Below are positions 1-46,232 of a stretch of 46,232 bases of DNA, piece by piece. Positions within the stretch are counted from its first letter, which is position 1. The number at the start of each line of letters is the position of its first letter. A model generated the notes under the pieces. The model saw nothing but the letters and a program-made list of their open reading frames with translations, had not been told where the DNA came from and ran no database searches. Source of the DNA: a virus; the IMG/VR virus record IMGVR_UViG_3300049927_000099, positions 1 through 46,232 of that record; one strand, 5' to 3'. A program made the translations under genes and the position numbers.

Positions 1-23
1 CCGGTGACCGGCGCCCGGTCCTC

Positions 24-623
24 GTGACCGGCTACAACGCCCACCCCACCACCGTGCCCGGCGTGTACCGCGCCGCCGCCCGCCTGCTCGTGAAGAACGG
101 ACACCACCAGGGCGACTACCTGCCCGACCCGTTCGACCGGGTGTCGAAGACCCCGCACGCTTCCCGCCCGCTGTCGATCGGCTTCGCACTGCGGTGCGTG
201 GTGGCGGGCAACCCGCACCAGGAGTCGACGCTCGCGGAGGCCGCGATCCGGATCCTTGCGGAGCGGCTGGTCGTGAACGACGAGCTCGGCCCGTACTGGA
301 AGGACTTCGGCTCGGTCGAGTCGCACGTCTCGGCTTGGGGTGACGTCGAGGGGCGGACCGTTGAGAGCGTCGTTGCGGTGCTGGAGGCGGCGGCCGACGC
401 GACGGACGGCCTGACCGCGGCTGATCTGCTGGCGGTGACGGATCTGATCGACCCGACGGGCGGGGCGTGGCGCCGGGCTGAGGGGCATTGGCGGCGCGGT
501 GACCCGCTGTACGTGCTGGATGGTGTGGACGCGGGGTCGTGTGCGGATCTGGTGATGTCCACGGAGCGTGAGTTGTCGGTTCTGTTCGGCGGCCCGCTGG
601 CGCACCGTTCGGTCGCGGCGTGA
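24..623 (+). CDS. DUF6197-like hypothetical protein
   Basis: 199 residues from a GTG. The frame is open to the left edge of the window, so the true start could lie upstream. The N-terminal half (an Ala/Leu-rich helix, a Gly-His-His-Gln-Gly-Asp-Tyr stretch near residues 26-32, then a second helix with Ala-Glu-Ala-Ala-Ile-Arg near 72-77) resembles the DUF6197 family common in Streptomyces and its phages; the function is unknown. No membrane segment or signal peptide is seen. Its stop overlaps the GTG-ATG start of the next gene, so it appears to be the first visible member of the early operon. The family call is from memory of the pattern, not a search. Confidence 0.6.
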   Translation: MTGYNAHPTTVPGVYRAAARLLVKNGHHQGDYLPDPFDRVSKTPHASRPLSIGFALRCVVAGNPHQESTLAEAAIRILAERLVVNDELGPYWKDFGSVESHVSAWGDVEGRTVESVVAVLEAAADATDGLTAADLLAVTDLIDPTGGAWRRAEGHWRRGDPLYVLDGVDAGSCADLVMSTERELSVLFGGPLAHRSVAA

Positions 624-1285
624 TGCCGGCCCGGGAGTTGAACTCCCTCGCTGACGTGATCCTTGCCGCGATGCGGGCTGGTCGGCAGACGGCGATGGGT
701 ATCGCGGTTGCTCTGTCGGATGCGGGTCGTGTGGTGTCTGAGGGTGGGGCGGCTGAGTTGTCCCGGTTGCAGGCGCTGGTGAACGCGCAGCCCGCTGACC
801 TGTCGGTGCCGCAGCTTGAGGCTCTGATCGATGCGGGGAACGGGGCGCTGGCGGACTACTACCACGAGCGAGCGTGTGCCTGCTCGGACTACCCGGCGGG
901 GTGCGCGACGAACCCGGGGTATGCCCGCGCGGCGGGTTTCTGGGACACGGACGCGTTCGCGGTTGGTGCGCCTGCGGTCATCGGTCTGTGGGAGGTGCTG
1001 CGCGCTGCGGACACCGTGGGCGAGGTGGCCGTGCTGAATGCGGCGCTCGCGGAGTCCCGGGAGCGGGCTGCGGAGGCGGCTGGCCGGGTGTCTGCGCTGC
1101 GGGCCCGGAACGCGGAGCTTGAGGCGCAGGTCCTGGCGTCGAGTGCTGCGGCTGAGCAGCGGCACCAGTTGTACGACCCGGCGGAGCCGCCGTTGGCCTG
1201 CCTCGTGACCGGTGACCTGTGCGCGGTTGTGATCGCGGACGCGCTGGCCGACGCGCTGGACGCCCCGCAGGCGGTGACCGGGTGA
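620..1285 (+). CDS. Hypothetical protein with C-terminal coiled coil
   Basis: 221 residues. It begins at a GTG that overlaps the previous stop (ATG at 623 is the alternative). The middle has a Cys-rich patch (Cys-Ala-Cys-Ser-Asp-Tyr, then another Cys) around residues 85-97. Residues 135-180 form an Ala/Glu/Arg/Leu heptad pattern typical of a coiled coil. I recognise no family. Strict overlap with both neighbours marks it as a translationally coupled early gene. Confidence 0.6.
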   Translation: MMPARELNSLADVILAAMRAGRQTAMGIAVALSDAGRVVSEGGAAELSRLQALVNAQPADLSVPQLEALIDAGNGALADYYHERACACSDYPAGCATNPGYARAAGFWDTDAFAVGAPAVIGLWEVLRAADTVGEVAVLNAALAESRERAAEAAGRVSALRARNAELEAQVLASSAAAEQRHQLYDPAEPPLACLVTGDLCAVVIADALADALDAPQAVTG

Positions 1286-1443
1286 TCGCCGAGTTCTACG
1301 GGTGCCTGCTCTACGCCGGGCCCACCGTCCTCGTCGGGCTGATCGCTTCGGATCTGTCGGACCGCCGCTTCCACCGCGCTGATGCTGCCGCGCACACGCC
1401 CCGCCCCACCGTCCGCCCCCGCAAGACCGGAGCCCCGTCATGA
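1282..1443 (+). CDS. Small single-pass membrane protein
   Basis: 53 residues from GTG 1282, whose last two bases lie in the previous gene's TGA. Residues 4-23 are hydrophobic (Phe-Tyr-Gly-Cys-Leu-Leu to Gly-Leu-Ile-Ala), fitting one membrane helix followed by a basic, Pro-rich cytoplasmic tail. The stop overlaps the next ATG (ATGA). A longer frame starts at 1219 but would run deep inside the previous gene, so the overlapping GTG is preferred. Function unknown. Confidence 0.55.
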   Translation: MIAEFYGCLLYAGPTVLVGLIASDLSDRRFHRADAAAHTPRPTVRPRKTGAPS

Positions 1444-1760
1444 GCACAGGACCCGAGCACTACCGCGAGGCGGAGATCCTGATCGCCTTCGCGTTCGAGA
1501 GCAAGGACACCACCTTCGAGGGCCACAACCCGGAGGCGGACCGGTGCATCGCGGCGGCGCAGGTCCACGCAACGCTCGCGCTGGCCGCCGCCACCGTCGG
1601 GCGGCTCGCCGATCGGTACATCGGCGACGGCGACCACATCAACACGTGGCTCGGCGCGGTGAAGCAGACGCCGCCCGCTGACATCGCTGAGCCCGAGCCG
1701 ACGCCCGGGACCCGCAAGGCCCAGCCGAACGCCGTCGAGGGTGGTGCCGTCAATGCGTGA
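1440..1760 (+). CDS. Conserved actinophage hypothetical protein
   Basis: 106 residues, ATG overlapping the upstream stop. The N-terminus (Glu-His-Tyr-Arg-Glu-Ala-Glu, then a helix of Ala-Gln-Val-His-Ala-Thr-Leu-Ala-Leu-Ala-Ala) is a pattern I know from many Streptomyces phage and plasmid proteins of about 100 residues with no assigned role. The C-terminal third is acidic, Pro-rich and probably disordered. It probably acts in the cytoplasm; nothing points to a catalytic site. Confidence 0.65.
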   Translation: MSTGPEHYREAEILIAFAFESKDTTFEGHNPEADRCIAAAQVHATLALAAATVGRLADRYIGDGDHINTWLGAVKQTPPADIAEPEPTPGTRKAQPNAVEGGAVNA

Positions 1761-2127
1761 CCTCAGCCTGACGATCACCCGCAACGCGGACGGCCTCGGC
1801 GCCACCCTCAGGGCAGACCTGATCCGCCGCGACACCCTCGTGCAGCTCGCCCGCGCCCTGCGCAGCGACAACTGGAACCACGTACAGAACGTCCTCGACA
1901 ACCTGATCGACGTCGTGGACGGGCCCCGGGATTCCGAGGGCGCGGAGGTCGACGCCCTGGTCGCGGAGATCGAGGCGGAGGCGGGCATGGAGTCCGCGTC
2001 CGTGGACCTGTCGGCCACCGCCCTGCAGCAGTTGGCGCGGGAGTCCGCTGACGCGGTCAACGGGCTGATCCCGCTGCTCCGCCCGGTCGGTGTGCTGCCG
2101 TCGCAGCGGAACCAGGGTGCGGCATGA
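1753..2127 (+). CDS. Hypothetical protein
   Basis: 124 residues from the ATG at 1753, which overlaps the upstream stop by 8 bases. A GTG at 1741 is in frame but lies further inside the neighbour. The product is mostly alpha-helical by composition, with a basic N-terminal third and an acidic Val-Ala-Glu-Ile-Glu-Ala-Glu-Ala stretch in the middle. No recognisable family. Member of the early operon. Confidence 0.55.
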   Translation: MRDLSLTITRNADGLGATLRADLIRRDTLVQLARALRSDNWNHVQNVLDNLIDVVDGPRDSEGAEVDALVAEIEAEAGMESASVDLSATALQQLARESADAVNGLIPLLRPVGVLPSQRNQGAA

Positions 2128-2765
2128 GGGCCCGCGAGGAGTTGTACGCCGCACTGATGAGCGGCGGCCCCCACAGCCCGGACCGCTCCGAGCAGGCGTC
2201 CGCCCGCATCGACGCCTACCGCGACACGGTACTGAACGGCACCGAGGTCAACCCGTCGCCGCTGGTCATGGACGCGAAGGCGTACCGGTGGCTGGCAGCC
2301 GAGATCGGCAAGACCATGGCCGACCCGAACCGGTGGGACGGTGACGAGTCCGAGCAGGAGATCCTCGCCCGGTATGTCCGCTGGCTCACCGCCGAGCGTG
2401 ACCAGGTCCGCGCCGAGGTGCTCATCGAGGCGGCTGACAAGGCCGACGAGATCTCCTACGCGATGCGTGACGGTGGAGACGACTGGTCCTCACGTGCCGG
2501 GTGGGCGGTCGCAGTTGCGGCTGTCCAACTGCGCCGCATGGCCACCGCCGGGAAGGCCAGCCCTGCCGGGCCGACGGCCACCCAGCCCGCCGCCGACGCC
2601 TGCGCCCGCTGTGGCCGCCCCTTCGACCCGAGAGACCTCAGCTTCGACGGTCACGCCCGCCAGGGCAGCACGCCGTTCTGCCGCCGCTGCGTCGACCGGT
2701 GCCACGAGTCCGAGGACGCCGGGCACGCCTGCCCCGTGTGCCGCCAGGGTGGCGAGGCCCGATGA
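2124..2765 (+). CDS. Hypothetical protein with C-terminal zinc-binding region
   Basis: 213 residues, ATG overlapping the upstream TGA. Residues 1-140 are helical and include an Arg-Tyr-Val-Arg-Trp-Leu stretch. The last 55 residues hold Cys-Ala-Arg-Cys-Gly, then Cys-Arg-Arg-Cys and Cys-Pro-Val-Cys, three CxxC pairs fitting a treble-clef or RING-like zinc site. Such tails occur in several Streptomyces phage early proteins. No enzymatic motif seen; a DNA- or protein-binding role is inference. Confidence 0.6.
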   Translation: MRAREELYAALMSGGPHSPDRSEQASARIDAYRDTVLNGTEVNPSPLVMDAKAYRWLAAEIGKTMADPNRWDGDESEQEILARYVRWLTAERDQVRAEVLIEAADKADEISYAMRDGGDDWSSRAGWAVAVAAVQLRRMATAGKASPAGPTATQPAADACARCGRPFDPRDLSFDGHARQGSTPFCRRCVDRCHESEDAGHACPVCRQGGEAR

Positions 2766-3037
2766 CCGCCGCCCCCTGCACATGCGACCAGCCCGGCGCC
2801 GACCCGTACGCCTGCGAGGCCGAACCCGAGGACTGCGCGGCCTACTACTCCGAGCTCAACCCGCACCTCGGCGCCCGGTCTGTAAACGAGCGCAGCGCCG
2901 AGGTCTCCCGCGTCTGCCCCGTCTGCAACTGGCGCACCTCCGTCTGGCACGTCGACGACGGGTCCGCGGAGGAAGAGCTGCACGGCCACGTGAAGCGCGT
3001 CCACGACGGCAGCTACGAGAAGGCGAGCACCGCATGA
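2762..3037 (+). CDS. C2H2-like zinc-finger protein
   Basis: 91 residues from ATG 2762, overlapping the previous stop by four bases. The C-terminal half carries Cys-Pro-Val-Cys followed after about 22 residues by His-Gly-His-Val-Lys-Arg-Val-His, a spacing compatible with a C2H2 finger. The N-terminal half has a second Cys cluster (Cys-Thr-Cys, Cys, Cys) in an acidic context. Probably a small DNA- or protein-binding factor; exact role unknown. Confidence 0.6.
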   Translation: MTAAPCTCDQPGADPYACEAEPEDCAAYYSELNPHLGARSVNERSAEVSRVCPVCNWRTSVWHVDDGSAEEELHGHVKRVHDGSYEKASTA

Positions 3038-3366
3038 CCGACATCTCCCACGCCCGCCCCGCAGTCCGGGACCTGACCAAGCTCCTCCGCACCCGCCGCA
3101 CCTACGGTCGCCCCTGCTACATCAAGCGCAACACCCGGCACGCCGCGCTCATCGTGCCGCACCTGCGCGACGGAGTGACCGGCCCGTACTCGTGGCTGCG
3201 GACCTTTCACCGCGCGACCATCGACGACGCACTCCAGCAGGGCTTCGTGATCCTCGGCGGGCTCGGCCCGGTCCCGGAGCACGACGCCGCGTTGGGCGCC
3301 TGGTACGGGGACATGGGACACCAGGGGCGCACCATCGCCCTGCCGCTGCGAGGCGGTGCCCGATGA
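3034..3366 (+). CDS. Hypothetical protein
   Basis: 110 residues, ATG overlapping the upstream stop. The product is basic at its N-terminus (Lys-Leu-Leu-Arg-Thr-Arg-Arg) and has no obvious membrane or metal site. It directly precedes the nuclease gene with another 4-base overlap, so it is co-expressed with the recombination genes. No family recognised. Confidence 0.5.
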   Translation: MTDISHARPAVRDLTKLLRTRRTYGRPCYIKRNTRHAALIVPHLRDGVTGPYSWLRTFHRATIDDALQQGFVILGGLGPVPEHDAALGAWYGDMGHQGRTIALPLRGGAR

Positions 3367-4280
3367 CCGACACCGTGCAGGCCGGGGCACCAGCCCCGGC
3401 CGCCGGCCGCCGCCGCAAGGCCGCCGCCCCCGCACCCACCGGCACCGACCGCATCCCCCAACCCTCCGCCGGCTGGTACCGCATCCCCGGCACCGACACC
3501 AAACTCCGCCGCGTCACCACCATCCTCGGCCAAGGCTTCCCCAAGCCACAGCTCGTGTTCTGGGCAGCGAACATCACCGCCGCCGCCGCGTTCGAGACCC
3601 TCCCCACCCTTGTAAGCGCCTCGCTGTGGCCCGCCGAACGGGAAGCCGCCTACGACTGGCTCCGCAAGGGTCACATCCGGAAGAAGGAAGAGCGCGGCGA
3701 CATCGGCCGCGCCGTCCACGACCTCGTCGAGGCCCACGTGCTGGGCACCCCGGTGCCGGAGGAGCTCCTCAACGACGAGGAGATGGCCCCGTTCCTGGAG
3801 AACTTCCTCCGCTTCGTCAAGGAGTGGCAGATCACCTTCGAGGCATCGGAGATGACCGTCGGGAACCTGACCGACGGGTGGGCGGGGAAGCTCGACTACC
3901 TCTTCCGATCCCCGCTCATCGCCCGCCTGCTCAAGGTCGCCGCGGACACGCTGTTCATCGGCGACACGAAGACCGGCGGGGAGCTCGACGAGAAGGGCGT
4001 GTACCCGGAGGCCGGCGCGCAGATGGCTGCGTACCGGCGGGCTGAGGTGGCGTGGCTGCGGGACGGATCGCAGATCAAGATGCCCGCCATCCACCCGGTG
4101 GGGATCGTGCTTCACCTGCGGCCGGAGGGATACCGGCCGATGCCGCTGCTGTGCGGTGACGACGTGTACGAGGTGTTCCTCCACGTCAAGCAGGTCGCCG
4201 AGTTCCAGCGGGTGCTGTCCAAAACCATCGTCGGCGAGGCCCTGAGCCTGCCCGCCACCACCGAGGAGAGGGCCGCCTGA
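3363..4280 (+). CDS. RecB-like PD-(D/E)XK exonuclease
   Basis: 305 residues. The nuclease core is visible: Gly-Arg-Ala-Val-His-Asp-Leu (His119), Gly-Lys-Leu-Asp (Asp178), Gly-Asp-Thr-Lys-Thr-Gly (Asp201, Lys203) and Gln-Met-Ala-Ala-Tyr (Gln220, Tyr224). That is the order of the Cas4/RecB branch of the PD-(D/E)XK superfamily, which resects DNA ends with Mg2+. Residues 1-30 are Ala/Pro/Arg-rich and probably disordered. In phages such genes supply a 5'-3' exonuclease for recombination, usually beside an annealing protein; here the next gene is the phiC31 gp3-like protein. The start is the ATG overlapping the previous stop. Confidence 0.82.
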   Translation: MTDTVQAGAPAPAAGRRRKAAAPAPTGTDRIPQPSAGWYRIPGTDTKLRRVTTILGQGFPKPQLVFWAANITAAAAFETLPTLVSASLWPAEREAAYDWLRKGHIRKKEERGDIGRAVHDLVEAHVLGTPVPEELLNDEEMAPFLENFLRFVKEWQITFEASEMTVGNLTDGWAGKLDYLFRSPLIARLLKVAADTLFIGDTKTGGELDEKGVYPEAGAQMAAYRRAEVAWLRDGSQIKMPAIHPVGIVLHLRPEGYRPMPLLCGDDVYEVFLHVKQVAEFQRVLSKTIVGEALSLPATTEERAA

Positions 4281-5428
4281 TGCCCATCATCGATCTTCAA
4301 ATGCGGATGCGGCAGCTCGGAGAAATCCGCATCGGCCACGCCGTGAAGACCGGCCGGACCAGCGAGAAGACCGGCAAGGAGATCCTCCGCCCGGCCAAGC
4401 TGAACGCCTTCCGCTTCACCAGTTCCTCCCGCGAGATCCTCACCAGCGTCGCCACCCTGTACGGCGGCGAAGTCCAGCCGTGGACGCCCGCCAACGGCGG
4501 CCCCACCGAGTTCGAGGTGTACTCCAAGGCCGCCCGACTGCCGGTCCTCATCCCCCCGCGCGACGCGGTGTCCCAGTGGTACGAGCACTACTCCGGTTCC
4601 AAGTGCGTGCGCCGCTGCGACGGACAGACCGAGCACAAGAGCGACAAGCCGTGCATGTGCAACCCGGAGAAGCGCACCTGCAAGATGACGACCCGCGTCA
4701 ACATCATGCTGCGCGACGTCCCGGCCCTCGGGCAGTGGCTGCTGATCTCCAAGGGCTACTACGCCGGCGTGACCCTGCCGCCCGCGGCTGAACTCCTGGC
4801 GCAGGTCGGCGGTTACGTCGCCGGCTGGCTCGGCATGGAAGAGAAGCTCGTCGTGCTTGACGAGGGCCCAGCCCGCTTCATGATTCCTACGCTCGATGTT
4901 GAGATCACGCCCGCCGAGTTGATGGCCGGGAAGATCACCGGCGCCCCGGCGGTCACGAAGGGCGAGGAGCGGGCTGCGATCACCGCGGGCACCGCAACCG
5001 CGGCGCCGGCGGCCGGGCCGCGGCGGGACTACCTCGTGGAGGCGAAGCAGGCCGCGACGCAGGCGGAAGTACTCGCCCTGTTCACGGCCGCGAAGAACGA
5101 GGGCGCGCCGCTGGCCTACCAGGAGCAGCTCAAAGCCATCGGCCTCACCAAGCCGGCCGCCCCCGAACAGGCTGGGCCGATCGAGAACCACCCCGAACAG
5201 CCGGACGCCACTGGGCGCGACGAGGTCCACGAAGCGGAGATCGTCGAAGAGGACGACATCACCGACGCCTGGTTCCAGGTCGTAGCCGCCGCCGGCGCAC
5301 GCGGCTGGTCAGGCCCGGACGTCGAGCAGAAGTTCGCCGCCGCCCATGGCGGGCTGATGCCGGCCACCTCCAGCCCCGCACAGCTCCGTGCCTTCGCCGT
5401 GAAGATCAAGGCCGGTGAGGTCCAGTGA
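4280..5428 (+). CDS. phiC31 gp3-like protein (recombination directionality factor family)
   Basis: 382 residues. The N-terminus (Met-Pro-Ile-Ile-Asp-Leu-Gln, a Gly-Glu-Ile-Arg-Ile-Gly motif, then Arg-Pro-Ala-Lys-Leu near 37-41) matches the family of phiC31 Gp3, the recombination directionality factor that turns the serine integrase from integration to excision. A zinc site is likely from Cys109, Cys113, Cys125, Cys127 and Cys134. The C-terminal third is Ala/Glu-rich and ends in a helical domain. Members are widespread in actinophages, often without a demonstrated excision role and always among DNA-metabolism genes, so the RDF function here is inferred. The gene sits directly behind the exonuclease, a slot normally filled by a single-strand annealing protein. 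Confidence 0.75.
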   Translation: MPIIDLQMRMRQLGEIRIGHAVKTGRTSEKTGKEILRPAKLNAFRFTSSSREILTSVATLYGGEVQPWTPANGGPTEFEVYSKAARLPVLIPPRDAVSQWYEHYSGSKCVRRCDGQTEHKSDKPCMCNPEKRTCKMTTRVNIMLRDVPALGQWLLISKGYYAGVTLPPAAELLAQVGGYVAGWLGMEEKLVVLDEGPARFMIPTLDVEITPAELMAGKITGAPAVTKGEERAAITAGTATAAPAAGPRRDYLVEAKQAATQAEVLALFTAAKNEGAPLAYQEQLKAIGLTKPAAPEQAGPIENHPEQPDATGRDEVHEAEIVEEDDITDAWFQVVAAAGARGWSGPDVEQKFAAAHGGLMPATSSPAQLRAFAVKIKAGEVQ

Positions 5429-6252
5429 GCTGGCACCTGGAACCCATGCTGAGCGTGGACACCGAGACGACCGGCGTGGACGTCGAGGCCGCCCGCGTCG
5501 TGTCGGCCGCCGCGATCCTCGTCAACTCCGGCGGGGCGAAGGCCCGCACGTGGCTCGCCGACCCGGGCGTCGAGATCCCCGAGGGCGCGACCGCAGTGCA
5601 CGGCATCACCACCGAGCACGCCCGCGCGGAGGGCGCCCCAGCGGCGGCCGTCGTCGAGGAGATCGTCACCGCTCTCGCCGAGGCCGTCACCGCAGGCATC
5701 CCGCTCGTCGGCCACAACGTGGTCTACGACCTCACGATCATCGACCGGGAGGCCCGCCGCCACCTCGGCACCGGACTCCTCGACGTGTTCGGGCAGCACG
5801 CACAGCTCGCCGTCATCGACACGATGGTCCTCGACCGGTACACCGCCCCGTTCCGGCGCCGCGTGTCCGAGACACAGGGCCCGTACCAACTGCGGACCAC
5901 CGCCGAGACGTACGGGTTCGAGTGGGACGACGAGGCCGCGCACGGCGCCAAGTACGACGCGCTGATGGCCGCCCGCATCGCCTGGAAGATCGGCGCGATC
6001 GCCGCGGCGCCGCGCGCCAGCCGGCCGGAGTGGGTCCAGAAGCTGCGCACCAACCGGTTCGGCGCGCTGTCCGGGATGACCGTGATGGAGCTGCACCAGT
6101 CGCAGATCTTGTGGGCGGCGGAGGACGCGGCCGGGTTCCAGCAGTGGCTGAGGACGAAGGCCCCGGACGGCAAGCGTGACCCGGCCGCCGTCATCGACGG
6201 GACGTGGCCGCTGCGCCCGCTCCCGGTCCCCGCCGAGGAGGCGACCGTCTGA
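5425..6252 (+). CDS. DnaQ-like DEDDh 3'-5' exonuclease
   Basis: 275 residues from a GTG overlapping the gp3-like gene's stop. The DEDDh catalytic set is complete: Ser-Val-Asp-Thr-Glu-Thr-Thr-Gly (Asp12, Glu14), Gly-His-Asn-Val-Val-Tyr-Asp (Asp102), and His-Gly-Ala-Lys-Tyr-Asp (His173, Asp178). It should trim 3' ends of DNA or RNA with two metal ions, as DNA polymerase III epsilon does. The C-terminal 85 residues fall outside the fold and contain a Met-Glu-Leu-His-Gln-Ser-Gln helix seen in phage homologues. No polymerase is encoded nearby, so it may proofread or process ends for the host enzyme. Confidence 0.85.
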   Translation: MSWHLEPMLSVDTETTGVDVEAARVVSAAAILVNSGGAKARTWLADPGVEIPEGATAVHGITTEHARAEGAPAAAVVEEIVTALAEAVTAGIPLVGHNVVYDLTIIDREARRHLGTGLLDVFGQHAQLAVIDTMVLDRYTAPFRRRVSETQGPYQLRTTAETYGFEWDDEAAHGAKYDALMAARIAWKIGAIAAAPRASRPEWVQKLRTNRFGALSGMTVMELHQSQILWAAEDAAGFQQWLRTKAPDGKRDPAAVIDGTWPLRPLPVPAEEATV

Positions 6253-6608
6253 TGGACACCCGCCGTGAACTCCGCCGCCAGCTCGTCGTGGCCGTGGCCC
6301 GCACCGTCAAGGCCGAAGAGAAGCAGACCGAAGCGGAAGCCGCCCGTGACACCGCCCTCGGCAACGAACAGCGCATGGCCGGGCAGCTCTCCGAGGTCCG
6401 CGAGGAACTGGCCGCACTCCGCAAGACCGGCACGGACACCGACGCGTGGGCTGAGGAGCGGCAGGATCTCCGCCGCCGCCTGCTCCTCGCCAACACCGCG
6501 CGGGAGCGGCTCACCCGGCAGCTGGAGCAGCTGCAGGCCGCGAATGAGGCGCTGAACGAGGTCGCCCGTGCCCGCACCGAGCACGACGAGGAGGCGATGA
6601 CCGCGTGA
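6252..6608 (+). CDS. Coiled-coil hypothetical protein
   Basis: 118 residues, ATG overlapping the exonuclease stop. Almost the entire sequence is Ala/Glu/Arg/Leu/Gln with heptad spacing, so a long parallel coiled coil is likely. No Cys, no membrane helix. It could be an oligomeric scaffold for neighbouring DNA enzymes, but that is a guess. Confidence 0.55.
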   Translation: MDTRRELRRQLVVAVARTVKAEEKQTEAEAARDTALGNEQRMAGQLSEVREELAALRKTGTDTDAWAEERQDLRRRLLLANTARERLTRQLEQLQAANEALNEVARARTEHDEEAMTA

Positions 6609-6874
6609 TGCCGCACCTCAGCACCGTGCAGTCCGGGCTCGCGCTCGCGTCGTTGGGTGGCGGCGCGGTGTTCCTCGTCGTCGCTTCGGTCCTCACCGGC
6701 CGGCACCACCGCCCCGCCCCGGCCGGACCCGTCACACCGCCGGCCGACGACCTGGTGTGGCTGGCCTGCCACAACATCGCGTGCGCCGCCCACATGGCGA
6801 CACCCCACACCCCCGACGACCAGGGCACCGCGAAGTGCACCCGGTGCGGGCAGATCCGATCGGACCACCAGTGA
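6605..6874 (+). CDS. Small membrane protein with zinc ribbon
   Basis: 89 residues; GTG 6605 or the adjacent ATG 6608 is the start. Residues 10-31 form a Gly/Ala/Leu/Val membrane helix. The remainder has Cys-His-Asn-Ile-Ala-Cys and, 20 residues on, Cys-Thr-Arg-Cys-Gly, a zinc-ribbon arrangement. It would place a small metal-binding domain at the membrane. Function unknown. Confidence 0.55.
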   Translation: MMPHLSTVQSGLALASLGGGAVFLVVASVLTGRHHRPAPAGPVTPPADDLVWLACHNIACAAHMATPHTPDDQGTAKCTRCGQIRSDHQ

Positions 6875-7182
6875 CCGACCTGACCGCGGAACAAACCGCC
6901 GAGCTGGTGCCGCTCGCCCGCTCCATCGCCGACACCATCCGCACCACCCGCGTCGCATGGGGCGACGTCGACGGGCTCGCGTCCGCCATCGCCGTGGCGG
7001 TGGCCGTGTATATGGGCCCGCTGGTCGGTCCCGTGCCCGCCGAGATGACCGCGCTCCGCGAGCAGGTCGAGCAGGCCCGCCGCGTCGCGGTCGCCTTGGA
7101 GCAGGAGAACGCCGAGGCGCTCCGGCTGCTGGAGACCGGCCGGCCGGACAAGGCCCACGCACTCCTGGCAGGTGAACTGTGA
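6871..7182 (+). CDS. Hypothetical protein with C-terminal coiled coil
   Basis: 103 residues from GTG 6871 (overlap GTGA with the previous stop). An N-terminal helical part contains Leu-Ala-Arg-Ser-Ile-Ala-Asp-Thr-Ile-Arg; a short hydrophobic Ala/Val segment follows near residues 37-50; the last 50 residues have Glu/Gln/Arg/Leu heptads. No family recognised. It is coupled to the resolvase gene. Confidence 0.5.
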   Translation: MTDLTAEQTAELVPLARSIADTIRTTRVAWGDVDGLASAIAVAVAVYMGPLVGPVPAEMTALREQVEQARRVAVALEQENAEALRLLETGRPDKAHALLAGEL

Positions 7183-7643
7183 CCGCCGTCAGCGACCTCT
7201 TCGCACCCGTCGCCGGCTTCCCCCTCGCGGGCAGCGTCCGGCCCCTCACGGTCACGCTCCCCGCCGGCCTGGAGCTGATCAACTCCAACCAGCGGCCCCA
7301 CCACTACAAGAAGGCCAAGCTCACCGCAGCCATCCGGGGCGCCGCGATGGAGGCCGTCACCGAGGACCCGATGTGGCGGGCGCTGCTCACCGCGGCGAAC
7401 CCCGGCCCCGTCTTCCAACGGGTGCACATCATCGGTGTCTTCCACCCCCGCACCCGCCGCCGGGCCGACCCCGCGAACTGGTACCCGTCGTTCAAAGCTG
7501 CGGTCGACGGGCTCGTCGACGCCGGGCTCCTCGACGACGACGACCACACCCGGCTCATCGGGCCGGACATGCGGATCGGCGACGTCGTCAAGGGCGGGCA
7601 GATCGTCCTCCACATCCGCGAACTCCCGGCGGTAGCCCGGTGA
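7179..7643 (+). CDS. RusA-like Holliday junction resolvase
   Basis: 154 residues. The RusA signature is clear: Asn-Ser-Asn-Gln-Arg-Pro-His-His near residues 33-40, then Arg-Arg-Ala-Asp-Pro-Ala-Asn-Trp (Asp97), a Lys-Ala-Ala-Val-Asp-Gly-Leu-Val-Asp-Ala-Gly helix (Asp110, Asp114) and Asp-Asp-Asp-Asp-His at 119-123. RusA dimers cut four-way DNA junctions symmetrically with Mg2+. The usual Asp-x-Asp pair is Asp-Pro-Ala here, so one acidic ligand is replaced; I recall similar Ala variants in actinophage homologues. It would resolve branched DNA before packaging. Confidence 0.8.
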   Translation: MTAVSDLFAPVAGFPLAGSVRPLTVTLPAGLELINSNQRPHHYKKAKLTAAIRGAAMEAVTEDPMWRALLTAANPGPVFQRVHIIGVFHPRTRRRADPANWYPSFKAAVDGLVDAGLLDDDDHTRLIGPDMRIGDVVKGGQIVLHIRELPAVAR

Positions 7644-7882
7644 CCGCCGCCCGGCAGGAGATCCGCGCCGCCCTGCGCATCGACTGCGGCGACGGGCGAG
7701 AGACAGGCCCCGGCACCTTCACCTACCGCCGACCGCCGCGCGCGAAGTACGAGTGCCTGCGCTGCCGGACCGAGGAAGGCCCCGTCACCGGTGCTGCCGC
7801 GGTCAAGGACTTCGTCGCCACCATCCGCGCCCGCCACGCCGCCACCTGCACCGCGCGCCAGACCGAAAGGAAAGCCGCATGA
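7640..7882 (+). CDS. Small zinc-finger protein
   Basis: 80 residues from GTG 7640. Cys-Leu-Arg-Cys near residue 40 and His-Ala-Ala-Thr-Cys near 68 make a CxxC...HxxxC finger. The rest is basic. It lies between the RusA-like gene and another small Cys protein in an overlapping chain. Probably binds nucleic acid; unproven. Confidence 0.5.
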   Translation: MTAARQEIRAALRIDCGDGRETGPGTFTYRRPPRAKYECLRCRTEEGPVTGAAAVKDFVATIRARHAATCTARQTERKAA

Positions 7883-8169
7883 CCAGCACCGCACCCCAGC
7901 CGCTGACGCCCGAGGTCGTCTCCGCGATCCTCCGCAACCCCGACGACCCGCGCTACCCCAGCCAGATCACCGTGTTCTGCGACCACTGCGGGACCAAGGC
8001 GACCAACGAATACATGGTCGACGAGCAGATGACCCGTGACGAGCGTCTCGGTGTGGCCCGCGCGCACCTCGTCGCCAACAAGGGCTGGGAGTCCACGCCC
8101 GACGGCGGCGACTTCTGCCCGGAGCACGCCGGGGGCGACACCGCAGAGCAGCCCGCGCCCTCGGCCTGA
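7879..8169 (+). CDS. Small Cys-rich protein
   Basis: 96 residues, ATG 7879, preceded by a purine-rich ribosome binding site (GAAAGGAAA). It holds Phe-Cys-Asp-His-Cys-Gly near residue 33 and Phe-Cys-Pro-Glu-His near 80, a likely zinc site separated by a helix. I know similar proteins in Streptomyces plasmids and phages, without function. Its stop is followed by the first real gap in the operon (50 bases). Confidence 0.55.
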   Translation: MTSTAPQPLTPEVVSAILRNPDDPRYPSQITVFCDHCGTKATNEYMVDEQMTRDERLGVARAHLVANKGWESTPDGGDFCPEHAGGDTAEQPAPSA

Positions 8170-8219
8170 ACGCCACCCGACCAACCAACCACCGCACCAC
8201 CCACCCCGAAAGGCACACC

Positions 8220-8594
8220 GTGACCGACAGCACCACCGACCAGACCACCGAACGCGCCGACCTCGCCGCGTTCCTCGCCGGCCACCTCGGCGGCCGCACC
8301 GCCGAACTCCTCTCCGCCGAGTTCCACGAGCTCCTCGACGCCGTCAAGGTCCACGGCAAGAAGGGCCAGCTCGTCATCACCCTCGTCGTCGACCCGCCCG
8401 CCAACGGCGTCGACTCCGCCCCGCTGCCCATCGGCGTCGAGTCCGCCCTCAAGGCCCCCAAGCCCTCCGCCACGAAGTCCCTGTACTTCCTCGACAACGA
8501 CGGCAACCCCGTCCGCGACGACCCCCGACAGACCGCCCTCGACATCAACTTCCGCACCGCCCCCGCCACCACCGAGTTCAAGGACGCCCGCTGA
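8220..8594 (+). CDS. Conserved phage protein preceding DUF2303 gene
   Basis: 124 residues from GTG 8220 with a GAAAGG ribosome binding site. An N-terminal helical part is followed by a beta-rich segment (Gly-Gln-Leu-Val-Ile-Thr-Leu-Val-Val) and an acidic Asp-Asn-Asp-Gly-Asn motif. It overlaps the DUF2303 gene by one base, and I recall similar pairs in other phages, so a joint role is plausible. No catalytic motif seen. Confidence 0.6.
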   Translation: MTDSTTDQTTERADLAAFLAGHLGGRTAELLSAEFHELLDAVKVHGKKGQLVITLVVDPPANGVDSAPLPIGVESALKAPKPSATKSLYFLDNDGNPVRDDPRQTALDINFRTAPATTEFKDAR

Positions 8595-9412
8595 TGAGCA
8601 CCCCCACCGACCTCAAGGTCGTCATCGACACCGCCGTGCGCACCGTCGCACCCGCGGTCCTCGACCCCGGCAAGGTCTACGCCTTCAACACCCCCAACGG
8701 GGTCCAGAAGATCGATCTCACCGGCGACGACTACAAGGACAACCCCAGCCGCAAGACCGGCACCGTCAACGTCCGCGACTCCGCGTCCTTCATCGCCTAC
8801 TGGGACAAGCACTCCAGTGGCGCGAGCGAGGTCTACGCCGACGCCGACGCCCTGTCGATCACCGCAGTCCTCGACGCCCACAGCGAGACCGAGCCGGCGT
8901 GGGGAAGCCACCGCCTGCACCTGCAACTGCGCGCCACCGAGTCGTGGAAGCAGTGGATGGCCAAGGACGGCAAGCTCCAGTCCCAGGAGGACTTCGCGGA
9001 GTTCCTGGAGGACCACCTCGCCGAACTCAAGGACCCCGACGCCGCGACGATGCTGGAGATCGCGCAGTCCATGCAGGCCGCCACGAAGGTCGAGTTCCAG
9101 TCCGGGATCCGCCTCGCCGACGGGCAGCGGCAGTTCAAGTTCACCGAGGACACCACCGCCAAGGCGGGACAGAAGGGGCAGCTCACCATCCCCGAGGTGT
9201 TCGTCGTAGGCCTCATCCCCTTCGACGGCAACGACGGGGCTGAGGGCTACCTCATGAACGCCCGCCTCCGGTACCGCATCCCCAACGGGCACCTGCAGAT
9301 CGGCTACAAGCTCGAAGACCCCCGCCGCTTCCGGGACCTGGCGTTCGCCGCAGTCCTCAAGGCGGTCAGCGAGCACGTCGGCCGGCCCGTCATGAACGGC
9401 AGCCCCGCCTGA
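8594..9412 (+). CDS. DUF2303 family protein
   Basis: 272 residues, typical length for DUF2303 (YfdQ-like) proteins found in phages and prophages. Visible features are the Ser-Phe-Ile-Ala-Tyr-Trp stretch near residues 66-71, an Asp-Phe-Ala-Glu-Phe-Leu-Glu-Asp helix near 136-143 and a C-terminal beta-rich half ending in Arg-Tyr-Arg-Ile. The biochemical role is unknown; genes of this family commonly lie in replication/recombination regions, as here, just before the helicase. Confidence 0.72.
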   Translation: MSTPTDLKVVIDTAVRTVAPAVLDPGKVYAFNTPNGVQKIDLTGDDYKDNPSRKTGTVNVRDSASFIAYWDKHSSGASEVYADADALSITAVLDAHSETEPAWGSHRLHLQLRATESWKQWMAKDGKLQSQEDFAEFLEDHLAELKDPDAATMLEIAQSMQAATKVEFQSGIRLADGQRQFKFTEDTTAKAGQKGQLTIPEVFVVGLIPFDGNDGAEGYLMNARLRYRIPNGHLQIGYKLEDPRRFRDLAFAAVLKAVSEHVGRPVMNGSPA

Positions 9413-9726
9413 TGGCCAGCGCGGGCACGACGGGCGGCAAGACCCGCTGTCCGTCGTGCTCCGCGCCCCTCATCCGCCAACAAGTCGGACCCCTCTCCGT
9501 CAAGGCCGACGCCGTCCCAATAAGGCCCGGCACCGACGCACAGATCCGCGGCCCCAACCGCCTCACCTGGTGCCTCCCCCCAGCCAACCGCACCACACCA
9601 CGCCTCCGCTGGATCAGCGCCAGCACCCACCCCACGGACTGCCCCCACCCGCACCACGCCGACCACCACTGCACCCGGCCAGCAGCACCCCAGACCGCCA
9701 GCACCGAGCAGTCCGCACTGTTCTGA
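9412..9726 (+). CDS. Zinc-ribbon-like hypothetical protein
   Basis: 104 residues, ATG overlapping the DUF2303 stop by one base. Cys-Pro-Ser-Cys at residues 13-16 and a C-terminal Cys-Pro-His-Pro-His-His segment provide metal ligands. Pro-rich and basic otherwise. A 16-base gap with an AGGAG ribosome binding site separates it from the helicase gene. Function unknown. Confidence 0.5.
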   Translation: MASAGTTGGKTRCPSCSAPLIRQQVGPLSVKADAVPIRPGTDAQIRGPNRLTWCLPPANRTTPRLRWISASTHPTDCPHPHHADHHCTRPAAPQTASTEQSALF

Positions 9727-9742
9727 GCCACCAGGAGCCAGC

Positions 9743-11644
9743 GTGACCAACGTCATCCGCCACCCGAGCAGTGACCCGGCGGACGATGACGGCCTCAACT
9801 GGGAAGCCACCCCCACCGAGGCCGCACCCGCCCGCGGCTTCGAACGCATCCCCCCGCAAGACCTCGACGCCGAACAGTGCGCCCTCGGCGGCATGCTCCT
9901 CTCCCACGACGTCATCGCAGCTGTGGCCGACGTCCTCGGCGGCGGCACCGACTTCTACCGCCCCGCCCACACCACCATCTACACCGCGATCCTCCGCCTC
10001 CACGCCCAAGGCGAACCCGCCGACCCCATCACCGTCGCCGCGGAACTCGGCAGGACCGGCGACCTCCAACGCGCAGGCGGCATGCCCTACCTGCACGGCC
10101 TCGTCAACGCCGTCCCCACCGCGGCGAACGCCGAGTACTACGCCGGCATCGTCCAAGAGCAGGCAACCCTCCGGCGCCTCGTCGAAGCCGGCACCGCCAT
10201 CGCCGCCATGGGCTACGCCGCGGACGGCGACGTCAACGACATCGTCGAGCACGCCCGCAAGACCTTCGAGGGTGCCGCCACCCTCACCGCCCACGGGCCC
10301 GCCCACCTCGCCGCCGCCATCCTCGACTGGGATGAGTTCTTCGCCACGGACTTCGGATCCGTGCGGCTGTTGCCCGGCCGGCTCATGGCGCCCGGCCAGC
10401 AGATCACCCTCGTCGGCGATGGCAAGGCGGGGAAGTCCCTGTTCGCTCAGGAGTGGATGTGGCGTATGGCCACCGGCCGCCCGTTCCTTGGCGACGACGC
10501 AGCGGACCCACTTCCGATCCTGTACCTCGACGCGGAGAACGGCCGCGAGCAGATCCAGGAGCGCATCTTCTCCTTCGGCGGCGGGCCCGGCGGCATGGGC
10601 CTCCTGCGCTACGCCAGCTTCCCCCCGGTACGGCCCCTCGACACGGCCGGTGGTGGCGCGGACCTCATGAACCTCGTCCAGGCCACCGGTGCGCAGCTCG
10701 TCGTCATCGACACCGTCAGCCGCTTCATCTCCGGTGCGGAGAACGACGCGGACACATGGCTGAGCCTCTACAGGCACACGCTCATGCCGCTGAAGTCCGC
10801 GGGCATCGCGTCCGTCCGTCTCGACCACTTCGGGAAGGACAAGGACCGCGGCGGGCGCGGCTCCTCCGCCAAGAACCAGGACGTCGACCACGTGTGGGAG
10901 CTCTCCGCCCAAGGCGGCGGGATGCTGTCGCTGCGCCGCACCCACACCCGCACCGGCATCGGCCCCGACGAGTTCGCGATCCGCCGCGAGGCGCACCGCT
11001 CCGGCGACGCGTGGGTGCCCGGCCACACCCGGCACGTCGCCGTCACGTTCGAGCACGTCGAGCAGAACCTGCCCGGCACGCCGGAGTACATCATCATGAA
11101 GCTCGACGGCGCCGGGGTCCCCCGCGATGCCGGCCGGGACCGGCTGCGCACCGAGTGCCTGCGCCTGAACATCGCGGCCAGCAACGGGACCCTCTCCGAG
11201 GTCGCGAAGATCCGGAAAGCACGCTCCGGACAGGTCCCGGGACAGGTCGGGGACAGGTCTGACCTGCGGGTTTCTCAGACGCCCCTCCCGGAGCCCGCAC
11301 CTCGGCAGCCCAACGCCCCCCAAAACCAGGGCAATACCGGACAGGACACCCCTCAAAACCTGTCCCCGGACCTGTCCCCGACCAACCAGCCCCAACCTGT
11401 CCTGATCTTGGGGACAGGTACAGAAGAAACCCCAGATCAGACCTGTCCCGGACAGGTCGAGGACAGGTCAGGACAGGCCGTAGCCGGACCTGTCCCCATG
11501 TCCACCCCACGAAGTGGGGGACAGGGGGACGGACAGCCCGCCCCGCTCTGCGTCCTCTGCGACCAACCCATCACCAACGCCGAATGGGTCAACCGCGGCT
11601 ACGACCGACACCACGTATGCCCCACCGGCTTCACCAAGACCTGA
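9743..11644 (+). CDS. Replicative helicase: DnaB N-domain fused to RepA-like ATPase
   Basis: 633 residues. Residues 35-150 match the DnaB N-terminal domain (Asp-Leu-Asp-Ala-Glu-Gln near 41-46, Gly-Gly-Met-Leu-Leu, then Phe-Tyr-Arg-Pro-Ala-His). Residues 205-455 are a RecA/RepA-type ATPase with Walker A Gly-Asp-Gly-Lys-Ala-Gly-Lys-Ser (225-232) and Walker B Leu-Val-Val-Ile-Asp (Asp323), closer to plasmid RepA hexameric helicases than to DnaB. Residues 496-600 are a Gln/Pro/Asp-rich linker encoded by the repeat array at 11228-11538. The C-terminus ends in Cys-Val-Leu-Cys ... His-His-Val-Cys, a probable zinc knuckle. It should unwind the replication fork and may recognise the origin within its own gene. 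Confidence 0.83.
   Translation: MTNVIRHPSSDPADDDGLNWEATPTEAAPARGFERIPPQDLDAEQCALGGMLLSHDVIAAVADVLGGGTDFYRPAHTTIYTAILRLHAQGEPADPITVAAELGRTGDLQRAGGMPYLHGLVNAVPTAANAEYYAGIVQEQATLRRLVEAGTAIAAMGYAADGDVNDIVEHARKTFEGAATLTAHGPAHLAAAILDWDEFFATDFGSVRLLPGRLMAPGQQITLVGDGKAGKSLFAQEWMWRMATGRPFLGDDAADPLPILYLDAENGREQIQERIFSFGGGPGGMGLLRYASFPPVRPLDTAGGGADLMNLVQATGAQLVVIDTVSRFISGAENDADTWLSLYRHTLMPLKSAGIASVRLDHFGKDKDRGGRGSSAKNQDVDHVWELSAQGGGMLSLRRTHTRTGIGPDEFAIRREAHRSGDAWVPGHTRHVAVTFEHVEQNLPGTPEYIIMKLDGAGVPRDAGRDRLRTECLRLNIAASNGTLSEVAKIRKARSGQVPGQVGDRSDLRVSQTPLPEPAPRQPNAPQNQGNTGQDTPQNLSPDLSPTNQPQPVLILGTGTEETPDQTCPGQVEDRSGQAVAGPVPMSTPRSGGQGDGQPAPLCVLCDQPITNAEWVNRGYDRHHVCPTGFTKT
11228..11538 (+). repeat. Iteron-like GGACAGGT array inside helicase gene (candidate origin)
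   Basis: Exact GGACAGGT copies start at 11228, 11240, 11251, 11412, 11450 and 11461. Exact inverted copies (ACCTGTCC) start at 11358, 11370, 11395, 11441 and 11488. One-mismatch copies start at 11339, 11471 and 11519, and a weaker copy at 11531. Neighbouring copies are often 11-12 bases apart, about one helical turn. At 11441-11457 two copies form the palindrome ACCTGTCCCGGACAGGT. The copies fall in different reading frames and both orientations, so the DNA rather than the protein is conserved. Iterons near or within rep genes are typical of plasmid and phage origins; origin function here is inferred. Confidence 0.75.
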
Positions 11645-11694
11645 CCCACCCGCACGGCCCTGTGAACCGCTTCGCCAACCGAAAGACCAGGGAC

Positions 11695-11979
11695 ATGACA
11701 AACCACGCTGAGACCAGCCGACCGGTTGAGCCGGACAACGCGCACCAGACCACCCACCAACCCCTGACCCTGGAGTCCGGGCCCGGCGACTGCATCGAGC
11801 GCGAGTGCGAGGAGTACTACGGCGAGGACGGTGAGCCGTACCCGGGCGTCACCTCCTGCTCTCACCTGACCGACGTGGTCGTCTGCAGTGGGTGCACGCC
11901 GGAGCCGACGGACGACGGCCTGTACCTGACGAGCGTGCCGTGGCCCTGCCCGCTGGCCGATGCTGGGAGCGCCGTCTGA
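11695..11979 (+). CDS. Cys-rich hypothetical protein
   Basis: 94 residues from ATG 11695. Acidic, with Cys residues in Cys-Ile-Glu-Arg-Glu-Cys, Cys-Ser-His and Cys-Ser-Gly-Cys contexts, which could form a small zinc site. It restarts the operon after a 50-base gap behind the helicase. No family recognised. Confidence 0.5.
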   Translation: MTNHAETSRPVEPDNAHQTTHQPLTLESGPGDCIERECEEYYGEDGEPYPGVTSCSHLTDVVVCSGCTPEPTDDGLYLTSVPWPCPLADAGSAV

Positions 11980-12377
11980 TGGCCGCCCGGATCCAGCGCC
12001 GCCGCACGAAGGGATGGCGCGCCCCCGCAGGCGCCGTGTACGTCGGCCGGGGCACCATCTGGGGCAACCCCTGCACGCAGGTCCGCTACCCCGCCCTGGA
12101 CGGCTCCGAGTGGGAGCACGAGGGTCGCCTCGGCAAGACGTCGGGCGAGACTCACGCGTTCGTTCACCCTGACAGGTCCGTGACGTGGCACCTGGTGCAG
12201 GACGCGACCGGCGAGCAGGCCGTGGCCATGTACCGGCGTTGGCTCGACCGGCGATCCGATCTGGTGGACGCCGCCCGCCGGGAGCTGGCAGGCCGGGACC
12301 TCATGTGCTGGTGCACCGTCCGGGATGCGTGCCACGCAGACGTGCTGCTGCTGGTCGCCGCTGGGGGTGCCGTCTGA
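11979..12377 (+). CDS. DUF4326 family protein
   Basis: 132 residues. The hallmark pattern is present: Arg-Arg-Arg-Thr-Lys-Gly-Trp-Arg at the start, Val-Tyr-Val-Gly-Arg-Gly-Thr-Ile-Trp-Gly-Asn-Pro near residues 20-31, and near the end Leu-Met-Cys-Trp-Cys followed by Cys-His-Ala-Asp-Val-Leu-Leu. DUF4326 proteins occur in many phages and actinobacteria; the conserved Cys/His set suggests a metal site, but no activity is established to my knowledge. Overlaps both neighbours by one base. Confidence 0.8.
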   Translation: MAARIQRRRTKGWRAPAGAVYVGRGTIWGNPCTQVRYPALDGSEWEHEGRLGKTSGETHAFVHPDRSVTWHLVQDATGEQAVAMYRRWLDRRSDLVDAARRELAGRDLMCWCTVRDACHADVLLLVAAGGAV

Positions 12378-13054
12378 TGGCCGTCGAGCGCACGCCCGTG
12401 GACACCAGCCCCGCCGGCATCCGCTACGGCTGGACCCTCCGCACCCTCGACACCCTCGCCCGCTCCGTCGTCACCGGCAACCGCGCCTGGTGGCCCGCAG
12501 GCGACCGCGAAGACCTCCACGCCGCCGCCTGGCACGGCATCGTCGAACACCTCTACGCCTGCGATACCGAGCCGCGGCGCAGCGAGCTCATGGAAGCCGG
12601 ACGACAAGCCCTCGTCCGAGACGTGAAGGACACCATGCGCCACCACGGCGCCCGCCGCGACGGCACCAACAACGGCGCCAAGCACGCCATGTACTGGGCA
12701 TGGGCCGGCCGCACCACCGGCAGCCCCGAGACCGGCATCGTCGAGCGGATCGCCCTGGACCAGATCCTGCGCACCCTCACCCCCGGCCAGCTCGCCGCCA
12801 TCCACGCACTCGCGGCGACCGGCGACTACGCCGAAGCCGCCCGCATCACCGGCAGCACCACGAGCCTGAGGTCCCAGCTCATGAACGGGCGCCGCCGGTT
12901 CCGGGCCCTGTGGCACGAAGGCGAAACCCCCTCGAAGCCGTGGGGATGCGACCGGCGGGCCGGCTCCACAGCCGACGAACTCAGCAGCGGCGAATCAGCC
13001 CTGAACCGGATGCGGCGACGCGCTCGCGCCCAGTCGACAGGGGAAGCGGCATGA
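12377..13054 (+). CDS. Sigma-70-like DNA-binding protein
   Basis: 225 residues. Residues 20-65 look like sigma region 2 (Leu-Ala-Arg-Ser-Val-Val-Thr-Gly-Asn-Arg, then Asp-Arg-Glu-Asp-Leu and Ala-Ala-Trp-His-Gly-Ile-Val). Residues 118-170 look like region 4, with a helix-turn-helix around Gly-Asp-Tyr-Ala-Glu-Ala-Ala-Arg-Ile-Thr-Gly. A basic tail with Pro-Ser-Lys-Pro-Trp-Gly follows. Such proteins occur in Streptomyces phages and plasmids and could direct middle or late transcription. The match is weak, so a sigma-like regulator is a family-level guess. Confidence 0.55.
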   Translation: MAVERTPVDTSPAGIRYGWTLRTLDTLARSVVTGNRAWWPAGDREDLHAAAWHGIVEHLYACDTEPRRSELMEAGRQALVRDVKDTMRHHGARRDGTNNGAKHAMYWAWAGRTTGSPETGIVERIALDQILRTLTPGQLAAIHALAATGDYAEAARITGSTTSLRSQLMNGRRRFRALWHEGETPSKPWGCDRRAGSTADELSSGESALNRMRRRARAQSTGEAA

Positions 13055-13356
13055 CGGCCACCGAGCAGTGGGGCCTGGTCGTCGACGAGGTGAAGCTCAA
13101 CGCCGTCGCTGTCGCCGCCGACTGGTGGGCGCCCTACGCGGCCCGCTTCGAAGCCAGCGGCCAGGCACGGATCCTGGGCATCTCCGTGCCCGGCGCGGTC
13201 CTGGAGATCGGCCCCCTCGACCGTGAGGCCGCCGAATTCATGGTCGAGCACATGGTCGAGCACGGCGTCCACCGCACGATCTTGACGATCCGGAAGTGGA
13301 CCAGCGAGCCGAAGCCCTGGGGCAAGCCGCGCGCCGCACGGGCGGTGACGCCATGA
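13051..13356 (+). CDS. Hypothetical protein
   Basis: 101 residues, ATG overlapping the previous stop. Contains Asp-Trp-Trp-Ala-Pro-Tyr near residue 25 and a repeated Met-Val-Glu-His pair near 64-71; the fold is probably alpha/beta with no metal site. It lies between the sigma-like and WhiB-like genes and may be part of the same regulatory group. Confidence 0.5.
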   Translation: MTATEQWGLVVDEVKLNAVAVAADWWAPYAARFEASGQARILGISVPGAVLEIGPLDREAAEFMVEHMVEHGVHRTILTIRKWTSEPKPWGKPRAARAVTP

Positions 13357-13937
13357 CCACCGCGATCCCCGACTTCGTCCGCACCATCACCACCCAAACC
13401 CCCTGCGCGAAGAACCCCAACCGCTGGCACTCCAAAAACGACACCGACCTCGAATACGCCCGCCGCCGCTGCGCCATCTGCCCCCACCAAATCGCCTGCC
13501 TCGACTGGGCCATGGAGCACCGCAACGAGGTCGGCATGTGGGGCGGCCTCACCCGCCGGCAACGCGCCAACCGCCGCGGCGACACCCCCGACACCGAAGA
13601 ACACGAAGACCGCCAGGAAGCACCCGCCCGCCCCAAGTGCCCCTGCGGCCGGACCCTCACCACCAACGACAACCGGGTCTGCTACCTCCACCGGGCCGGG
13701 GTACCGCTCCTCAGCCCCCTCCTCATCGCCACCCTCACCGCAGCCCTGGACGAGCCGACGCACGCCGTCCTCGCGGGCCGCCTCGGGATCACCCCGGACG
13801 CTGCGGTCGGCCGGCTGCGGGCCATCTACCGGCGGCTTGGGGTGAACGGCTTGTACCCGTCGCGGCGTCGGCCGGCAGCGATCGAGGCGGCGCGTGCGGC
13901 TGGGCTGCTCCCGGTCGAGCAGGGGGCAGCGGCGTGA
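13353..13937 (+). CDS. WhiB-family iron-sulfur transcription factor with extra C-terminal domain
   Basis: 194 residues. The four cluster ligands are Cys18, Cys40, Cys43 and Cys49, followed by the family Gly-Met-Trp-Gly-Gly turn and a basic Arg-Arg-Gln-Arg stretch. Wbl proteins bind a [4Fe-4S] cluster and usually act with the primary sigma factor; several actinophages carry one. This one is about twice the common length: residues 85-115 add a Cys-Pro-Cys-Gly ... Cys-Tyr-Leu-His putative zinc site, and residues 115-185 a helix-turn-helix-like region. It may reprogram host transcription or development. Confidence 0.85.
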   Translation: MTTAIPDFVRTITTQTPCAKNPNRWHSKNDTDLEYARRRCAICPHQIACLDWAMEHRNEVGMWGGLTRRQRANRRGDTPDTEEHEDRQEAPARPKCPCGRTLTTNDNRVCYLHRAGVPLLSPLLIATLTAALDEPTHAVLAGRLGITPDAAVGRLRAIYRRLGVNGLYPSRRRPAAIEAARAAGLLPVEQGAAA

Positions 13938-14221
13938 GCGGCGCGAAGTCCCCGCGTGGGGAGCAGCCGGGCCGTCCGGGCGTGCGGTGGGAGACGGAGC
14001 TCGTGTCGTCGGGCGAGGTCGTGTGCGACCAGGACGACGAGCCGACGACGGCGGGGCCGGACTTCAACGTGTCGATCCCGTACCGCGCGAGCAGGGCTGT
14101 GCGGCGGCGTGCGGCACGAGAAGCCCGCCGGACCACCTCGGCCCCGTCCGGAACCCCGCGAGGCCCGCAGGCGGGCAGCAGCGGCCTCAACCCCAGCCAG
14201 TCGAAGGAGCAGCACCGATGA
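13934..14221 (+). CDS. Hypothetical basic protein
   Basis: 95 residues from GTG 13934 (GTGA overlap). A short acidic middle part is followed by an Arg-rich helix (Arg-Ala-Val-Arg-Arg-Arg-Ala-Ala-Arg-Glu-Ala-Arg-Arg) and a Ser/Pro/Gly tail. Probably disordered and possibly nucleic-acid binding. No family recognised. Confidence 0.45.
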   Translation: MSGAKSPRGEQPGRPGVRWETELVSSGEVVCDQDDEPTTAGPDFNVSIPYRASRAVRRRAAREARRTTSAPSGTPRGPQAGSSGLNPSQSKEQHR

Positions 14222-14565
14222 GCGACGACACCCCGACCACCGACCACGCCGACGCCCTCCGCGAAGTCCAAGGATGGATGGCCCTCGACCTACACCAAGC
14301 CCTCGGACACCCCGTCAACCCCACCGCCACCAACCAGGGCCACCCGTCCTGGGGCGACTGGTGGGCCTCGCTCGTCGCCGACGTCCGCCGCACGGCCCCG
14401 CCCGCCGCACGCCCCGGCACCTGCGGCCACCGCAGCGCCGAAGGCCACCCCTGCGGCCAACCGCCCGGACACCTCGGCTTCCACCGCATCGTCCGCTGCG
14501 ACGGCCACGACTGGACCTCATGGGTCGGCGAACCGCCCACCTCCGCGAAGGAGCAGCGCCCGTGA
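14218..14565 (+). CDS. Hypothetical protein with Cys/His cluster
   Basis: 115 residues, ATG overlapping the previous stop, with a GGAG ribosome binding site. The C-terminal half has Cys-Gly-His, Cys-Gly-Gln-Pro-Pro-Gly-His, His and Cys-Asp-Gly-His, a compact set of likely zinc ligands; an identical style of motif is frequent in Streptomyces small proteins. Function unknown. Confidence 0.5.
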   Translation: MSDDTPTTDHADALREVQGWMALDLHQALGHPVNPTATNQGHPSWGDWWASLVADVRRTAPPAARPGTCGHRSAEGHPCGQPPGHLGFHRIVRCDGHDWTSWVGEPPTSAKEQRP

Positions 14566-14663
14566 GCCGTTACCGCACCCGCCCCCACCACTGGCTACTC
14601 ACCGCCATCGGCGTAGCCCTCGTGATCCTCACCGCATGGCAACTCGGAGGAACCGCACGATGA
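14562..14663 (+). CDS. 33-residue membrane microprotein
   Basis: GTG 14562 overlaps the previous TGA and the TGA overlaps the next ATG. A basic N-terminus (Arg-Tyr-Arg-Thr-Arg) is followed by a Leu/Ala/Ile/Val helix at residues 12-28. The perfect fit into the overlap chain argues that it is translated. Function unknown. Confidence 0.45.
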   Translation: MSRYRTRPHHWLLTAIGVALVILTAWQLGGTAR

Positions 14664-15127
14664 AAAACCGCCAACCCACCCCCGGCACACCCCTCACCGC
14701 CCGCGAACTTCAAGTCCTCGCCGGCCTCGCACGCGGCAAAGACAACACGGTCATCGGCCAGGACCTCGGCCTGAAACGCCTCACCATCAAAACCCACATC
14801 GCCCGCATCAGCCGCAAAGCCCAAGCCGGACACACCAGCGGCATCATCGGCCACGCCTACCGCACCGGGCTGCTCCGTGGTCTGGCCCCCGAACCACGAC
14901 CACCCGTCTACCTCACCGGCCGCGAACGGCAGGTACTCGACGGCATGGCCCGCGGACAGTCCAACGCCGAGATCGGGCGGGAACTCTTCCTCGCCGAAGA
15001 GACGATCAAGAGCCACGCCCAACGCCTCTTCCGCAAACTCCAAGCCCACGGCCGCACCCACGCCGTGGCCTTGGGCTACCAGCACGGGTACCTCAAGGCG
15101 CCCGCCGAGACGGCAGGCAGACCGTGA
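14660..15127 (+). CDS. Tandem LuxR/GerE helix-turn-helix protein
   Basis: 155 residues containing two GerE-type DNA-binding domains: residues 10-70 (Leu-Thr-Ala-Arg-Glu-Leu-Gln-Val-Leu ... Ile-Lys-Thr-His) and 83-145 (Leu-Thr-Gly-Arg-Glu-Arg-Gln-Val-Leu ... Ile-Lys-Ser-His). No receiver or ligand-binding domain is present. LuxR domains normally dimerise to bind palindromes; a tandem pair could bind DNA as a monomer. It is the third host-style regulator in this stretch. Confidence 0.8.
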   Translation: MKNRQPTPGTPLTARELQVLAGLARGKDNTVIGQDLGLKRLTIKTHIARISRKAQAGHTSGIIGHAYRTGLLRGLAPEPRPPVYLTGRERQVLDGMARGQSNAEIGRELFLAEETIKSHAQRLFRKLQAHGRTHAVALGYQHGYLKAPAETAGRP

Positions 15128-15315
15128 GCCCCCGCGCTGAAGCACGCACCGCCCGCATCCTCCAATGCGCCGCGACCGGCGGGCTACTCGCCGAACTCCG
15201 GATCACCGGCTGGTCCTACGTGCTGCTACTCACCGTCACCATCCTCGCCGCCGACCGATGGGCACACCACGCCCGCCGCGTCGCCGCCAGGCCCACCCAC
15301 CGGAGGACCGCATGA
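15124..15315 (+). CDS. Small membrane protein
   Basis: 63 residues from GTG 15124, overlapping the LuxR gene's stop. One hydrophobic segment at about residues 28-42 (Trp-Ser-Tyr-Val-Leu-Leu-Leu-Thr-Val) lies between basic ends. Function unknown. Confidence 0.5.
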   Translation: MSPRAEARTARILQCAATGGLLAELRITGWSYVLLLTVTILAADRWAHHARRVAARPTHRRTA

Positions 15316-15434
15316 ACTTCATCCACGGGGCGCTCACGGGCGCAGCGGTCTGGGCCTGCCTCGCCCTCGCCTTCGGCACGTGGTGGGCCATCACCGGCTA
15401 CCGGCTCAAGTCCCGCAGGAGGAACCCCAGATGA
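15312..15434 (+). CDS. 40-residue membrane microprotein
   Basis: ATG 15312 overlaps the previous TGA. Residues 6-29 form an Ala/Leu/Trp membrane helix and the tail is basic (Lys-Ser-Arg-Arg-Arg). Fits the overlap chain on both sides. Function unknown. Confidence 0.45.
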   Translation: MNFIHGALTGAAVWACLALAFGTWWAITGYRLKSRRRNPR

Positions 15435-15523
15435 CCACCCGCCCCGCCGACACCCCGCCCGCCCGCTGCCCCACCTGCGCCCGGCACCTCGGACACCCCG
15501 CCTGCCGCCGCCCCACTACCTGA
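15431..15523 (+). CDS. 30-residue zinc-binding microprotein
   Basis: ATG 15431 overlaps the previous TGA (ATGA). The product has Cys-Pro-Thr-Cys, His-Leu-Gly-His and a final Cys, enough for one zinc site. Proteins with this short Cys-Pro-Thr-Cys ... His pattern occur in Streptomyces operons. Its existence rests on overlap and motif only. Confidence 0.4.
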   Translation: MTTRPADTPPARCPTCARHLGHPACRRPTT

Positions 15524-15534
15524 AAGGCCCGGCC

Positions 15535-15900
15535 GTGATCCGCAACCTCACCCCGCACCCCATCCGCATCTACGCCGTCGACACCCCCGACCACATCGAC
15601 GACCTCGACACCGGGCTCATCACCACCATCGACCCCGAAGAAACCCCCGCCCGCGTCGCCACCATCGACCTATCCACCACCCACTACGAACCCCACGGCG
15701 ACGCCCGCATCCCCATCGAGCTCGTCGAGTACGGGCACGTCCACGACCTGCCCCGCCTGGAGGTTGGGGTGTCCCTCGTGGTGTCGCTGGTCGTCGCCCT
15801 CTCCGCACGGGGGCGCTCCGACCTCCTCGTGCCGTACGCCGAAGTCCGCAATACCGACGGGACCGTCGTCGGGTGCCGCCTCCTCGCCTCCCCCTGCTGA
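15535..15900 (+). CDS. Conserved phage hypothetical protein
   Basis: 121 residues from GTG 15535 with a GAAAGG ribosome binding site. It begins Ile-Arg-Asn-Leu-Thr-Pro-His-Pro-Ile and ends with Arg-Ser-Asp-Leu-Leu-Val-Pro-Tyr and Val-Val-Gly-Cys-Arg, a conserved arrangement I know from many phage and bacterial proteins of unassigned function. Soluble, beta-rich by composition. Confidence 0.65.
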   Translation: MIRNLTPHPIRIYAVDTPDHIDDLDTGLITTIDPEETPARVATIDLSTTHYEPHGDARIPIELVEYGHVHDLPRLEVGVSLVVSLVVALSARGRSDLLVPYAEVRNTDGTVVGCRLLASPC

Positions 15901-15913
15901 ACGGAGCCACCCC

Positions 15914-16495
15914 ATGACCACCACCCCCACCATCGAAGAGCAGCGCGACGGCGCCTACCGCGAACGCGCCTGCCTCCTCGCCTGGCTCGCCACCCAGCAC
16001 CCCGCCGTCATCGCACCCGCCCCCGACGTCGACGAACCCGGCTGGCAGATCCTCTACCTCGCGCCCGCCGGGCAGCAGATGACGTGGCACATCGCCCCGG
16101 CCGACAGCGCCCTGTTCGAGCACGTCGAGCACGTCCCCGCTGATGACCCGCGCGCGCAGTGGGACGGCCACACCACCGCCGAGAAGTACGAGCGGATCCG
16201 CGGCCTACCGGCGGCGACGTCCGCCTACAAGGACGTTGTCATGAACCGCACCCTCGGCCGCGGCGTCCGCGTACAGACCGCACCCGAACACGCCCTGCTC
16301 TCCCTCGCCCTCCTCCGCGACCCCGGCGCCTACATCAGCGAGGTGTCACCCGGTCACCTGCTGCTCGCCGACCAGGTCGAGTACCAGGTCACCGGCTACG
16401 ACTCCGAGTCCTGCGCGCTGACCCTGCGGCTCGTCAACGACTTCCGGCTCCCGGCACCTACGGCAGCCGCCCCGAGCACCGACACCGAGGGCTGA
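15914..16495 (+). CDS. Conserved hypothetical protein
   Basis: 193 residues. The first 100 residues carry Met-Thr-Trp-His-Ile-Ala-Pro near 59-65 and Trp-Asp-Gly-His-Thr-Thr-Ala-Glu-Lys-Tyr near 85-94, a module seen in various phage proteins. Residues 110-180 are a second, beta-rich part with a probable Tyr-Asp-Ser-Glu strand. The two may be independent domains. Function unknown. Confidence 0.6.
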   Translation: MTTTPTIEEQRDGAYRERACLLAWLATQHPAVIAPAPDVDEPGWQILYLAPAGQQMTWHIAPADSALFEHVEHVPADDPRAQWDGHTTAEKYERIRGLPAATSAYKDVVMNRTLGRGVRVQTAPEHALLSLALLRDPGAYISEVSPGHLLLADQVEYQVTGYDSESCALTLRLVNDFRLPAPTAAAPSTDTEG

Positions 16496-16498
16496 CCC

Positions 16499-17530
16499 AT
16501 GACCGACGACCAGCGCGCCACTTGCACCGCCACCATCCTCTGGGGCAACCGCTTCACCGCTGCTCCCACCCGATGCGCCCAACCCGCCAGCCACTACGAC
16601 GGCGACCGCAAGCCCGACACGTACACCACCCCCGGCGACCCCGGCGGCTGGCACCGAGCAACGGACCCAGACCTCGTGACGTGGGCCGACTGGGCTGACG
16701 GGGCGACGCCCCACACCCCGGCTGCCGACGAACCCACCACCGACGCGGCCGCCGCGCTCGCGCTGCTCCACGAAGGCGAAGAACCCTACGAACACGAGTA
16801 CACCGTCGCCACACCAGCCCAATGGATCTGGCTATGGAACCGGTCCACACCCGAACGCCGCCTCGAAGTCGCCACCGAGATCATGGAAGCGTGCAGCCAG
16901 TCCGACCGCTGCAAGTTCGCCGGCCACGAGGAACGCCTAGAACAGGTAGGCGCAGCACTCGGCGCGAACATTCGGGCCCTGGCCATCGTTGACGACTGGC
17001 TCCAGCACCGGGCCATGCGCCCCGAGACCGGGCGCGCCCTCAGCGAGGTACGCGCTGCTCTCACTGGCGAGGAGCAGCCCGGCCGCTGGGAGTGGCGTGG
17101 CGAGCACGGCCCCGAGCTGGTTCGCCTGCCGCGCCGTGAGCCGGGCGCAGCACGGGCCGCCATCGAAGCCGAATACCCCGACGACACCGAGCCGGAGCCC
17201 ACCCTCGGCTTCATCGTGTCCGACCGCTTCCGCTGGCCCGCGCTCTGCGATGACGAGGAGCGGAAGGGCCGGTACCAGCAACTCCTCGCGTGGCTCCGGG
17301 CCAACGGCATCGAACCCAACGACATCCCGGCCCGATCCACGGTCTCCATCGTTCCGGGCCCGGACGGAGGGGAGGCCATCCGGCACACCGTGTACCTAAG
17401 GAGCGAGGGCGGCCACATCCAGGCGAGCCCCGACGGAAGCGTCCCCGTCACGGAGCCGCGACTCGTACCCATGCTGGCGCCCCTGCCCTGGCGCACCACA
17501 CCCGCTACGCCCAGTGACCAGGAGAAATGA
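16499..17530 (+). CDS. Hypothetical protein
   Basis: 343 residues, the second-largest uncharacterised early product. The N-terminal 60 residues have Cys and His residues in a Trp-Gly-Asn-Arg-Phe context; the middle is helical with Arg-Leu-Glu-Val-Ala-Thr-Glu-Ile-Met; residues 235-285 include Asp-Asp-Glu-Glu-Arg-Lys-Gly-Arg-Tyr and Trp-Leu-Arg-Ala-Asn-Gly-Ile-Glu-Pro, which may recognise DNA or protein. No enzyme motif seen. Only three bases separate it from the previous stop. Confidence 0.5.
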   Translation: MTDDQRATCTATILWGNRFTAAPTRCAQPASHYDGDRKPDTYTTPGDPGGWHRATDPDLVTWADWADGATPHTPAADEPTTDAAAALALLHEGEEPYEHEYTVATPAQWIWLWNRSTPERRLEVATEIMEACSQSDRCKFAGHEERLEQVGAALGANIRALAIVDDWLQHRAMRPETGRALSEVRAALTGEEQPGRWEWRGEHGPELVRLPRREPGAARAAIEAEYPDDTEPEPTLGFIVSDRFRWPALCDDEERKGRYQQLLAWLRANGIEPNDIPARSTVSIVPGPDGGEAIRHTVYLRSEGGHIQASPDGSVPVTEPRLVPMLAPLPWRTTPATPSDQEK

Positions 17531-17889
17531 CCACGCCCGACCAGACGCCCGCCGCCCGCCGCCAGGCCGACCCCGACGCCCCGTGCCCGCACCCCGACTT
17601 TGAGGCATACGTCGCCGTCAACCGGCTCACCGCCAACGACACCGACCCCACCGTCATCGGCTACAGCGCCGACATCACGGTCAAGTGCGCCGACTGCGCC
17701 GAGCCCTTCCGCTGGAACGGCGTGGCCGCTGGCCTGTCGCCCGCCCGTCCGATGTGCAGCATCGACGAGGCGACGCTCATCGCCCCGCTGCGCCCGGCAT
17801 CCGCTGACCCGGACTTCGGGCTCGGCCTGCCTGGCTACGCGGTCAGCTACCGGCCGCAGATCATCGACCCGAGCGACGGCGGCCGGTGA
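17527..17889 (+). CDS. Conserved hypothetical protein with zinc site
   Basis: 120 residues, ATG overlapping the previous stop. Pattern Cys-Pro-His-Pro-Asp-Phe-Glu-Ala-Tyr-Val-Ala-Val-Asn-Arg-Leu-Thr, then Val-Lys-Cys-Ala-Asp-Cys and Phe-Arg-Trp-Asn-Gly; this matches a family I recall from many phages and bacteria, with a CxH...CxxC zinc site. Role unknown. Confidence 0.65.
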   Translation: MTTPDQTPAARRQADPDAPCPHPDFEAYVAVNRLTANDTDPTVIGYSADITVKCADCAEPFRWNGVAAGLSPARPMCSIDEATLIAPLRPASADPDFGLGLPGYAVSYRPQIIDPSDGGR

Positions 17890-18152
17890 AGCCGACCCGC
17901 CTCACCCCCATGAAGGACAGCACCGGCTACCTCACGTGGCTTGGCGCCTGGCTTGTGCAGCGCCGCCACGTCCACAAGTGCCGCCGGCTCAAGGCCGCCC
18001 GTCCCGCCCCAGCCCCGGTGATCGGCTACACCTGTGACGCGTCGATCCCCTCCGTCCCCCGGGGCGCCCTCGGCCCATGCGTCCTGCGCTACGACCACGA
18101 CGGGCCCGTCCACCAAGCCGCCGACGGAGCACGGTGGTGGGCGACCCTGTGA
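17886..18152 (+). CDS. Hypothetical basic protein at end of early operon
   Basis: 88 residues from GTG 17886 (ATG 17911 is out of frame). A basic N-terminal helix includes Arg-Arg-His-Val-His-Lys-Cys-Arg-Arg; a Cys-Asp and Cys-Val-Leu-Arg pair follow. It is the last overlapping gene of the early chain, 65 bases before the terminase genes. Function unknown. Confidence 0.45.
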   Translation: MKPTRLTPMKDSTGYLTWLGAWLVQRRHVHKCRRLKAARPAPAPVIGYTCDASIPSVPRGALGPCVLRYDHDGPVHQAADGARWWATL

Positions 18153-18217
18153 GCAGGAGCCCCGTACCCGCACCCGCCACCGCACCCACCGTGCGACGCT
18201 GACCACAAGGAGGGACC

Positions 18218-18721
18218 ATGGCCAACCCAGAACAGGACGCCCGCAGCGGCAACGGCGAGTACGTGCCGTCCATCAACACCGCCCGCCTCGACGCCGAAGC
18301 CGCCGAACTCCGCACCCAGGGCTACACCCTCCAGCAGATCGCCGACAAGCAAGGCATCGCAGTCTCCACCGCGCACGGCCGCGTCGACCGGGCGCTCAAG
18401 GCCGCACGGTCCGGGCCCGGCGAGGAGCTGCAAGCGCTGGAGTTGGCACGCCTCGACGCCCTGACCCGGGAGGCGGTCGGGGTCCTGCAGCGGAACCACG
18501 TCGTCGTGTCCCACGGGAAGATCATCACCACGGTCGACCCCGACACCGGCAAGGACGTGGCGCTCCGCGACGACGCCCCCACCCTCCAAGCCATCGAGAC
18601 ACTCCGCCGCCTGTCCGAGTCCCGCCGCAAGCTCCTCGGCCTCGACGCCCCGGCCAGCCTCAGCATCGCGGGCAGCGTCACGTACGAGCTGGTCGGCGTG
18701 GACCTGGAGCTCCTCAAGTGA
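18218..18721 (+). CDS. terS: Terminase small subunit
   Basis: 167 residues with the best ribosome binding site in this stretch (AAGGAGGG at 18207-18214). Residues 22-62 form a helix-turn-helix: Glu-Leu-Arg-Thr-Gln-Gly-Tyr-Thr-Leu-Gln-Gln-Ile-Ala, then Val-Ser-Thr-Ala-His-Gly-Arg-Val. A central helical oligomerisation part and a C-terminal segment follow. Small terminases recognise the packaging site and hand DNA to the large subunit, encoded next with a 4-base overlap. The identification relies on that position plus the HTH. Confidence 0.75.
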   Translation: MANPEQDARSGNGEYVPSINTARLDAEAAELRTQGYTLQQIADKQGIAVSTAHGRVDRALKAARSGPGEELQALELARLDALTREAVGVLQRNHVVVSHGKIITTVDPDTGKDVALRDDAPTLQAIETLRRLSESRRKLLGLDAPASLSIAGSVTYELVGVDLELLK

Positions 18722-20109
18722 CCGTCACCGTCCGGCGCCGGTACGAGGCGCACGGCGCAGCCCTCGACCTATTCCACCGCCGGGACTCCGAGGTGCTGCT
18801 CTCCGGCCCCGCCGGCACCGGCAAGTCCCGGGCGTGCCTGGAGAAGGTCCACGCCATGGCGCTCGCGAACCCCGGCATGCGTGGCCTGCTGGTCCGCAAG
18901 ACGTTGAACTCCCTGACCGCGACGGGGCTGGTCACCTACCGGGAGCACGTCGCGGCGGAGTCGATCCTTGCCGGGCACGTCCGCTGGTATGGCGGGTCCG
19001 CGCAGGAGCCGCCCGCGTATCGCTACAGCAACGGGTCCACGCTGGTCGTCGGTGGCATGGACAAGGCCATGAAGATCATGTCGTCGGAGTACGACGTCGT
19101 GTACGTCCAGGAAGCCACCGAGCTCACCGAGGACGACTGGGAAGCCATCACCACCCGCCTCCGCAACGGCAAGATCAGCTTTCAGCAGCTCATCGCCGAC
19201 TGCAACCCCGGCGTCCCCCACCACTGGCTCAAGCGCCGCTGCGACCAGGCCGACACCCTCATGCTCTACTCCCGGCACGAGGACAACCCGATCCTGTACA
19301 ACCCCGTCACGAAGGCATGGACCGAGCGCGGCGTCGAGTACCTCAAGAAGCTGTCCAAGCTCACCGGCGTCCGCAAGCTGCGCCTACGCGACGGGAAGTG
19401 GGCCGCGGCCGACGGCCTGATCTACGAGGAGTGGGACCCCGACGTCCACCTCATCGACCGATTCAAGATCCCCGACGAGTGGGTCCGCTGGTGGTCCATC
19501 GACTTCGGCTACACCAACCCGCAGGTCATCCAGTTCTGGGCTGAAGACCCCGACGGCCGGCTGTACCTCTACCGGGAGATCTACCGCACCCGCCGCACCG
19601 TCGACCAGCACGCCAAAGACATCATGGGCTGCGTCAGCAAGGCCGACCGGGACTACCGGCACCCCGACGGCGCCGACCGGTACGCCTACCAAGGGCGCAC
19701 CTGGATCGAGCCGAAGCCGCGCGGGATCATCTGCGACCACGACGCTGAGGGGCGCGCCGTGTTGGAGCGGGAGGTCGGCATCTCCACCATCGCCGCGACT
19801 AAGAGTGTGGCCCCCGGTATCCAGGCGTTCCAGGCCCGGCTGCGCCCTGCCGACGACGGCAAGCCCCGGCTGTTCATCTTCCGCGACGCCCTGGTTCACC
19901 GTGACCCCGAGCTCGACGATGCGAAGAAGCCGTGCTGCACGGCTGAGGAGATCGTGGGCTACGTGTGGGACCGCGGTGCGACGGCGGCCGCAGCGGAGAA
20001 GCCCCCGAAGGAGGCGCCGTTGAAGGAGAACGACCACGGCATGGACGGCGGCCGGTACATGGTTGCCGAGCGTGACTTGGGCGGCCGCCCGCGCATCCGT
20101 TTCTTCTGA
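18718..20109 (+). CDS. terL: Terminase large subunit
   Basis: 463 residues from a GTG overlapping the small-subunit stop. ATPase motifs: Walker A Ser-Gly-Pro-Ala-Gly-Thr-Gly-Lys-Ser (Lys36) and Walker B Asp-Val-Val-Tyr-Val-Gln-Glu-Ala (Glu132 as the catalytic carboxylate). The nuclease half starts with Trp-Ser-Ile-Asp-Phe-Gly-Tyr (Asp262) and continues to a His-Gly-Met-Asp-Gly-Gly-Arg-Tyr near the end, typical of Terminase_3/6 nucleases. It pumps DNA into the prohead and cuts the concatemer. A longer frame exists upstream but lies within the small subunit. Confidence 0.93.
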   Translation: MTVTVRRRYEAHGAALDLFHRRDSEVLLSGPAGTGKSRACLEKVHAMALANPGMRGLLVRKTLNSLTATGLVTYREHVAAESILAGHVRWYGGSAQEPPAYRYSNGSTLVVGGMDKAMKIMSSEYDVVYVQEATELTEDDWEAITTRLRNGKISFQQLIADCNPGVPHHWLKRRCDQADTLMLYSRHEDNPILYNPVTKAWTERGVEYLKKLSKLTGVRKLRLRDGKWAAADGLIYEEWDPDVHLIDRFKIPDEWVRWWSIDFGYTNPQVIQFWAEDPDGRLYLYREIYRTRRTVDQHAKDIMGCVSKADRDYRHPDGADRYAYQGRTWIEPKPRGIICDHDAEGRAVLEREVGISTIAATKSVAPGIQAFQARLRPADDGKPRLFIFRDALVHRDPELDDAKKPCCTAEEIVGYVWDRGATAAAAEKPPKEAPLKENDHGMDGGRYMVAERDLGGRPRIRFF

Positions 20110-20145
20110 TCGAGCCCCACCATCCCCATACACCGAGAGGTCCTC

Positions 20146-20319
20146 ATGCGGAAGCGCACGCTCACGATGCCGAAGAATTTCCTGTCTACAGCTACTATCA
20201 CCGCAGGATTTGTGCTTATCTCGGTAGGTGTCGGGAAGATTTGCGGTTTGGGTGCTGGGCTGATCATCGCCGGAGCGCTCCTCGTGGTCCTCCAGTGGTG
20301 GGTCGTTGACAGCAAGTAG
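20146..20319 (+). CDS. 57-residue membrane protein between terminase and portal
   Basis: ATG 20146 with a GAGAGG ribosome binding site; TAG stop nine bases before the portal GTG. Two hydrophobic helices (about residues 15-30 and 35-52) are separated by Gly-Lys-Ile-Cys-Gly-Leu-Gly. Many codons end in T or A, giving a clearly lower GC content than either neighbour and suggesting separate acquisition. I recall similar small membrane proteins in this slot in other actinophages. Function unknown. Confidence 0.55.
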   Translation: MRKRTLTMPKNFLSTATITAGFVLISVGVGKICGLGAGLIIAGALLVVLQWWVVDSK

Positions 20320-20327
20320 GAGGGGCC

Positions 20328-21830
20328 GTGGGGAAGACGCTGCTCGGCTCCCTCGGCCGCTCCGCCAGCACCTTCCTCAACCGCACCCCGATCCCCTACG
20401 CCATCCCCGGATCCCGCAGCTTCGGCCAGCACTTCGCCCGCCCCGCCGGCCAAGAGGCACAGATGCGGGCGCAGGGCACCAACGGGACGCTCTTCGCGAT
20501 CGTCGACCGGATCATCACCAGCTATTCGCAGGTCGAGTGGCGCCTCTACCGCAAGGCCCCGTCCGGCCTGGAGGAAGACCGCATCGAGGTCACCTCCCAC
20601 GCGGCCCTCGACCTGTGGAGCGCCCCGAACTCGTTCATGACAGGCCCGGCGTTTCGTGAGGCGAGCCAGCAGCACGAGGAACTGACTGGCGAGCAGTGGT
20701 GGGTGATATCCCGCGACCCACGGTCAACGATGCCCCTGGAACTGTGGCCGGCCCGCCCTGACCGCATGGAGCCCGTGCCCGACCCGGAGGTGTTCCTCAA
20801 GGAGTACCTCTACCGCAGCCCCGGCGGCGAGCAGGTGACCCTCGATCTAGACGAGGTCATTTTCCAGCGGCGCCCCAACCCCCTCGACCCGTACCGCGGG
20901 CTGGGGCCGGTGCAGACGATCCTCACGCACATCGACGCGGCCCGGTACTCCGCCGAGTGGAACCGCACCTTCTTCGTGAACAGCGCGGAGCCGGGCGGGA
21001 TCATCGAGGTCGAGAAGCGGCTGACGGACCCCGAGTACGACGAGGCCCGCGCCCGATGGGCGGAGCAGCACCGGGGCGTAGCGAACGCCCACCGGGTCGC
21101 GATCCTGGAGAACGGCCTCAAGTGGGTTGACCGCAAGTACTCGATGCGGGACATGCAGTTCGTCGAGCTGGCCGCCGTCGGCGACGAGACGATCCGCGGC
21201 GCGTTCGGATTCCCCAAGCCCATGCTCGGTGCCACCGACGACGTCAACCGGGCCAACGCGGACGCCGCCGAGCTGGTGTTCTCCCGGTGGCTGATCGTGC
21301 CCCGCCTCGAACGCACCAAGGCCGCGCTCAACACGCGGCTGCTCCCCATGTACGGGCCGTCGACCCGCGGCTACGAGTTCGACTACATATCCCCAGTACC
21401 CGCCGACGTCGAGGCCGCCGCCGTGCAACTCTCCGCGCGCGCCGGCGCCGCAGCCGCCCTACGCTCCGCAGGCTGGGAACCAGACGACATCCTGGCCACC
21501 GTGGGCCTGCCCGCCATGCGGTTCGCAGCACCCACCCCCACCGCCCCGGCCGTGCCGCCCGGAACGCAGCCCGCGGCACGGCTGGCCAACCACCCCACCT
21601 TCGAGGAGTTGGCCGGCGGCCTCCTGGAATCCCTGCAGAACAAGGTGACGTGGGTCGTCGTCGCGCACGAGGACGTCCACATCTGCGACCCGTGCTCCGA
21701 AAACGACGGCCACAGCTACGCCACCCAGGACGACGCCTACGCGGACTACCCCGACGGCGCCGGATACATCCACTGCCTCGGCACCACGTCCTGCCGGTGC
21801 AAGGTCGTCAAGCGCGGGAGGTCGGACTGA
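20328..21830 (+). CDS. HK97-type portal protein with Cys-rich C-terminal tail
   Basis: 500 residues from GTG 20328. Portal features include Asn-Gly-Thr-Leu-Phe-Ala-Ile-Val-Asp-Arg-Ile near 49-59, Tyr-Arg-Gly-Leu-Gly-Pro near 188, Phe-Phe-Val-Asn-Ser-Ala-Glu-Pro-Gly-Gly and Gly-Phe-Pro-Lys-Pro-Met-Leu-Gly near 293-300. Twelve subunits would form the DNA entry ring and the head-tail joint. Residues 440-500 are unusual: Val-His-Ile-Cys-Asp-Pro-Cys, Tyr-Pro-Asp-Gly-Ala-Gly-Tyr-Ile-His-Cys and Cys-Arg-Cys-Lys-Val-Val-Lys. This resembles the C-terminus of Mu F-like minor head proteins, no separate copy of which is found here. Confidence 0.9.
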   Translation: MGKTLLGSLGRSASTFLNRTPIPYAIPGSRSFGQHFARPAGQEAQMRAQGTNGTLFAIVDRIITSYSQVEWRLYRKAPSGLEEDRIEVTSHAALDLWSAPNSFMTGPAFREASQQHEELTGEQWWVISRDPRSTMPLELWPARPDRMEPVPDPEVFLKEYLYRSPGGEQVTLDLDEVIFQRRPNPLDPYRGLGPVQTILTHIDAARYSAEWNRTFFVNSAEPGGIIEVEKRLTDPEYDEARARWAEQHRGVANAHRVAILENGLKWVDRKYSMRDMQFVELAAVGDETIRGAFGFPKPMLGATDDVNRANADAAELVFSRWLIVPRLERTKAALNTRLLPMYGPSTRGYEFDYISPVPADVEAAAVQLSARAGAAAALRSAGWEPDDILATVGLPAMRFAAPTPTAPAVPPGTQPAARLANHPTFEELAGGLLESLQNKVTWVVVAHEDVHICDPCSENDGHSYATQDDAYADYPDGAGYIHCLGTTSCRCKVVKRGRSD

Positions 21831-22834
21831 TGCCGCCGAAGAGCAAGGGCCGCCCGCAGATGCGGCAGTCCCGCGAGTGGTACCGGATCAACAACTCCGG
21901 GACCACCACCGCGGAGCTCTACATCTACGACGAGATCGGCTACTGGGGCACCACCGCGGCCGGCCTGGTCGCGGAGCTGTCGCAGCTGCAGGGCGTCACG
22001 CAGATCGACGTGCACGTCAACTCGCCGGGCGGGGACGTGTTCGACGGGCTGGCCATCATGAACTGCCTGCGCGCCCACGCCGCGAGCGTCACCACCTACG
22101 TGGATGGCCTCGCCGCCAGCATCGCGTCGGTCATCGCGATGGCCGGTGACCGGATCGTGATGGGCCCCCACTCCCAGCTGATGATCCACGAGGCGTCCGG
22201 GCTGTGCATCGGCGACGCCGACGACATGCGGTCGATGGCGGAGATGCTCGACTTCCAGTCCGACAACATCGCCGGCGTGTACGCCGAGCGGGCGGGCGGC
22301 ACCGTCGAGACGTGGCGGGCCGCGATGGTCACGGAGTCCTGGTACACCGCCGAGGAGGCTGTCGCGGCCGGGCTGGCGGATGAGGTGGCGCAGCGCCCCG
22401 TGCCGACCGCTCCGGGTGTCCCGATGGACAAGGCGTGGGACCTGACCGTGTTCAACCACGAGGGACGCGACGCCGCCCCCGCACCCGTCATCACCCCGCC
22501 CCCGGCGCCGGCCGCCGAAGAGCCCGCCGCTCCCGCCACGGATGAGCCGGCCGCCCCCGAAGACGCCTCCGTCGAGCCAATGGGGACCGGCGAGACGGAG
22601 GCCCCCGCCACCGGTGCCGAGCCTTCCCCCCCGGACCCGGCGCCGGTGGCACCCCCCGTACCCCCTGTGCCCGACGTCGCCGAGCCGCCGGTGGACACCG
22701 ACCCGGCCGACACCCCCGCACCCGAGGAAGAGCCCGCCGACACGTGGGCTGCCCTCACCGCCAACCTCACCAACCCCCCCGCAGCGCCCACAGTGGGCGA
22801 CCTGCTCGCAGCCCTCAGGGAGGCATTGCTGTGA
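21830..22834 (+). CDS. ClpP-like prohead maturation protease
   Basis: 334 residues. The ClpP/S14 fold covers residues 25-190: Val-Asn-Ser-Pro-Gly-Gly-Asp-Val-Phe near 63-71, the nucleophile Ser97 in Ala-Ala-Ser-Ile-Ala-Ser and His120 in Met-Ile-His-Glu-Ala. Residues 205-315 are extremely Pro/Ala/Glu-rich and disordered, and could serve as a built-in scaffold, since no separate scaffolding gene lies between protease and capsid. The enzyme would trim the capsid N-terminus during maturation. One-base overlap with the portal gene. Confidence 0.9.
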   Translation: MPPKSKGRPQMRQSREWYRINNSGTTTAELYIYDEIGYWGTTAAGLVAELSQLQGVTQIDVHVNSPGGDVFDGLAIMNCLRAHAASVTTYVDGLAASIASVIAMAGDRIVMGPHSQLMIHEASGLCIGDADDMRSMAEMLDFQSDNIAGVYAERAGGTVETWRAAMVTESWYTAEEAVAAGLADEVAQRPVPTAPGVPMDKAWDLTVFNHEGRDAAPAPVITPPPAPAAEEPAAPATDEPAAPEDASVEPMGTGETEAPATGAEPSPPDPAPVAPPVPPVPDVAEPPVDTDPADTPAPEEEPADTWAALTANLTNPPAAPTVGDLLAALREALL

Positions 22835-24285
22835 TCGGAACCAAGCCCACCCCCGGGCAGCGCGCACGTCTGGCCGCTATGGGTATCAGCCCGAGGCGCG
22901 TCGGCCGCACCTTCAACCGCGCCGTCCTGCCCGTGCCGAAGAACGGCGCCGAGCTCGAAGAGATGCTCAGCGACCCGGCGCGCATGAAGGACGTCCTCGC
23001 CGACGGCAAGTCGTTCAGCGCGTTCGTTCAGGAGTACGCCAACGCGCAGCAGGGCGACGGCACCGAGCTGAACCGGCGCATCGCTGACGAGACGCAGCGC
23101 GTGTTCGCGGAGATGCTCAAGAACAACGGCATGGAGGGCGGCAAGGACGCGATCCGCCGCCTGAACCTGGACCCGCAGTCCGGGAACCCGGCGAACATGC
23201 TCACGTCTCACCGGCAGGCCACCGCGTACAACAAGGCGGCCCCGGGCGCGAAGATCGACGGGAAGTTCGCGAACGCCACGGACTACATCAAAACCATCTG
23301 GCACCTGAACCAGACCGCCGAGGCGCAGGCGCAGCGCATGGAGCTCATGAACGCGTACTCGTCGGGCTCCTCGTCCGACGGCGGGTTCCTCGTCCCGGAG
23401 ACGCTGCGGTCGCAGCTGCTGCAGATCGCCCTGGAACAGTCCGTGGTGCGCCCGCGCGCAACGGTCGTGCCGATGGAGTCGGCCCGCGTGCCGTTCCCGA
23501 TGATCGACTCGACGACCAACGCCGGGTCCGTCATGGGCGGCATGACCGCATATTGGGGTGAGGAAGGCGCCAACCTCACCGACTCCTCCGGCAAGTTCGG
23601 GCGGGTCGTCCTCGACGCGAAGAAGCTCACGGGTCTCAGCGCGGTCCCGAACGAGCTCCTCGCGGACTCCGCGATCTCGTTCGCCGCCCTCATCGAGACC
23701 CTGTGGCCGCAGGCCCTGGCGTTCTTCGAGGACGCCGCGTTCCAGACCGGCACCGGCGTCGGCGAGCCCCTCGGCTACTCCGGTTCGAACAACGCCGCAG
23801 GTGTGGCGATCACCAAGGAGGTCGGGCAGCCGGCGGCCAGCATCGTCATCGAGAACATCGTGAAGATGTACAGCCGGATGCTGCCGAGCTCCCTGTCGCG
23901 GGCGGTGTGGACCTGCTCCCCGGAAGCCATCCCGGAGCTGTTCACCCTGGCCCTGTCCGTGGGCACCGGCGGTTCCCCGATGATGCTCGCCAACGTGGTG
24001 GGCGCAGCCCCGATGACGATCTTCGGGCGGCCGCTCATCGTCACCGAGAAGTCGCAGCGCCTCGGCACCCGCGGCGACCTCGCGTTCGTCGACCTCTCCT
24101 ACTACCTGGTCGGCGACCGCCAGACGATGTCCGCGTCCTCGTCCACCGACTTCAACTTCGGCAGCGACAAGACGACCTTCCGCATCATCCAGAGGGTTGA
24201 TGGCCAGCCCTGGCTCAAGAGCGCGATCACCCCGCAGAACGGTGGTCCCGCCCTGTCGCCGTTCGTCGAGATCGAGAACCGGTAA
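22831..24285 (+). CDS. HK97-fold major capsid protein
   Basis: 484 residues from a GTG overlapping the protease stop. The first ~180 residues are the helical delta-domain/linker, probably removed by the upstream protease. From about residue 184 the mature domain starts with Gly-Gly-Phe-Leu-Val-Pro-Glu, followed by Val-Pro-Asn-Glu-Leu-Leu-Ala-Asp, Phe-Gln-Thr-Gly-Thr-Gly-Val-Gly-Glu-Pro-Leu-Gly and a C-terminal Phe-Asn-Phe-Gly-Ser-Asp. These are standard Phage_capsid (HK97) landmarks. Forms the icosahedral head shell. Confidence 0.92.
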   Translation: MIGTKPTPGQRARLAAMGISPRRVGRTFNRAVLPVPKNGAELEEMLSDPARMKDVLADGKSFSAFVQEYANAQQGDGTELNRRIADETQRVFAEMLKNNGMEGGKDAIRRLNLDPQSGNPANMLTSHRQATAYNKAAPGAKIDGKFANATDYIKTIWHLNQTAEAQAQRMELMNAYSSGSSSDGGFLVPETLRSQLLQIALEQSVVRPRATVVPMESARVPFPMIDSTTNAGSVMGGMTAYWGEEGANLTDSSGKFGRVVLDAKKLTGLSAVPNELLADSAISFAALIETLWPQALAFFEDAAFQTGTGVGEPLGYSGSNNAAGVAITKEVGQPAASIVIENIVKMYSRMLPSSLSRAVWTCSPEAIPELFTLALSVGTGGSPMMLANVVGAAPMTIFGRPLIVTEKSQRLGTRGDLAFVDLSYYLVGDRQTMSASSSTDFNFGSDKTTFRIIQRVDGQPWLKSAITPQNGGPALSPFVEIENR

Positions 24286-24291
24286 CCACCC

Positions 24292-24325
24292 GGCGGGCGC
24301 CGGCACTCAACCCCCGGCGCCCGCC
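24292..24325 (+). terminator. GC hairpin after major capsid gene
   Basis: A 12-bp perfect stem (GGCGGGCGCCGG at 24292-24303 with its complement at 24314-24325) and a 10-base loop start six bases after the capsid stop. There is no T-run, as is common in high-GC actinomycetes. It could partially terminate transcription or stabilise the capsid mRNA 3' end, setting a high capsid to tail ratio. Confidence 0.55.
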
Positions 24326-24381
24326 CACCCCCGGGCCGGCAGCGTCGCCCCGGCTCCGCAGCACAGACGAGAGGACCAGTA

Positions 24382-24819
24382 ATGGCTCAGAAGGCACTCG
24401 GTAGGGCGTTCAACACCAGCCCCGCCGCTGACGGCAAGTGGATCAACGTCAAGGACGCGGGCGGGGTCGCATTCATCTGCTACCTCGCCGCCGCCGCCGG
24501 CGACACCTACACCCTGCAAGAAGCCAAGGACGCGGCCGGCACCGGCGCGCAGAACCTCGCCTGCGTGACCGAGTACTGGACGAACACAGGTGACGGTTCC
24601 GACGCGTTGACGCGGCGCACGCAGGCCGCCGCCGCAACCGTCGTCACCGCGGCTGCGGCGACGCAGAACGCGATGGTCGTCGAGGTGCAGGGAACGAGCC
24701 TGTCGGACACCTTCCGGTTCGTGAAGCTCACCAGCACGGGCGCGGGCGCCGTCAACGCCTTGACCACGGACCTCAAGGTCCAGCGTGCTCCGGCGAACCT
24801 GCCCGCGATGGGGGTCTGA
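24382..24819 (+). CDS. Probable head decoration or structural protein
   Basis: 145 residues with a GAGAGGA ribosome binding site. Ala/Thr-rich, beta-strand composition, no signal or membrane segment. It follows the capsid gene, the usual position for a capsid decoration or minor structural protein in phiC31-like genomes. No decisive motif. Confidence 0.55.
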   Translation: MAQKALGRAFNTSPAADGKWINVKDAGGVAFICYLAAAAGDTYTLQEAKDAAGTGAQNLACVTEYWTNTGDGSDALTRRTQAAAATVVTAAAATQNAMVVEVQGTSLSDTFRFVKLTSTGAGAVNALTTDLKVQRAPANLPAMGV

Positions 24820-24820
24820 C

Positions 24821-25279
24821 ATGACTGCCATGATCTCCGGCGACCAGCTCCGCACCCTCGTGCTCGGCAGCGTCGTATCGAAGGCGTACACCCCGCTCGT
24901 CGTCGAGACGAAGACCCTGTTCAACGTGACGGGCGGCAAGGTCGCGATCACGTCGATCACCGGCGAGGTCACCACGGCGATCACCGTCGCGAACACGGTG
25001 AAGCTGCAGGCCAACCCGACGACCGGTGTCACCGGCGACCTATGCGCGGCCACCGACCTGGGCACGACCGACACCCCGGCCGGGGACCTGATCTCCTGCC
25101 AGGGCCTCAAGGGCGACTCCATCGTGTTCGGTGTCGGCTGCGCCCCGACGCTCAAGCAGCCGGTCGTCGTGGCCGTCGGCACGATCGAGCAGGTCACCGC
25201 GACCGGCGCCGACGGCGGCATCACCTGGACCCTGACCTACGTGCCGCTGGATAACGGCGCCGCTGTGACGGCTGCCTGA
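24821..25279 (+). CDS. Probable structural (decoration-like) protein
   Basis: 152 residues from ATG 24821. Repeating Val/Thr/Ile strands (Thr-Gly-Gly-Lys-Val-Ala-Ile-Thr-Ser-Ile-Thr-Gly-Glu-Val) suggest a beta-sandwich, common for capsid surface proteins. Located between the capsid and connector genes. Function assigned by position only. Confidence 0.5.
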   Translation: MTAMISGDQLRTLVLGSVVSKAYTPLVVETKTLFNVTGGKVAITSITGEVTTAITVANTVKLQANPTTGVTGDLCAATDLGTTDTPAGDLISCQGLKGDSIVFGVGCAPTLKQPVVVAVGTIEQVTATGADGGITWTLTYVPLDNGAAVTAA

Positions 25280-25845
25280 TGAGCGTGTGGGTGTGCGGGG
25301 GGTGCGGGGTGCGATACGCGGTCGGCGCTCCCCGCTGCCCGCACTGCGCGGCCAACGAGCCGGTTCAGGAGAACACCATGACCGCTCTGCCGTCGCTGAC
25401 GGTCGCTTGCACCAACAGCCAGTGCAGGCACCAGGGCGTGGCCCGCCGCATCATGCTGCCGCAGATCGCCCCAGGTGTCCTGGCCGTCCCGGACCTGCGC
25501 TGTGCGGGCTGCGGCAACCAGCCGCCCATCGTGGAAGGAGGCAACAACATGCCGAAGATCAGCGTCCACGGAGGCGCCACCAACGCCGCCGAGGACACCG
25601 CCGACGCCAGCGAGGGGAGTGAGCAGCCATCTCCTGGTACCAGCTCCTCGACATCCTCCAAGAAGGACGAGACCTCGCCGCAGCAGAGCGAGCCCGCCCC
25701 GTCCCGGCCTGCCCGAACGACGGGGAACCGCTCGAAGAGGGGCCCGGCGGGCTCTTCTGCCCGTGGGACGGATGGCGGCCGGACGGCAGCTACGTCGGCC
25801 AGTGACGAAGACGAGGACGGCAGTGGCGCGAGCGACACGGCTTGA
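25279..25845 (+). CDS. Zinc-ribbon protein with long low-complexity tail
   Basis: 188 residues, ATG overlapping the upstream stop by one base. The N-terminal 85 residues contain three Cys pairs: Cys-Gly-Gly-Cys-Gly ... Cys-Pro-His-Cys, then Cys ... Cys-Arg-His and Cys-Ala-Gly-Cys-Gly. A Val-His-Gly-Gly-Ala-Thr-Asn-Ala segment near residue 96 is one I recall from related phages. From about residue 113 the tail is Ser/Thr/Glu-rich, overlaps another reading frame (25629-25805) and also the start of the gene at 25802. The tail may be real or partly a by-product of the overlap. Confidence 0.55.
   Translation: MSVWVCGGCGVRYAVGAPRCPHCAANEPVQENTMTALPSLTVACTNSQCRHQGVARRIMLPQIAPGVLAVPDLRCAGCGNQPPIVEGGNNMPKISVHGGATNAAEDTADASEGSEQPSPGTSSSTSSKKDETSPQQSEPAPSRPARTTGNRSKRGPAGSSARGTDGGRTAATSASDEDEDGSGASDTA
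25629..25805 (+). CDS. Small Trp/Cys phage protein with apparent ATC start
   Basis: 58 residues in a different frame from the surrounding zinc-ribbon gene. It starts Ser-Trp-Tyr-Gln-Leu-Leu-Asp-Ile-Leu-Gln-Glu and holds Cys-Pro-Asn-Asp-Gly-Glu-Pro-Leu and Phe-Cys-Pro-Trp-Asp-Gly-Trp, a conserved small actinophage protein that normally begins Met-Ser-Trp-Tyr. Here the expected ATG is ATC at 25629-25631, nine bases after GGGGAG; a TGA lies three codons upstream. Its TGA overlaps the next gene's GTG (25802-25805), as expected for a real coupled gene. Initiation at ATC, a frameshift from the overlapping gene, or a base error are all possible. Confidence 0.55.
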   Translation: MSWYQLLDILQEGRDLAAAERARPVPACPNDGEPLEEGPGGLFCPWDGWRPDGSYVGQ

Positions 25846-26026
25846 GCTCGCGCAGGCCGCGTACACCGCGTACGGCGAGGCCACAGGCGGCCTGAACGTG
25901 CGCGGCGAGCCCCTCCCCGAATGGGACGGCCTCGGCGACGTCATCCAGTACGCCTGGCTCACCGCCGCCGAGGCCGTCGAGACGACGCTCCTCAACCCGC
26001 AGAAGCACAACCCCACGAACAGCTGA
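25802..26026 (+). CDS. Small conserved phage protein
   Basis: 74 residues from GTG 25802, chosen because it overlaps the previous stop as GTGA; GTG 25823 is the alternative. Content: Leu-Glu-Leu-Ala-Gln-Ala-Ala-Tyr near residue 14 and Trp-Asp-Gly-Leu-Gly-Asp-Val-Ile-Gln-Tyr-Ala-Trp near 41, a pattern of short helical proteins encoded just before connector genes. Function unknown. Confidence 0.55.
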   Translation: MTKTRTAVARATRLELAQAAYTAYGEATGGLNVRGEPLPEWDGLGDVIQYAWLTAAEAVETTLLNPQKHNPTNS

Positions 26027-26039
26027 AAGGCACCACGGC

Positions 26040-27098
26040 ATGGACATCTGGTACGCGACCCGGGAGGACGTTCTGTCTGCCCTGGACGCGAAGGGCGCTG
26101 CGCGCGATGGTGCGCAGCTCGACCGTGCGCTGTCGGCTGGCAGCCGCGCGGTCGATGCCCTGTGCCAGCGAGATTTTGCCCCCGTCCTCGCCACGAAGTA
26201 CTTCGACTGGCCCAACGAGCAGACGCCCCGCGCTTGGCGGCTGTGGCTCGACCGGCAGGAAGTCATCACGGTCAGCAGCCTGGTGTCCGGTGGCGAGACG
26301 ATCCCGCCCGCGAGCTACTTCCTTGAGCCTGCCAACGCTGGCCCCCCGTACCGGCGCATTGAGATCAACCTCGCCTCGCGGTCGGCGTTCGGCGGCGGCT
26401 CTACGTATCAGCGGTCTGTCGCTGTCACTGGCCTGTTCGGGTACTCCGACGACTCCGCCCCGGCCGGCACGCTCGTCGGCGCCCTGAACTCCTCGGCGAC
26501 CGCGGTGACCGTGACGGACTCCTCCGCGGTCGGCGTCGGGGACCTCATGCGGATCGGTGCCGAGCGGATGACGGTGACCCGCAAGCGGCTCGTCACCTCC
26601 GGACAGACCCTGCAGACCGCCGTCACGGCCAAGGCCAACGACGTACTGATCGCCGTCACGGACGGCACCGCGTTCCACGAGGGCGAAGTGCTCACCCTCG
26701 GCGGGGAACGAATGCTCGTCCAGGACATCGCGGGGAACTCCCTGACGGTGAAACGGGCATGGGACGGCTCCGTACTGGGCTCCCACTCCAGCGAAGCCAT
26801 CTACGTGCCGCGGCTCCTCACCGTCACCCGCGCGGCCGCCGGCGCGACCGCGGCAACCGCCCTGGACGGTGCCGCCATCACCCGCTGGGTACCGCCTGCC
26901 CCCGTGCACGCCCTCGCTGTCGCCGAGGCCATGAACCTGCTGCTCCAGGAACAGGCCGGGTACGCCCGCACCGTCCGCGCACAGACCGGCGGCGGGGCAA
27001 GCAGCCAGAGCGTCGCCGCGGTGACCACCGAGCTGAACGCGCTCCGCGACCGCGTGCGCACCTCCCACGGCCGCCAGGCCCGAACCAGGGCGGTGTGA
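26040..27098 (+). CDS. Head-tail connector (adaptor) protein
   Basis: 352 residues with a GAAAGG ribosome binding site. The N-terminal ~130 residues (Tyr-Ala-Thr-Arg-Glu-Asp-Val, helix, Ala-Val-Asp-Ala-Leu-Cys, then Trp-Leu-Asp-Arg-Gln-Glu-Val) fit HK97 gp6-like adaptors that form a ring below the portal. Residues 140-270 are an inserted beta-rich region with repeated Val-Gly-Asp/Gly-Glu ... Leu-Thr-Leu-Gly-Gly-Glu-Arg motifs. Position after the capsid genes and before a gp10-like gene supports the role. Confidence 0.7.
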   Translation: MDIWYATREDVLSALDAKGAARDGAQLDRALSAGSRAVDALCQRDFAPVLATKYFDWPNEQTPRAWRLWLDRQEVITVSSLVSGGETIPPASYFLEPANAGPPYRRIEINLASRSAFGGGSTYQRSVAVTGLFGYSDDSAPAGTLVGALNSSATAVTVTDSSAVGVGDLMRIGAERMTVTRKRLVTSGQTLQTAVTAKANDVLIAVTDGTAFHEGEVLTLGGERMLVQDIAGNSLTVKRAWDGSVLGSHSSEAIYVPRLLTVTRAAAGATAATALDGAAITRWVPPAPVHALAVAEAMNLLLQEQAGYARTVRAQTGGGASSQSVAAVTTELNALRDRVRTSHGRQARTRAV

Positions 27099-27099
27099 C

Positions 27100-27483
27100 G
27101 TGTACGGACTGAACGTTCGCCTCAAGGGCGCCATCGCCGAGGGCCGCGCGCCAGCCGTCATCAAAGTCATGACGGAGACCGTGCTGGAAGAGATCGCGGA
27201 CTACGCCCACTTCGAGGTGCTGATGGGGCTGGACGCGACGCTGCAGCACCCCACCGGCTACTACGAATCGAACGTCACCAAGGAGCCCCGGGGCCCTGGG
27301 GTGATCTCCGTCAACGACAGCGGCGTGATCTATGGGCCGTGGCTGGAAGGCACCAGCAGCCGCAACCAGTCCACCAGCTTCAAGGGCTACGCGAACTTCC
27401 GGAGAGCACGGAACCGGGTGGGCCAGAAGGCCGGCGCGATCGCAGCGGCCACCATTCAGCGCCAGATGGGGGCGCTGGGATGA
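27100..27483 (+). CDS. HK97 gp10-like head-tail joining protein
   Basis: 127 residues from GTG 27100. Ala-His-Phe-Glu-Val-Leu, Pro-Thr-Gly-Tyr-Tyr-Glu-Ser-Asn-Val and Tyr-Gly-Pro-Trp-Leu-Glu-Gly follow the order of gp10-type tail-completion proteins, which have a charged helix then a Tyr-Gly-x-x-x-Glu turn. Sits between the connector and terminator-like genes. Confidence 0.7.
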   Translation: MYGLNVRLKGAIAEGRAPAVIKVMTETVLEEIADYAHFEVLMGLDATLQHPTGYYESNVTKEPRGPGVISVNDSGVIYGPWLEGTSSRNQSTSFKGYANFRRARNRVGQKAGAIAAATIQRQMGALG

Positions 27484-27941
27484 GCCTCGACATCGTCACG
27501 ATCCTCGACGCGATCCAGTCCCACGCCCTGACCACGGGGCGGTTCGACTCGGTCAACGGTGCTGAGCCCAAGTCCCCGCCGACGAGCCCAGGCATCACCG
27601 CCGCGGTGTGGGTGCAGAAGATCGGCCCGGCTGTCGGCGGGTCCGGGTTGTCCTCGACGTCGACTCGGCTGGCGTTCAGCGTGCGGTTGTACACGCCGAT
27701 GGTGCAGGAACCGGCCAGCATGATCGACCCGAACCTGATGGCTGCCCTGGACGACCTGATGGCCCTGTACAGCGGCGACTTCACCCTTGGTGGCCTGGTC
27801 CGGCAGGTGGATCTGTTGGGTCAGTTCGGGGATCCCCTTGGTGCTGATGCGGGCTATGTCATCGAGGGCGGGGTCGAGTTTCGGGTGATGACGATCGTCC
27901 TGCCCGTCATCGTTAACGATCTTTGGGAGCAGGTGGCATAA
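27480..27941 (+). CDS. Tail terminator-like protein
   Basis: 153 residues, ATGA overlap with the previous gene. Begins with a helix Ile-Val-Thr-Ile-Leu-Asp-Ala-Ile-Gln and continues as alternating strands, ending Val-Glu-Phe-Arg-Val-Met-Thr-Ile-Val-Leu-Pro-Val, consistent with the ferredoxin-like fold of tail terminators that cap the tail tube. The assignment rests on size, order and pattern. Confidence 0.6.
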   Translation: MSLDIVTILDAIQSHALTTGRFDSVNGAEPKSPPTSPGITAAVWVQKIGPAVGGSGLSSTSTRLAFSVRLYTPMVQEPASMIDPNLMAALDDLMALYSGDFTLGGLVRQVDLLGQFGDPLGADAGYVIEGGVEFRVMTIVLPVIVNDLWEQVA

Positions 27942-28676
27942 GTGGCGAAAACGGGCGGCCTCGGCGACAACTTCTACATCGCGGGCTACGACGCATCCGG
28001 CGACATCAACAGCCTGTCGAACATCGGCGGCGGCCCTGCCGTCCTCGACTTCACCGACATCACCCAGTCCGCAATGGCGCGCCAAGGCGGCATCCGCGAC
28101 GGCCGCATGGCGTTCAGCGCGTATTTCAACCCGACCGCGGCCAAGACCCACGACAAGCTCGCCGCGCTCCCCACCGCAGACGTGATCCTCAGCTACTGCC
28201 GCAGCACTGTCCTCGGCGCTCCGACCGCGGCGATGGTCGCTAAGCAGATCGACTACAACGGCACCCGCGGCAACGATGGGAGCTTCCCCTTCGCTGTCAG
28301 TGCGCAGGCCAACGCCTACGGCCTGGAGTGGGGCATCCAGGGCACCGCCGGCACCCGCACGGACACCACGGCCACGAACGGCACCGCCCTCGACAACGCC
28401 GCATCGACCGCGTTCGGGCTGCAGGCGTACCTCCAGGTGTTCGCCGTCACCGGCACCAGCGTCACCGTGAAGCTCCAGGACTCCCCGGACAACTCGGTGT
28501 GGACCGATGTCGTCGGCGGCGCCTTCGCCGCGGCAACCACCGTGGCCAGCCAGCGCATCGCGACCGCATCCGGTCTCACCGTCGCCCGCTACCTGCGCGT
28601 GGTGACGACCGGGACCTTCTCCAATGCCCAGTTCGCGGTAGCTATCTGCCGCAATCCAGTTGCGACGGTGTTCTAG
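27942..28676 (+). CDS. Probable major tail tube protein
   Basis: 244 residues from GTG 27942 placed right after the previous TAA. Beta-rich with an N-terminal Gly-Asp-Asn-Phe-Tyr-Ile-Ala-Gly-Tyr-Asp segment; the C-terminal half (Leu-Gln-Val-Phe-Ala-Val-Thr-Gly-Thr to Tyr-Leu-Arg-Val-Val) looks like an added immunoglobulin-like domain common on tail tubes. Position before the chaperone and tape measure genes supports tail tube identity, although the gene at 29115 is a competitor. Confidence 0.6.
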   Translation: MAKTGGLGDNFYIAGYDASGDINSLSNIGGGPAVLDFTDITQSAMARQGGIRDGRMAFSAYFNPTAAKTHDKLAALPTADVILSYCRSTVLGAPTAAMVAKQIDYNGTRGNDGSFPFAVSAQANAYGLEWGIQGTAGTRTDTTATNGTALDNAASTAFGLQAYLQVFAVTGTSVTVKLQDSPDNSVWTDVVGGAFAAATTVASQRIATASGLTVARYLRVVTTGTFSNAQFAVAICRNPVATVF

Positions 28677-29108
28677 ATGCGAATCGAACCAGCGATGGCC
28701 CCCGAGGCGTACAAGACGTACGAGATCGTCGTGCCAGCCGGCACGCACTTCCGCCCGGCGACCTGCGAGGAAGTCGACTGCCCCCAGTACGCGGGCGGGT
28801 GGCGTGTCCGCGTCGAGGGTCTGCCCCCGGAGATGGTCCACACGGCGAAGAACTGCGGCCGCAAGTACGAGGAGCAGCACATCGCCGAGGGCGAGACGTG
28901 GCTGGTCTTCGAGGCCGGGCAGCGCTGCTTCCAGGCCAGCCAGCACCGGACCCGCATCGACAAGCCGGAGCTGTACGTCGTGCGCGATGGGGACCACCGC
29001 GGTAACCCCCGCGGCACCAAGGCCCGGCTGCACCAACGACCGGCCGACTGGCAGGACGACTTCGCGACGCACCAGCAGGGGCTCGCTGACGCATTCCAGG
29101 AAGGGTGA
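28677..29108 (+). CDS. Conserved tail-region protein with Cys residues
   Basis: 143 residues. Ile-Val-Val-Pro-Ala-Gly-Thr-His-Phe-Arg-Pro-Ala-Thr-Cys near 16-29, Cys-Pro-Gln-Tyr, Cys-Gly-Arg-Lys-Tyr and Cys-Phe-Gln-Ala match a protein repeatedly found between tail tube and tail chaperone genes of Streptomyces phages. His/Cys content may bind metal. Function unknown; probably tail-associated. Confidence 0.6.
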   Translation: MRIEPAMAPEAYKTYEIVVPAGTHFRPATCEEVDCPQYAGGWRVRVEGLPPEMVHTAKNCGRKYEEQHIAEGETWLVFEAGQRCFQASQHRTRIDKPELYVVRDGDHRGNPRGTKARLHQRPADWQDDFATHQQGLADAFQEG

Positions 29109-29114
29109 TCACAA

Positions 29115-29516
29115 GTGGCGAAGGCATCTGGGCTCGGTTGGACGACGTTGTCCGTGGACAACGCGGGCGGTACGCCGGTCGATATCCGCAACGACATCAC
29201 GCACCTGCAGTTCGCGACTCCCCGCGCGGTGCAGGACGTGACGGGCATCGACAAATCGGCGATGGAGCGGCTGCTGCTCCTCGCCGACATGAGCATCACC
29301 CTCGACACCGTCTTCAACGCGACGGGCGCGCACACCGTGTTCAGCACGGTGCCGTCCACATCGGTGGCCCGGACTACGTCGATCGGGGTCAACGGCAAGA
29401 CCCTCGCCGCGGAAATCCTTTACACCGACTACCCGGTCGGGCGCGCGAACTCCGGCGAACTCACGGCGGCCGTTCCTGGCGTCCTCGCCGATGGGACCGT
29501 TCCGACGTGGGCATGA
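29115..29516 (+). CDS. Tail structural protein
   Basis: 133 residues from GTG 29115. Strand-rich with Asp-Ile-Arg-Asn-Asp-Ile-Thr-His-Leu, Gln-Asp-Val-Thr-Gly-Ile-Asp-Lys-Ser-Ala and a C-terminal Tyr-Thr-Asp-Tyr; this fits a small tail-tube-type fold. It could be the actual tube subunit or a second tail protein. Directly precedes the chaperone genes. Confidence 0.6.
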   Translation: MAKASGLGWTTLSVDNAGGTPVDIRNDITHLQFATPRAVQDVTGIDKSAMERLLLLADMSITLDTVFNATGAHTVFSTVPSTSVARTTSIGVNGKTLAAEILYTDYPVGRANSGELTAAVPGVLADGTVPTWA

Positions 29517-29552
29517 CAAGTCAGCGGGCCCATCCCCGTAAGGAGAACGACC

Positions 29553-29957
29553 GTGGGCAGTAGGCGCAATCCGACGGTGTACAAGCTCGTCTTCGGCGAC
29601 GACACCGAGTACGCGGGCCTGGAGATGGCCATGCGGTCGGTGACCATCGGCGAGATGGCACGGTTCCGGGGCATGGGCAGCTCCGAGTCCGAGGCCGAGG
29701 CACAGGAGAAGCTCTGCACCCTGATCAGTTCCCGGCTCATCTCGTGGAACCGCGAAGAGGAAGACGGCACACCGGTCCCCGCGACCCGTGAGGGGCTGGA
29801 TGGCGAAGAAGTCGACTTCCTGTACGTCGTTATCGACAAGTGGAATCACGCTATCCGAGGGGTCGCCGCCCCTTTGGAGAGCGGCTCACCCGATGGCGAG
29901 ATTACGCCGGAGGCCTCCATTCCGACGGAAGCACTGTCGTCGAGCCTGGCGAGCTGA
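29553..29957 (+). CDS. Tail assembly chaperone, short form (gpG-like)
   Basis: 134 residues from GTG 29553 with an AAGGAG ribosome binding site. Phe-Gly-Asp-Asp-Thr-Glu-Tyr-Ala-Gly-Leu-Glu-Met, then Met-Ala-Arg-Phe-Arg and a C-terminal helical part are typical for the first of the two chaperones that coat the tape measure protein. About 27 codons before its stop lies a CCCTTTG slip site allowing a -1 shift into the overlapping frame, as in most siphophages. Confidence 0.7.
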   Translation: MGSRRNPTVYKLVFGDDTEYAGLEMAMRSVTIGEMARFRGMGSSESEAEAQEKLCTLISSRLISWNREEEDGTPVPATREGLDGEEVDFLYVVIDKWNHAIRGVAAPLESGSPDGEITPEASIPTEALSSSLAS

Positions 29958-30109
29958 AACACGCGCAGCAAATCCTCTACATGTGCGACCGGTGGCATAA
30001 GACGCCGTCCGAGATCGAGAACGAGCCTGCGGAATCCCTGCGGTACCTAGAAATCGAACGTCTGGGGGTGAATCAGAGTGAACCTGGTGGAAATCCTGGT
30101 CACGGCTAA
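29870..30109 (+). CDS. -1 frameshift extension of tail assembly chaperone (gpGT-like)
   Basis: The heptamer C CCT TTG at 29870-29876 is set exactly in the zero frame as X XXY YYZ, so both tRNAs can slip back to CCC TTT. After slipping, translation continues at 29876 to a TAA at 30107-30109, giving a fusion of 108 zero-frame residues plus 77 (about 185). The extension has Gln-Gln-Ile-Leu-Tyr-Met-Cys-Asp-Arg-Trp and Pro-Ser-Glu-Ile-Glu, a pattern usual for the second chaperone domain. It overlaps the tape measure start by 32 bases. The shift is inferred from sequence. Confidence 0.75.
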   Translation, partial: PFGERLTRWRDYAGGLHSDGSTVVEPGELKHAQQILYMCDRWHKTPSEIENEPAESLRYLEIERLGVNQSEPGGNPGHG

Positions 30110-32855
30110 GGACCTGACCGGCCCCGCCATGGCCTCCGCTAAGGCGAAGGTTGAGGGTGTCCAGGGCGGCATGGCCGGCTTCCACAAGACCGCGGCGCTC
30201 GCCGCTGCCGGGTTCGCTGTTGTGGGTGTTGAGGCCGTGAAGATGGCCACCAAGTTCGACTCGGAGATGTCGCTGCTCTACACGCAGGCGGGTGTGGGGA
30301 AAGAGAAGATCGACGGGTTGAAGAAGGGCGTCCTAGGCCTTGCAGGGAAGGTCGGGCAGGACCCTGATTCGCTGGCCGAGGCCCTGTTCCACGTCGAGTC
30401 GAACTTCGAGTCGATGGGCATCACCTCGGAGAAGGCCCTCAAGTTGACCGAGACCGCGGCGAAGGGCGCCACGGTCGGGCACGCCGACCTGGTGGACGTC
30501 ACCAACGCCCTGACCGCGGCGGTTGCCGCGAACATCCCCGGGGTGGAGAACCTCGATCAGGCCATGGGTTACCTCAACGCGACGGTCGGCGTCGGCGACA
30601 TGAAGATGCAGGACCTGGCGTCCGCGTTCAGTACGGGCATGGTCGCCACCGTCAAGGGATACGGCCTGTCGATCCAGGATGTCGGCGCCTCTCTCGCGGT
30701 TTTCGGTGACAACAACATGCGCGGTGCGGCGGCCGCCACCAACCTGCGCATGTCGGTGCAGGCCCTGGCGCAGCCCGCGGCCCGGGGTGCGGACGCGCTC
30801 GCGTCGATGGGCCTGCAAACGGACACCCTCGCGAAGGACATGCAGAAGGGCGGCCTCAAGCTCGCGCTGGAAGACCTCGTGGCGCACATGAAGGCCGCGG
30901 GCATCAGCAGCGAGCAGCAGGGCCAGATCATCACGCAGGCGTTCGGTAAGAAGGCCGGTACGGGCCTGAACATCCTGGTGGGTCAGATGGGCCGCCTGGA
31001 GTCGAAGTACCCGGCGTTGGAGGCGGGTGCGAAGGGCTTCGGGAAGGCGTGGGCGGAGACCCAGGACACCCTCGCGTTCAAGCTCAAGGCGATGGAGTAC
31101 GGCTTTAAGTCCCTGATGATCAGCATCGGGGAGAAGCTCATCCCATCGGTGTCCGCGTTCGTGGACCTGCTGAAGCGCCACAAGCCGGTCGTGGAAGGCA
31201 CCGTCATTTCGCTGGTGGCCCTGGCCGCTGCTGTGGTGGCCGTGTCGACCGCGATGAAGATCGCCGCCGGGGTGAAGCTCCTCACGGAGGGGATGGCCGC
31301 AGCCTCGTTGAAGATGACGGCGCTGCGGGCCGCCTCTATCAGCGCGGGTGGCGGCCTGGCTGGTCTGAAGGCGTCGTTCGTGGCGCTGGGGACCGCGGCG
31401 AAAGCGACCGTCATCATCGCGGGTATTGCCGCGGTGGTGGCGGCGATGCACGCCCTGTCGGAATCCAAGGCGTCCATCGACGTCGACCGGATGGCGACGT
31501 CGCTGATGAACTTCGGCCGCAACGGTGCGGTGACCGGGGAACTGGCGTCGAACCTGGGGGATCTGTCCGAAAGCATCGCGATGGTGTCGAAGACCGCGAG
31601 CGACAACAAGCTCGTCGCGGGCATCAGCAACCTCGGGTCGTGGCTGGGGATGACGTCGGGCCCAAGCGTCGGCAAGGCCAAGGAGAACGTCGACGCCCTC
31701 GACAAGTCGCTGGCCAGCCTGGTGACGAGCGGCCACGCCGACCTGGCAGCCGCAGCCTCGACCCGGCTGCAGAAGGCGTGGGAGGCCGGCGGGGGTAGCG
31801 CTGAGCGGTACACGTCGACGATGGACGACTACGCGGCGGCGTTGGACGGTGCGAAGACGGCATCGGATCTGACGGCGGAGGCGCAGGGCGCGTTCGGTAA
31901 GGCCGCGCAGGACACGAAAGCGAAGCTCGACATTCAGAAGCAGGCTGCTGACGGGCTGCGCGAGTCGCTGGTGGCGTTGAACGACACGAACAGGAAGGGC
32001 CTCAACGCGCAGTCGGACTTCGAGCAGGCCATCGACGCCGCCACCGCCGCGATCACGGATCACCGCAAGGCCCTGTCGTACGTGCACGGTGAGCTGGATC
32101 TGAACTCGCAGGCGTCGCGGGACGCGTACAAGCCGCTGTCGGATTTGGCGGCGGCGACGGATGCGGCGGCTGCGGCGGCGAAGGATCAGGGCAAGTCGTG
32201 GCAGGCCGTGGATGGGATTTATGAGCGGGGCCGCGCGCAGCTGATCAAGACCGCTGACGCCATGGGGCTGACTGCGGATCAGGCGAATGACCTTGCCGAC
32301 CAGATTTTGCTGATCCCGGACAAGACAGTGTCGGTCACGGGTGATGTGAAGGATCTGACGGCGAAGCTCGCGGACGCGAAGGCCCGCCTCGCGAAGGCCC
32401 CGGCGTCAAAGAAGGTCGCGATCAACGGCGAGATCGCCGACCTGACGAAGAAGCTGGCCGCTGCCCAGAGGGCAATCAACGCCCTGCAGGGCAAGACGAT
32501 CGACGTGCGGACCAACTTCATCACGACGAACACGCAGTACGGCGTCGTGGCCCATGAGGGCGGCGGCTACGCGCACGGCGGTGTCGTCGGTGCGGCGGGT
32601 GGCGGGCCCCGCTCGGGGATGACGTGGGTGGGTGAGCAGGGCCCGGAGTTGGTGAGCATCCCCGCCGGGTCGACGGTGCACTCGGCGAACCAGTCGCGGC
32701 AGATGGACATGGCCGGCAACCGGGGCGGTGGCGGGCCTATCGAGTTGGTCATCAACCTCGACGGCCGTGAGGTGGCCCGGCAGCTCTTCGACCCGTTTCG
32801 TAGCGAGATCCGTGACAAGGGCGGCAACGTCCAACGAGCCCTAGGAGCGAACTAG
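30078..32855 (+). CDS. Tape measure protein
   Basis: 925 residues from GTG 30078, overlapping the chaperone extension. It begins Val-Glu-Ile-Leu-Val-Thr-Ala-Lys-Asp-Leu-Thr-Gly and continues as Ala/Lys/Gly-rich helices including the Phe-Asp-Ser-Glu-Met segment of TP901-type tape measures. Hydrophobic helices lie near residues 375-395 and 435-460. The C-terminus has Val-Gly-Glu-Gln-Gly-Pro-Glu-Leu-Val and Gly-Ser-Thr-Val-His-Ser-Ala-Asn, hallmarks of the family. Its length sets the tail length; at about 1.5 angstroms per residue the tail would be roughly 140 nm. Confidence 0.92.
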   Translation: MNLVEILVTAKDLTGPAMASAKAKVEGVQGGMAGFHKTAALAAAGFAVVGVEAVKMATKFDSEMSLLYTQAGVGKEKIDGLKKGVLGLAGKVGQDPDSLAEALFHVESNFESMGITSEKALKLTETAAKGATVGHADLVDVTNALTAAVAANIPGVENLDQAMGYLNATVGVGDMKMQDLASAFSTGMVATVKGYGLSIQDVGASLAVFGDNNMRGAAAATNLRMSVQALAQPAARGADALASMGLQTDTLAKDMQKGGLKLALEDLVAHMKAAGISSEQQGQIITQAFGKKAGTGLNILVGQMGRLESKYPALEAGAKGFGKAWAETQDTLAFKLKAMEYGFKSLMISIGEKLIPSVSAFVDLLKRHKPVVEGTVISLVALAAAVVAVSTAMKIAAGVKLLTEGMAAASLKMTALRAASISAGGGLAGLKASFVALGTAAKATVIIAGIAAVVAAMHALSESKASIDVDRMATSLMNFGRNGAVTGELASNLGDLSESIAMVSKTASDNKLVAGISNLGSWLGMTSGPSVGKAKENVDALDKSLASLVTSGHADLAAAASTRLQKAWEAGGGSAERYTSTMDDYAAALDGAKTASDLTAEAQGAFGKAAQDTKAKLDIQKQAADGLRESLVALNDTNRKGLNAQSDFEQAIDAATAAITDHRKALSYVHGELDLNSQASRDAYKPLSDLAAATDAAAAAAKDQGKSWQAVDGIYERGRAQLIKTADAMGLTADQANDLADQILLIPDKTVSVTGDVKDLTAKLADAKARLAKAPASKKVAINGEIADLTKKLAAAQRAINALQGKTIDVRTNFITTNTQYGVVAHEGGGYAHGGVVGAAGGGPRSGMTWVGEQGPELVSIPAGSTVHSANQSRQMDMAGNRGGGGPIELVINLDGREVARQLFDPFRSEIRDKGGNVQRALGAN

Positions 32856-33367
32856 TGTCGAGGTTCAAGACGTGGAACGGGCCCATGCCCACTACGGCAG
32901 CCCAAGTGTCGGTGGCTACGGCCAACGGCGTGAAGACGATGCTGCAGGTGGCCACCCCGTCCAACAACTTCATCACCCTGATCGCCTGGGGCTACTCGAT
33001 CGACGTGGCGTCCGCGGGCATCATGACCGTCGAGCTGCTCCAGACGGACGTGGGCGCGACCATCGTGCAGCACGTGGCGTCGGGGATCCAGCCCCTCGAC
33101 CCGGGCACCCCGGCGTCGTCCATGGACATCAGCGGAACCGGCAAGACCGGGTACACGGCCTCCGCGGAAGGCTCCATCACCGCGACCCGCGTGCTCGACG
33201 CGCAGAAGCATTCCATCGCGGCCGCCGGTCACGCGGACCTGTCGTACAGCTACCAGTTCATGCCCGACGAGCGGCCGATCGTCCCCATCAGCAAGTTCCT
33301 CCGCGTCCGGGCCACCGCCACGACCACCACCCCGACGATGCTGTGCTGGGTCGTCTGGGATGAGTAG
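32855..33367 (+). CDS. Tail protein
   Basis: 170 residues, GTG overlapping the tape measure stop by one base. Beta-rich, with Phe-Ile-Thr-Leu-Ile-Ala-Trp-Gly-Tyr-Ser, and Asp-Glu-Arg-Pro-Ile-Val-Pro near the end. It lies where distal tail or minor tail proteins are found in Streptomyces siphophages. Exact role unknown. Confidence 0.55.
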   Translation: MSRFKTWNGPMPTTAAQVSVATANGVKTMLQVATPSNNFITLIAWGYSIDVASAGIMTVELLQTDVGATIVQHVASGIQPLDPGTPASSMDISGTGKTGYTASAEGSITATRVLDAQKHSIAAAGHADLSYSYQFMPDERPIVPISKFLRVRATATTTTPTMLCWVVWDE

Positions 33368-33378
33368 GGCGTAGCGCG

Positions 33379-35574
33379 ATGTCTGTCGCCTCCCTCCTCG
33401 CGGGCTGGTGGTTGCGCCAAGGGGTGCAGCTCCCGGCTCAGACCCGTTTGTCCGGGGGCAGTTTCTCCAACGGCGGCCCGGTCATGGTCGAGCTCCTCGT
33501 CGACGGGCTGTGGACGGACATCACCCCGAAGGTCATGGTCCGCGACAACGGCGGGAAGATCGACATCAGCCGGGGGCAGTCGTCCGAGGGCGGGCAGACC
33601 GACCCGGGGACGTGCCGGTTCCAGCTGAACAACAGGGACGGCCTGTTCTCGGACCGGAATCCGAACTCCCCGTACTGGGGCAAGATCGGCCGCAACACGC
33701 AGCTGCGGGTATCCGTCCCGAAGGGCTTCGACAAGTCCTACCGGTTCTGGGGCGAAGTCGTCGGCTGGCCCCAGTCCTGGGACCTCACCGGTACTGATGT
33801 ATGGGTCGAGATCGAAGCGAAGGGCATCCTGCGCCGCCTCGGGCAGGGCGAGTCCCCCCTGCAGTCCGCCATGTACCGGGGCCTGACGTCCGCCACGGCC
33901 ACGGATCCGCCGGTCGCGTACTGGCCGCTGGAGGACGCGTCGGGGTCAACGACGATGGCATCGGCTATCGGCGGCCCGTCCATGTCCATCTTGGGCACCC
34001 CGACCCTTGCTTCCTTCGATGGGTTCCACTGCTCCGGTCCGCTGCCCGTCATGGGCGACGCCCTGTTCACTGGGGCAGTCCCCGCGTATCCGGTGACGGG
34101 CCAGACGCAGGTGCGGTGGCTGATGGCCGTCCCGGCCGCCGGCGAAACGAACCTGGTCTCGGTCATCAACATCCTCGGCACCGGGTCCGTGAAGCTGTGG
34201 GGCCTGGTGTATGGCACGGGGGGATCCCTCACCCTTAAAGGTTTGGCTGCGGATGGCTCCACGCTAGTCACCGCCGGCCCTATCAGCTTCGCGGTCAACG
34301 GGCGTCTGCTGCGCGTGTCCATCGAGTTCACGCAGAACGGCGCGAACATCGATTGGGCGATGTCGGTCCTGGAGGTGAACGGGACGGCAGGCGGGAGCAG
34401 CGGCACCTTCGTCGGCCAGACAGTCGGCCGGATCACCTCCGTCATCCCGTCGCCGAGTAGGGGCATGCCGGACACAGCGATGGGCCACGTGTCGGTGCAG
34501 GACACCGTGACGGCATTCTCCGACCTGCAGTCCCAGCTGAACGCGTACAGCGGGGAGACCGTCACCACACGGTTGTTCCGCCTGTGCCAGGAGCAGGGCG
34601 TCGACTACGTCAGCTTCCCCAAGACAGTGACCACGCTGATGGGCCCGCAGCTGCGGGCTACGTTCACGGACCTGATGCGGGAGTGCGTGACTGCGGACCT
34701 CGGGATCCTGATGGAGCGGGAGGTTGCGTTCGGGCTGGCGTTTAAGCCGCGCGAGTACCTGTACAACCAGGACGCCACGCTCGGGCTGGCGTATACGAAT
34801 TTCGAGTTGTCCGAAGTTCCGAAGCCTGCCCCGGATGATCAGAACACCCGGAACGACATCACCATTTCGCGCCCGTTCGGATCGTCCGCCCGAAACACCC
34901 TGGATGACGGGAAGCTTTCGATCCAGGCGCCGCCCCTCGGCGTCGGGAAGTACGACACCGCGTACCCCATCAACGTTTCCACGGACAATGTGCTGCCCTA
35001 TCAGGCGGCGTGGCGTGTCCATATGGGAACGGCGGATGAGCCGCGTATCCCGCAGCTGTCCGTGAACCTCGCGCACCCCGCGTTCGCCGGGAACGGGGTG
35101 CTGAGGAACGCAGCCCTCAACGTGCTGTTCGGGGCGCGGATCACTGTGGCTGGGATGCCGTCGTGGACGGGCCCGGACGATGTGTCGCAGCTCGTTATCG
35201 GGATCAACGAGACCATCACGCACTTCATGCACCAGATCAGCTTCGTTGGTGTCCCGGAATCCCCGTACCGGGTGGCCACGGCCGATGACCTGATCCTGGG
35301 GCGCGTTGACACTGACGGCAGCACCCTCGCCGAGGACATGACGCCCACGCAGTCCACGGTCCTTGTCGCCACCCCCGGCTACGTATGGACCGTCGACCCC
35401 CTGGAGTTCCCGTTCGACCTCTACACCGACGGCGAGGTCATGACGTGCACCGGAATCAGCGGCGCCACGACCCCGCAGACGTTCACGGTCACCCGGTCTG
35501 TGAACGGGGTCGTGAAGACCCACCCGTCCGGCAGCGATGTCCGGTTGGCCCACCCCGCCATCGTGGCTTTGTGA
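33379..35574 (+). CDS. Minor tail (tail-tip) protein with lectin-like insert
   Basis: 731 residues. The N-terminal 150 residues (Gly-Gly-Pro-Val-Met-Val-Glu-Leu, Cys-Arg-Phe-Gln-Leu-Asn-Asn-Arg-Asp-Gly) and the C-terminal half (Ala-Asp-Leu-Gly-Ile-Leu-Met-Glu ... Asn-Asp-Ile-Thr-Ile-Ser-Arg-Pro) follow the minor tail proteins of Streptomyces phages. Residues about 178-380 begin Val-Ala-Tyr-Trp-Pro-Leu-Glu-Asp and run through strands to His-Val-Ser-Val-Gln-Asp, the usual look of a LamG/concanavalin-type domain that could bind sugar. It is the largest product after the tape measure protein and probably forms the tail tip or receptor contact. Confidence 0.75.
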   Translation: MSVASLLAGWWLRQGVQLPAQTRLSGGSFSNGGPVMVELLVDGLWTDITPKVMVRDNGGKIDISRGQSSEGGQTDPGTCRFQLNNRDGLFSDRNPNSPYWGKIGRNTQLRVSVPKGFDKSYRFWGEVVGWPQSWDLTGTDVWVEIEAKGILRRLGQGESPLQSAMYRGLTSATATDPPVAYWPLEDASGSTTMASAIGGPSMSILGTPTLASFDGFHCSGPLPVMGDALFTGAVPAYPVTGQTQVRWLMAVPAAGETNLVSVINILGTGSVKLWGLVYGTGGSLTLKGLAADGSTLVTAGPISFAVNGRLLRVSIEFTQNGANIDWAMSVLEVNGTAGGSSGTFVGQTVGRITSVIPSPSRGMPDTAMGHVSVQDTVTAFSDLQSQLNAYSGETVTTRLFRLCQEQGVDYVSFPKTVTTLMGPQLRATFTDLMRECVTADLGILMEREVAFGLAFKPREYLYNQDATLGLAYTNFELSEVPKPAPDDQNTRNDITISRPFGSSARNTLDDGKLSIQAPPLGVGKYDTAYPINVSTDNVLPYQAAWRVHMGTADEPRIPQLSVNLAHPAFAGNGVLRNAALNVLFGARITVAGMPSWTGPDDVSQLVIGINETITHFMHQISFVGVPESPYRVATADDLILGRVDTDGSTLAEDMTPTQSTVLVATPGYVWTVDPLEFPFDLYTDGEVMTCTGISGATTPQTFTVTRSVNGVVKTHPSGSDVRLAHPAIVAL

Positions 35575-35584
35575 GGAGTGCACT

Positions 35585-36046
35585 ATGACGTGGCTGCCCG
35601 GAATGCGTATCACCGCACAGCGTCTCAACGACATCAGCGGCCTGTGGGTGGCCTACACCCCGGCGTGGTCGTCGTCAGGTACTCAGCCCGCCATCGGCAA
35701 CGGGACGATAACGGGCCGGTACGCGCTTACCGGCGGCACGGTCGACTTCGTCGTGAAGGTCACGATGGGGTCGACGACCACCTACGGCACCGGGAACTAC
35801 TCCTTTTCCCTTCCCTTCACCGCGGCGGCCGGGGCCGACATGATCGGCGATGTGTTCGTCGGCGACAGCTCCGTCGGCGCTGGCGGGTACAGCGGGGGCG
35901 GCGCCGTGTACATCACCACGGGGGCGACGGATGTGTCTGCCTATGTGGGCGCCACCGGGGCGACGTCCGTCATGGGCGCCACCGCCCCTCAGACCTTCGC
36001 GAGCGGTGACCGCATCTGGATTCAGGGCCGCTACGAAGCCGCCTGA
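35585..36046 (+). CDS. Short tail-tip/appendage protein
   Basis: 153 residues from ATG 35585 with a GAGGAG ribosome binding site. Starts Leu-Pro-Gly-Met-Arg-Ile-Thr-Ala-Gln-Arg-Leu-Asn, then Gly/Thr/Ser-rich strands, with Tyr-Thr-Pro-Ala-Trp near residue 24. This layout is common in small phage proteins downstream of tail-tip genes and may be a short fibre or receptor-binding knob. No chaperone or long fibre gene follows. Confidence 0.6.
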   Translation: MTWLPGMRITAQRLNDISGLWVAYTPAWSSSGTQPAIGNGTITGRYALTGGTVDFVVKVTMGSTTTYGTGNYSFSLPFTAAAGADMIGDVFVGDSSVGAGGYSGGGAVYITTGATDVSAYVGATGATSVMGATAPQTFASGDRIWIQGRYEAA

Positions 36047-36062
36047 TCGAAAGGAAATGGCC

Positions 36063-36932
36063 ATGGCCATACCGCAGTGGAAGGCCCTCGCGGATCACGT
36101 GATGGGCGTACCCGAGCGCATCTACGAGTCGTGGAACAGCACGGACGGCTGGGACAACCACACCCAGTTCGGGAAGCAGTTCGGCGAGGACGGCTACTCC
36201 TGGTGCGTCATGTTCGATTGGGACATGTATGCGGATGTCGGGCTGGCCGGCATCGTCCCCAAGGTCGACAACGTCTCCGCGTTCTCCGCATGGGCGCAGA
36301 AGCACGGATGGTGGTCCGACTACCCCAGCGTCGGCGCGTGGGTGAACTTCGGGGATGGCTCGCACACCGAGATCGTGGTCGGGTTCGACGCCGACAACGT
36401 CTACACCAAGGGCGGCAACTCCGTTCAGGCGGGCTCGACCGACAACGGCCAGGGCAACGGCGTGTGGCGGCACACCACCGCCCGCCGCTCGACGCGGGTG
36501 ACCGGGTACTTCGCCCCGCACTTCCTCGACGGCCTGTGCCCGCCCACCGCCGACCCCCACGATCCGCGCGGCGGGGCCCCCGTCGCGTCCTGGCGCTGGA
36601 CTGGCGCCACTACTCAGGAGGCAGACATGCCGCTCAGTACAGCGGACCTCAACGCCGTAGCCAACGCGGTCTGGGAGAAGCAGCTGCTCAGCCCGGTCAG
36701 CAACAAGCTTTTCGCCGCAGCAACGTTCCTGCGCTACGAAGACGCCAACTTCGCCGCGGTGAACAAGGCGCTGGCTGCCACGCAGGCCGCGGTTACCGCT
36801 CTGGCGACGGCGGTCGGTAACCAGCACGACGACGTCGACACCGCGACTCTCGTCGCTGCGGTCACCAAGGCCATCTCCGAGGCGGTCGTCAAGGTCGACG
36901 TGTCCGTGCACGGGGACGCCCCCACCGTTTGA
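36063..36932 (+). CDS. CHAP-type endolysin with C-terminal domain
   Basis: 289 residues with a GAAAGGAAA ribosome binding site. The cysteine peptidase/amidase half shows Tyr-Ser-Trp-Cys-Val-Met-Phe (Cys48), Asp-Gly-Ser-His-Thr-Glu-Ile-Val (His101) and Lys-Gly-Gly-Asn-Ser (Asn119). Residues 189-289 start Met-Pro-Leu-Ser-Thr-Ala-Asp-Leu and are helical, perhaps for oligomerisation or wall binding. An internal ribosome binding site and in-frame ATG lie exactly at that boundary. No signal peptide, so release depends on the downstream holin. It cuts peptidoglycan at lysis. Confidence 0.85.
   Translation: MAIPQWKALADHVMGVPERIYESWNSTDGWDNHTQFGKQFGEDGYSWCVMFDWDMYADVGLAGIVPKVDNVSAFSAWAQKHGWWSDYPSVGAWVNFGDGSHTEIVVGFDADNVYTKGGNSVQAGSTDNGQGNGVWRHTTARRSTRVTGYFAPHFLDGLCPPTADPHDPRGGAPVASWRWTGATTQEADMPLSTADLNAVANAVWEKQLLSPVSNKLFAAATFLRYEDANFAAVNKALAATQAAVTALATAVGNQHDDVDTATLVAAVTKAISEAVVKVDVSVHGDAPTV
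36616..36629 (+). promoter_or_regulatory. Internal ribosome binding site in endolysin gene
   Basis: AGGAGG at 36616-36621 is a full Shine-Dalgarno core, five bases before ATG 36627-36629, which is in frame with the lysin (codon 189). Translation from here would give a separate 101-residue C-terminal product. Known precedents exist for endolysins that form complexes of full-length and C-terminal chains. It may alternatively be a relic of two genes that fused. Confidence 0.6.
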
Positions 36933-36987
36933 TCGCTTCCGCGCCTGTGCGGATGCGACCCCCCAACCAGCAGAACGGACAACCGTC

Positions 36988-37254
36988 ATGGCAGCAAACA
37001 GCCTTCCTGACATCGGTGCCATCGCGAAGACTGGCGCCACCTACGCCAAGGACCTCGGTGAGCGCGTCGTCTGGACGTTCCTCGCCGCAGCTGGCGGCGT
37101 CGCCCTCGCGGCCGGCCCGGCCGATATGTTCCACGCTTCGCTGTGGCAGACCGTCGGCACGGCGGGTATCGCAGCCGTCGGCTCCCTCGTGAAGGGTCTC
37201 GTCGCGCGCGTCGTCGGCAACCCGAACAGCGCGTCTACCGTGACGGGCGTCTGA
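36988..37254 (+). CDS. Holin (r1t-like)
   Basis: 88 residues from ATG 36988. Two hydrophobic helices (about residues 27-46 and 53-73) flank a short polar turn, and the N-terminus carries Lys-Asp-Leu-Gly-Glu-Arg-Val-Val-Trp-Thr-Phe, as in phage r1t-type holins. The tail is polar. It would permeabilise the membrane to release the endolysin encoded 55 bases upstream. Confidence 0.78.
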   Translation: MAANSLPDIGAIAKTGATYAKDLGERVVWTFLAAAGGVALAAGPADMFHASLWQTVGTAGIAAVGSLVKGLVARVVGNPNSASTVTGV

Positions 37255-37262
37255 CGAGTACG

Positions 37263-37283
37263 GCGGCCCCGCACCGGGGCCGC
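37263..37283 (+). terminator. Short GC hairpin after holin gene
   Basis: GCGGCCCC (37263-37270) pairs with GGGGCCGC (37276-37283) around a 5-base loop, nine bases after the holin stop. No T-run. Possibly a weak terminator or mRNA-stabilising element before the next two genes. Confidence 0.4.
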
Positions 37284-37312
37284 TAAGGGATCTGAGCACC
37301 TAGGGGGTCCCA

Positions 37313-37603
37313 TTGGACGCCACCACCGTCGGCAGCATCCTCGCGGGCGTGGGCGTGCTGGCCGGAGCGGTGGTGGCGTACCTCGGCAAGCGCGGCGAGT
37401 CCGCAACGCAACGCTTCAACAGCGTGACCGACCAAGTCCAGGAAGAACGTGACGGGCTGCGGCTCCAAGTCGCCGCGAAGGACACGCAGCTCGTCGCGAA
37501 GGACGTGCAGCTGATGGAGCTGCACCAACTGCGGCTCACCGACCAAGTGGAGATCGCCCGGCTCCGCGTCCGCATCATCGAACTAGGAGGAGGGACCCCG
37601 TGA
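37313..37603 (+). CDS. Membrane-anchored coiled-coil protein in lysis module
   Basis: 96 residues from TTG 37313, chosen because AGGGGG lies a good distance upstream and no ATG/GTG fits. Residues 7-24 form a membrane helix (Ile-Leu-Ala-Gly-Val-Gly-Val-Leu-Ala-Gly), followed by a long Gln/Lys/Leu/Val heptad coiled coil. The topology resembles lysis-accessory or spanin-like proteins, but actinophage lysis proteins vary and the role is not certain. Overlaps the next gene by four bases. Confidence 0.55.
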   Translation: MDATTVGSILAGVGVLAGAVVAYLGKRGESATQRFNSVTDQVQEERDGLRLQVAAKDTQLVAKDVQLMELHQLRLTDQVEIARLRVRIIELGGGTP

Positions 37604-38262
37604 CCCGCGCTGAGCGTCTCCTTGCACCGCAGTGGCGCCGCATCGCCCTGGTGTGCTCGATCCTCGCCCTCGCGGGCCTGGGCATGATCCTGTGGGCGCG
37701 CGTCGACGCCGGGCAGCAACGCGCGGACCAGCGCTACGCCATGGCCACCGCCGAGGCTGACAAGCGCGGCACGGCCGTGAGCATCCTGACGACCGACGTG
37801 CGGGACTTGCGCGCGCAGGTGAAGGCGTCGGGTAAAACACCGGTGGCCCCGGACCCTGCGCAGGCGGTTGAGCACCTCCCGGACCGGTCGCAGGTTCCGG
37901 TGCCGATCCCCGGCCCGGCCGGTGAGCCCGGACAGCCTGGTGCTACCGGCCTGCCCGGGACCCCCGGGGCGACGGGCCCTGCGGGTGCGACCGGCCCGGC
38001 GGGTGCCTCCGGGGCGGACGGCCAGGCCGGGCCTGCGGGGCCTGCGGGCCCGGCTGGTGCTGCCGGGCAGGACGGCGCTCCGGGCAAAGACGGGCGGGAC
38101 GGGACGAACGGCCAGGACGGGCAGACATGCCCTACCGGGTACTCCCTCCAGCCCCCTCCGGGCGACCCCGACGCCCTCGAATGCCGGCGAGACACGACGC
38201 CCACCCCCACGCCTGCCCCGACGCAGCCGCCTGCGCTGGTCCCTGACCGCCGCCGGATTTGA
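37600..38262 (+). CDS. Membrane protein with collagen-like repeat
   Basis: 220 residues from GTG 37600. Residues 16-34 form a membrane helix, residues 40-75 a short coiled coil, and residues 105-174 are about 23 uninterrupted Gly-X-Y triplets (Gly-Pro-Ala, Gly-Ala-Thr, Gly-Gln-Asp). A Pro/Thr-rich end has two Cys (Cys-Pro-Thr-Gly-Tyr ... Leu-Glu-Cys). Such a protein should trimerise as a rod projecting from a membrane. Its place behind the holin suggests lysis or envelope interaction; a virion role is also possible. Confidence 0.7.
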   Translation: MTRAERLLAPQWRRIALVCSILALAGLGMILWARVDAGQQRADQRYAMATAEADKRGTAVSILTTDVRDLRAQVKASGKTPVAPDPAQAVEHLPDRSQVPVPIPGPAGEPGQPGATGLPGTPGATGPAGATGPAGASGADGQAGPAGPAGPAGAAGQDGAPGKDGRDGTNGQDGQTCPTGYSLQPPPGDPDALECRRDTTPTPTPAPTQPPALVPDRRRI

Positions 38263-38332
38263 GGAGTACTGATCGGAGCCTGCGTGATGCCGCCGCCGAT
38301 GTCCCTGGCCTGCTGACCGCGGGCATGGAGAA

Positions 38333-38368
38333 GGCCCCCGCTGCGTGGAGCCCGGCGCAGCGGGGGCC
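38333..38368. terminator. Strong hairpin terminator between convergent modules
   Basis: GGCCCCCGCTGCG (38333-38345) pairs perfectly with 38356-38368 over a 10-base loop, a 13-bp stem. It lies between the last late gene on the plus strand and the end of the minus-strand genes, so it probably stops transcription from both sides. Confidence 0.8.
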
Positions 38369-38383
38369 TCTCAACGTCTGACG

Positions 38384-38563
38384 CTACGCCTGCTCGCGCC
38401 CCTCTGGCGAGGCGGCGGTCTTGACCGTGGCGAGGCCCTCCGCTGCCTTCTGCGCGGCGCCGGACACTTCGCGCACCCCCTCCACTAGGGCCTGCATGCA
38501 GGCGGCCGGTACGTCTGCGGTTGTCCTGGTGGGGACTGGCGGGAAGGTTCGTGTGTCGCTCAT
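38384..38563 (-). CDS. Small hypothetical protein
   Basis: 59 residues from the ATG at 38563, preceded by GAGAGGA; a start 48 bases further up is less likely. One Cys; a Val-Glu-Gly-Val-Arg-Glu-Val-Ser-Gly-Ala-Ala-Gln helix suggests an amphipathic segment. It is the last gene of the minus-strand cluster, beyond the hairpin at 38695-38734. Function unknown. Confidence 0.45.
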   Translation of the reverse strand: MSDTRTFPPVPTRTTADVPAACMQALVEGVREVSGAAQKAAEGLATVKTAASPEGREQA

Positions 38564-38580
38564 GGGCCGAGTGTCCTCTC

Positions 38581-38661
38581 TCAGTGGCCGCAGCGTGGCC
38601 GGGTCCACCAACCGCAGGCGGCGCAGTAGGTGTTGTGGAGTGCGCGGATCAGGTGCCGCAT
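38581..38661 (-). CDS. 26-residue putative zinc microprotein
   Basis: ATG at 38661. The product has His-Asn-Thr-Tyr-Cys-Ala-Ala-Cys-Gly-Trp-Trp and ends Arg-Cys-Gly-His, giving a CxxC...CxH set, a motif I associate with tiny Streptomyces proteins. The ribosome binding site is weak (ACGAGA). Tentative. Confidence 0.3.
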   Translation of the reverse strand: MRHLIRALHNTYCAACGWWTRPRCGH

Positions 38662-38694
38662 GATGGTGATCTCGTCTCGCGTGTAGGGATGAGA

Positions 38695-38734
38695 CCGGGG
38701 CGGCCGACTGCTTGGAGGCGGGCGGCCGCCCCGG
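38695..38734 (-). terminator. Hairpin after transfer-like membrane operon
   Basis: CCGGGGCGGCCG (38695-38706) pairs with CGGCCGCCCCGG (38723-38734), a 12-bp stem with a 16-base loop, starting three bases after the stop of the 280-residue gene. It should terminate the minus-strand membrane-protein operon. Confidence 0.65.
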
Positions 38735-38737
38735 GGT

Positions 38738-39580
38738 CTACGGGCGGGCTTTGGTGACGGTCACGCGGGTGCGAGCGGGGTTGACCGGGTCGTCCACAGC
38801 CACCACCCGGTATCCCCCGATGACGCTCTCGGTGGGTGTAGTTGGGCGTGTAGCTGGGGCTGTAGTTGCGGGTGTAGTTGGGTTCTGACCTGCGGCAACT
38901 ACAACTACGGGCCGTTCCAGGGAAGGAGCCGGGGGGAGTGCCGCAACGTCGTCCCGGTGGACCCCGATGGTCGGCTTACGGCCGGGCGCCCGGACCTGCT
39001 TGACGGGCACCCCCAGCGCCTCGCACAGCGGGCGTACAGCGGCCGCGTCCCAGCCCTCCGACGGGTAGTCCACGGCGAGGGCCTCGGCGAGCGTCGCGAG
39101 GTGGACGTTGTGCCCCCCGCGGGTGAAGCCCTGGAGCAGCCCGAGGAAGAACCCCAGGGGAACATCTGGAAGAGCGGCCGGGGCGTCGTTATCGGGCGCC
39201 TCGATCTCCTGCGGTGCGTCAGTCTCGACCTCCGCCGGCTTCTTACCGGCGACCCGGTATGCGGCGATGACCCATGCCGCGGTGGCGACCCAAAGCAGCC
39301 AGCGGGCCGCACCGAGGATGCGCCCGGCGATGTGCAGGGGGATGCTCCCGAGGTGCCAGAGCAGCCAGCCCGCGATGAGGAGCATCGCCCACCGCATGAC
39401 GCTGTCCGCGGTGCCGCTGCTCTCCCCCAGCCACCTCGTGATGCCGCCGCGCCACTCCCCCGTACGGCGCCGGGTGGTGCCGATGGTGCGGCGGGTGAGC
39501 TGCCGGGCGAGGATCCCGGAGCCCTGGCAGATGCGGCGGGCGGCGGTGCGCAGCCACCCTGCGGTGGTGGGGGCGCTCAT
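38738..39580 (-). CDS. Membrane protein of Streptomyces mobile-element type
   Basis: 280 residues from ATG 39580, overlapping the upstream stop as ATGA. A basic N-terminus, hydrophobic segments at about residues 62-78 and 87-107 and a soluble C-terminal half. Residues 155-215 contain Leu-Ala-Glu-Ala-Leu, Trp-Asp-Ala-Ala-Ala-Val-Arg and Gly-Val-His-Arg-Asp-Asp-Val, a winged-helix-like module I recall from proteins next to conjugation genes in Streptomyces plasmids and integrative elements. A Thr/Pro/Ala linker lies near residue 240. Likely part of a DNA spread or transfer apparatus; exact function unknown. Confidence 0.6.
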   Translation of the reverse strand: MSAPTTAGWLRTAARRICQGSGILARQLTRRTIGTTRRRTGEWRGGITRWLGESSGTADSVMRWAMLLIAGWLLWHLGSIPLHIAGRILGAARWLLWVATAAWVIAAYRVAGKKPAEVETDAPQEIEAPDNDAPAALPDVPLGFFLGLLQGFTRGGHNVHLATLAEALAVDYPSEGWDAAAVRPLCEALGVPVKQVRAPGRKPTIGVHRDDVAALPPAPSLERPVVVVAAGQNPTTPATTAPATRPTTPTESVIGGYRVVAVDDPVNPARTRVTVTKARP

Positions 39581-40185
39581 GCTGCGGCCCCGTGGACGAT
39601 AGCGCCGACGAGCGTCGCACCGAGCTGGTTCGCGCTGGGCACGGCCATCTGACCGATGACCGCGAACACCCCGGTCGTGATCGCGAGGAGCGTTCCGCAC
39701 CACACGCCGTTGCGGAATTTGCCCTTGATGACCTTGCTGAGTTTCTTCCATGCGACGATGACCAGCAGCAAGGCGACGGTGACGATGAACGCGCCGTGGC
39801 TGTCGAGGGCGGGTGCTGCGCCCTGTGCGATGACGGCGGGGCTCTGCCCTGTGGCGTGCTCCATGACGGCGCCACCACCCGCGTTGCCGAGGGAGCGCAG
39901 CACCCCGGAGAACGTGCCGAGCAGGCCGGCGGGGCAGGCCACGCACAGCGACCCGAACATCAGCCCGGACGCGAACGGCACCAGCGCTTTGGGGTCGCGG
40001 GAGCGGCCGGCCGGGGCTGCTGCGGGCGCGCCTTTGCCCTTGCCGCGGGGGGCTGCTGCGGGGGCTGAGCCGCCGCCGCGCCACCACTGCCACAGCTCCC
40101 AGGCCAGGAGGAATACCCCGATGGCGAGGCCGCCGAGGGTGAGGGAGGTAGTGGGCTGCAGGAGCCCACCGGCGGCGGTCATCAT
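39577..40185 (-). CDS. Multi-pass membrane protein
   Basis: 202 residues starting Met-Met-Thr-Ala-Ala at 40185, overlapping the upstream stop. Four hydrophobic segments at roughly residues 15-32, 70-95, 125-145 and 158-190, with a Lys/Gly/Ala/Pro-rich loop near 42-65. Regular Gly and Ala spacing suggests tight helix packing, perhaps a pore. Conserved in mobile elements of Streptomyces as far as I recall; function unassigned. Confidence 0.55.
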   Translation of the reverse strand: MMTAAGGLLQPTTSLTLGGLAIGVFLLAWELWQWWRGGGSAPAAAPRGKGKGAPAAAPAGRSRDPKALVPFASGLMFGSLCVACPAGLLGTFSGVLRSLGNAGGGAVMEHATGQSPAVIAQGAAPALDSHGAFIVTVALLLVIVAWKKLSKVIKGKFRNGVWCGTLLAITTGVFAVIGQMAVPSANQLGATLVGAIVHGAAA

Positions 40186-40625
40186 GTGCGGACTCCGGTC
40201 ACGAGGTAGACGATGGTCAGGATGGGCAGGGCGGTGACGGCGCCGAGCACGGCGACCCACAGCAGGACCCGCGCACCGAAGGCGCGGATCTTGGGGGCCC
40301 ACCGCTTGGCATGAGCGGCCGCGCCGTAGACGTTGTCGGCGAACGCCACGATCCCGAGGGGCACGAGCGCGAGGACCCAGCCGCCCGCGAGGCTGGTCTC
40401 CGCTGCGCACTGGTGCACGGCGTGCGACCAGGCGGCGGTGAGGGGCAGGCCGAGGACGATCGCGGCCCCGTTGTAGCCGGGGCGCAGCCGCTCGAACCAC
40501 GACGGGCCGGCGTCGTTGGTGGCGTAGATGACGGTGCCTTGCAGGACCGGCGGGTCCTCGGTGCGCACGGCCGGCAGGAAGTTCGACGGCGGATACGACG
40601 GCGGCGGCGGGATCAGGTCAGGCAC
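40182..40625 (-). CDS. Membrane protein
   Basis: 147 residues from GTG 40625. The N-terminal 45 residues are Pro-rich and cytoplasmic. Hydrophobic stretches follow at about 53-68, 82-100 and 120-143. Overlaps the next gene (ATGATG/TGA). Same style as the other membrane proteins in this operon; no motif beyond the helices. Confidence 0.55.
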   Translation of the reverse strand: MPDLIPPPPSYPPSNFLPAVRTEDPPVLQGTVIYATNDAGPSWFERLRPGYNGAAIVLGLPLTAAWSHAVHQCAAETSLAGGWVLALVPLGIVAFADNVYGAAAHAKRWAPKIRAFGARVLLWVAVLGAVTALPILTIVYLVTGVRT

Positions 40626-40791
40626 GGATACCCCCCAGGACGACGGAGACGACGACGGCGGCGTAGGCGAAGGCGAACAGGCCGATACCGAAGCGGGCCA
40701 GCGCGCGGGCAGCCGGTCGGCCCTGGCAGACGATCGCCAGGACCAGCACCACGGTGCCGAGGACGGCGCAGGACAGGGCTGCGGGGATCAT
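40618..40791 (-). CDS. 57-residue membrane protein
   Basis: Starts Met-Ile-Pro-Ala-Ala-Leu at 40791 behind GAGGAG. Two hydrophobic helices (about residues 2-20 and 32-53) with a short basic loop, Gln-Gly-Arg-Pro-Ala-Ala-Arg. Its start overlaps the end of the SpdB-like gene by four bases, so it is translated with it. Function unknown. Confidence 0.55.
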   Translation of the reverse strand: MIPAALSCAVLGTVVLVLAIVCQGRPAARALARFGIGLFAFAYAAVVVSVVLGGIRA

Positions 40792-41663
40792 GAGGCGCTC
40801 CTCCGGAGGTCCCGGACGTAGCGGGCGACGGTCTCCGTCTTGGCGGCGGGGTCGGCGACCTTGCGGACGTACCGGAGGACGGCATCCGGATCGTGGATTC
40901 CGCAATCCGCAGCGGTCCGGACGGCATCCGCAATGCTCATAGGCCCGCCCTTGAGCGGCAGGACTGTGCCGTCCGGAAGATCCGGGGTGCTATCCGGACG
41001 GTCCGGATTGGCCTCCGGATTCTCCGGACGGACCGGATCGGTCTGCCCGAGCGCGGCAGCCTCAGCGTCGACGAGGCCCTTGGCGCGCAGGAGCTCCCGG
41101 CGGATGGGGATCATTGCGAGCTGCCCGCTGAGCGCACCGCGGCGCTTGTCGACCCACTGCTGTGTGCGGTCGTCGAGGGGGCGGGCGTGGAAGCGCATGA
41201 CGATCGTCCAGCTTCCCTTGGCGAGCCCGGACACGACCGCACCGACGGCGCCGATGATGGGCTGCCCGAAGAGGCTGCCGTGTGCGGCGACGGCGCCCAT
41301 GGCGATGAGGAGTGAGAGGTGTCCGGCGACGCGCGGGAGGGTGGCGCGGCTCTGGTCGTAGCGGGCCAGCCACTCGACGGCCATGCACAGGATCCAGGTG
41401 ACGTCGAACGCGACCGCTGCGCCGTACGCGGCCGGGGCGATGACGACGCGGGCGAGGAGGTCGCCGATGGATGCGGTGGACCAGATCACGGAGACGGTGA
41501 CGAGGAGGCCGGCGCCGGCGGTGACGGCGGACAACACGAGGCGGTCCCAGTCGCGGGGTGGGAGGGGCACCTCGACGTCGTAGCGGTCGAGGACCAATTC
41601 CTCTTCGCCGTCGACCTCGTGAGGGACGAGGCGAGACCGTCGGACGGTGCGGGTCTTCACCAC
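40788..41663 (-). CDS. SpdB-like plasmid spread membrane protein
   Basis: 291 residues from GTG 41663 (or 41660) behind GGAAGGAAG. Hydrophobic helices at about 43-62, 72-95, 112-130 and 134-152 include Trp-Ser-Thr-Ala-Ser-Ile-Gly-Asp-Leu-Leu and Phe-Asp-Val-Thr-Trp-Ile-Leu-Cys-Met-Ala. After them come Met-Arg-Phe-His-Ala-Arg-Pro-Leu-Asp-Asp and Gln-Gln-Trp-Val-Asp, a pattern I know from proteins annotated SpdB in Streptomyces conjugative plasmids, where they assist intramycelial plasmid spread. A Pro/Asp linker (TCCGGA-rich DNA) precedes a C-terminal helical domain. Role here by homology only. Confidence 0.65.
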   Translation of the reverse strand: MVKTRTVRRSRLVPHEVDGEEELVLDRYDVEVPLPPRDWDRLVLSAVTAGAGLLVTVSVIWSTASIGDLLARVVIAPAAYGAAVAFDVTWILCMAVEWLARYDQSRATLPRVAGHLSLLIAMGAVAAHGSLFGQPIIGAVGAVVSGLAKGSWTIVMRFHARPLDDRTQQWVDKRRGALSGQLAMIPIRRELLRAKGLVDAEAAALGQTDPVRPENPEANPDRPDSTPDLPDGTVLPLKGGPMSIADAVRTAADCGIHDPDAVLRYVRKVADPAAKTETVARYVRDLRRSAS

Positions 41664-41893
41664 TGGTCTTCCTTCCGGTGCTGGATGTACTGCTGGGCTG
41701 CCAGGGCGACGAGGACGCTGGCCGCGATGAGGCTTGTGTTGCGGAGGCGGCGGAGGATTCCGTCGCTCGCGAGGTACACGGCAGCTGCGGCGACGAGGGC
41801 GATCTCGGGTCGGATGAGGAGGAGTAGGAGGCCGGTGGTGGCCATGGCGCAGCCGGTCGCGGCGAGGATGAGGGCGGCGGTGCGGGTGGACAC
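41657..41893 (-). CDS. Small two-helix membrane protein
   Basis: 78 residues from GTG 41893, end overlapping the SpdB-like start. Hydrophobic segments at about residues 6-26 and 30-45, with a third near 53-67; tail Gln-His-Arg-Lys-Glu-Asp. Such small partners commonly precede SpdB-type genes. Function unknown. Confidence 0.55.
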   Translation of the reverse strand: MSTRTAALILAATGCAMATTGLLLLLIRPEIALVAAAAVYLASDGILRRLRNTSLIAASVLVALAAQQYIQHRKEDQW

Positions 41894-41897
41894 GGGG

Positions 41898-42050
41898 TCA
41901 GCTCTCTTCGAATCGGGCGGTGGCGCAGTCCGCGCAGAGCTTCATGACCTCGTGGTCGTCACGCTCGGGGTAGAGGGCCTCGGTGAACGGGTCGTTCATC
42001 TTCTGGACGTCCGGCTTGCGCTCGCCGCACTCCTCGCACTTCTTCGCCAT
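41898..42050 (-). CDS. 50-residue zinc-ribbon protein
   Basis: ATG 42050 behind GAAAGGA. Cys-Glu-Glu-Cys-Gly-Glu-Arg-Lys at the start and Cys-Ala-Asp-Cys near the end make a four-Cys zinc site around a Lys-Met-Asn-Asp-Pro-Phe helix. I associate this kind of protein with Streptomyces plasmid-like operons; it may bind nucleic acid or a partner protein. Confidence 0.55.
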   Translation of the reverse strand: MAKKCEECGERKPDVQKMNDPFTEALYPERDDHEVMKLCADCATARFEES

Positions 42051-42077
42051 GACGGGCGTCCTTTCAGGGGTTGGGCA

Positions 42078-42115
42078 CCGCGCTCCGGGCCGTGGGGGAA
42101 CACCCCGGAGCGCGG
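42078..42115 (-). terminator. Structured spacer hairpin B
   Basis: CCGCGCTCCGGG (42078-42089) pairs with CCCGGAGCGCGG (42104-42115), a 12-bp stem, 14-base loop, right after the stop of the 53-residue gene and before the ribosome binding site of the 50-residue gene. It shares stem base and loop sequence with hairpin A at 42320-42357. Partial terminator or mRNA processing/stability element. Confidence 0.55.
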
Positions 42116-42126
42116 CGGTCGGGGGG

Positions 42127-42288
42127 TTAGCGGTCGCCGGTCGGGTTGGGGGTGTCGTCGGTGAGGCGCCCCCAGATTTCGGCCTGCTGATCGGGCGGCA
42201 CGGTGGCCATGACCTCCTGCATCCGATCGAGCGCGCCCGGGTTGCTGGAGTCCTCGATGAGGCGGGCGACGATCTCGTTGGTATCCAC
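42127..42288 (-). CDS. 53-residue hypothetical protein
   Basis: GTG 42288 behind GAGGAG. Acidic and helical: Asn-Glu-Ile-Val-Ala-Arg-Leu-Ile-Glu-Asp, Leu-Asp-Arg-Met-Gln-Glu-Val-Met. No Cys, no membrane helix. Function unknown; lies between hairpins A and B. Confidence 0.5.
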   Translation of the reverse strand: MDTNEIVARLIEDSSNPGALDRMQEVMATVPPDQQAEIWGRLTDDTPNPTGDR

Positions 42289-42319
42289 GGGCTGCTCCTC
42301 AGTGGGTCTGGGGGTTGAT

Positions 42320-42357
42320 CGCCGTGCCCGGGTCGTGGGGGCGACCCGGGCACGGCG
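42320..42357 (-). terminator. Structured spacer hairpin A
   Basis: CGCCGTGCCCGGGTCG (42320-42335) pairs perfectly with 42342-42357, a 16-bp stem with a 6-base loop, five bases after the stop of the 65-residue gene. Together with hairpin B it seems to be a duplicated structured spacer. Strong enough to end some transcripts and so grade expression along the operon. Confidence 0.65.
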
Positions 42358-42362
42358 GTCTG

Positions 42363-42560
42363 TTAGCTGCCGAAGCGGCTGCGGTCGCGGTCTTCCCACG
42401 CCTGGCCCTGGCGGGCGGTGGCGGTGGCGCTGCGGCGGTGGCCCTTGCGGCGCTTGGCGGAGTCGGCGGCTTCCTTGCGGGCGGCGCGCTGCCCGCGGGT
42501 TTCACGGCCGGAGTAGTCGCTGTGCGCCGGGCCTCTGCTGAACAGGTCGCGGAAGGCCAT
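42363..42560 (-). CDS. 65-residue basic protein
   Basis: ATG 42560. Highly basic (Lys-Arg-Arg-Lys-Gly-His-Arg-Arg) with Ala/Glu/Gln helices and no hydrophobic core, so probably DNA-binding or disordered. Start overlaps the stop of the upstream 58-residue gene. Similar short proteins occur in Streptomyces plasmids. Function unknown. Confidence 0.5.
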   Translation of the reverse strand: MAFRDLFSRGPAHSDYSGRETRGQRAARKEAADSAKRRKGHRRSATATARQGQAWEDRDRSRFGS

Positions 42561-42736
42561 CACTCGCCGCCGCTCTCGCTGGGCTGCCAGAGGTGCGCGG
42601 GGTGGTCGCCGACGTGGATGCCGGGCCGGTAGTCCTTCGCGCAGGCTTCGACGGTGGCGGGTTCGGTTGCGGCGGGCTGGTTCCGTAACGGCCTGGGGAT
42701 GGGCGTGGGCCTGTCGCGGCCCGTACGATCTGACAT
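42560..42736 (-). CDS. 58-residue hypothetical protein, first gene of minus operon
   Basis: ATG 42736 behind GGGAGAG; stop overlaps the next ATG (TGATG). Basic, Pro-rich first half (Asp-Arg-Pro-Thr-Pro-Ile-Pro-Arg-Pro) and a second half with Tyr-Arg-Pro-Gly-Ile-His-Val-Gly-Asp-His. Good ribosome binding site and coupling make it likely real. Function unknown. Confidence 0.5.
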   Translation of the reverse strand: MSDRTGRDRPTPIPRPLRNQPAATEPATVEACAKDYRPGIHVGDHPAHLWQPSESGGE

Positions 42737-42777
42737 GGATCTCTCCCGTGTGGCTTAGCGGCTTCGGGTGGATCTGA

Positions 42778-42822
42778 CGGCCCGGCCTGAGTGGCAACTC
42801 ATATGGCCGGGCCGCCTTTTTG
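42778..42822 (+). terminator. Classical intrinsic terminator on plus strand
   Basis: CGGCCCGGCC (42778-42787) pairs with 42805-42814; inside, TGAGT (42788-42792) pairs with ACTCA (42797-42801). A CC then TTTTTG run follows, the only T-tract terminator in the window. It ends plus-strand transcription between the divergent 42736 and 42906 genes, where no protein gene lies upstream on that strand. Confidence 0.65.
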
Positions 42823-42859
42823 TTGTTGATCATTGGCAGCGTGGCTACCACCTGACTGA

Positions 42860-42890
42860 CTGTAGACTACTCTACAGCTACCGGGTAGAG
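42860..42890. promoter_or_regulatory. Palindromic operator in divergent regulatory region
   Basis: CTGTAGACTACTCTACAG (42860-42877) is a perfect 7-bp inverted repeat with a 4-base spacer. A further half-site GTAGAG at 42885-42890 also pairs with CTCTAC at 42870-42875, giving three half-sites. It lies 16 bases before the HTH gene and between two divergent operons, fitting an autoregulatory operator. TAGACT at 42863 could be a -10 element; no clear -35 partner is seen. Confidence 0.6.
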
Positions 42891-42905
42891 CCGCGCTCCC
42901 GAGCG

Positions 42906-43271
42906 ATGGGAGTGCACGTGGCGGACGGGACCGACGAGGAGGTGCAGCGGGTGCTCGACTCCATCGACGCGCTCGGGCAGACAGGCGATCCGGCCGAACG
43001 GCTTAAGCGCCTGACCGCCCTACTCAAGCGCTGGCCGGGCCTTCACCAAGAGGTGCGCGCCATGCGGCAGCAGGCGGCCAACGAGCTTCATGACGGTGGC
43101 CTGTCCTACGAGGAGATTGGGAAGCTGATCGACGTGAGCCTCAGCCGCGCCCGGCACATCGCCAAGGGGATCACCAACCCCGTCAAGCAGAAGGCCAAGG
43201 AGCAGCAGCGTGACGCAGCAGCCAACGCAGGGGCCGATGATCCACCCGGGCATCCAGACGGGGGGCAGTGA
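42906..43271 (+). CDS. HTH transcriptional regulator
   Basis: 121 residues from ATG 42906; the frame is open 138 bases further up but would cross the operator and terminator. Residues 1-60 are helical (Val-Gln-Arg-Val-Leu-Asp-Ser-Ile-Asp-Ala-Leu). Residues 68-95 are a sigma-region-4-like helix-turn-helix: Leu-Ser-Tyr-Glu-Glu-Ile-Gly-Lys-Leu-Ile-Asp-Val-Ser. It overlaps the GIY-YIG gene start and probably controls this operon and the divergent membrane operon through the palindrome just upstream. Confidence 0.65.
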   Translation: MGVHVADGTDEEVQRVLDSIDALGQTGDPAERLKRLTALLKRWPGLHQEVRAMRQQAANELHDGGLSYEEIGKLIDVSLSRARHIAKGITNPVKQKAKEQQRDAAANAGADDPPGHPDGGQ

Positions 43272-43615
43272 AGAGACCGCTGTCTACCGCCTGTTCGACC
43301 AGGCCGGGCAGCTCCTCTATGTCGGCATGGGGCGGAACCCCATGAACCGCTGGTCCTCTCACGCGGATCAGCATGCATGGTGGCCGCAGGTGACCGCGTT
43401 CGCAGTGGTGTGGCACCCGACGCGCAGCGACGCAGCGGCCGAAGAGCGCTCCGCGCTCCGCGCTCCGCAATGAATCGCCGTTGCACAATATCCACGGAAC
43501 GCCACAGTGGGCGGGGATCGTCTCCCAGCACGTGAAGGCCGGACTCGCCAGTCGGCAGGGGGAGCGCACCGACCTGGTGAAGTCACCAACCGACGAGGAG
43601 AGCAGCGATGGATGA
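43210..43615 (+). pseudogene. GIY-YIG endonuclease broken by 7-bp repeat expansion
   Basis: The N-terminal part (Val-Tyr-Arg-Leu-Phe-Asp, then Leu-Leu-Tyr-Val-Gly-Met-Gly and Trp-Ser-Ser-His) is a GIY-YIG nuclease domain. Translation stops at 43471 after Ala-Leu-Arg-Ala-Pro-Gln (87 residues). Removing one of three GCTCCGC copies (43448-43468) joins Ala-Leu-Arg to Asn-Glu-Ser-Pro-Leu-His-Asn-Ile-His-Gly, the expected continuation, running to a TGA at 43613-43615 that overlaps the next gene's ATG; the product would be 132 residues. So the gene is inactivated, or switched, by slippage. A sequence error is the alternative. Confidence 0.75.
43448..43468 (+). repeat. Triple GCTCCGC tandem repeat
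   Basis: Three exact copies of the 7-mer GCTCCGC. Two copies keep the GIY-YIG frame; three shift it. A unit length not divisible by three makes this a possible slippage switch. Confidence 0.85.
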
Positions 43616-43919
43616 CCTGATCGTGTTCCTGCGGGCCCGGTTCGACGGAGACGAGTGGACCGCGCGCGTGGTCAAGGACGCCGCCCTCAAGCGCACGCAC
43701 TACCGGGCATCGATGGTGGCGGATGCTGACTGCGACCTGCGGGAGGTCGAGGCGAAGCGGGAGCTGGTCAACCGCTTCGAGGCCATGGCGGCCGGAGTGC
43801 TGGTGGTGACGGGTGTGGAGCCGATCCTGTCCGAATACCGTCGCGTGATCCTGCCCGCTCTCGTCGCCAAGTATCAGGATCACCCGGACTACCGGCCCGA
43901 GTGGGCGCCCACCGCCTGA
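43608..43919 (+). CDS. DUF6221-like protein
   Basis: 103 residues, ATG overlapping the restored end of the GIY-YIG frame. Starts Met-Asp-Asp-Leu-Ile-Val-Phe-Leu-Arg-Ala-Arg-Phe-Asp and ends Leu-Ala-Val/Ala ... Tyr-Gln-Asp-His-Pro-Asp-Tyr-Arg-Pro-Glu-Trp, with Leu-Arg-Glu-Val-Glu-Ala-Lys-Arg in between: the frame of DUF6221 proteins common in Streptomyces and their phages. The central variable region is short. Role unknown. Confidence 0.7.
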   Translation: MDDLIVFLRARFDGDEWTARVVKDAALKRTHYRASMVADADCDLREVEAKRELVNRFEAMAAGVLVVTGVEPILSEYRRVILPALVAKYQDHPDYRPEWAPTA

Positions 43920-43935
43920 CCCTCACGCACCCAAG

Positions 43936-43966
43936 CAGGCTCCCGCTGTCACCCGGTGGGGGCCTG
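43936..43966 (+). terminator. Hairpin after DUF6221-like gene
   Basis: CAGGCTCCC (43936-43944) pairs with GGGGGCCTG (43958-43966), nine pairs with one G-T, 13-base loop, then TTCGTG. Probably ends the small accessory operon before the lipoprotein gene. Confidence 0.5.
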
Positions 43967-44042
43967 TTCGTGCTGCACCCCTGCCCGTTGTCCGTGCGGT
44001 GCCTTACCGTGGCGGCCACTCGATGGGTGTGGGGGTTTCGTG

Positions 44043-44519
44043 ATGCGGTGTGCTGTATCGGTGTGCGCGGTGGCGGCCGGGGTGCTCGTGCTGGCGGGAT
44101 GCGGGGATGGCGGGAAGGACACGCCGTCGGCTACCCCGTCCGTGGCGGTGACGACGCCGGCCCCGCCGGCCGCAGTGAAGCTGTCGACGAAGTGGACGCC
44201 GAAGCTGGACGCCTTGGACGCGGAGGGTGGGACGGCGGCGTGCCAGGCGGCGGGGAGTTCGGCGTGCGCGTCGGCGATCTCGGCGACGCTGGTGCAGCTG
44301 AATGCGTTCATGGACGATGTGAACGCGGGCGGTCCGGCGAAGTATCTGGCGTCGGTGGCGCAGGTGCAGAAGATGGTGACGGCGGCGCAGGGGTATTCGT
44401 CGGCGGGGTGTGAGGGGGGTGCGGCGTCGTCGTGTTACGGGGATGCGATGGTGGTGACGGTGGGGGTCCCGACGCTGGGGATGACGTTGACGACGGATGA
44501 GATCAAGGCTGGGGGCTGA
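44043..44519 (+). CDS. Lipoprotein
   Basis: 158 residues from ATG 44043 (GTG 44040 adjacent). A signal peptide ends in the lipobox Leu-Ala-Gly-Cys with Cys20 as the lipidated residue, so the protein should sit on the outer face of the membrane. A Thr/Pro/Ala linker to residue 40 precedes a globular part with four Cys (likely two disulfides: Cys-Gln-Ala-Ala-Gly-Ser-Ser-Ala-Cys, then Cys-Glu ... Cys-Tyr). Its own terminator hairpins flank it, suggesting independent, perhaps lysogenic, expression. Phage lipoproteins often block superinfection; here that is a hypothesis. Confidence 0.75.
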   Translation: MRCAVSVCAVAAGVLVLAGCGDGGKDTPSATPSVAVTTPAPPAAVKLSTKWTPKLDALDAEGGTAACQAAGSSACASAISATLVQLNAFMDDVNAGGPAKYLASVAQVQKMVTAAQGYSSAGCEGGAASSCYGDAMVVTVGVPTLGMTLTTDEIKAGG

Positions 44520-44528
44520 ACAGTGGTG

Positions 44529-44565
44529 CGCCCCCGTCTGGCCCTTCGTGGGCCGGGCGGGGGCG
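44529..44565. terminator. Strong bidirectional hairpin terminator
   Basis: A 16-bp stem (44529-44544 with 44550-44565, two G-T pairs) and a TTCGT loop, ten bases after the lipoprotein stop and 18 before the stop of the convergent minus-strand gene. One of the strongest hairpins in the window; followed by GTTTCGTC. Confidence 0.8.
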
Positions 44566-44583
44566 GTTTCGTCATGCCCGGGG

Positions 44584-44787
44584 TCAGGCGCGCGTCTCGA
44601 CCGTGATGCCCTCGGCTTCGCCTTGCTGCGCCCACTGGCCGACGGTGCGGTACCCGGCGTTGTCGAGAGTCTCGTCGCGGTCGCCGTCGAGGGGCAGGAC
44701 GTTGGCGGAGTCGGGGGGGGCTGCGCCTTGGTCGTCGATGTCGAGGACGTGGATGGTGTCGCCGAAGTCGTAGGCGATGAGCGGCAT
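44584..44787 (-). CDS. Small acidic hypothetical protein
   Basis: 67 residues from ATG 44787 with GAGGAG upstream. Strongly acidic: Tyr-Asp-Phe-Gly-Asp-Thr-Ile-His-Val-Leu-Asp-Ile-Asp-Asp. Probably a small beta-containing protein; last gene of the right-hand minus operon. No family recognised. Confidence 0.5.
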   Translation of the reverse strand: MPLIAYDFGDTIHVLDIDDQGAAPPDSANVLPLDGDRDETLDNAGYRTVGQWAQQGEAEGITVETRA

Positions 44788-44857
44788 GGTGGGCCTCCTC
44801 AGTGCGGGCTGGGTGTCTGGTCTATCGGATGGGGCGGACAGCGGGGGCGGGAACGGG

Positions 44858-45178
44858 TCAGGCGGCGGGTGCCCAGCGGGTGAGGGTGCCGTCGTACTCG
44901 CGGATGATGCGGGTCGGGCCGTCTGCGGTGACGTCCCAGCCGGAGAGGAGCGCGGATGCGACCTCGACCTGCGTGTGGCCGCCGCAGACGGTGTCCCATC
45001 CGGGGGGCATGGGGACGGGTTCCCAGGTGTGGCCTTCGTCGCGGCTGGTGTGTCCGGTGTAGCGAGCCGAGATGTTGATGTTGGTGACGCGGGGGTCGGT
45101 GTAGATGGTGTCGGCGTGGGTGCCGTATGCCTGTGAGGATCCGTCGGGGACGGGGCGGCGGGTGGTGGACGGCAGCAT
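44858..45178 (-). CDS. Hypothetical protein
   Basis: 106 residues from ATG 45178 with AAGGAG and a GGAGACCACC leader shared with the WYL-like gene. Contains Arg-Val-Thr-Asn-Ile-Asn-Ile-Ser-Ala-Arg-Tyr and Gly-Trp-Asp-Thr-Val-Cys-Gly-Gly-His; no clear fold or motif. Confidence 0.45.
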   Translation of the reverse strand: MLPSTTRRPVPDGSSQAYGTHADTIYTDPRVTNINISARYTGHTSRDEGHTWEPVPMPPGWDTVCGGHTQVEVASALLSGWDVTADGPTRIIREYDGTLTRWAPAA

Positions 45179-45215
45179 GGTGGTCTCCTTGCTCGGGTGG
45201 TGCGCGGGCGGTGGG

Positions 45216-45464
45216 TCAGGCGGTGGTGACGGCGGTGACGATGCCGTACTTGTCGAGGGTGATCCCGCCCGGGTGGGCGGGTCCGGTCAGGCGCCAGATC
45301 GGGTCGCCTTGGAGGGCTCCGAGGTATTCGGCGGTCCAGTCCGCGTTGCCGTGGTGGATGACGTGGACGGTGGCGTCATCCGGGTCGTCGGCCATGCGGG
45401 CGCCTGCGATGCCCAGGAGCGTGGCGAGTTGCTGGCGGTGGCTGTCCGGGATGAAGGTCGGCAT
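45216..45464 (-). CDS. Hypothetical protein
   Basis: 82 residues from ATG 45464. An N-terminal helix (His-Arg-Gln-Gln-Leu-Ala-Thr-Leu-Leu-Gly-Ile-Ala-Gly-Ala-Arg) and a beta-rich remainder with Val-His-Val-Ile-His-His and Ile-Thr-Leu-Asp-Lys-Tyr. Second gene of the right-hand minus operon. No family recognised. Confidence 0.5.
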   Translation of the reverse strand: MPTFIPDSHRQQLATLLGIAGARMADDPDDATVHVIHHGNADWTAEYLGALQGDPIWRLTGPAHPGGITLDKYGIVTAVTTA

Positions 45465-45483
45465 GTCGGGTGGCCCTTCTTGG

Positions 45484-45858
45484 TCAGGCGGCGGTGGCGA
45501 GGTGGCGTGCCTTGCGGTCGTCGCGGGCGATCTCGTAGGCGGTGAACGCGGCGGGGGTGGTGATGACCGGGCGGGCGGTGGTGGGCTGCTCGCGGGGGAC
45601 GACGTAGGCGGTGCGGTGGGTGGTGTAGGCCTGGATGCGGTCGGCGCGGAAGGTGCGGCTCTCGCCGCTGGCGCGGTCCATGGCCTTGATGATGACGTCG
45701 CCCTTGGTGGTGGTGCGGATGTCGTATGCCTCGATGGTGCGGATGGTCTCGGTGCCGTCGGCCTTGGTGTAGGTGATGGTCACCGGCTGCTGGCGGTCCA
45801 TGGCGCGGTAGAGGTCGGTGAGGGTCCGTTCGGCGGTCTGGTTCTTGGTGAGCTTCAC
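45484..45858 (-). CDS. WYL-domain-like protein
   Basis: 124 residues from GTG 45858 behind GGGAG. After a short basic helix the protein follows WYL-type strands: Pro-Val-Thr-Ile-Thr-Tyr-Thr-Lys-Ala-Asp-Gly near 28-38, Arg-Thr-Ile-Glu-Ala-Tyr-Asp-Ile, Gly-Asp-Val-Ile-Ile-Lys-Ala-Met-Asp-Arg and Arg-Thr-Phe-Arg-Ala-Asp-Arg-Ile, the last being the usual closing segment. WYL domains sense ligands or nucleic acids in regulators; this is a stand-alone copy without HTH. It heads the operon and faces a divergent DNA-binding-type gene. The frame is open further upstream, but that part is the shadow of the opposite gene. Confidence 0.62.
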   Translation of the reverse strand: MKLTKNQTAERTLTDLYRAMDRQQPVTITYTKADGTETIRTIEAYDIRTTTKGDVIIKAMDRASGESRTFRADRIQAYTTHRTAYVVPREQPTTARPVITTPAAFTAYEIARDDRKARHLATAA

Positions 45859-45872
45859 GGTGGTCTCCCTCG

Positions 45873-45939
45873 TTGCCTTACCTTGTGGGTACAGAGTAAC
45901 CGCAAACCGTGTACCTACACAACCCTTTCGGCAAGGCAA
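45873..45939. promoter_or_regulatory. Divergent promoter/operator region
   Basis: On the minus strand TTGTGT (45922-45917) and TACTCT (45898-45893), 18 bases apart, form a sigma-70-type promoter for the WYL-like gene. Around them are nested inverted repeats: TTGTGGGTAC (45884-45893) against GTACCTACACAA (45911-45922), and TTGCCTT (45873-45879) against AAGGCAA (45933-45939). The repeats overlap the promoter elements, fitting repression by a neighbour-encoded protein. No convincing plus-strand promoter was found. Confidence 0.5.
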
Positions 45940-45960
45940 TCCGTGTGGGAACATAAACCC

Positions 45961-46232
45961 ATGACCGAAGAGGCCACCACCGACCACACCTTCAGCACCC
46001 GCTTCCGCATCCCCCGCCGCATGTGGGACGCCTACGGACGCATCACCACCCGCCAGAACACCGACCGCACCGCCGACCTCGTCGACCACGTCCGCGCCAC
46101 CATCAAGGCCCACGGCACAGCCGAGGACTTGGCCGACCTCGACGCCGCCGAGCAGGAGCTCATCGAGCGCCGCTCCCGCAAGGGCGGCCGCCCGCCGAGG
46201 GCCGCCGTGCAGCCCGACCCGGGGAGCAGCAC
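45961..46232 (+). CDS. Probable small DNA-binding protein, cut by window edge
   Basis: At least 90 residues from ATG 45961; no stop before the end of the window. Phe-Ser-Thr-Arg-Phe-Arg-Ile-Pro-Arg-Arg-Met-Trp, then a helix with Arg-Thr-Ala-Asp-Leu-Val-Asp-His-Val-Arg and an acidic second helix before Arg-Arg-Ser-Arg-Lys-Gly-Gly-Arg-Pro-Pro. A strand followed by two helices resembles ribbon-helix-helix proteins; partition-type or antitoxin-type roles are possible. It is divergent from the WYL-like gene and may control the palindromes between them. Confidence 0.5.
   Translation, partial: MTEEATTDHTFSTRFRIPRRMWDAYGRITTRQNTDRTADLVDHVRATIKAHGTAEDLADLDAAEQELIERRSRKGGRPPRAAVQPDPGSS

Follow-up and report, generated by a model that had tools for sequence, protein, structure and literature searches.

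The window (the whole stretch of DNA analysed, 46,232 bases) is a virus record in its entirety, the closest sequenced relative of which, by helicase gene, is Streptomyces phage mu1/6; judged by its sequence, the source is an actinophage related to that phage. The features considered here lie in a gene predicted to encode an initiator-type replicative helicase (Table 1). Profile searches of the PDB with the helicase returned DnaB and RepA, the RecA core matching 1g8y, regulatory protein RepA, with an E value of 3.6e-8. The core is followed by a small helix-turn-helix (HTH) domain, whose codons end at 11227, one base ahead of the first copy of an array of short repeats. Comparison of the modelled HTH with solved folds gave weak matches and no clear family (best Z 3.9, Pseudomonas Fur). 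Elsewhere in the window, positions 14636-15127 encode a small protein resembling two tandem LuxR/sigma-factor-type HTH domains. The initial annotation of this DNA had taken the linker encoded by the array to be disordered, and the AlphaFold2 model agrees, with pLDDT <50 at residues 501-596; the tail beyond it is modelled with greater confidence and, from its cysteines, may bind zinc. Searches for plasmid relatives returned mostly matches to the DnaB N-domain of plasmid helicases when the full-length protein was the query, and two weak records only with the ATPase and HTH.

Table 1. Features of the helicase gene and of the repeat array that it contains, in window positions.
Feature	Position	Strand	Remarks
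Initiator-type replicative helicase gene (predicted), 633 aa	9743..11644	+	45% identical to mu1/6 'DNA helicase' gp21
DnaB N-terminal domain, aa 37-139	9851..10159	+	PF00772, E 9.8e-30
RecA-fold ATPase core, aa 196-440, AAA_25	10328..11062	+	Pfam; profile matches RSF1010 RepA (1g8y)
Three-helix HTH domain, aa 447-495, proposed repeat reader	11081..11227	+	AlphaFold2 model; co-variation
Codons of residues 464-469 (G-R-D-R-L-R)	11132..11149	+	465/466/469 match repeat word across relatives
Exact copies, direct	11228, 11240, 11251, 11412, 11450, 11461	+	
Exact copies, inverted	11358, 11370, 11395, 11441, 11488	-	
One-mismatch copies	11339, 11471, 11519		
Left repeat cluster	11228..11258	+	Three direct copies (11228, 11240, 11251)
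One-mismatch copy GGACAGGA	11339..11346	+	
Three inverted copies	11358..11402	-	11358, 11370, 11395
Least GC-rich array stretch	about 11390..11432		Just 5' of box; up to 47% AT
Single direct copy	11412..11419	+	
Box CAGATCA	11433..11439	+	CAGGTCA in most relatives; constant while repeat word changes
Palindrome GACCTGTCCCGGACAGGTC	11440..11458		Two opposed copies
Right cluster	11461..11495		11461 (+), 11471 (+, one mismatch), 11488 (-)
Terminal hairpin CCCCAC-GAA-GTGGGG	11505..11519		72 nt after box; stem in most relatives, paired bases vary
Trailing weaker copies GGACAGGG and GGACAGCC	11519..11539	+	Starting at 11519 and 11532
CxxC...C zinc-ribbon-like C-terminal tail, aa 600-630	11540..11632	+	pLDDT about 77-92

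The 11 exact copies of GGACAGGT/ACCTGTCC span 11228-11495, and with three one-mismatch copies and one weaker copy make up an array at 11228-11539, as originally counted. The copies occupy all three frames on both strands with unlike spacers, which bears out the claim that they run in several frames and both directions, and the 17-base palindrome described there, ACCTGTCC-C-GGACAGGT at 11441-11457, was found to extend to 19 bases. The whole-genome scan that the initial annotation had called for revealed no exact copy beyond the array in the 46,232 bases, and in this the repeats are unlike a dispersed operator. Words with one mismatch are present in ordinary number across the window (53, with 48 expected); what is anomalous is the clustering of the copies. 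Within the 420 nt that follow the HTH codons, the top-scoring 8-mer reached 11.6, where dinucleotide shuffles gave 3.2 +/- 0.6 (z 13.6). GC skew, proposed in the initial annotation as another place to look for an origin signal, showed no turn at the array and a cumulative minimum near 30 kb; skew is uninformative here because in phages it follows gene direction.

Two further elements accompany the repeats. The CAGGTCA-type box is nearly constant across the repeat classes described below, in coding and non-coding arrays alike, and in relatives is followed, mostly at 53-73 nt, by a hairpin whose paired positions are CG, TA, AT or GC depending on the locus. Since the best stem was chosen at each locus, the comparison with shuffles, and not pair counts alone, constitutes the test: stems average 8.0 pairs, whereas shuffles and upstream coding DNA both give 4.4. 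The search was restricted to a fixed distance past the box, as a search without this limit frequently selected opposed repeats, and at this distance five loci (L040, L041, L044, L045 and L090) have short stems only. No strong AT-rich element was found in the array (maximum 47% AT, at 11390-11429); the stretch just 5' of the box stands against surroundings of about 30-35% AT in a genome of 70% GC, and the equivalent stretch in relatives has a mean AT content of 41%. This stretch is at best a weak candidate for an unwinding region.

About 90 loci encoding 70 distinct helicases were gathered for comparison, of which 66 were classified by repeat word. The initial annotation had called for a search for arrays at the same place in related genomes; one follows the HTH in almost every relative, albeit with a differing word. 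The arrays score clearly above shuffles in most relatives; a minority of G+C-rich arrays lie just 1-3 standard deviations above them, so that for these the argument rests on position and layout. At Streptomyces and Kitasatospora loci the array lies within coding sequence, between the HTH and the tail, with the words ACGTTTCC, ACGTTCCC, (GG or CC)TTCCC, ACCTCCCC, ACCTGCCC and, in the window, ACCTGTCC; the ACCTGCCC array is that of mu1/6 (L013), at the matching place after the HTH of the homologous helicase. Brachybacterium (L047) likewise carries its GGTGACC repeats in coding DNA. One locus (L067) has no array, and its helicase sequence departs from those of relatives near the position of the first repeat (around 11440-11569 of that locus), which on sequence grounds would fit a rearranged or misjoined contig. 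Two loci that end before the array position (L079, L086) were left out, and one from Nocardia (L048), with repeats after the gene but an unaligned HTH, was left unclassified. The DnaB-like helicase genes of phages P1312, Bromden and Vibrio 1.076.O have no array nearby, and the arrangement is therefore no general feature of phage DnaB. A search of the literature on mu1/6 and on actinophage origins found nothing on the array.

In more distant actinobacterial relatives, translation of the helicase ends shortly past the HTH, leaving the array in non-coding DNA downstream. This applies to loci from Nonomuraea (L038, L039, L042), Streptosporangium (L040), Paractinoplanes (L043), Mycobacterium (L044, L045) and Nocardia (L048), and to a viral locus (L090). 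Most of the non-coding arrays share one layout, namely repeats, a CAGGTCA-type box, repeats and a C-rich/G-rich hairpin. Since the same layout occurs in non-coding DNA, translation of the array is a variant and not the reason for the repeats, and the proposal that selection acts on the DNA is upheld by the retention of this architecture, untranslated, in distant relatives. In phage MinS1 (L093), ACCTCGTCC repeats lie directly 3' of the helicase gene under an annotated hypothetical protein (3063-3257), which may be no gene. MinS1 is listed as a Microcystis phage; its Lsr2-family gene and GC-rich sequence are odd for such a phage and more actinophage-like. At another locus (L091) a CTGTCCC array was observed further downstream, beyond another reading frame that looks HTH-like and contains a GRP motif; both features fall within 3448-4250 of that locus.

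The repeat word was then compared with the protein sequence. Residues 465, 466 and 469, at the start of the second HTH helix, correspond to the word at every one of the 66 loci, the word classes and the three residues having been picked after the arrays had been inspected. The code NRR is associated with CGTTTCC (18/18), NRK with CGTTCCC (10/10), NP with SSTTCCC (21/21), SP with CCTCCCC (3/3) and R with a CTG-type word (12/12), and there are two single-case codes, F (GGTGACC) and NA (CGTTCCG). At all 28 GNR loci, K or R at residue 469 pairs with C or T in the word; the Actinosynnema locus (L041), which has GNR..K within an otherwise mu1/6-like helix, carries CGTTCCC. A separate genome sample provided eight loci, four of them new: three of the new loci, L102 (SP), L103 (NP) and L107 (RD), show the predicted word class, while the fourth (L108) combines an unseen code, GAR, with a new word, GTGTCCC, mostly beyond the stop codon.

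Other parts of the protein follow the word less closely. Nearest-neighbour prediction of the word was correct for 61/66 loci from the HTH and for 62/66 from residues 464-470, compared with 34/66 from the N domain, 33/66 from the ATPase and 21/55 from the tail. Linker columns 498-597 score highly for the trivial reason that the repeats encode the linker; outside it, the top co-varying columns in the embedded-array set all belong to the HTH (466, 481, 468, 475, 486 and 469, NMI 0.42-0.62), whereas no column exceeds 0.31 in the N domain or ATPase, or 0.24 in the tail. None of the 132 pairs with ATPase identity >85% but different words shares residues 465/466/469. Mapped onto the ATPase tree, the word requires 19 changes, as does the residue code, and the tail control residues, among those listed, do not follow the word. 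Independent contrasts on supported branches all run in the same direction (5/5, 4/4 and 4/4), although at 4-5 per class they are too few for a sign test to reach p 0.05. Together these data suggest that the HTH, as a putative C-terminal DNA-binding domain, may read the repeats.

The pairing of HTH and array is illustrated by two loci, L018 and L033, which differ in word and are 94% identical in the ATPase, 90% in the N domain and 86% in the tail but 43% in the HTH. Judged from the sequences, an HTH-array cassette seems to have been exchanged, which suggests that HTH and array function as a pair; the tail, which adjoins the array as closely as the HTH does, on its other side, does not track the word. 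Part of the joint inheritance of HTH and array could nonetheless reflect transfer as one DNA segment. A more speculative extension, which we regard as possible but somewhat doubtful, is that actinophages swap the HTH with matching repeats while ATPase and tail stay unchanged, creating origins made orthogonal by a residue-to-base code under competition between co-resident prophages, or under pressure from satellites or defences aimed at the origin.

Comparable arrangements have been described. In staphylococcal islands, the SaPI Rep and SCC Cch2 proteins are initiator helicases with short repeats immediately 3' of their genes, which are recognised by the C-terminal domains of the respective proteins (PMC7581432). 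Those helicases are of DUF927 or Primase_Cterm/D5 type, whereas that of the window combines PF00772 and AAA_25 with a RepA-type RecA core; the window also differs in that its repeats are embedded in a gene, that the phage is of high GC content, and that a hairpin and the constant CAGGTCA box accompany the array. In phage lambda and other lambdoid phages, gene O contains the ori, with iterons mid-gene, extra iterons adding residues to the protein (PMC7466680). The window array similarly lies inside the coding sequence of a protein that would be the initiator. Lambda O is an initiator that recruits host DnaB and not itself a helicase, whereas in the window it is the helicase gene that contains the repeats. 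By analogy, the window system would work like SaPI Rep/Cch2 and is placed like the lambda ori, but its helicase type and division of labour set it apart from both. The RecA core resembles that of RSF1010 RepA, but in RSF1010 the iterons are bound by a separate protein, RepC, whereas the window helicase has its own HTH. The Streptomyces theta plasmids pWTY27, pFP1 and pFP11 carry short RepA-bound repeats beside rep in the replication locus, those of pWTY27, whose RepA has 522 aa, being in both orientations (GTGGGAAC/TTCCCAC) (PMC3583192). The window shares with these plasmids the position next to a replication gene and, with pWTY27, the two orientations. The Streptomyces linear plasmid pSLA2, described as phage-like, has iterons inside a replication gene beside a helicase gene (rep1/rep2), the repeats being in the DNA-binding protein gene rep1 and not in that for the helicase. 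The term 'plasmid-like' originally applied to the window therefore suits the mechanism, given SaPI and the iteron plasmids, but not the element itself, which is a phage.

The initial annotation had placed an origin or control array inside the gene of its possible binder, and three comparisons lend support, short of proof, to that reading: the array occupies the same position in almost all relatives, it is kept when untranslated, and the HTH of the helicase co-varies with the repeat word far more strongly than does any other part of the protein. The array is probably an intragenic replication origin, at which the helicase of a temperate Streptomyces phage would bind the repeats with its own HTH, and gather and load there without a separate initiator. 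Several helicase molecules would be brought together by binding of their HTH domains (aa 447-495), assembly and loading would proceed at the array, and the DNA would open near the box, where AT content peaks; physical binding, strand opening, loading and origin function are here all inferred from sequence comparison. Recruitment of primase is a property of the DnaB N-domain and could be provided by the equivalent domain of the window helicase. Most likely, the coding form came about when the reading frame was extended across a non-coding origin immediately 3' of the gene, and the residues that the array encodes are tolerated as a disordered linker.

The co-variation suggests recognition and not its purpose, and the helicase might bind the array for control (autoregulation, copy number, handcuffing or partition) with the origin located elsewhere; the parS sites of some phages are, moreover, direct-repeat arrays (PMC7157519). 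We consider this unlikely, given that the array is inside or after the gene and not at its promoter, that the proposed binding domain belongs to a replicative helicase, that no ParA/ParB was noticed among the ORFs examined (an inspection short of a systematic scan), and that the SaPI arrays after helicase genes are origins (PMC7581432). A clt-type array for conjugation (TraB sites) was considered and dropped: there is no tra gene among the genes examined and the gene containing the array is a helicase.

Adjacency could also yield joint inheritance if another DNA-binding protein of phage or host read the repeats and the helicase HTH merely travelled along, and the constancy of the box suggests that a second factor may bind too. 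The failure of the tail beyond the array to track the word, the pairing at residue 469 and the Actinosynnema helix argue against such a reader, which appears very improbable. That the linker is disordered, and such DNA tolerable, would be compatible with a meaningless local repeat expansion. An expansion is difficult to reconcile with both orientations, all frames and unlike spacers, or with a layout that persists in non-coding DNA and among widely diverged relatives; conservation contradicts it unless arrays arose independently in each lineage, and it can be virtually dismissed.

The best reading of these sequence comparisons is that of a self-recognising initiator helicase with its origin beside or inside its own gene. 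The mu1/6 record marks no origin and that of MinS1 has a 'hypothetical protein' over the repeats; the array predicts replication origins for a large set of phages of Streptomyces and of other actinobacteria. About seven naturally occurring repeat classes, with HTH residues to match, make a protein-DNA recognition code directly testable, and what is apparently one origin, occurring in coding and non-coding form, looks like a case in which a DNA element was absorbed by a reading frame.

What the first reader, a model, noticed from the sequence alone, without database searches (positions are those of the whole stretch)
38738..42736. Plasmid-type spread/transfer membrane operon in a phage genome
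Ten minus-strand genes (four or five multi-pass membrane proteins, including an SpdB-like one, led by tiny basic or zinc proteins) resemble the spread modules of Streptomyces conjugative plasmids. They sit beside a complete virion module. No TraB/FtsK-type translocase is in the window. Either the module works with a translocase outside the window or the host's, or it has a new role in phage DNA movement along hyphae or in envelope modification. Streptomyces plasmid-phages such as pZL12 are a precedent for mixed lifestyles.
Basis: partly seen in the sequence, partly recalled or inferred. Interest (0 to 1): 0.68.

Follow-up and report, generated by a model that had tools for sequence, protein, structure and literature searches.

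The report
Phage module with plasmid-spread protein
A phage carries a small set of membrane-protein genes built around a relative of SpdB, the protein that helps Streptomyces plasmids spread through a colony, but without the DNA-pumping motor that plasmids keep beside it; many other Streptomyces-type phages carry the same kind of set.

Summary
In detail: ten overlapping or close minus-strand genes (38738-42736), six encoding membrane proteins, beside a virion and lysis module. No FtsK/TraB gene is in the 46,232-base record.

The 291-aa protein (40788-41663) belongs to a family whose profile detects SpdB of pIJ101 and five other plasmid SpdB proteins, though only through plasmid and AICE intermediates. 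The family occurs in two arrangements that never overlapped in my sample. In plasmids, AICEs and a few phage contigs it sits beside an FtsK/TraB-type translocase. In most phages and prophages, the window included, other membrane proteins follow it, ending in a predicted membrane-anchored winged helix, with no motor nearby. On a quick tree 64 of 65 motor-less members form one group; close relatives show purifying selection.

Best reading: a Spd-derived, motor-less DNA-membrane module of temperate actinophages, probably holding or moving phage DNA at hyphal cross-walls with a host or co-resident motor. The family relation is shown; the function is inferred. The other membrane proteins match no known Spd family. 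New variant of a known kind.

The parts
40788..41663 (-). SpdB-like protein, 291 aa (P0005): N-terminal beta hairpin, four membrane helices, long helix, C-terminal three-helix domain
   Evidence: PHROG 35187 E 1e-122; family HMM detects pIJ101 SpdB; AlphaFold2 mean pLDDT 83.7
38738..39580 (-). membrane-anchored winged-helix protein, 280 aa (g71), last gene of the operon
   Evidence: PHROG 24067; AlphaFold2 helices 57-79 and 82-112, winged helix 142-213 at pLDDT about 90; structural matches of that part are mostly winged helices, Z up to 6.6
39577..40185 (-). three-segment membrane protein, 202 aa (g72)
   Evidence: PHROG 16379 E 2.8e-49; 15 members including the window among the loci then held
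40182..40625 (-). two-segment membrane protein, 147 aa (g73)
   Evidence: PHROG 15316; homologues in L020 and L098
40618..40791 (-). 57-aa two-segment membrane protein (g74)
   Evidence: no sequence homologue in the loci, but small two-segment proteins hold this place in many relatives
41657..41893 (-). 78-aa membrane protein (g76)
   Evidence: no homologue found
41898..42050 (-). 50-aa protein with two CxxC pairs, putative zinc ribbon (g77)
   Evidence: sequence; one homologue, in L016
42127..42288 (-). 53-aa acidic protein (g78)
   Evidence: no homologue found
42363..42560 (-). 65-aa basic protein, pI 11.6 (g79)
   Evidence: homologues upstream of the SpdB-like gene in L003, L020, L022
42560..42736 (-). 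58-aa protein, first gene (g80)
   Evidence: weak matches in L018 and L021
42918..43271 (+). divergent small helix-turn-helix-like protein, 117 aa (g81), probable regulator
   Evidence: homologue divergent and upstream in 27 of 60 motor-less relatives; the related Kromp gene is annotated RNA polymerase sigma factor
38695..38734 (-). hairpin just after the last stop codon, probable operon end
   Evidence: I23; -34 kcal/mol, z -5.3
42317..42360 (-). very stable hairpin between g79 and g78
   Evidence: I18; -40.2 kcal/mol, z -8.8

Best explanation
The operon is a Spd-derived DNA-membrane module that temperate actinophages took over from plasmid or AICE transfer loci and kept without the TraB/FtsK motor. 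Shown: the central protein is a member of the SpdB superfamily; the motor is absent from the record; the arrangement is conserved in many phages and its SpdB-like gene is under purifying selection. Inferred: the SpdB-like protein forms an oligomeric four-helix membrane platform whose cytosolic helices bind DNA; the last protein anchors a winged-helix DNA-binding domain, possibly related to the C-terminal domain of AICE translocases, to the membrane; small basic proteins help. Together they would hold circular phage DNA at the membrane of hyphal cross-walls, so that it is shared with neighbouring compartments or kept through septation. The pumping would be done by a host FtsK-type protein or by TraB of a co-resident AICE or plasmid.
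For: A family HMM built without any pIJ101-type SpdB finds 6 of 6 plasmid SpdB proteins at E 7.9e-8 to 6.1e-6 among 1,606 proteins; the best reversed decoy is 0.0013. Profile-profile comparison: 96% probability, E 3.8e-9 over 135 columns; reversed control 0.034. Context, first set: 20 of 55 loci have an FtsK/TraB-like gene on the same strand within 6 kb, 27 of 55 have g71 and/or g72 homologues instead, 8 have neither, none has both. New viral set: 38 of 47 motor-less with g71, 5 of 47 with an adjacent translocase, 4 with neither. PF01580 passes its cut-off for three of the neighbouring translocases and for the one in G088. Phage contig G088 holds an overlapping SpdB-like and translocase pair among head, tail, lysis and replication genes. 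Tree: 64 of 65 motor-less rows in one group, motor-linked rows basal when rooted on SpdB, 2 changes needed. A divergent gene lies within 2 kb upstream in 55 of 60 motor-less loci; pIJ101 has a divergent GntR gene before its tra-spd genes. g71 family against C-termini of one group of AICE translocases: hhalign E 1.4e-5 with 8 sequences, 2.3e-4 with 9; reversed and 8 shuffled controls 0.44-1. Published: pock formation depends on 3-6 spd genes, and SpdB2 of pSVH1 is an oligomerising membrane protein that binds DNA and interacts with TraB (passages of PMC4170104).
Against: The phage-only profile does not reach SpdB (hhalign E 0.026; no SpdB hit), and P0005 against pIJ101 SpdB by BLASTP gives E 0.85: the link runs through plasmid and AICE members. 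Bias corrections on the SpdB hits are large (13.9-27.2 bits). g71-g74 and g76 match no known Spd protein. The translocase resemblance of g71 was found with one of four translocase groups only, and winged helices are common. No DNA binding, transfer or localisation is tested. No fold of P0005 was recognised in the PDB.
Confidence: 0.45

Rival explanations
1. Transfer interference: the phage expresses a motor-less SpdB-like complex that inserts into, or competes with, the Spd-TraB machinery of incoming AICEs and plasmids, protecting the lysogen from their invasion or from loss of DNA.
For: The SpdB core is shared with motor-linked members (33-row alignment with 15 invariant columns over both contexts); AICEs co-reside with such prophages, in tandem in 2 of the 7 first viral records. 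A motor-less partner of a translocase is a natural poison (inference).
Against: The motor-less lineage is large and keeps its own set of partner proteins, more than a decoy needs. PADLOC was not searched.
Confidence: 0.2
2. Prophage or episome stability: the module tethers phage DNA to the membrane for partition through septation and sporulation, with no transfer between compartments.
For: Two predicted candidate DNA-binding domains on membrane anchors. spdA2 of pIJ101 and spdB2 of SLP2 are reported to affect plasmid stability (passages of PMC4170104). pSITFR-21c is a circular plasmid record with virion genes that carries the module.
Against: Kromp and TurkishDelight carry integrases, so an integrated prophage should not need it.
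Confidence: 0.2
3. Envelope, superinfection-exclusion or lysis-related membrane operon whose SpdB likeness is only ancestral.
For: Six membrane proteins; the operon lies just after the lysis genes in the window.
Against: PHROGs gives no lysis, virion or exclusion family for any of the ten at E below 0.01; a separate endolysin and holin exist; predicted DNA-binding folds; in 6 relatives the operon lies upstream of a terminase homologue.
Confidence: 0.12

Closest known systems
SpdB of Streptomyces plasmid pIJ101 and relatives (L014, L056-L060)
   Same: Profile homology over the membrane helices, including the D-W-E and A-K-x-W positions; same length as pIJ101 SpdB, 291 aa
   Different: pIJ101 spdB lies one gene from traB; the phage gene has no traB and different neighbours
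SpdB-like genes beside FtsK/TraB-type translocases in actinobacterial plasmids and AICEs (pADI95-16c, pFSYMDG01, Frankia and Streptomyces loci)
   Same: Same family, 29% identity to P0005 for both plasmid copies; small genes, often HTH-like or basic, upstream
   Different: They keep the motor; none has g71 or g72 homologues
Motor-less phage modules: Kromp gp82-85, TurkishDelight gp97-101, plasmid pSITFR-21c, many Streptomyces prophages
   Same: SpdB-like gene followed by membrane proteins and a g71-type protein
   Different: The middle genes vary; g73 and the leader genes of the window are found in few relatives
pZL12-type plasmid-phages (type named from recall; record NZ_CP109440.1)
   Same: A transfer module inside a phage-like replicon
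   Different: It has an FtsK-like gene and a DUF2637 protein, which the P0005 family HMM does not detect

Membership tests
SpdB family of pIJ101 type | Sequence relation to SpdB | tested here: met
   Full-family HMM E 1.3e-7 and hhalign E 3.8e-9; the phage-only profile alone does not reach it
SpdB family of pIJ101 type | Integral membrane protein with cytosolic C-terminal part | tested here: met
   Predicted only: four membrane helices, long helix, C-terminal three-helix domain
SpdB family of pIJ101 type | Required for pock formation or plasmid spread | not testable with these tools
   needs mating experiments
Streptomyces tra-spd transfer locus | FtsK/TraB-type translocase in the locus | tested here: not met
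   No PF01580 match in the record, no translocase HMM hit among window proteins
Streptomyces tra-spd transfer locus | clt site with translocase recognition repeats | not tested
   A general repeat search of 38200-44700 was made, but no clt model was used
Streptomyces tra-spd transfer locus | Divergent transcriptional regulator | tested here: inconclusive
   A divergent helix-turn-helix-like gene is present and conserved in part of the relatives; it has no PHROGs match and was not compared with KorA
DUF2637 proteins (SpdB2-like, recalled name) | Match to the Pfam family or to known members | tested here: not met
   No such Pfam match at E up to 1; the HMM does not detect the two DUF2637 proteins in L061 and L062
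Phage lysis or virion module | Membership in PHROGs lysis, head or tail families | tested here: not met
   Only unknown-function families for the ten proteins at E below 0.01; one head-protease match at E 0.12 for the 53-aa protein

The most novel reading that the evidence does not exclude
Temperate actinophages evolved a motor-less DNA-spreading complex from plasmid Spd-TraB machinery, keeping the SpdB membrane platform and a translocase-like DNA-reading winged helix on a membrane anchor while borrowing a motor, so that phage DNA can colonise a mycelium compartment by compartment without making virions.
Probability: 0.25. Interest if true: 0.85.

Novelty: new variant of a known kind. Interest (0 to 1): 0.6.

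Why it matters
What Spd proteins do is open: the field's statement is that no predicted Spd protein resembles a functionally characterised protein and that spd genes differ widely between plasmids (passages of PMC4170104). A family of 97 distinct sequences (5 of them the SpdB outgroup) with two natural arrangements, with and without motor, gives conserved residues and genetically simple test systems, since Kromp is recorded from S. lividans, the host of pIJ101. If the motor-less form moves DNA, phages have a route through hyphae that needs no virion.

Tried and rejected
Pfam and NCBIfam scans of all ten proteins gave nothing above a cut-off. Direct BLASTP of P0005 with pIJ101 SpdB was not significant, and the phage-only profile failed as well; I report the link as transitive. 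Foldseek of both models against the PDB gave no match at E below 0.001. FtsK matches in two early prophage records (G003, G006) looked like phage translocases, but they belong to AICEs standing in tandem with the prophage, so I do not count them. PF01580 across 36 host genomes only showed that every one has several FtsK-type matches (6-26 each), which makes a borrowed motor possible and proves nothing; two loci (L022, L034) were not held. DUF2637 kinship was tested and not found. The g71 winged helix was compared with DUF3631 proteins (E 0.65) and with four translocase groups (one of four positive); I treat its kinship with translocase C-termini as suggestive. A promoter scan found nothing. 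An integrase was not searched for in the window by profile; no gene I called looks like one, and the first gene resembles one lying just after the integrase block in L066, so the record may lack that end. Rows dropped before the tree: L039 (split gene), L060 and L111 (truncated), seven duplicate loci (L073, L074, L077, L078, L080, L083, L086); L121 was labelled motor-linked by hand on a match below the cut-off (15.4 bits). The tree is the quick kind, with the main phage fork at 94 (not starred), and Kromp on a long branch outside it. Literature searches listed no paper that by title and abstract start deals with SpdB relatives in phages; the library lacks most subscription journals, and the pZL12 paper itself was not held (its title seen in a reference list).

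Full report
The window is a whole 46,232-base virus record. Gene calling by codon usage gives a phage genome with replication genes at the left, terminase, portal, head, tape measure and tail genes from 18.7 to 35.6 kb, and endolysin and holin at 36.0-37.3 kb. Ten minus-strand genes then run from 42736 down to 38738, with mostly overlapping ends. A stable hairpin follows the last stop codon and another lies between g79 and g78. A small helix-turn-helix-like gene (42918-43271) points the other way.

Curated libraries do not name these proteins. PHROGs places four of them in families of unknown function. tblastn of the 291-aa protein finds 5 phage records (SF3 and TurkishDelight twice each, Kromp once) and 3 plasmids. 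Two of the plasmids are small (pADI95-16c, 10.5 kb; pFSYMDG01, 12.4 kb) and encode a P-loop ATPase close downstream on the same strand. I then fetched 7 viral loci, 41 genome loci and 54 viral loci, 7 of them repeats.

SpdB kinship. An HMM of the family, made without any pIJ101-type SpdB, scores pIJ101 SpdB at E 1.3e-7 and the other five plasmid SpdB proteins at 7.9e-8 to 6.1e-6 in a set of 1,606 proteins. The next hits are at 0.00077 and above, the best reversed decoy at 0.0013. hhalign gives 96% probability and E 3.8e-9 over 135 columns. A profile of the 20 phage-type members alone fails (E 0.026), so the inference runs through plasmid and AICE members. The phage-only HMM does find those strongly (E 3.7e-36 and 1e-32 for L002 and L001).

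Two arrangements. In the first 55 loci including the window, 20 have an FtsK/TraB-like gene within 6 kb on the same strand, 27 have homologues of g71 and/or g72, 8 have neither (several cut by contig ends), none has both. Among 47 new viral loci, 38 have g71 (28 of them also g72) and no translocase, 5 have a translocase, 4 have neither. PF01580 is found anywhere in 7 of those 47 records: within about 4 kb of the SpdB-like gene in six, including the weak L121/G090 case, and far from it in G071. The six records with a neighbouring translocase each carry at least one of terminase, portal and tape measure matches. G088 is the clearest: the SpdB-like gene (14087-14983) overlaps a 587-aa FtsK-like gene (12327-14090) inside a phage with head, tail, lysis and replication genes, with no AICE integrase or primase match. 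PHROGs names that protein FtsK/SpoIIIE-like. So phages with the complete pair exist, and the window belongs to the motor-less majority.

History. On a tree of 105 rows rooted on five SpdB proteins, 64 of 65 motor-less rows share one fork (SH-aLRT 94) with 6 unassigned rows; Kromp lies outside on a long branch. Motor-linked rows are basal, and 2 changes explain the labels. This fits one main loss of the motor followed by spread among phages, but the support is moderate. dN/dS of 0.16-0.57 in 9 of 9 close pairs argues against decay. Kromp and TurkishDelight are annotated with integrase and immunity repressor, and pSITFR-21c is a circular plasmid with virion genes, so the annotated carriers I looked at whole or in large part are temperate or plasmid-like.

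Mechanism. AlphaFold2 gives the SpdB-like protein four membrane helices, a long helix and a C-terminal three-helix domain at pLDDT of 93-97. The last protein has two hydrophobic helices and a winged helix; structural neighbours of that part are mostly winged-helix domains at middling Z. Its family resembles the C-terminal domain of one group of AICE translocases (E 1.4e-5 and 2.3e-4, against 0.44-1 for reversed and shuffled controls), but not the other three groups. I therefore propose a membrane-anchored DNA-holding complex that has lost its own motor. Published work describes SpdB2 of pSVH1 as an oligomerising membrane protein that binds DNA and contacts TraB (passages of PMC4170104). Whether the phage module moves DNA, stabilises it, or blocks rival elements is open. 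I give 0.45 to the DNA-holding and spreading reading, and less to each rival.

Knowledge status. Plasmid-phages with transfer are known (pZL12, title seen), and I saw one such record with a full module next to virion genes. I found no paper describing SpdB relatives in phages or a motor-less version, within a library that lacks many journals. I file the finding as a new variant of a known kind.

Noticed in passing
L066 and L067 (records G003 and G006): Complete AICE-like elements (FtsK-type translocase, primase-polymerase, DUF3631-type protein, excisionase, integrase; names partly recalled from sequence look) stand directly beside prophages that carry the module, in 2 of the first 7 viral records; possible mobilisation in cis.
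   Followed up: partly
L062 (NZ_CP109440.1, 87.9 kb circular plasmid): A GntR regulator, DUF2637 protein and FtsK-like gene lie right beside terminase, coat and tail genes. Other plasmids of 86-102 kb match the same translocase and may be of the same kind.
   Followed up: no
L039: In Streptomyces viridochromogenes DSM 40736 both the SpdB-like gene and the translocase are split into pieces, an apparent decayed element.
   Followed up: no
L031: Unrelated genes stand where the partner genes should follow the SpdB-like gene in this Streptomyces indicus locus, as if cargo had replaced them.
   Followed up: no
window 37600-38262: Collagen-like repeat protein matched by PHROGs as collagen-like minor tail, next to the lysis genes.
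   Followed up: no
window 42317-42360: Almost perfect 16-pair hairpin inside the operon between two tiny genes, a candidate attenuator or RNA-processing site.
   Followed up: partly
record G071 (L102): A 96.9 kb viral contig holds two portal and two terminase matches and one distant FtsK-like gene, probably two prophages in one record.
   Followed up: no
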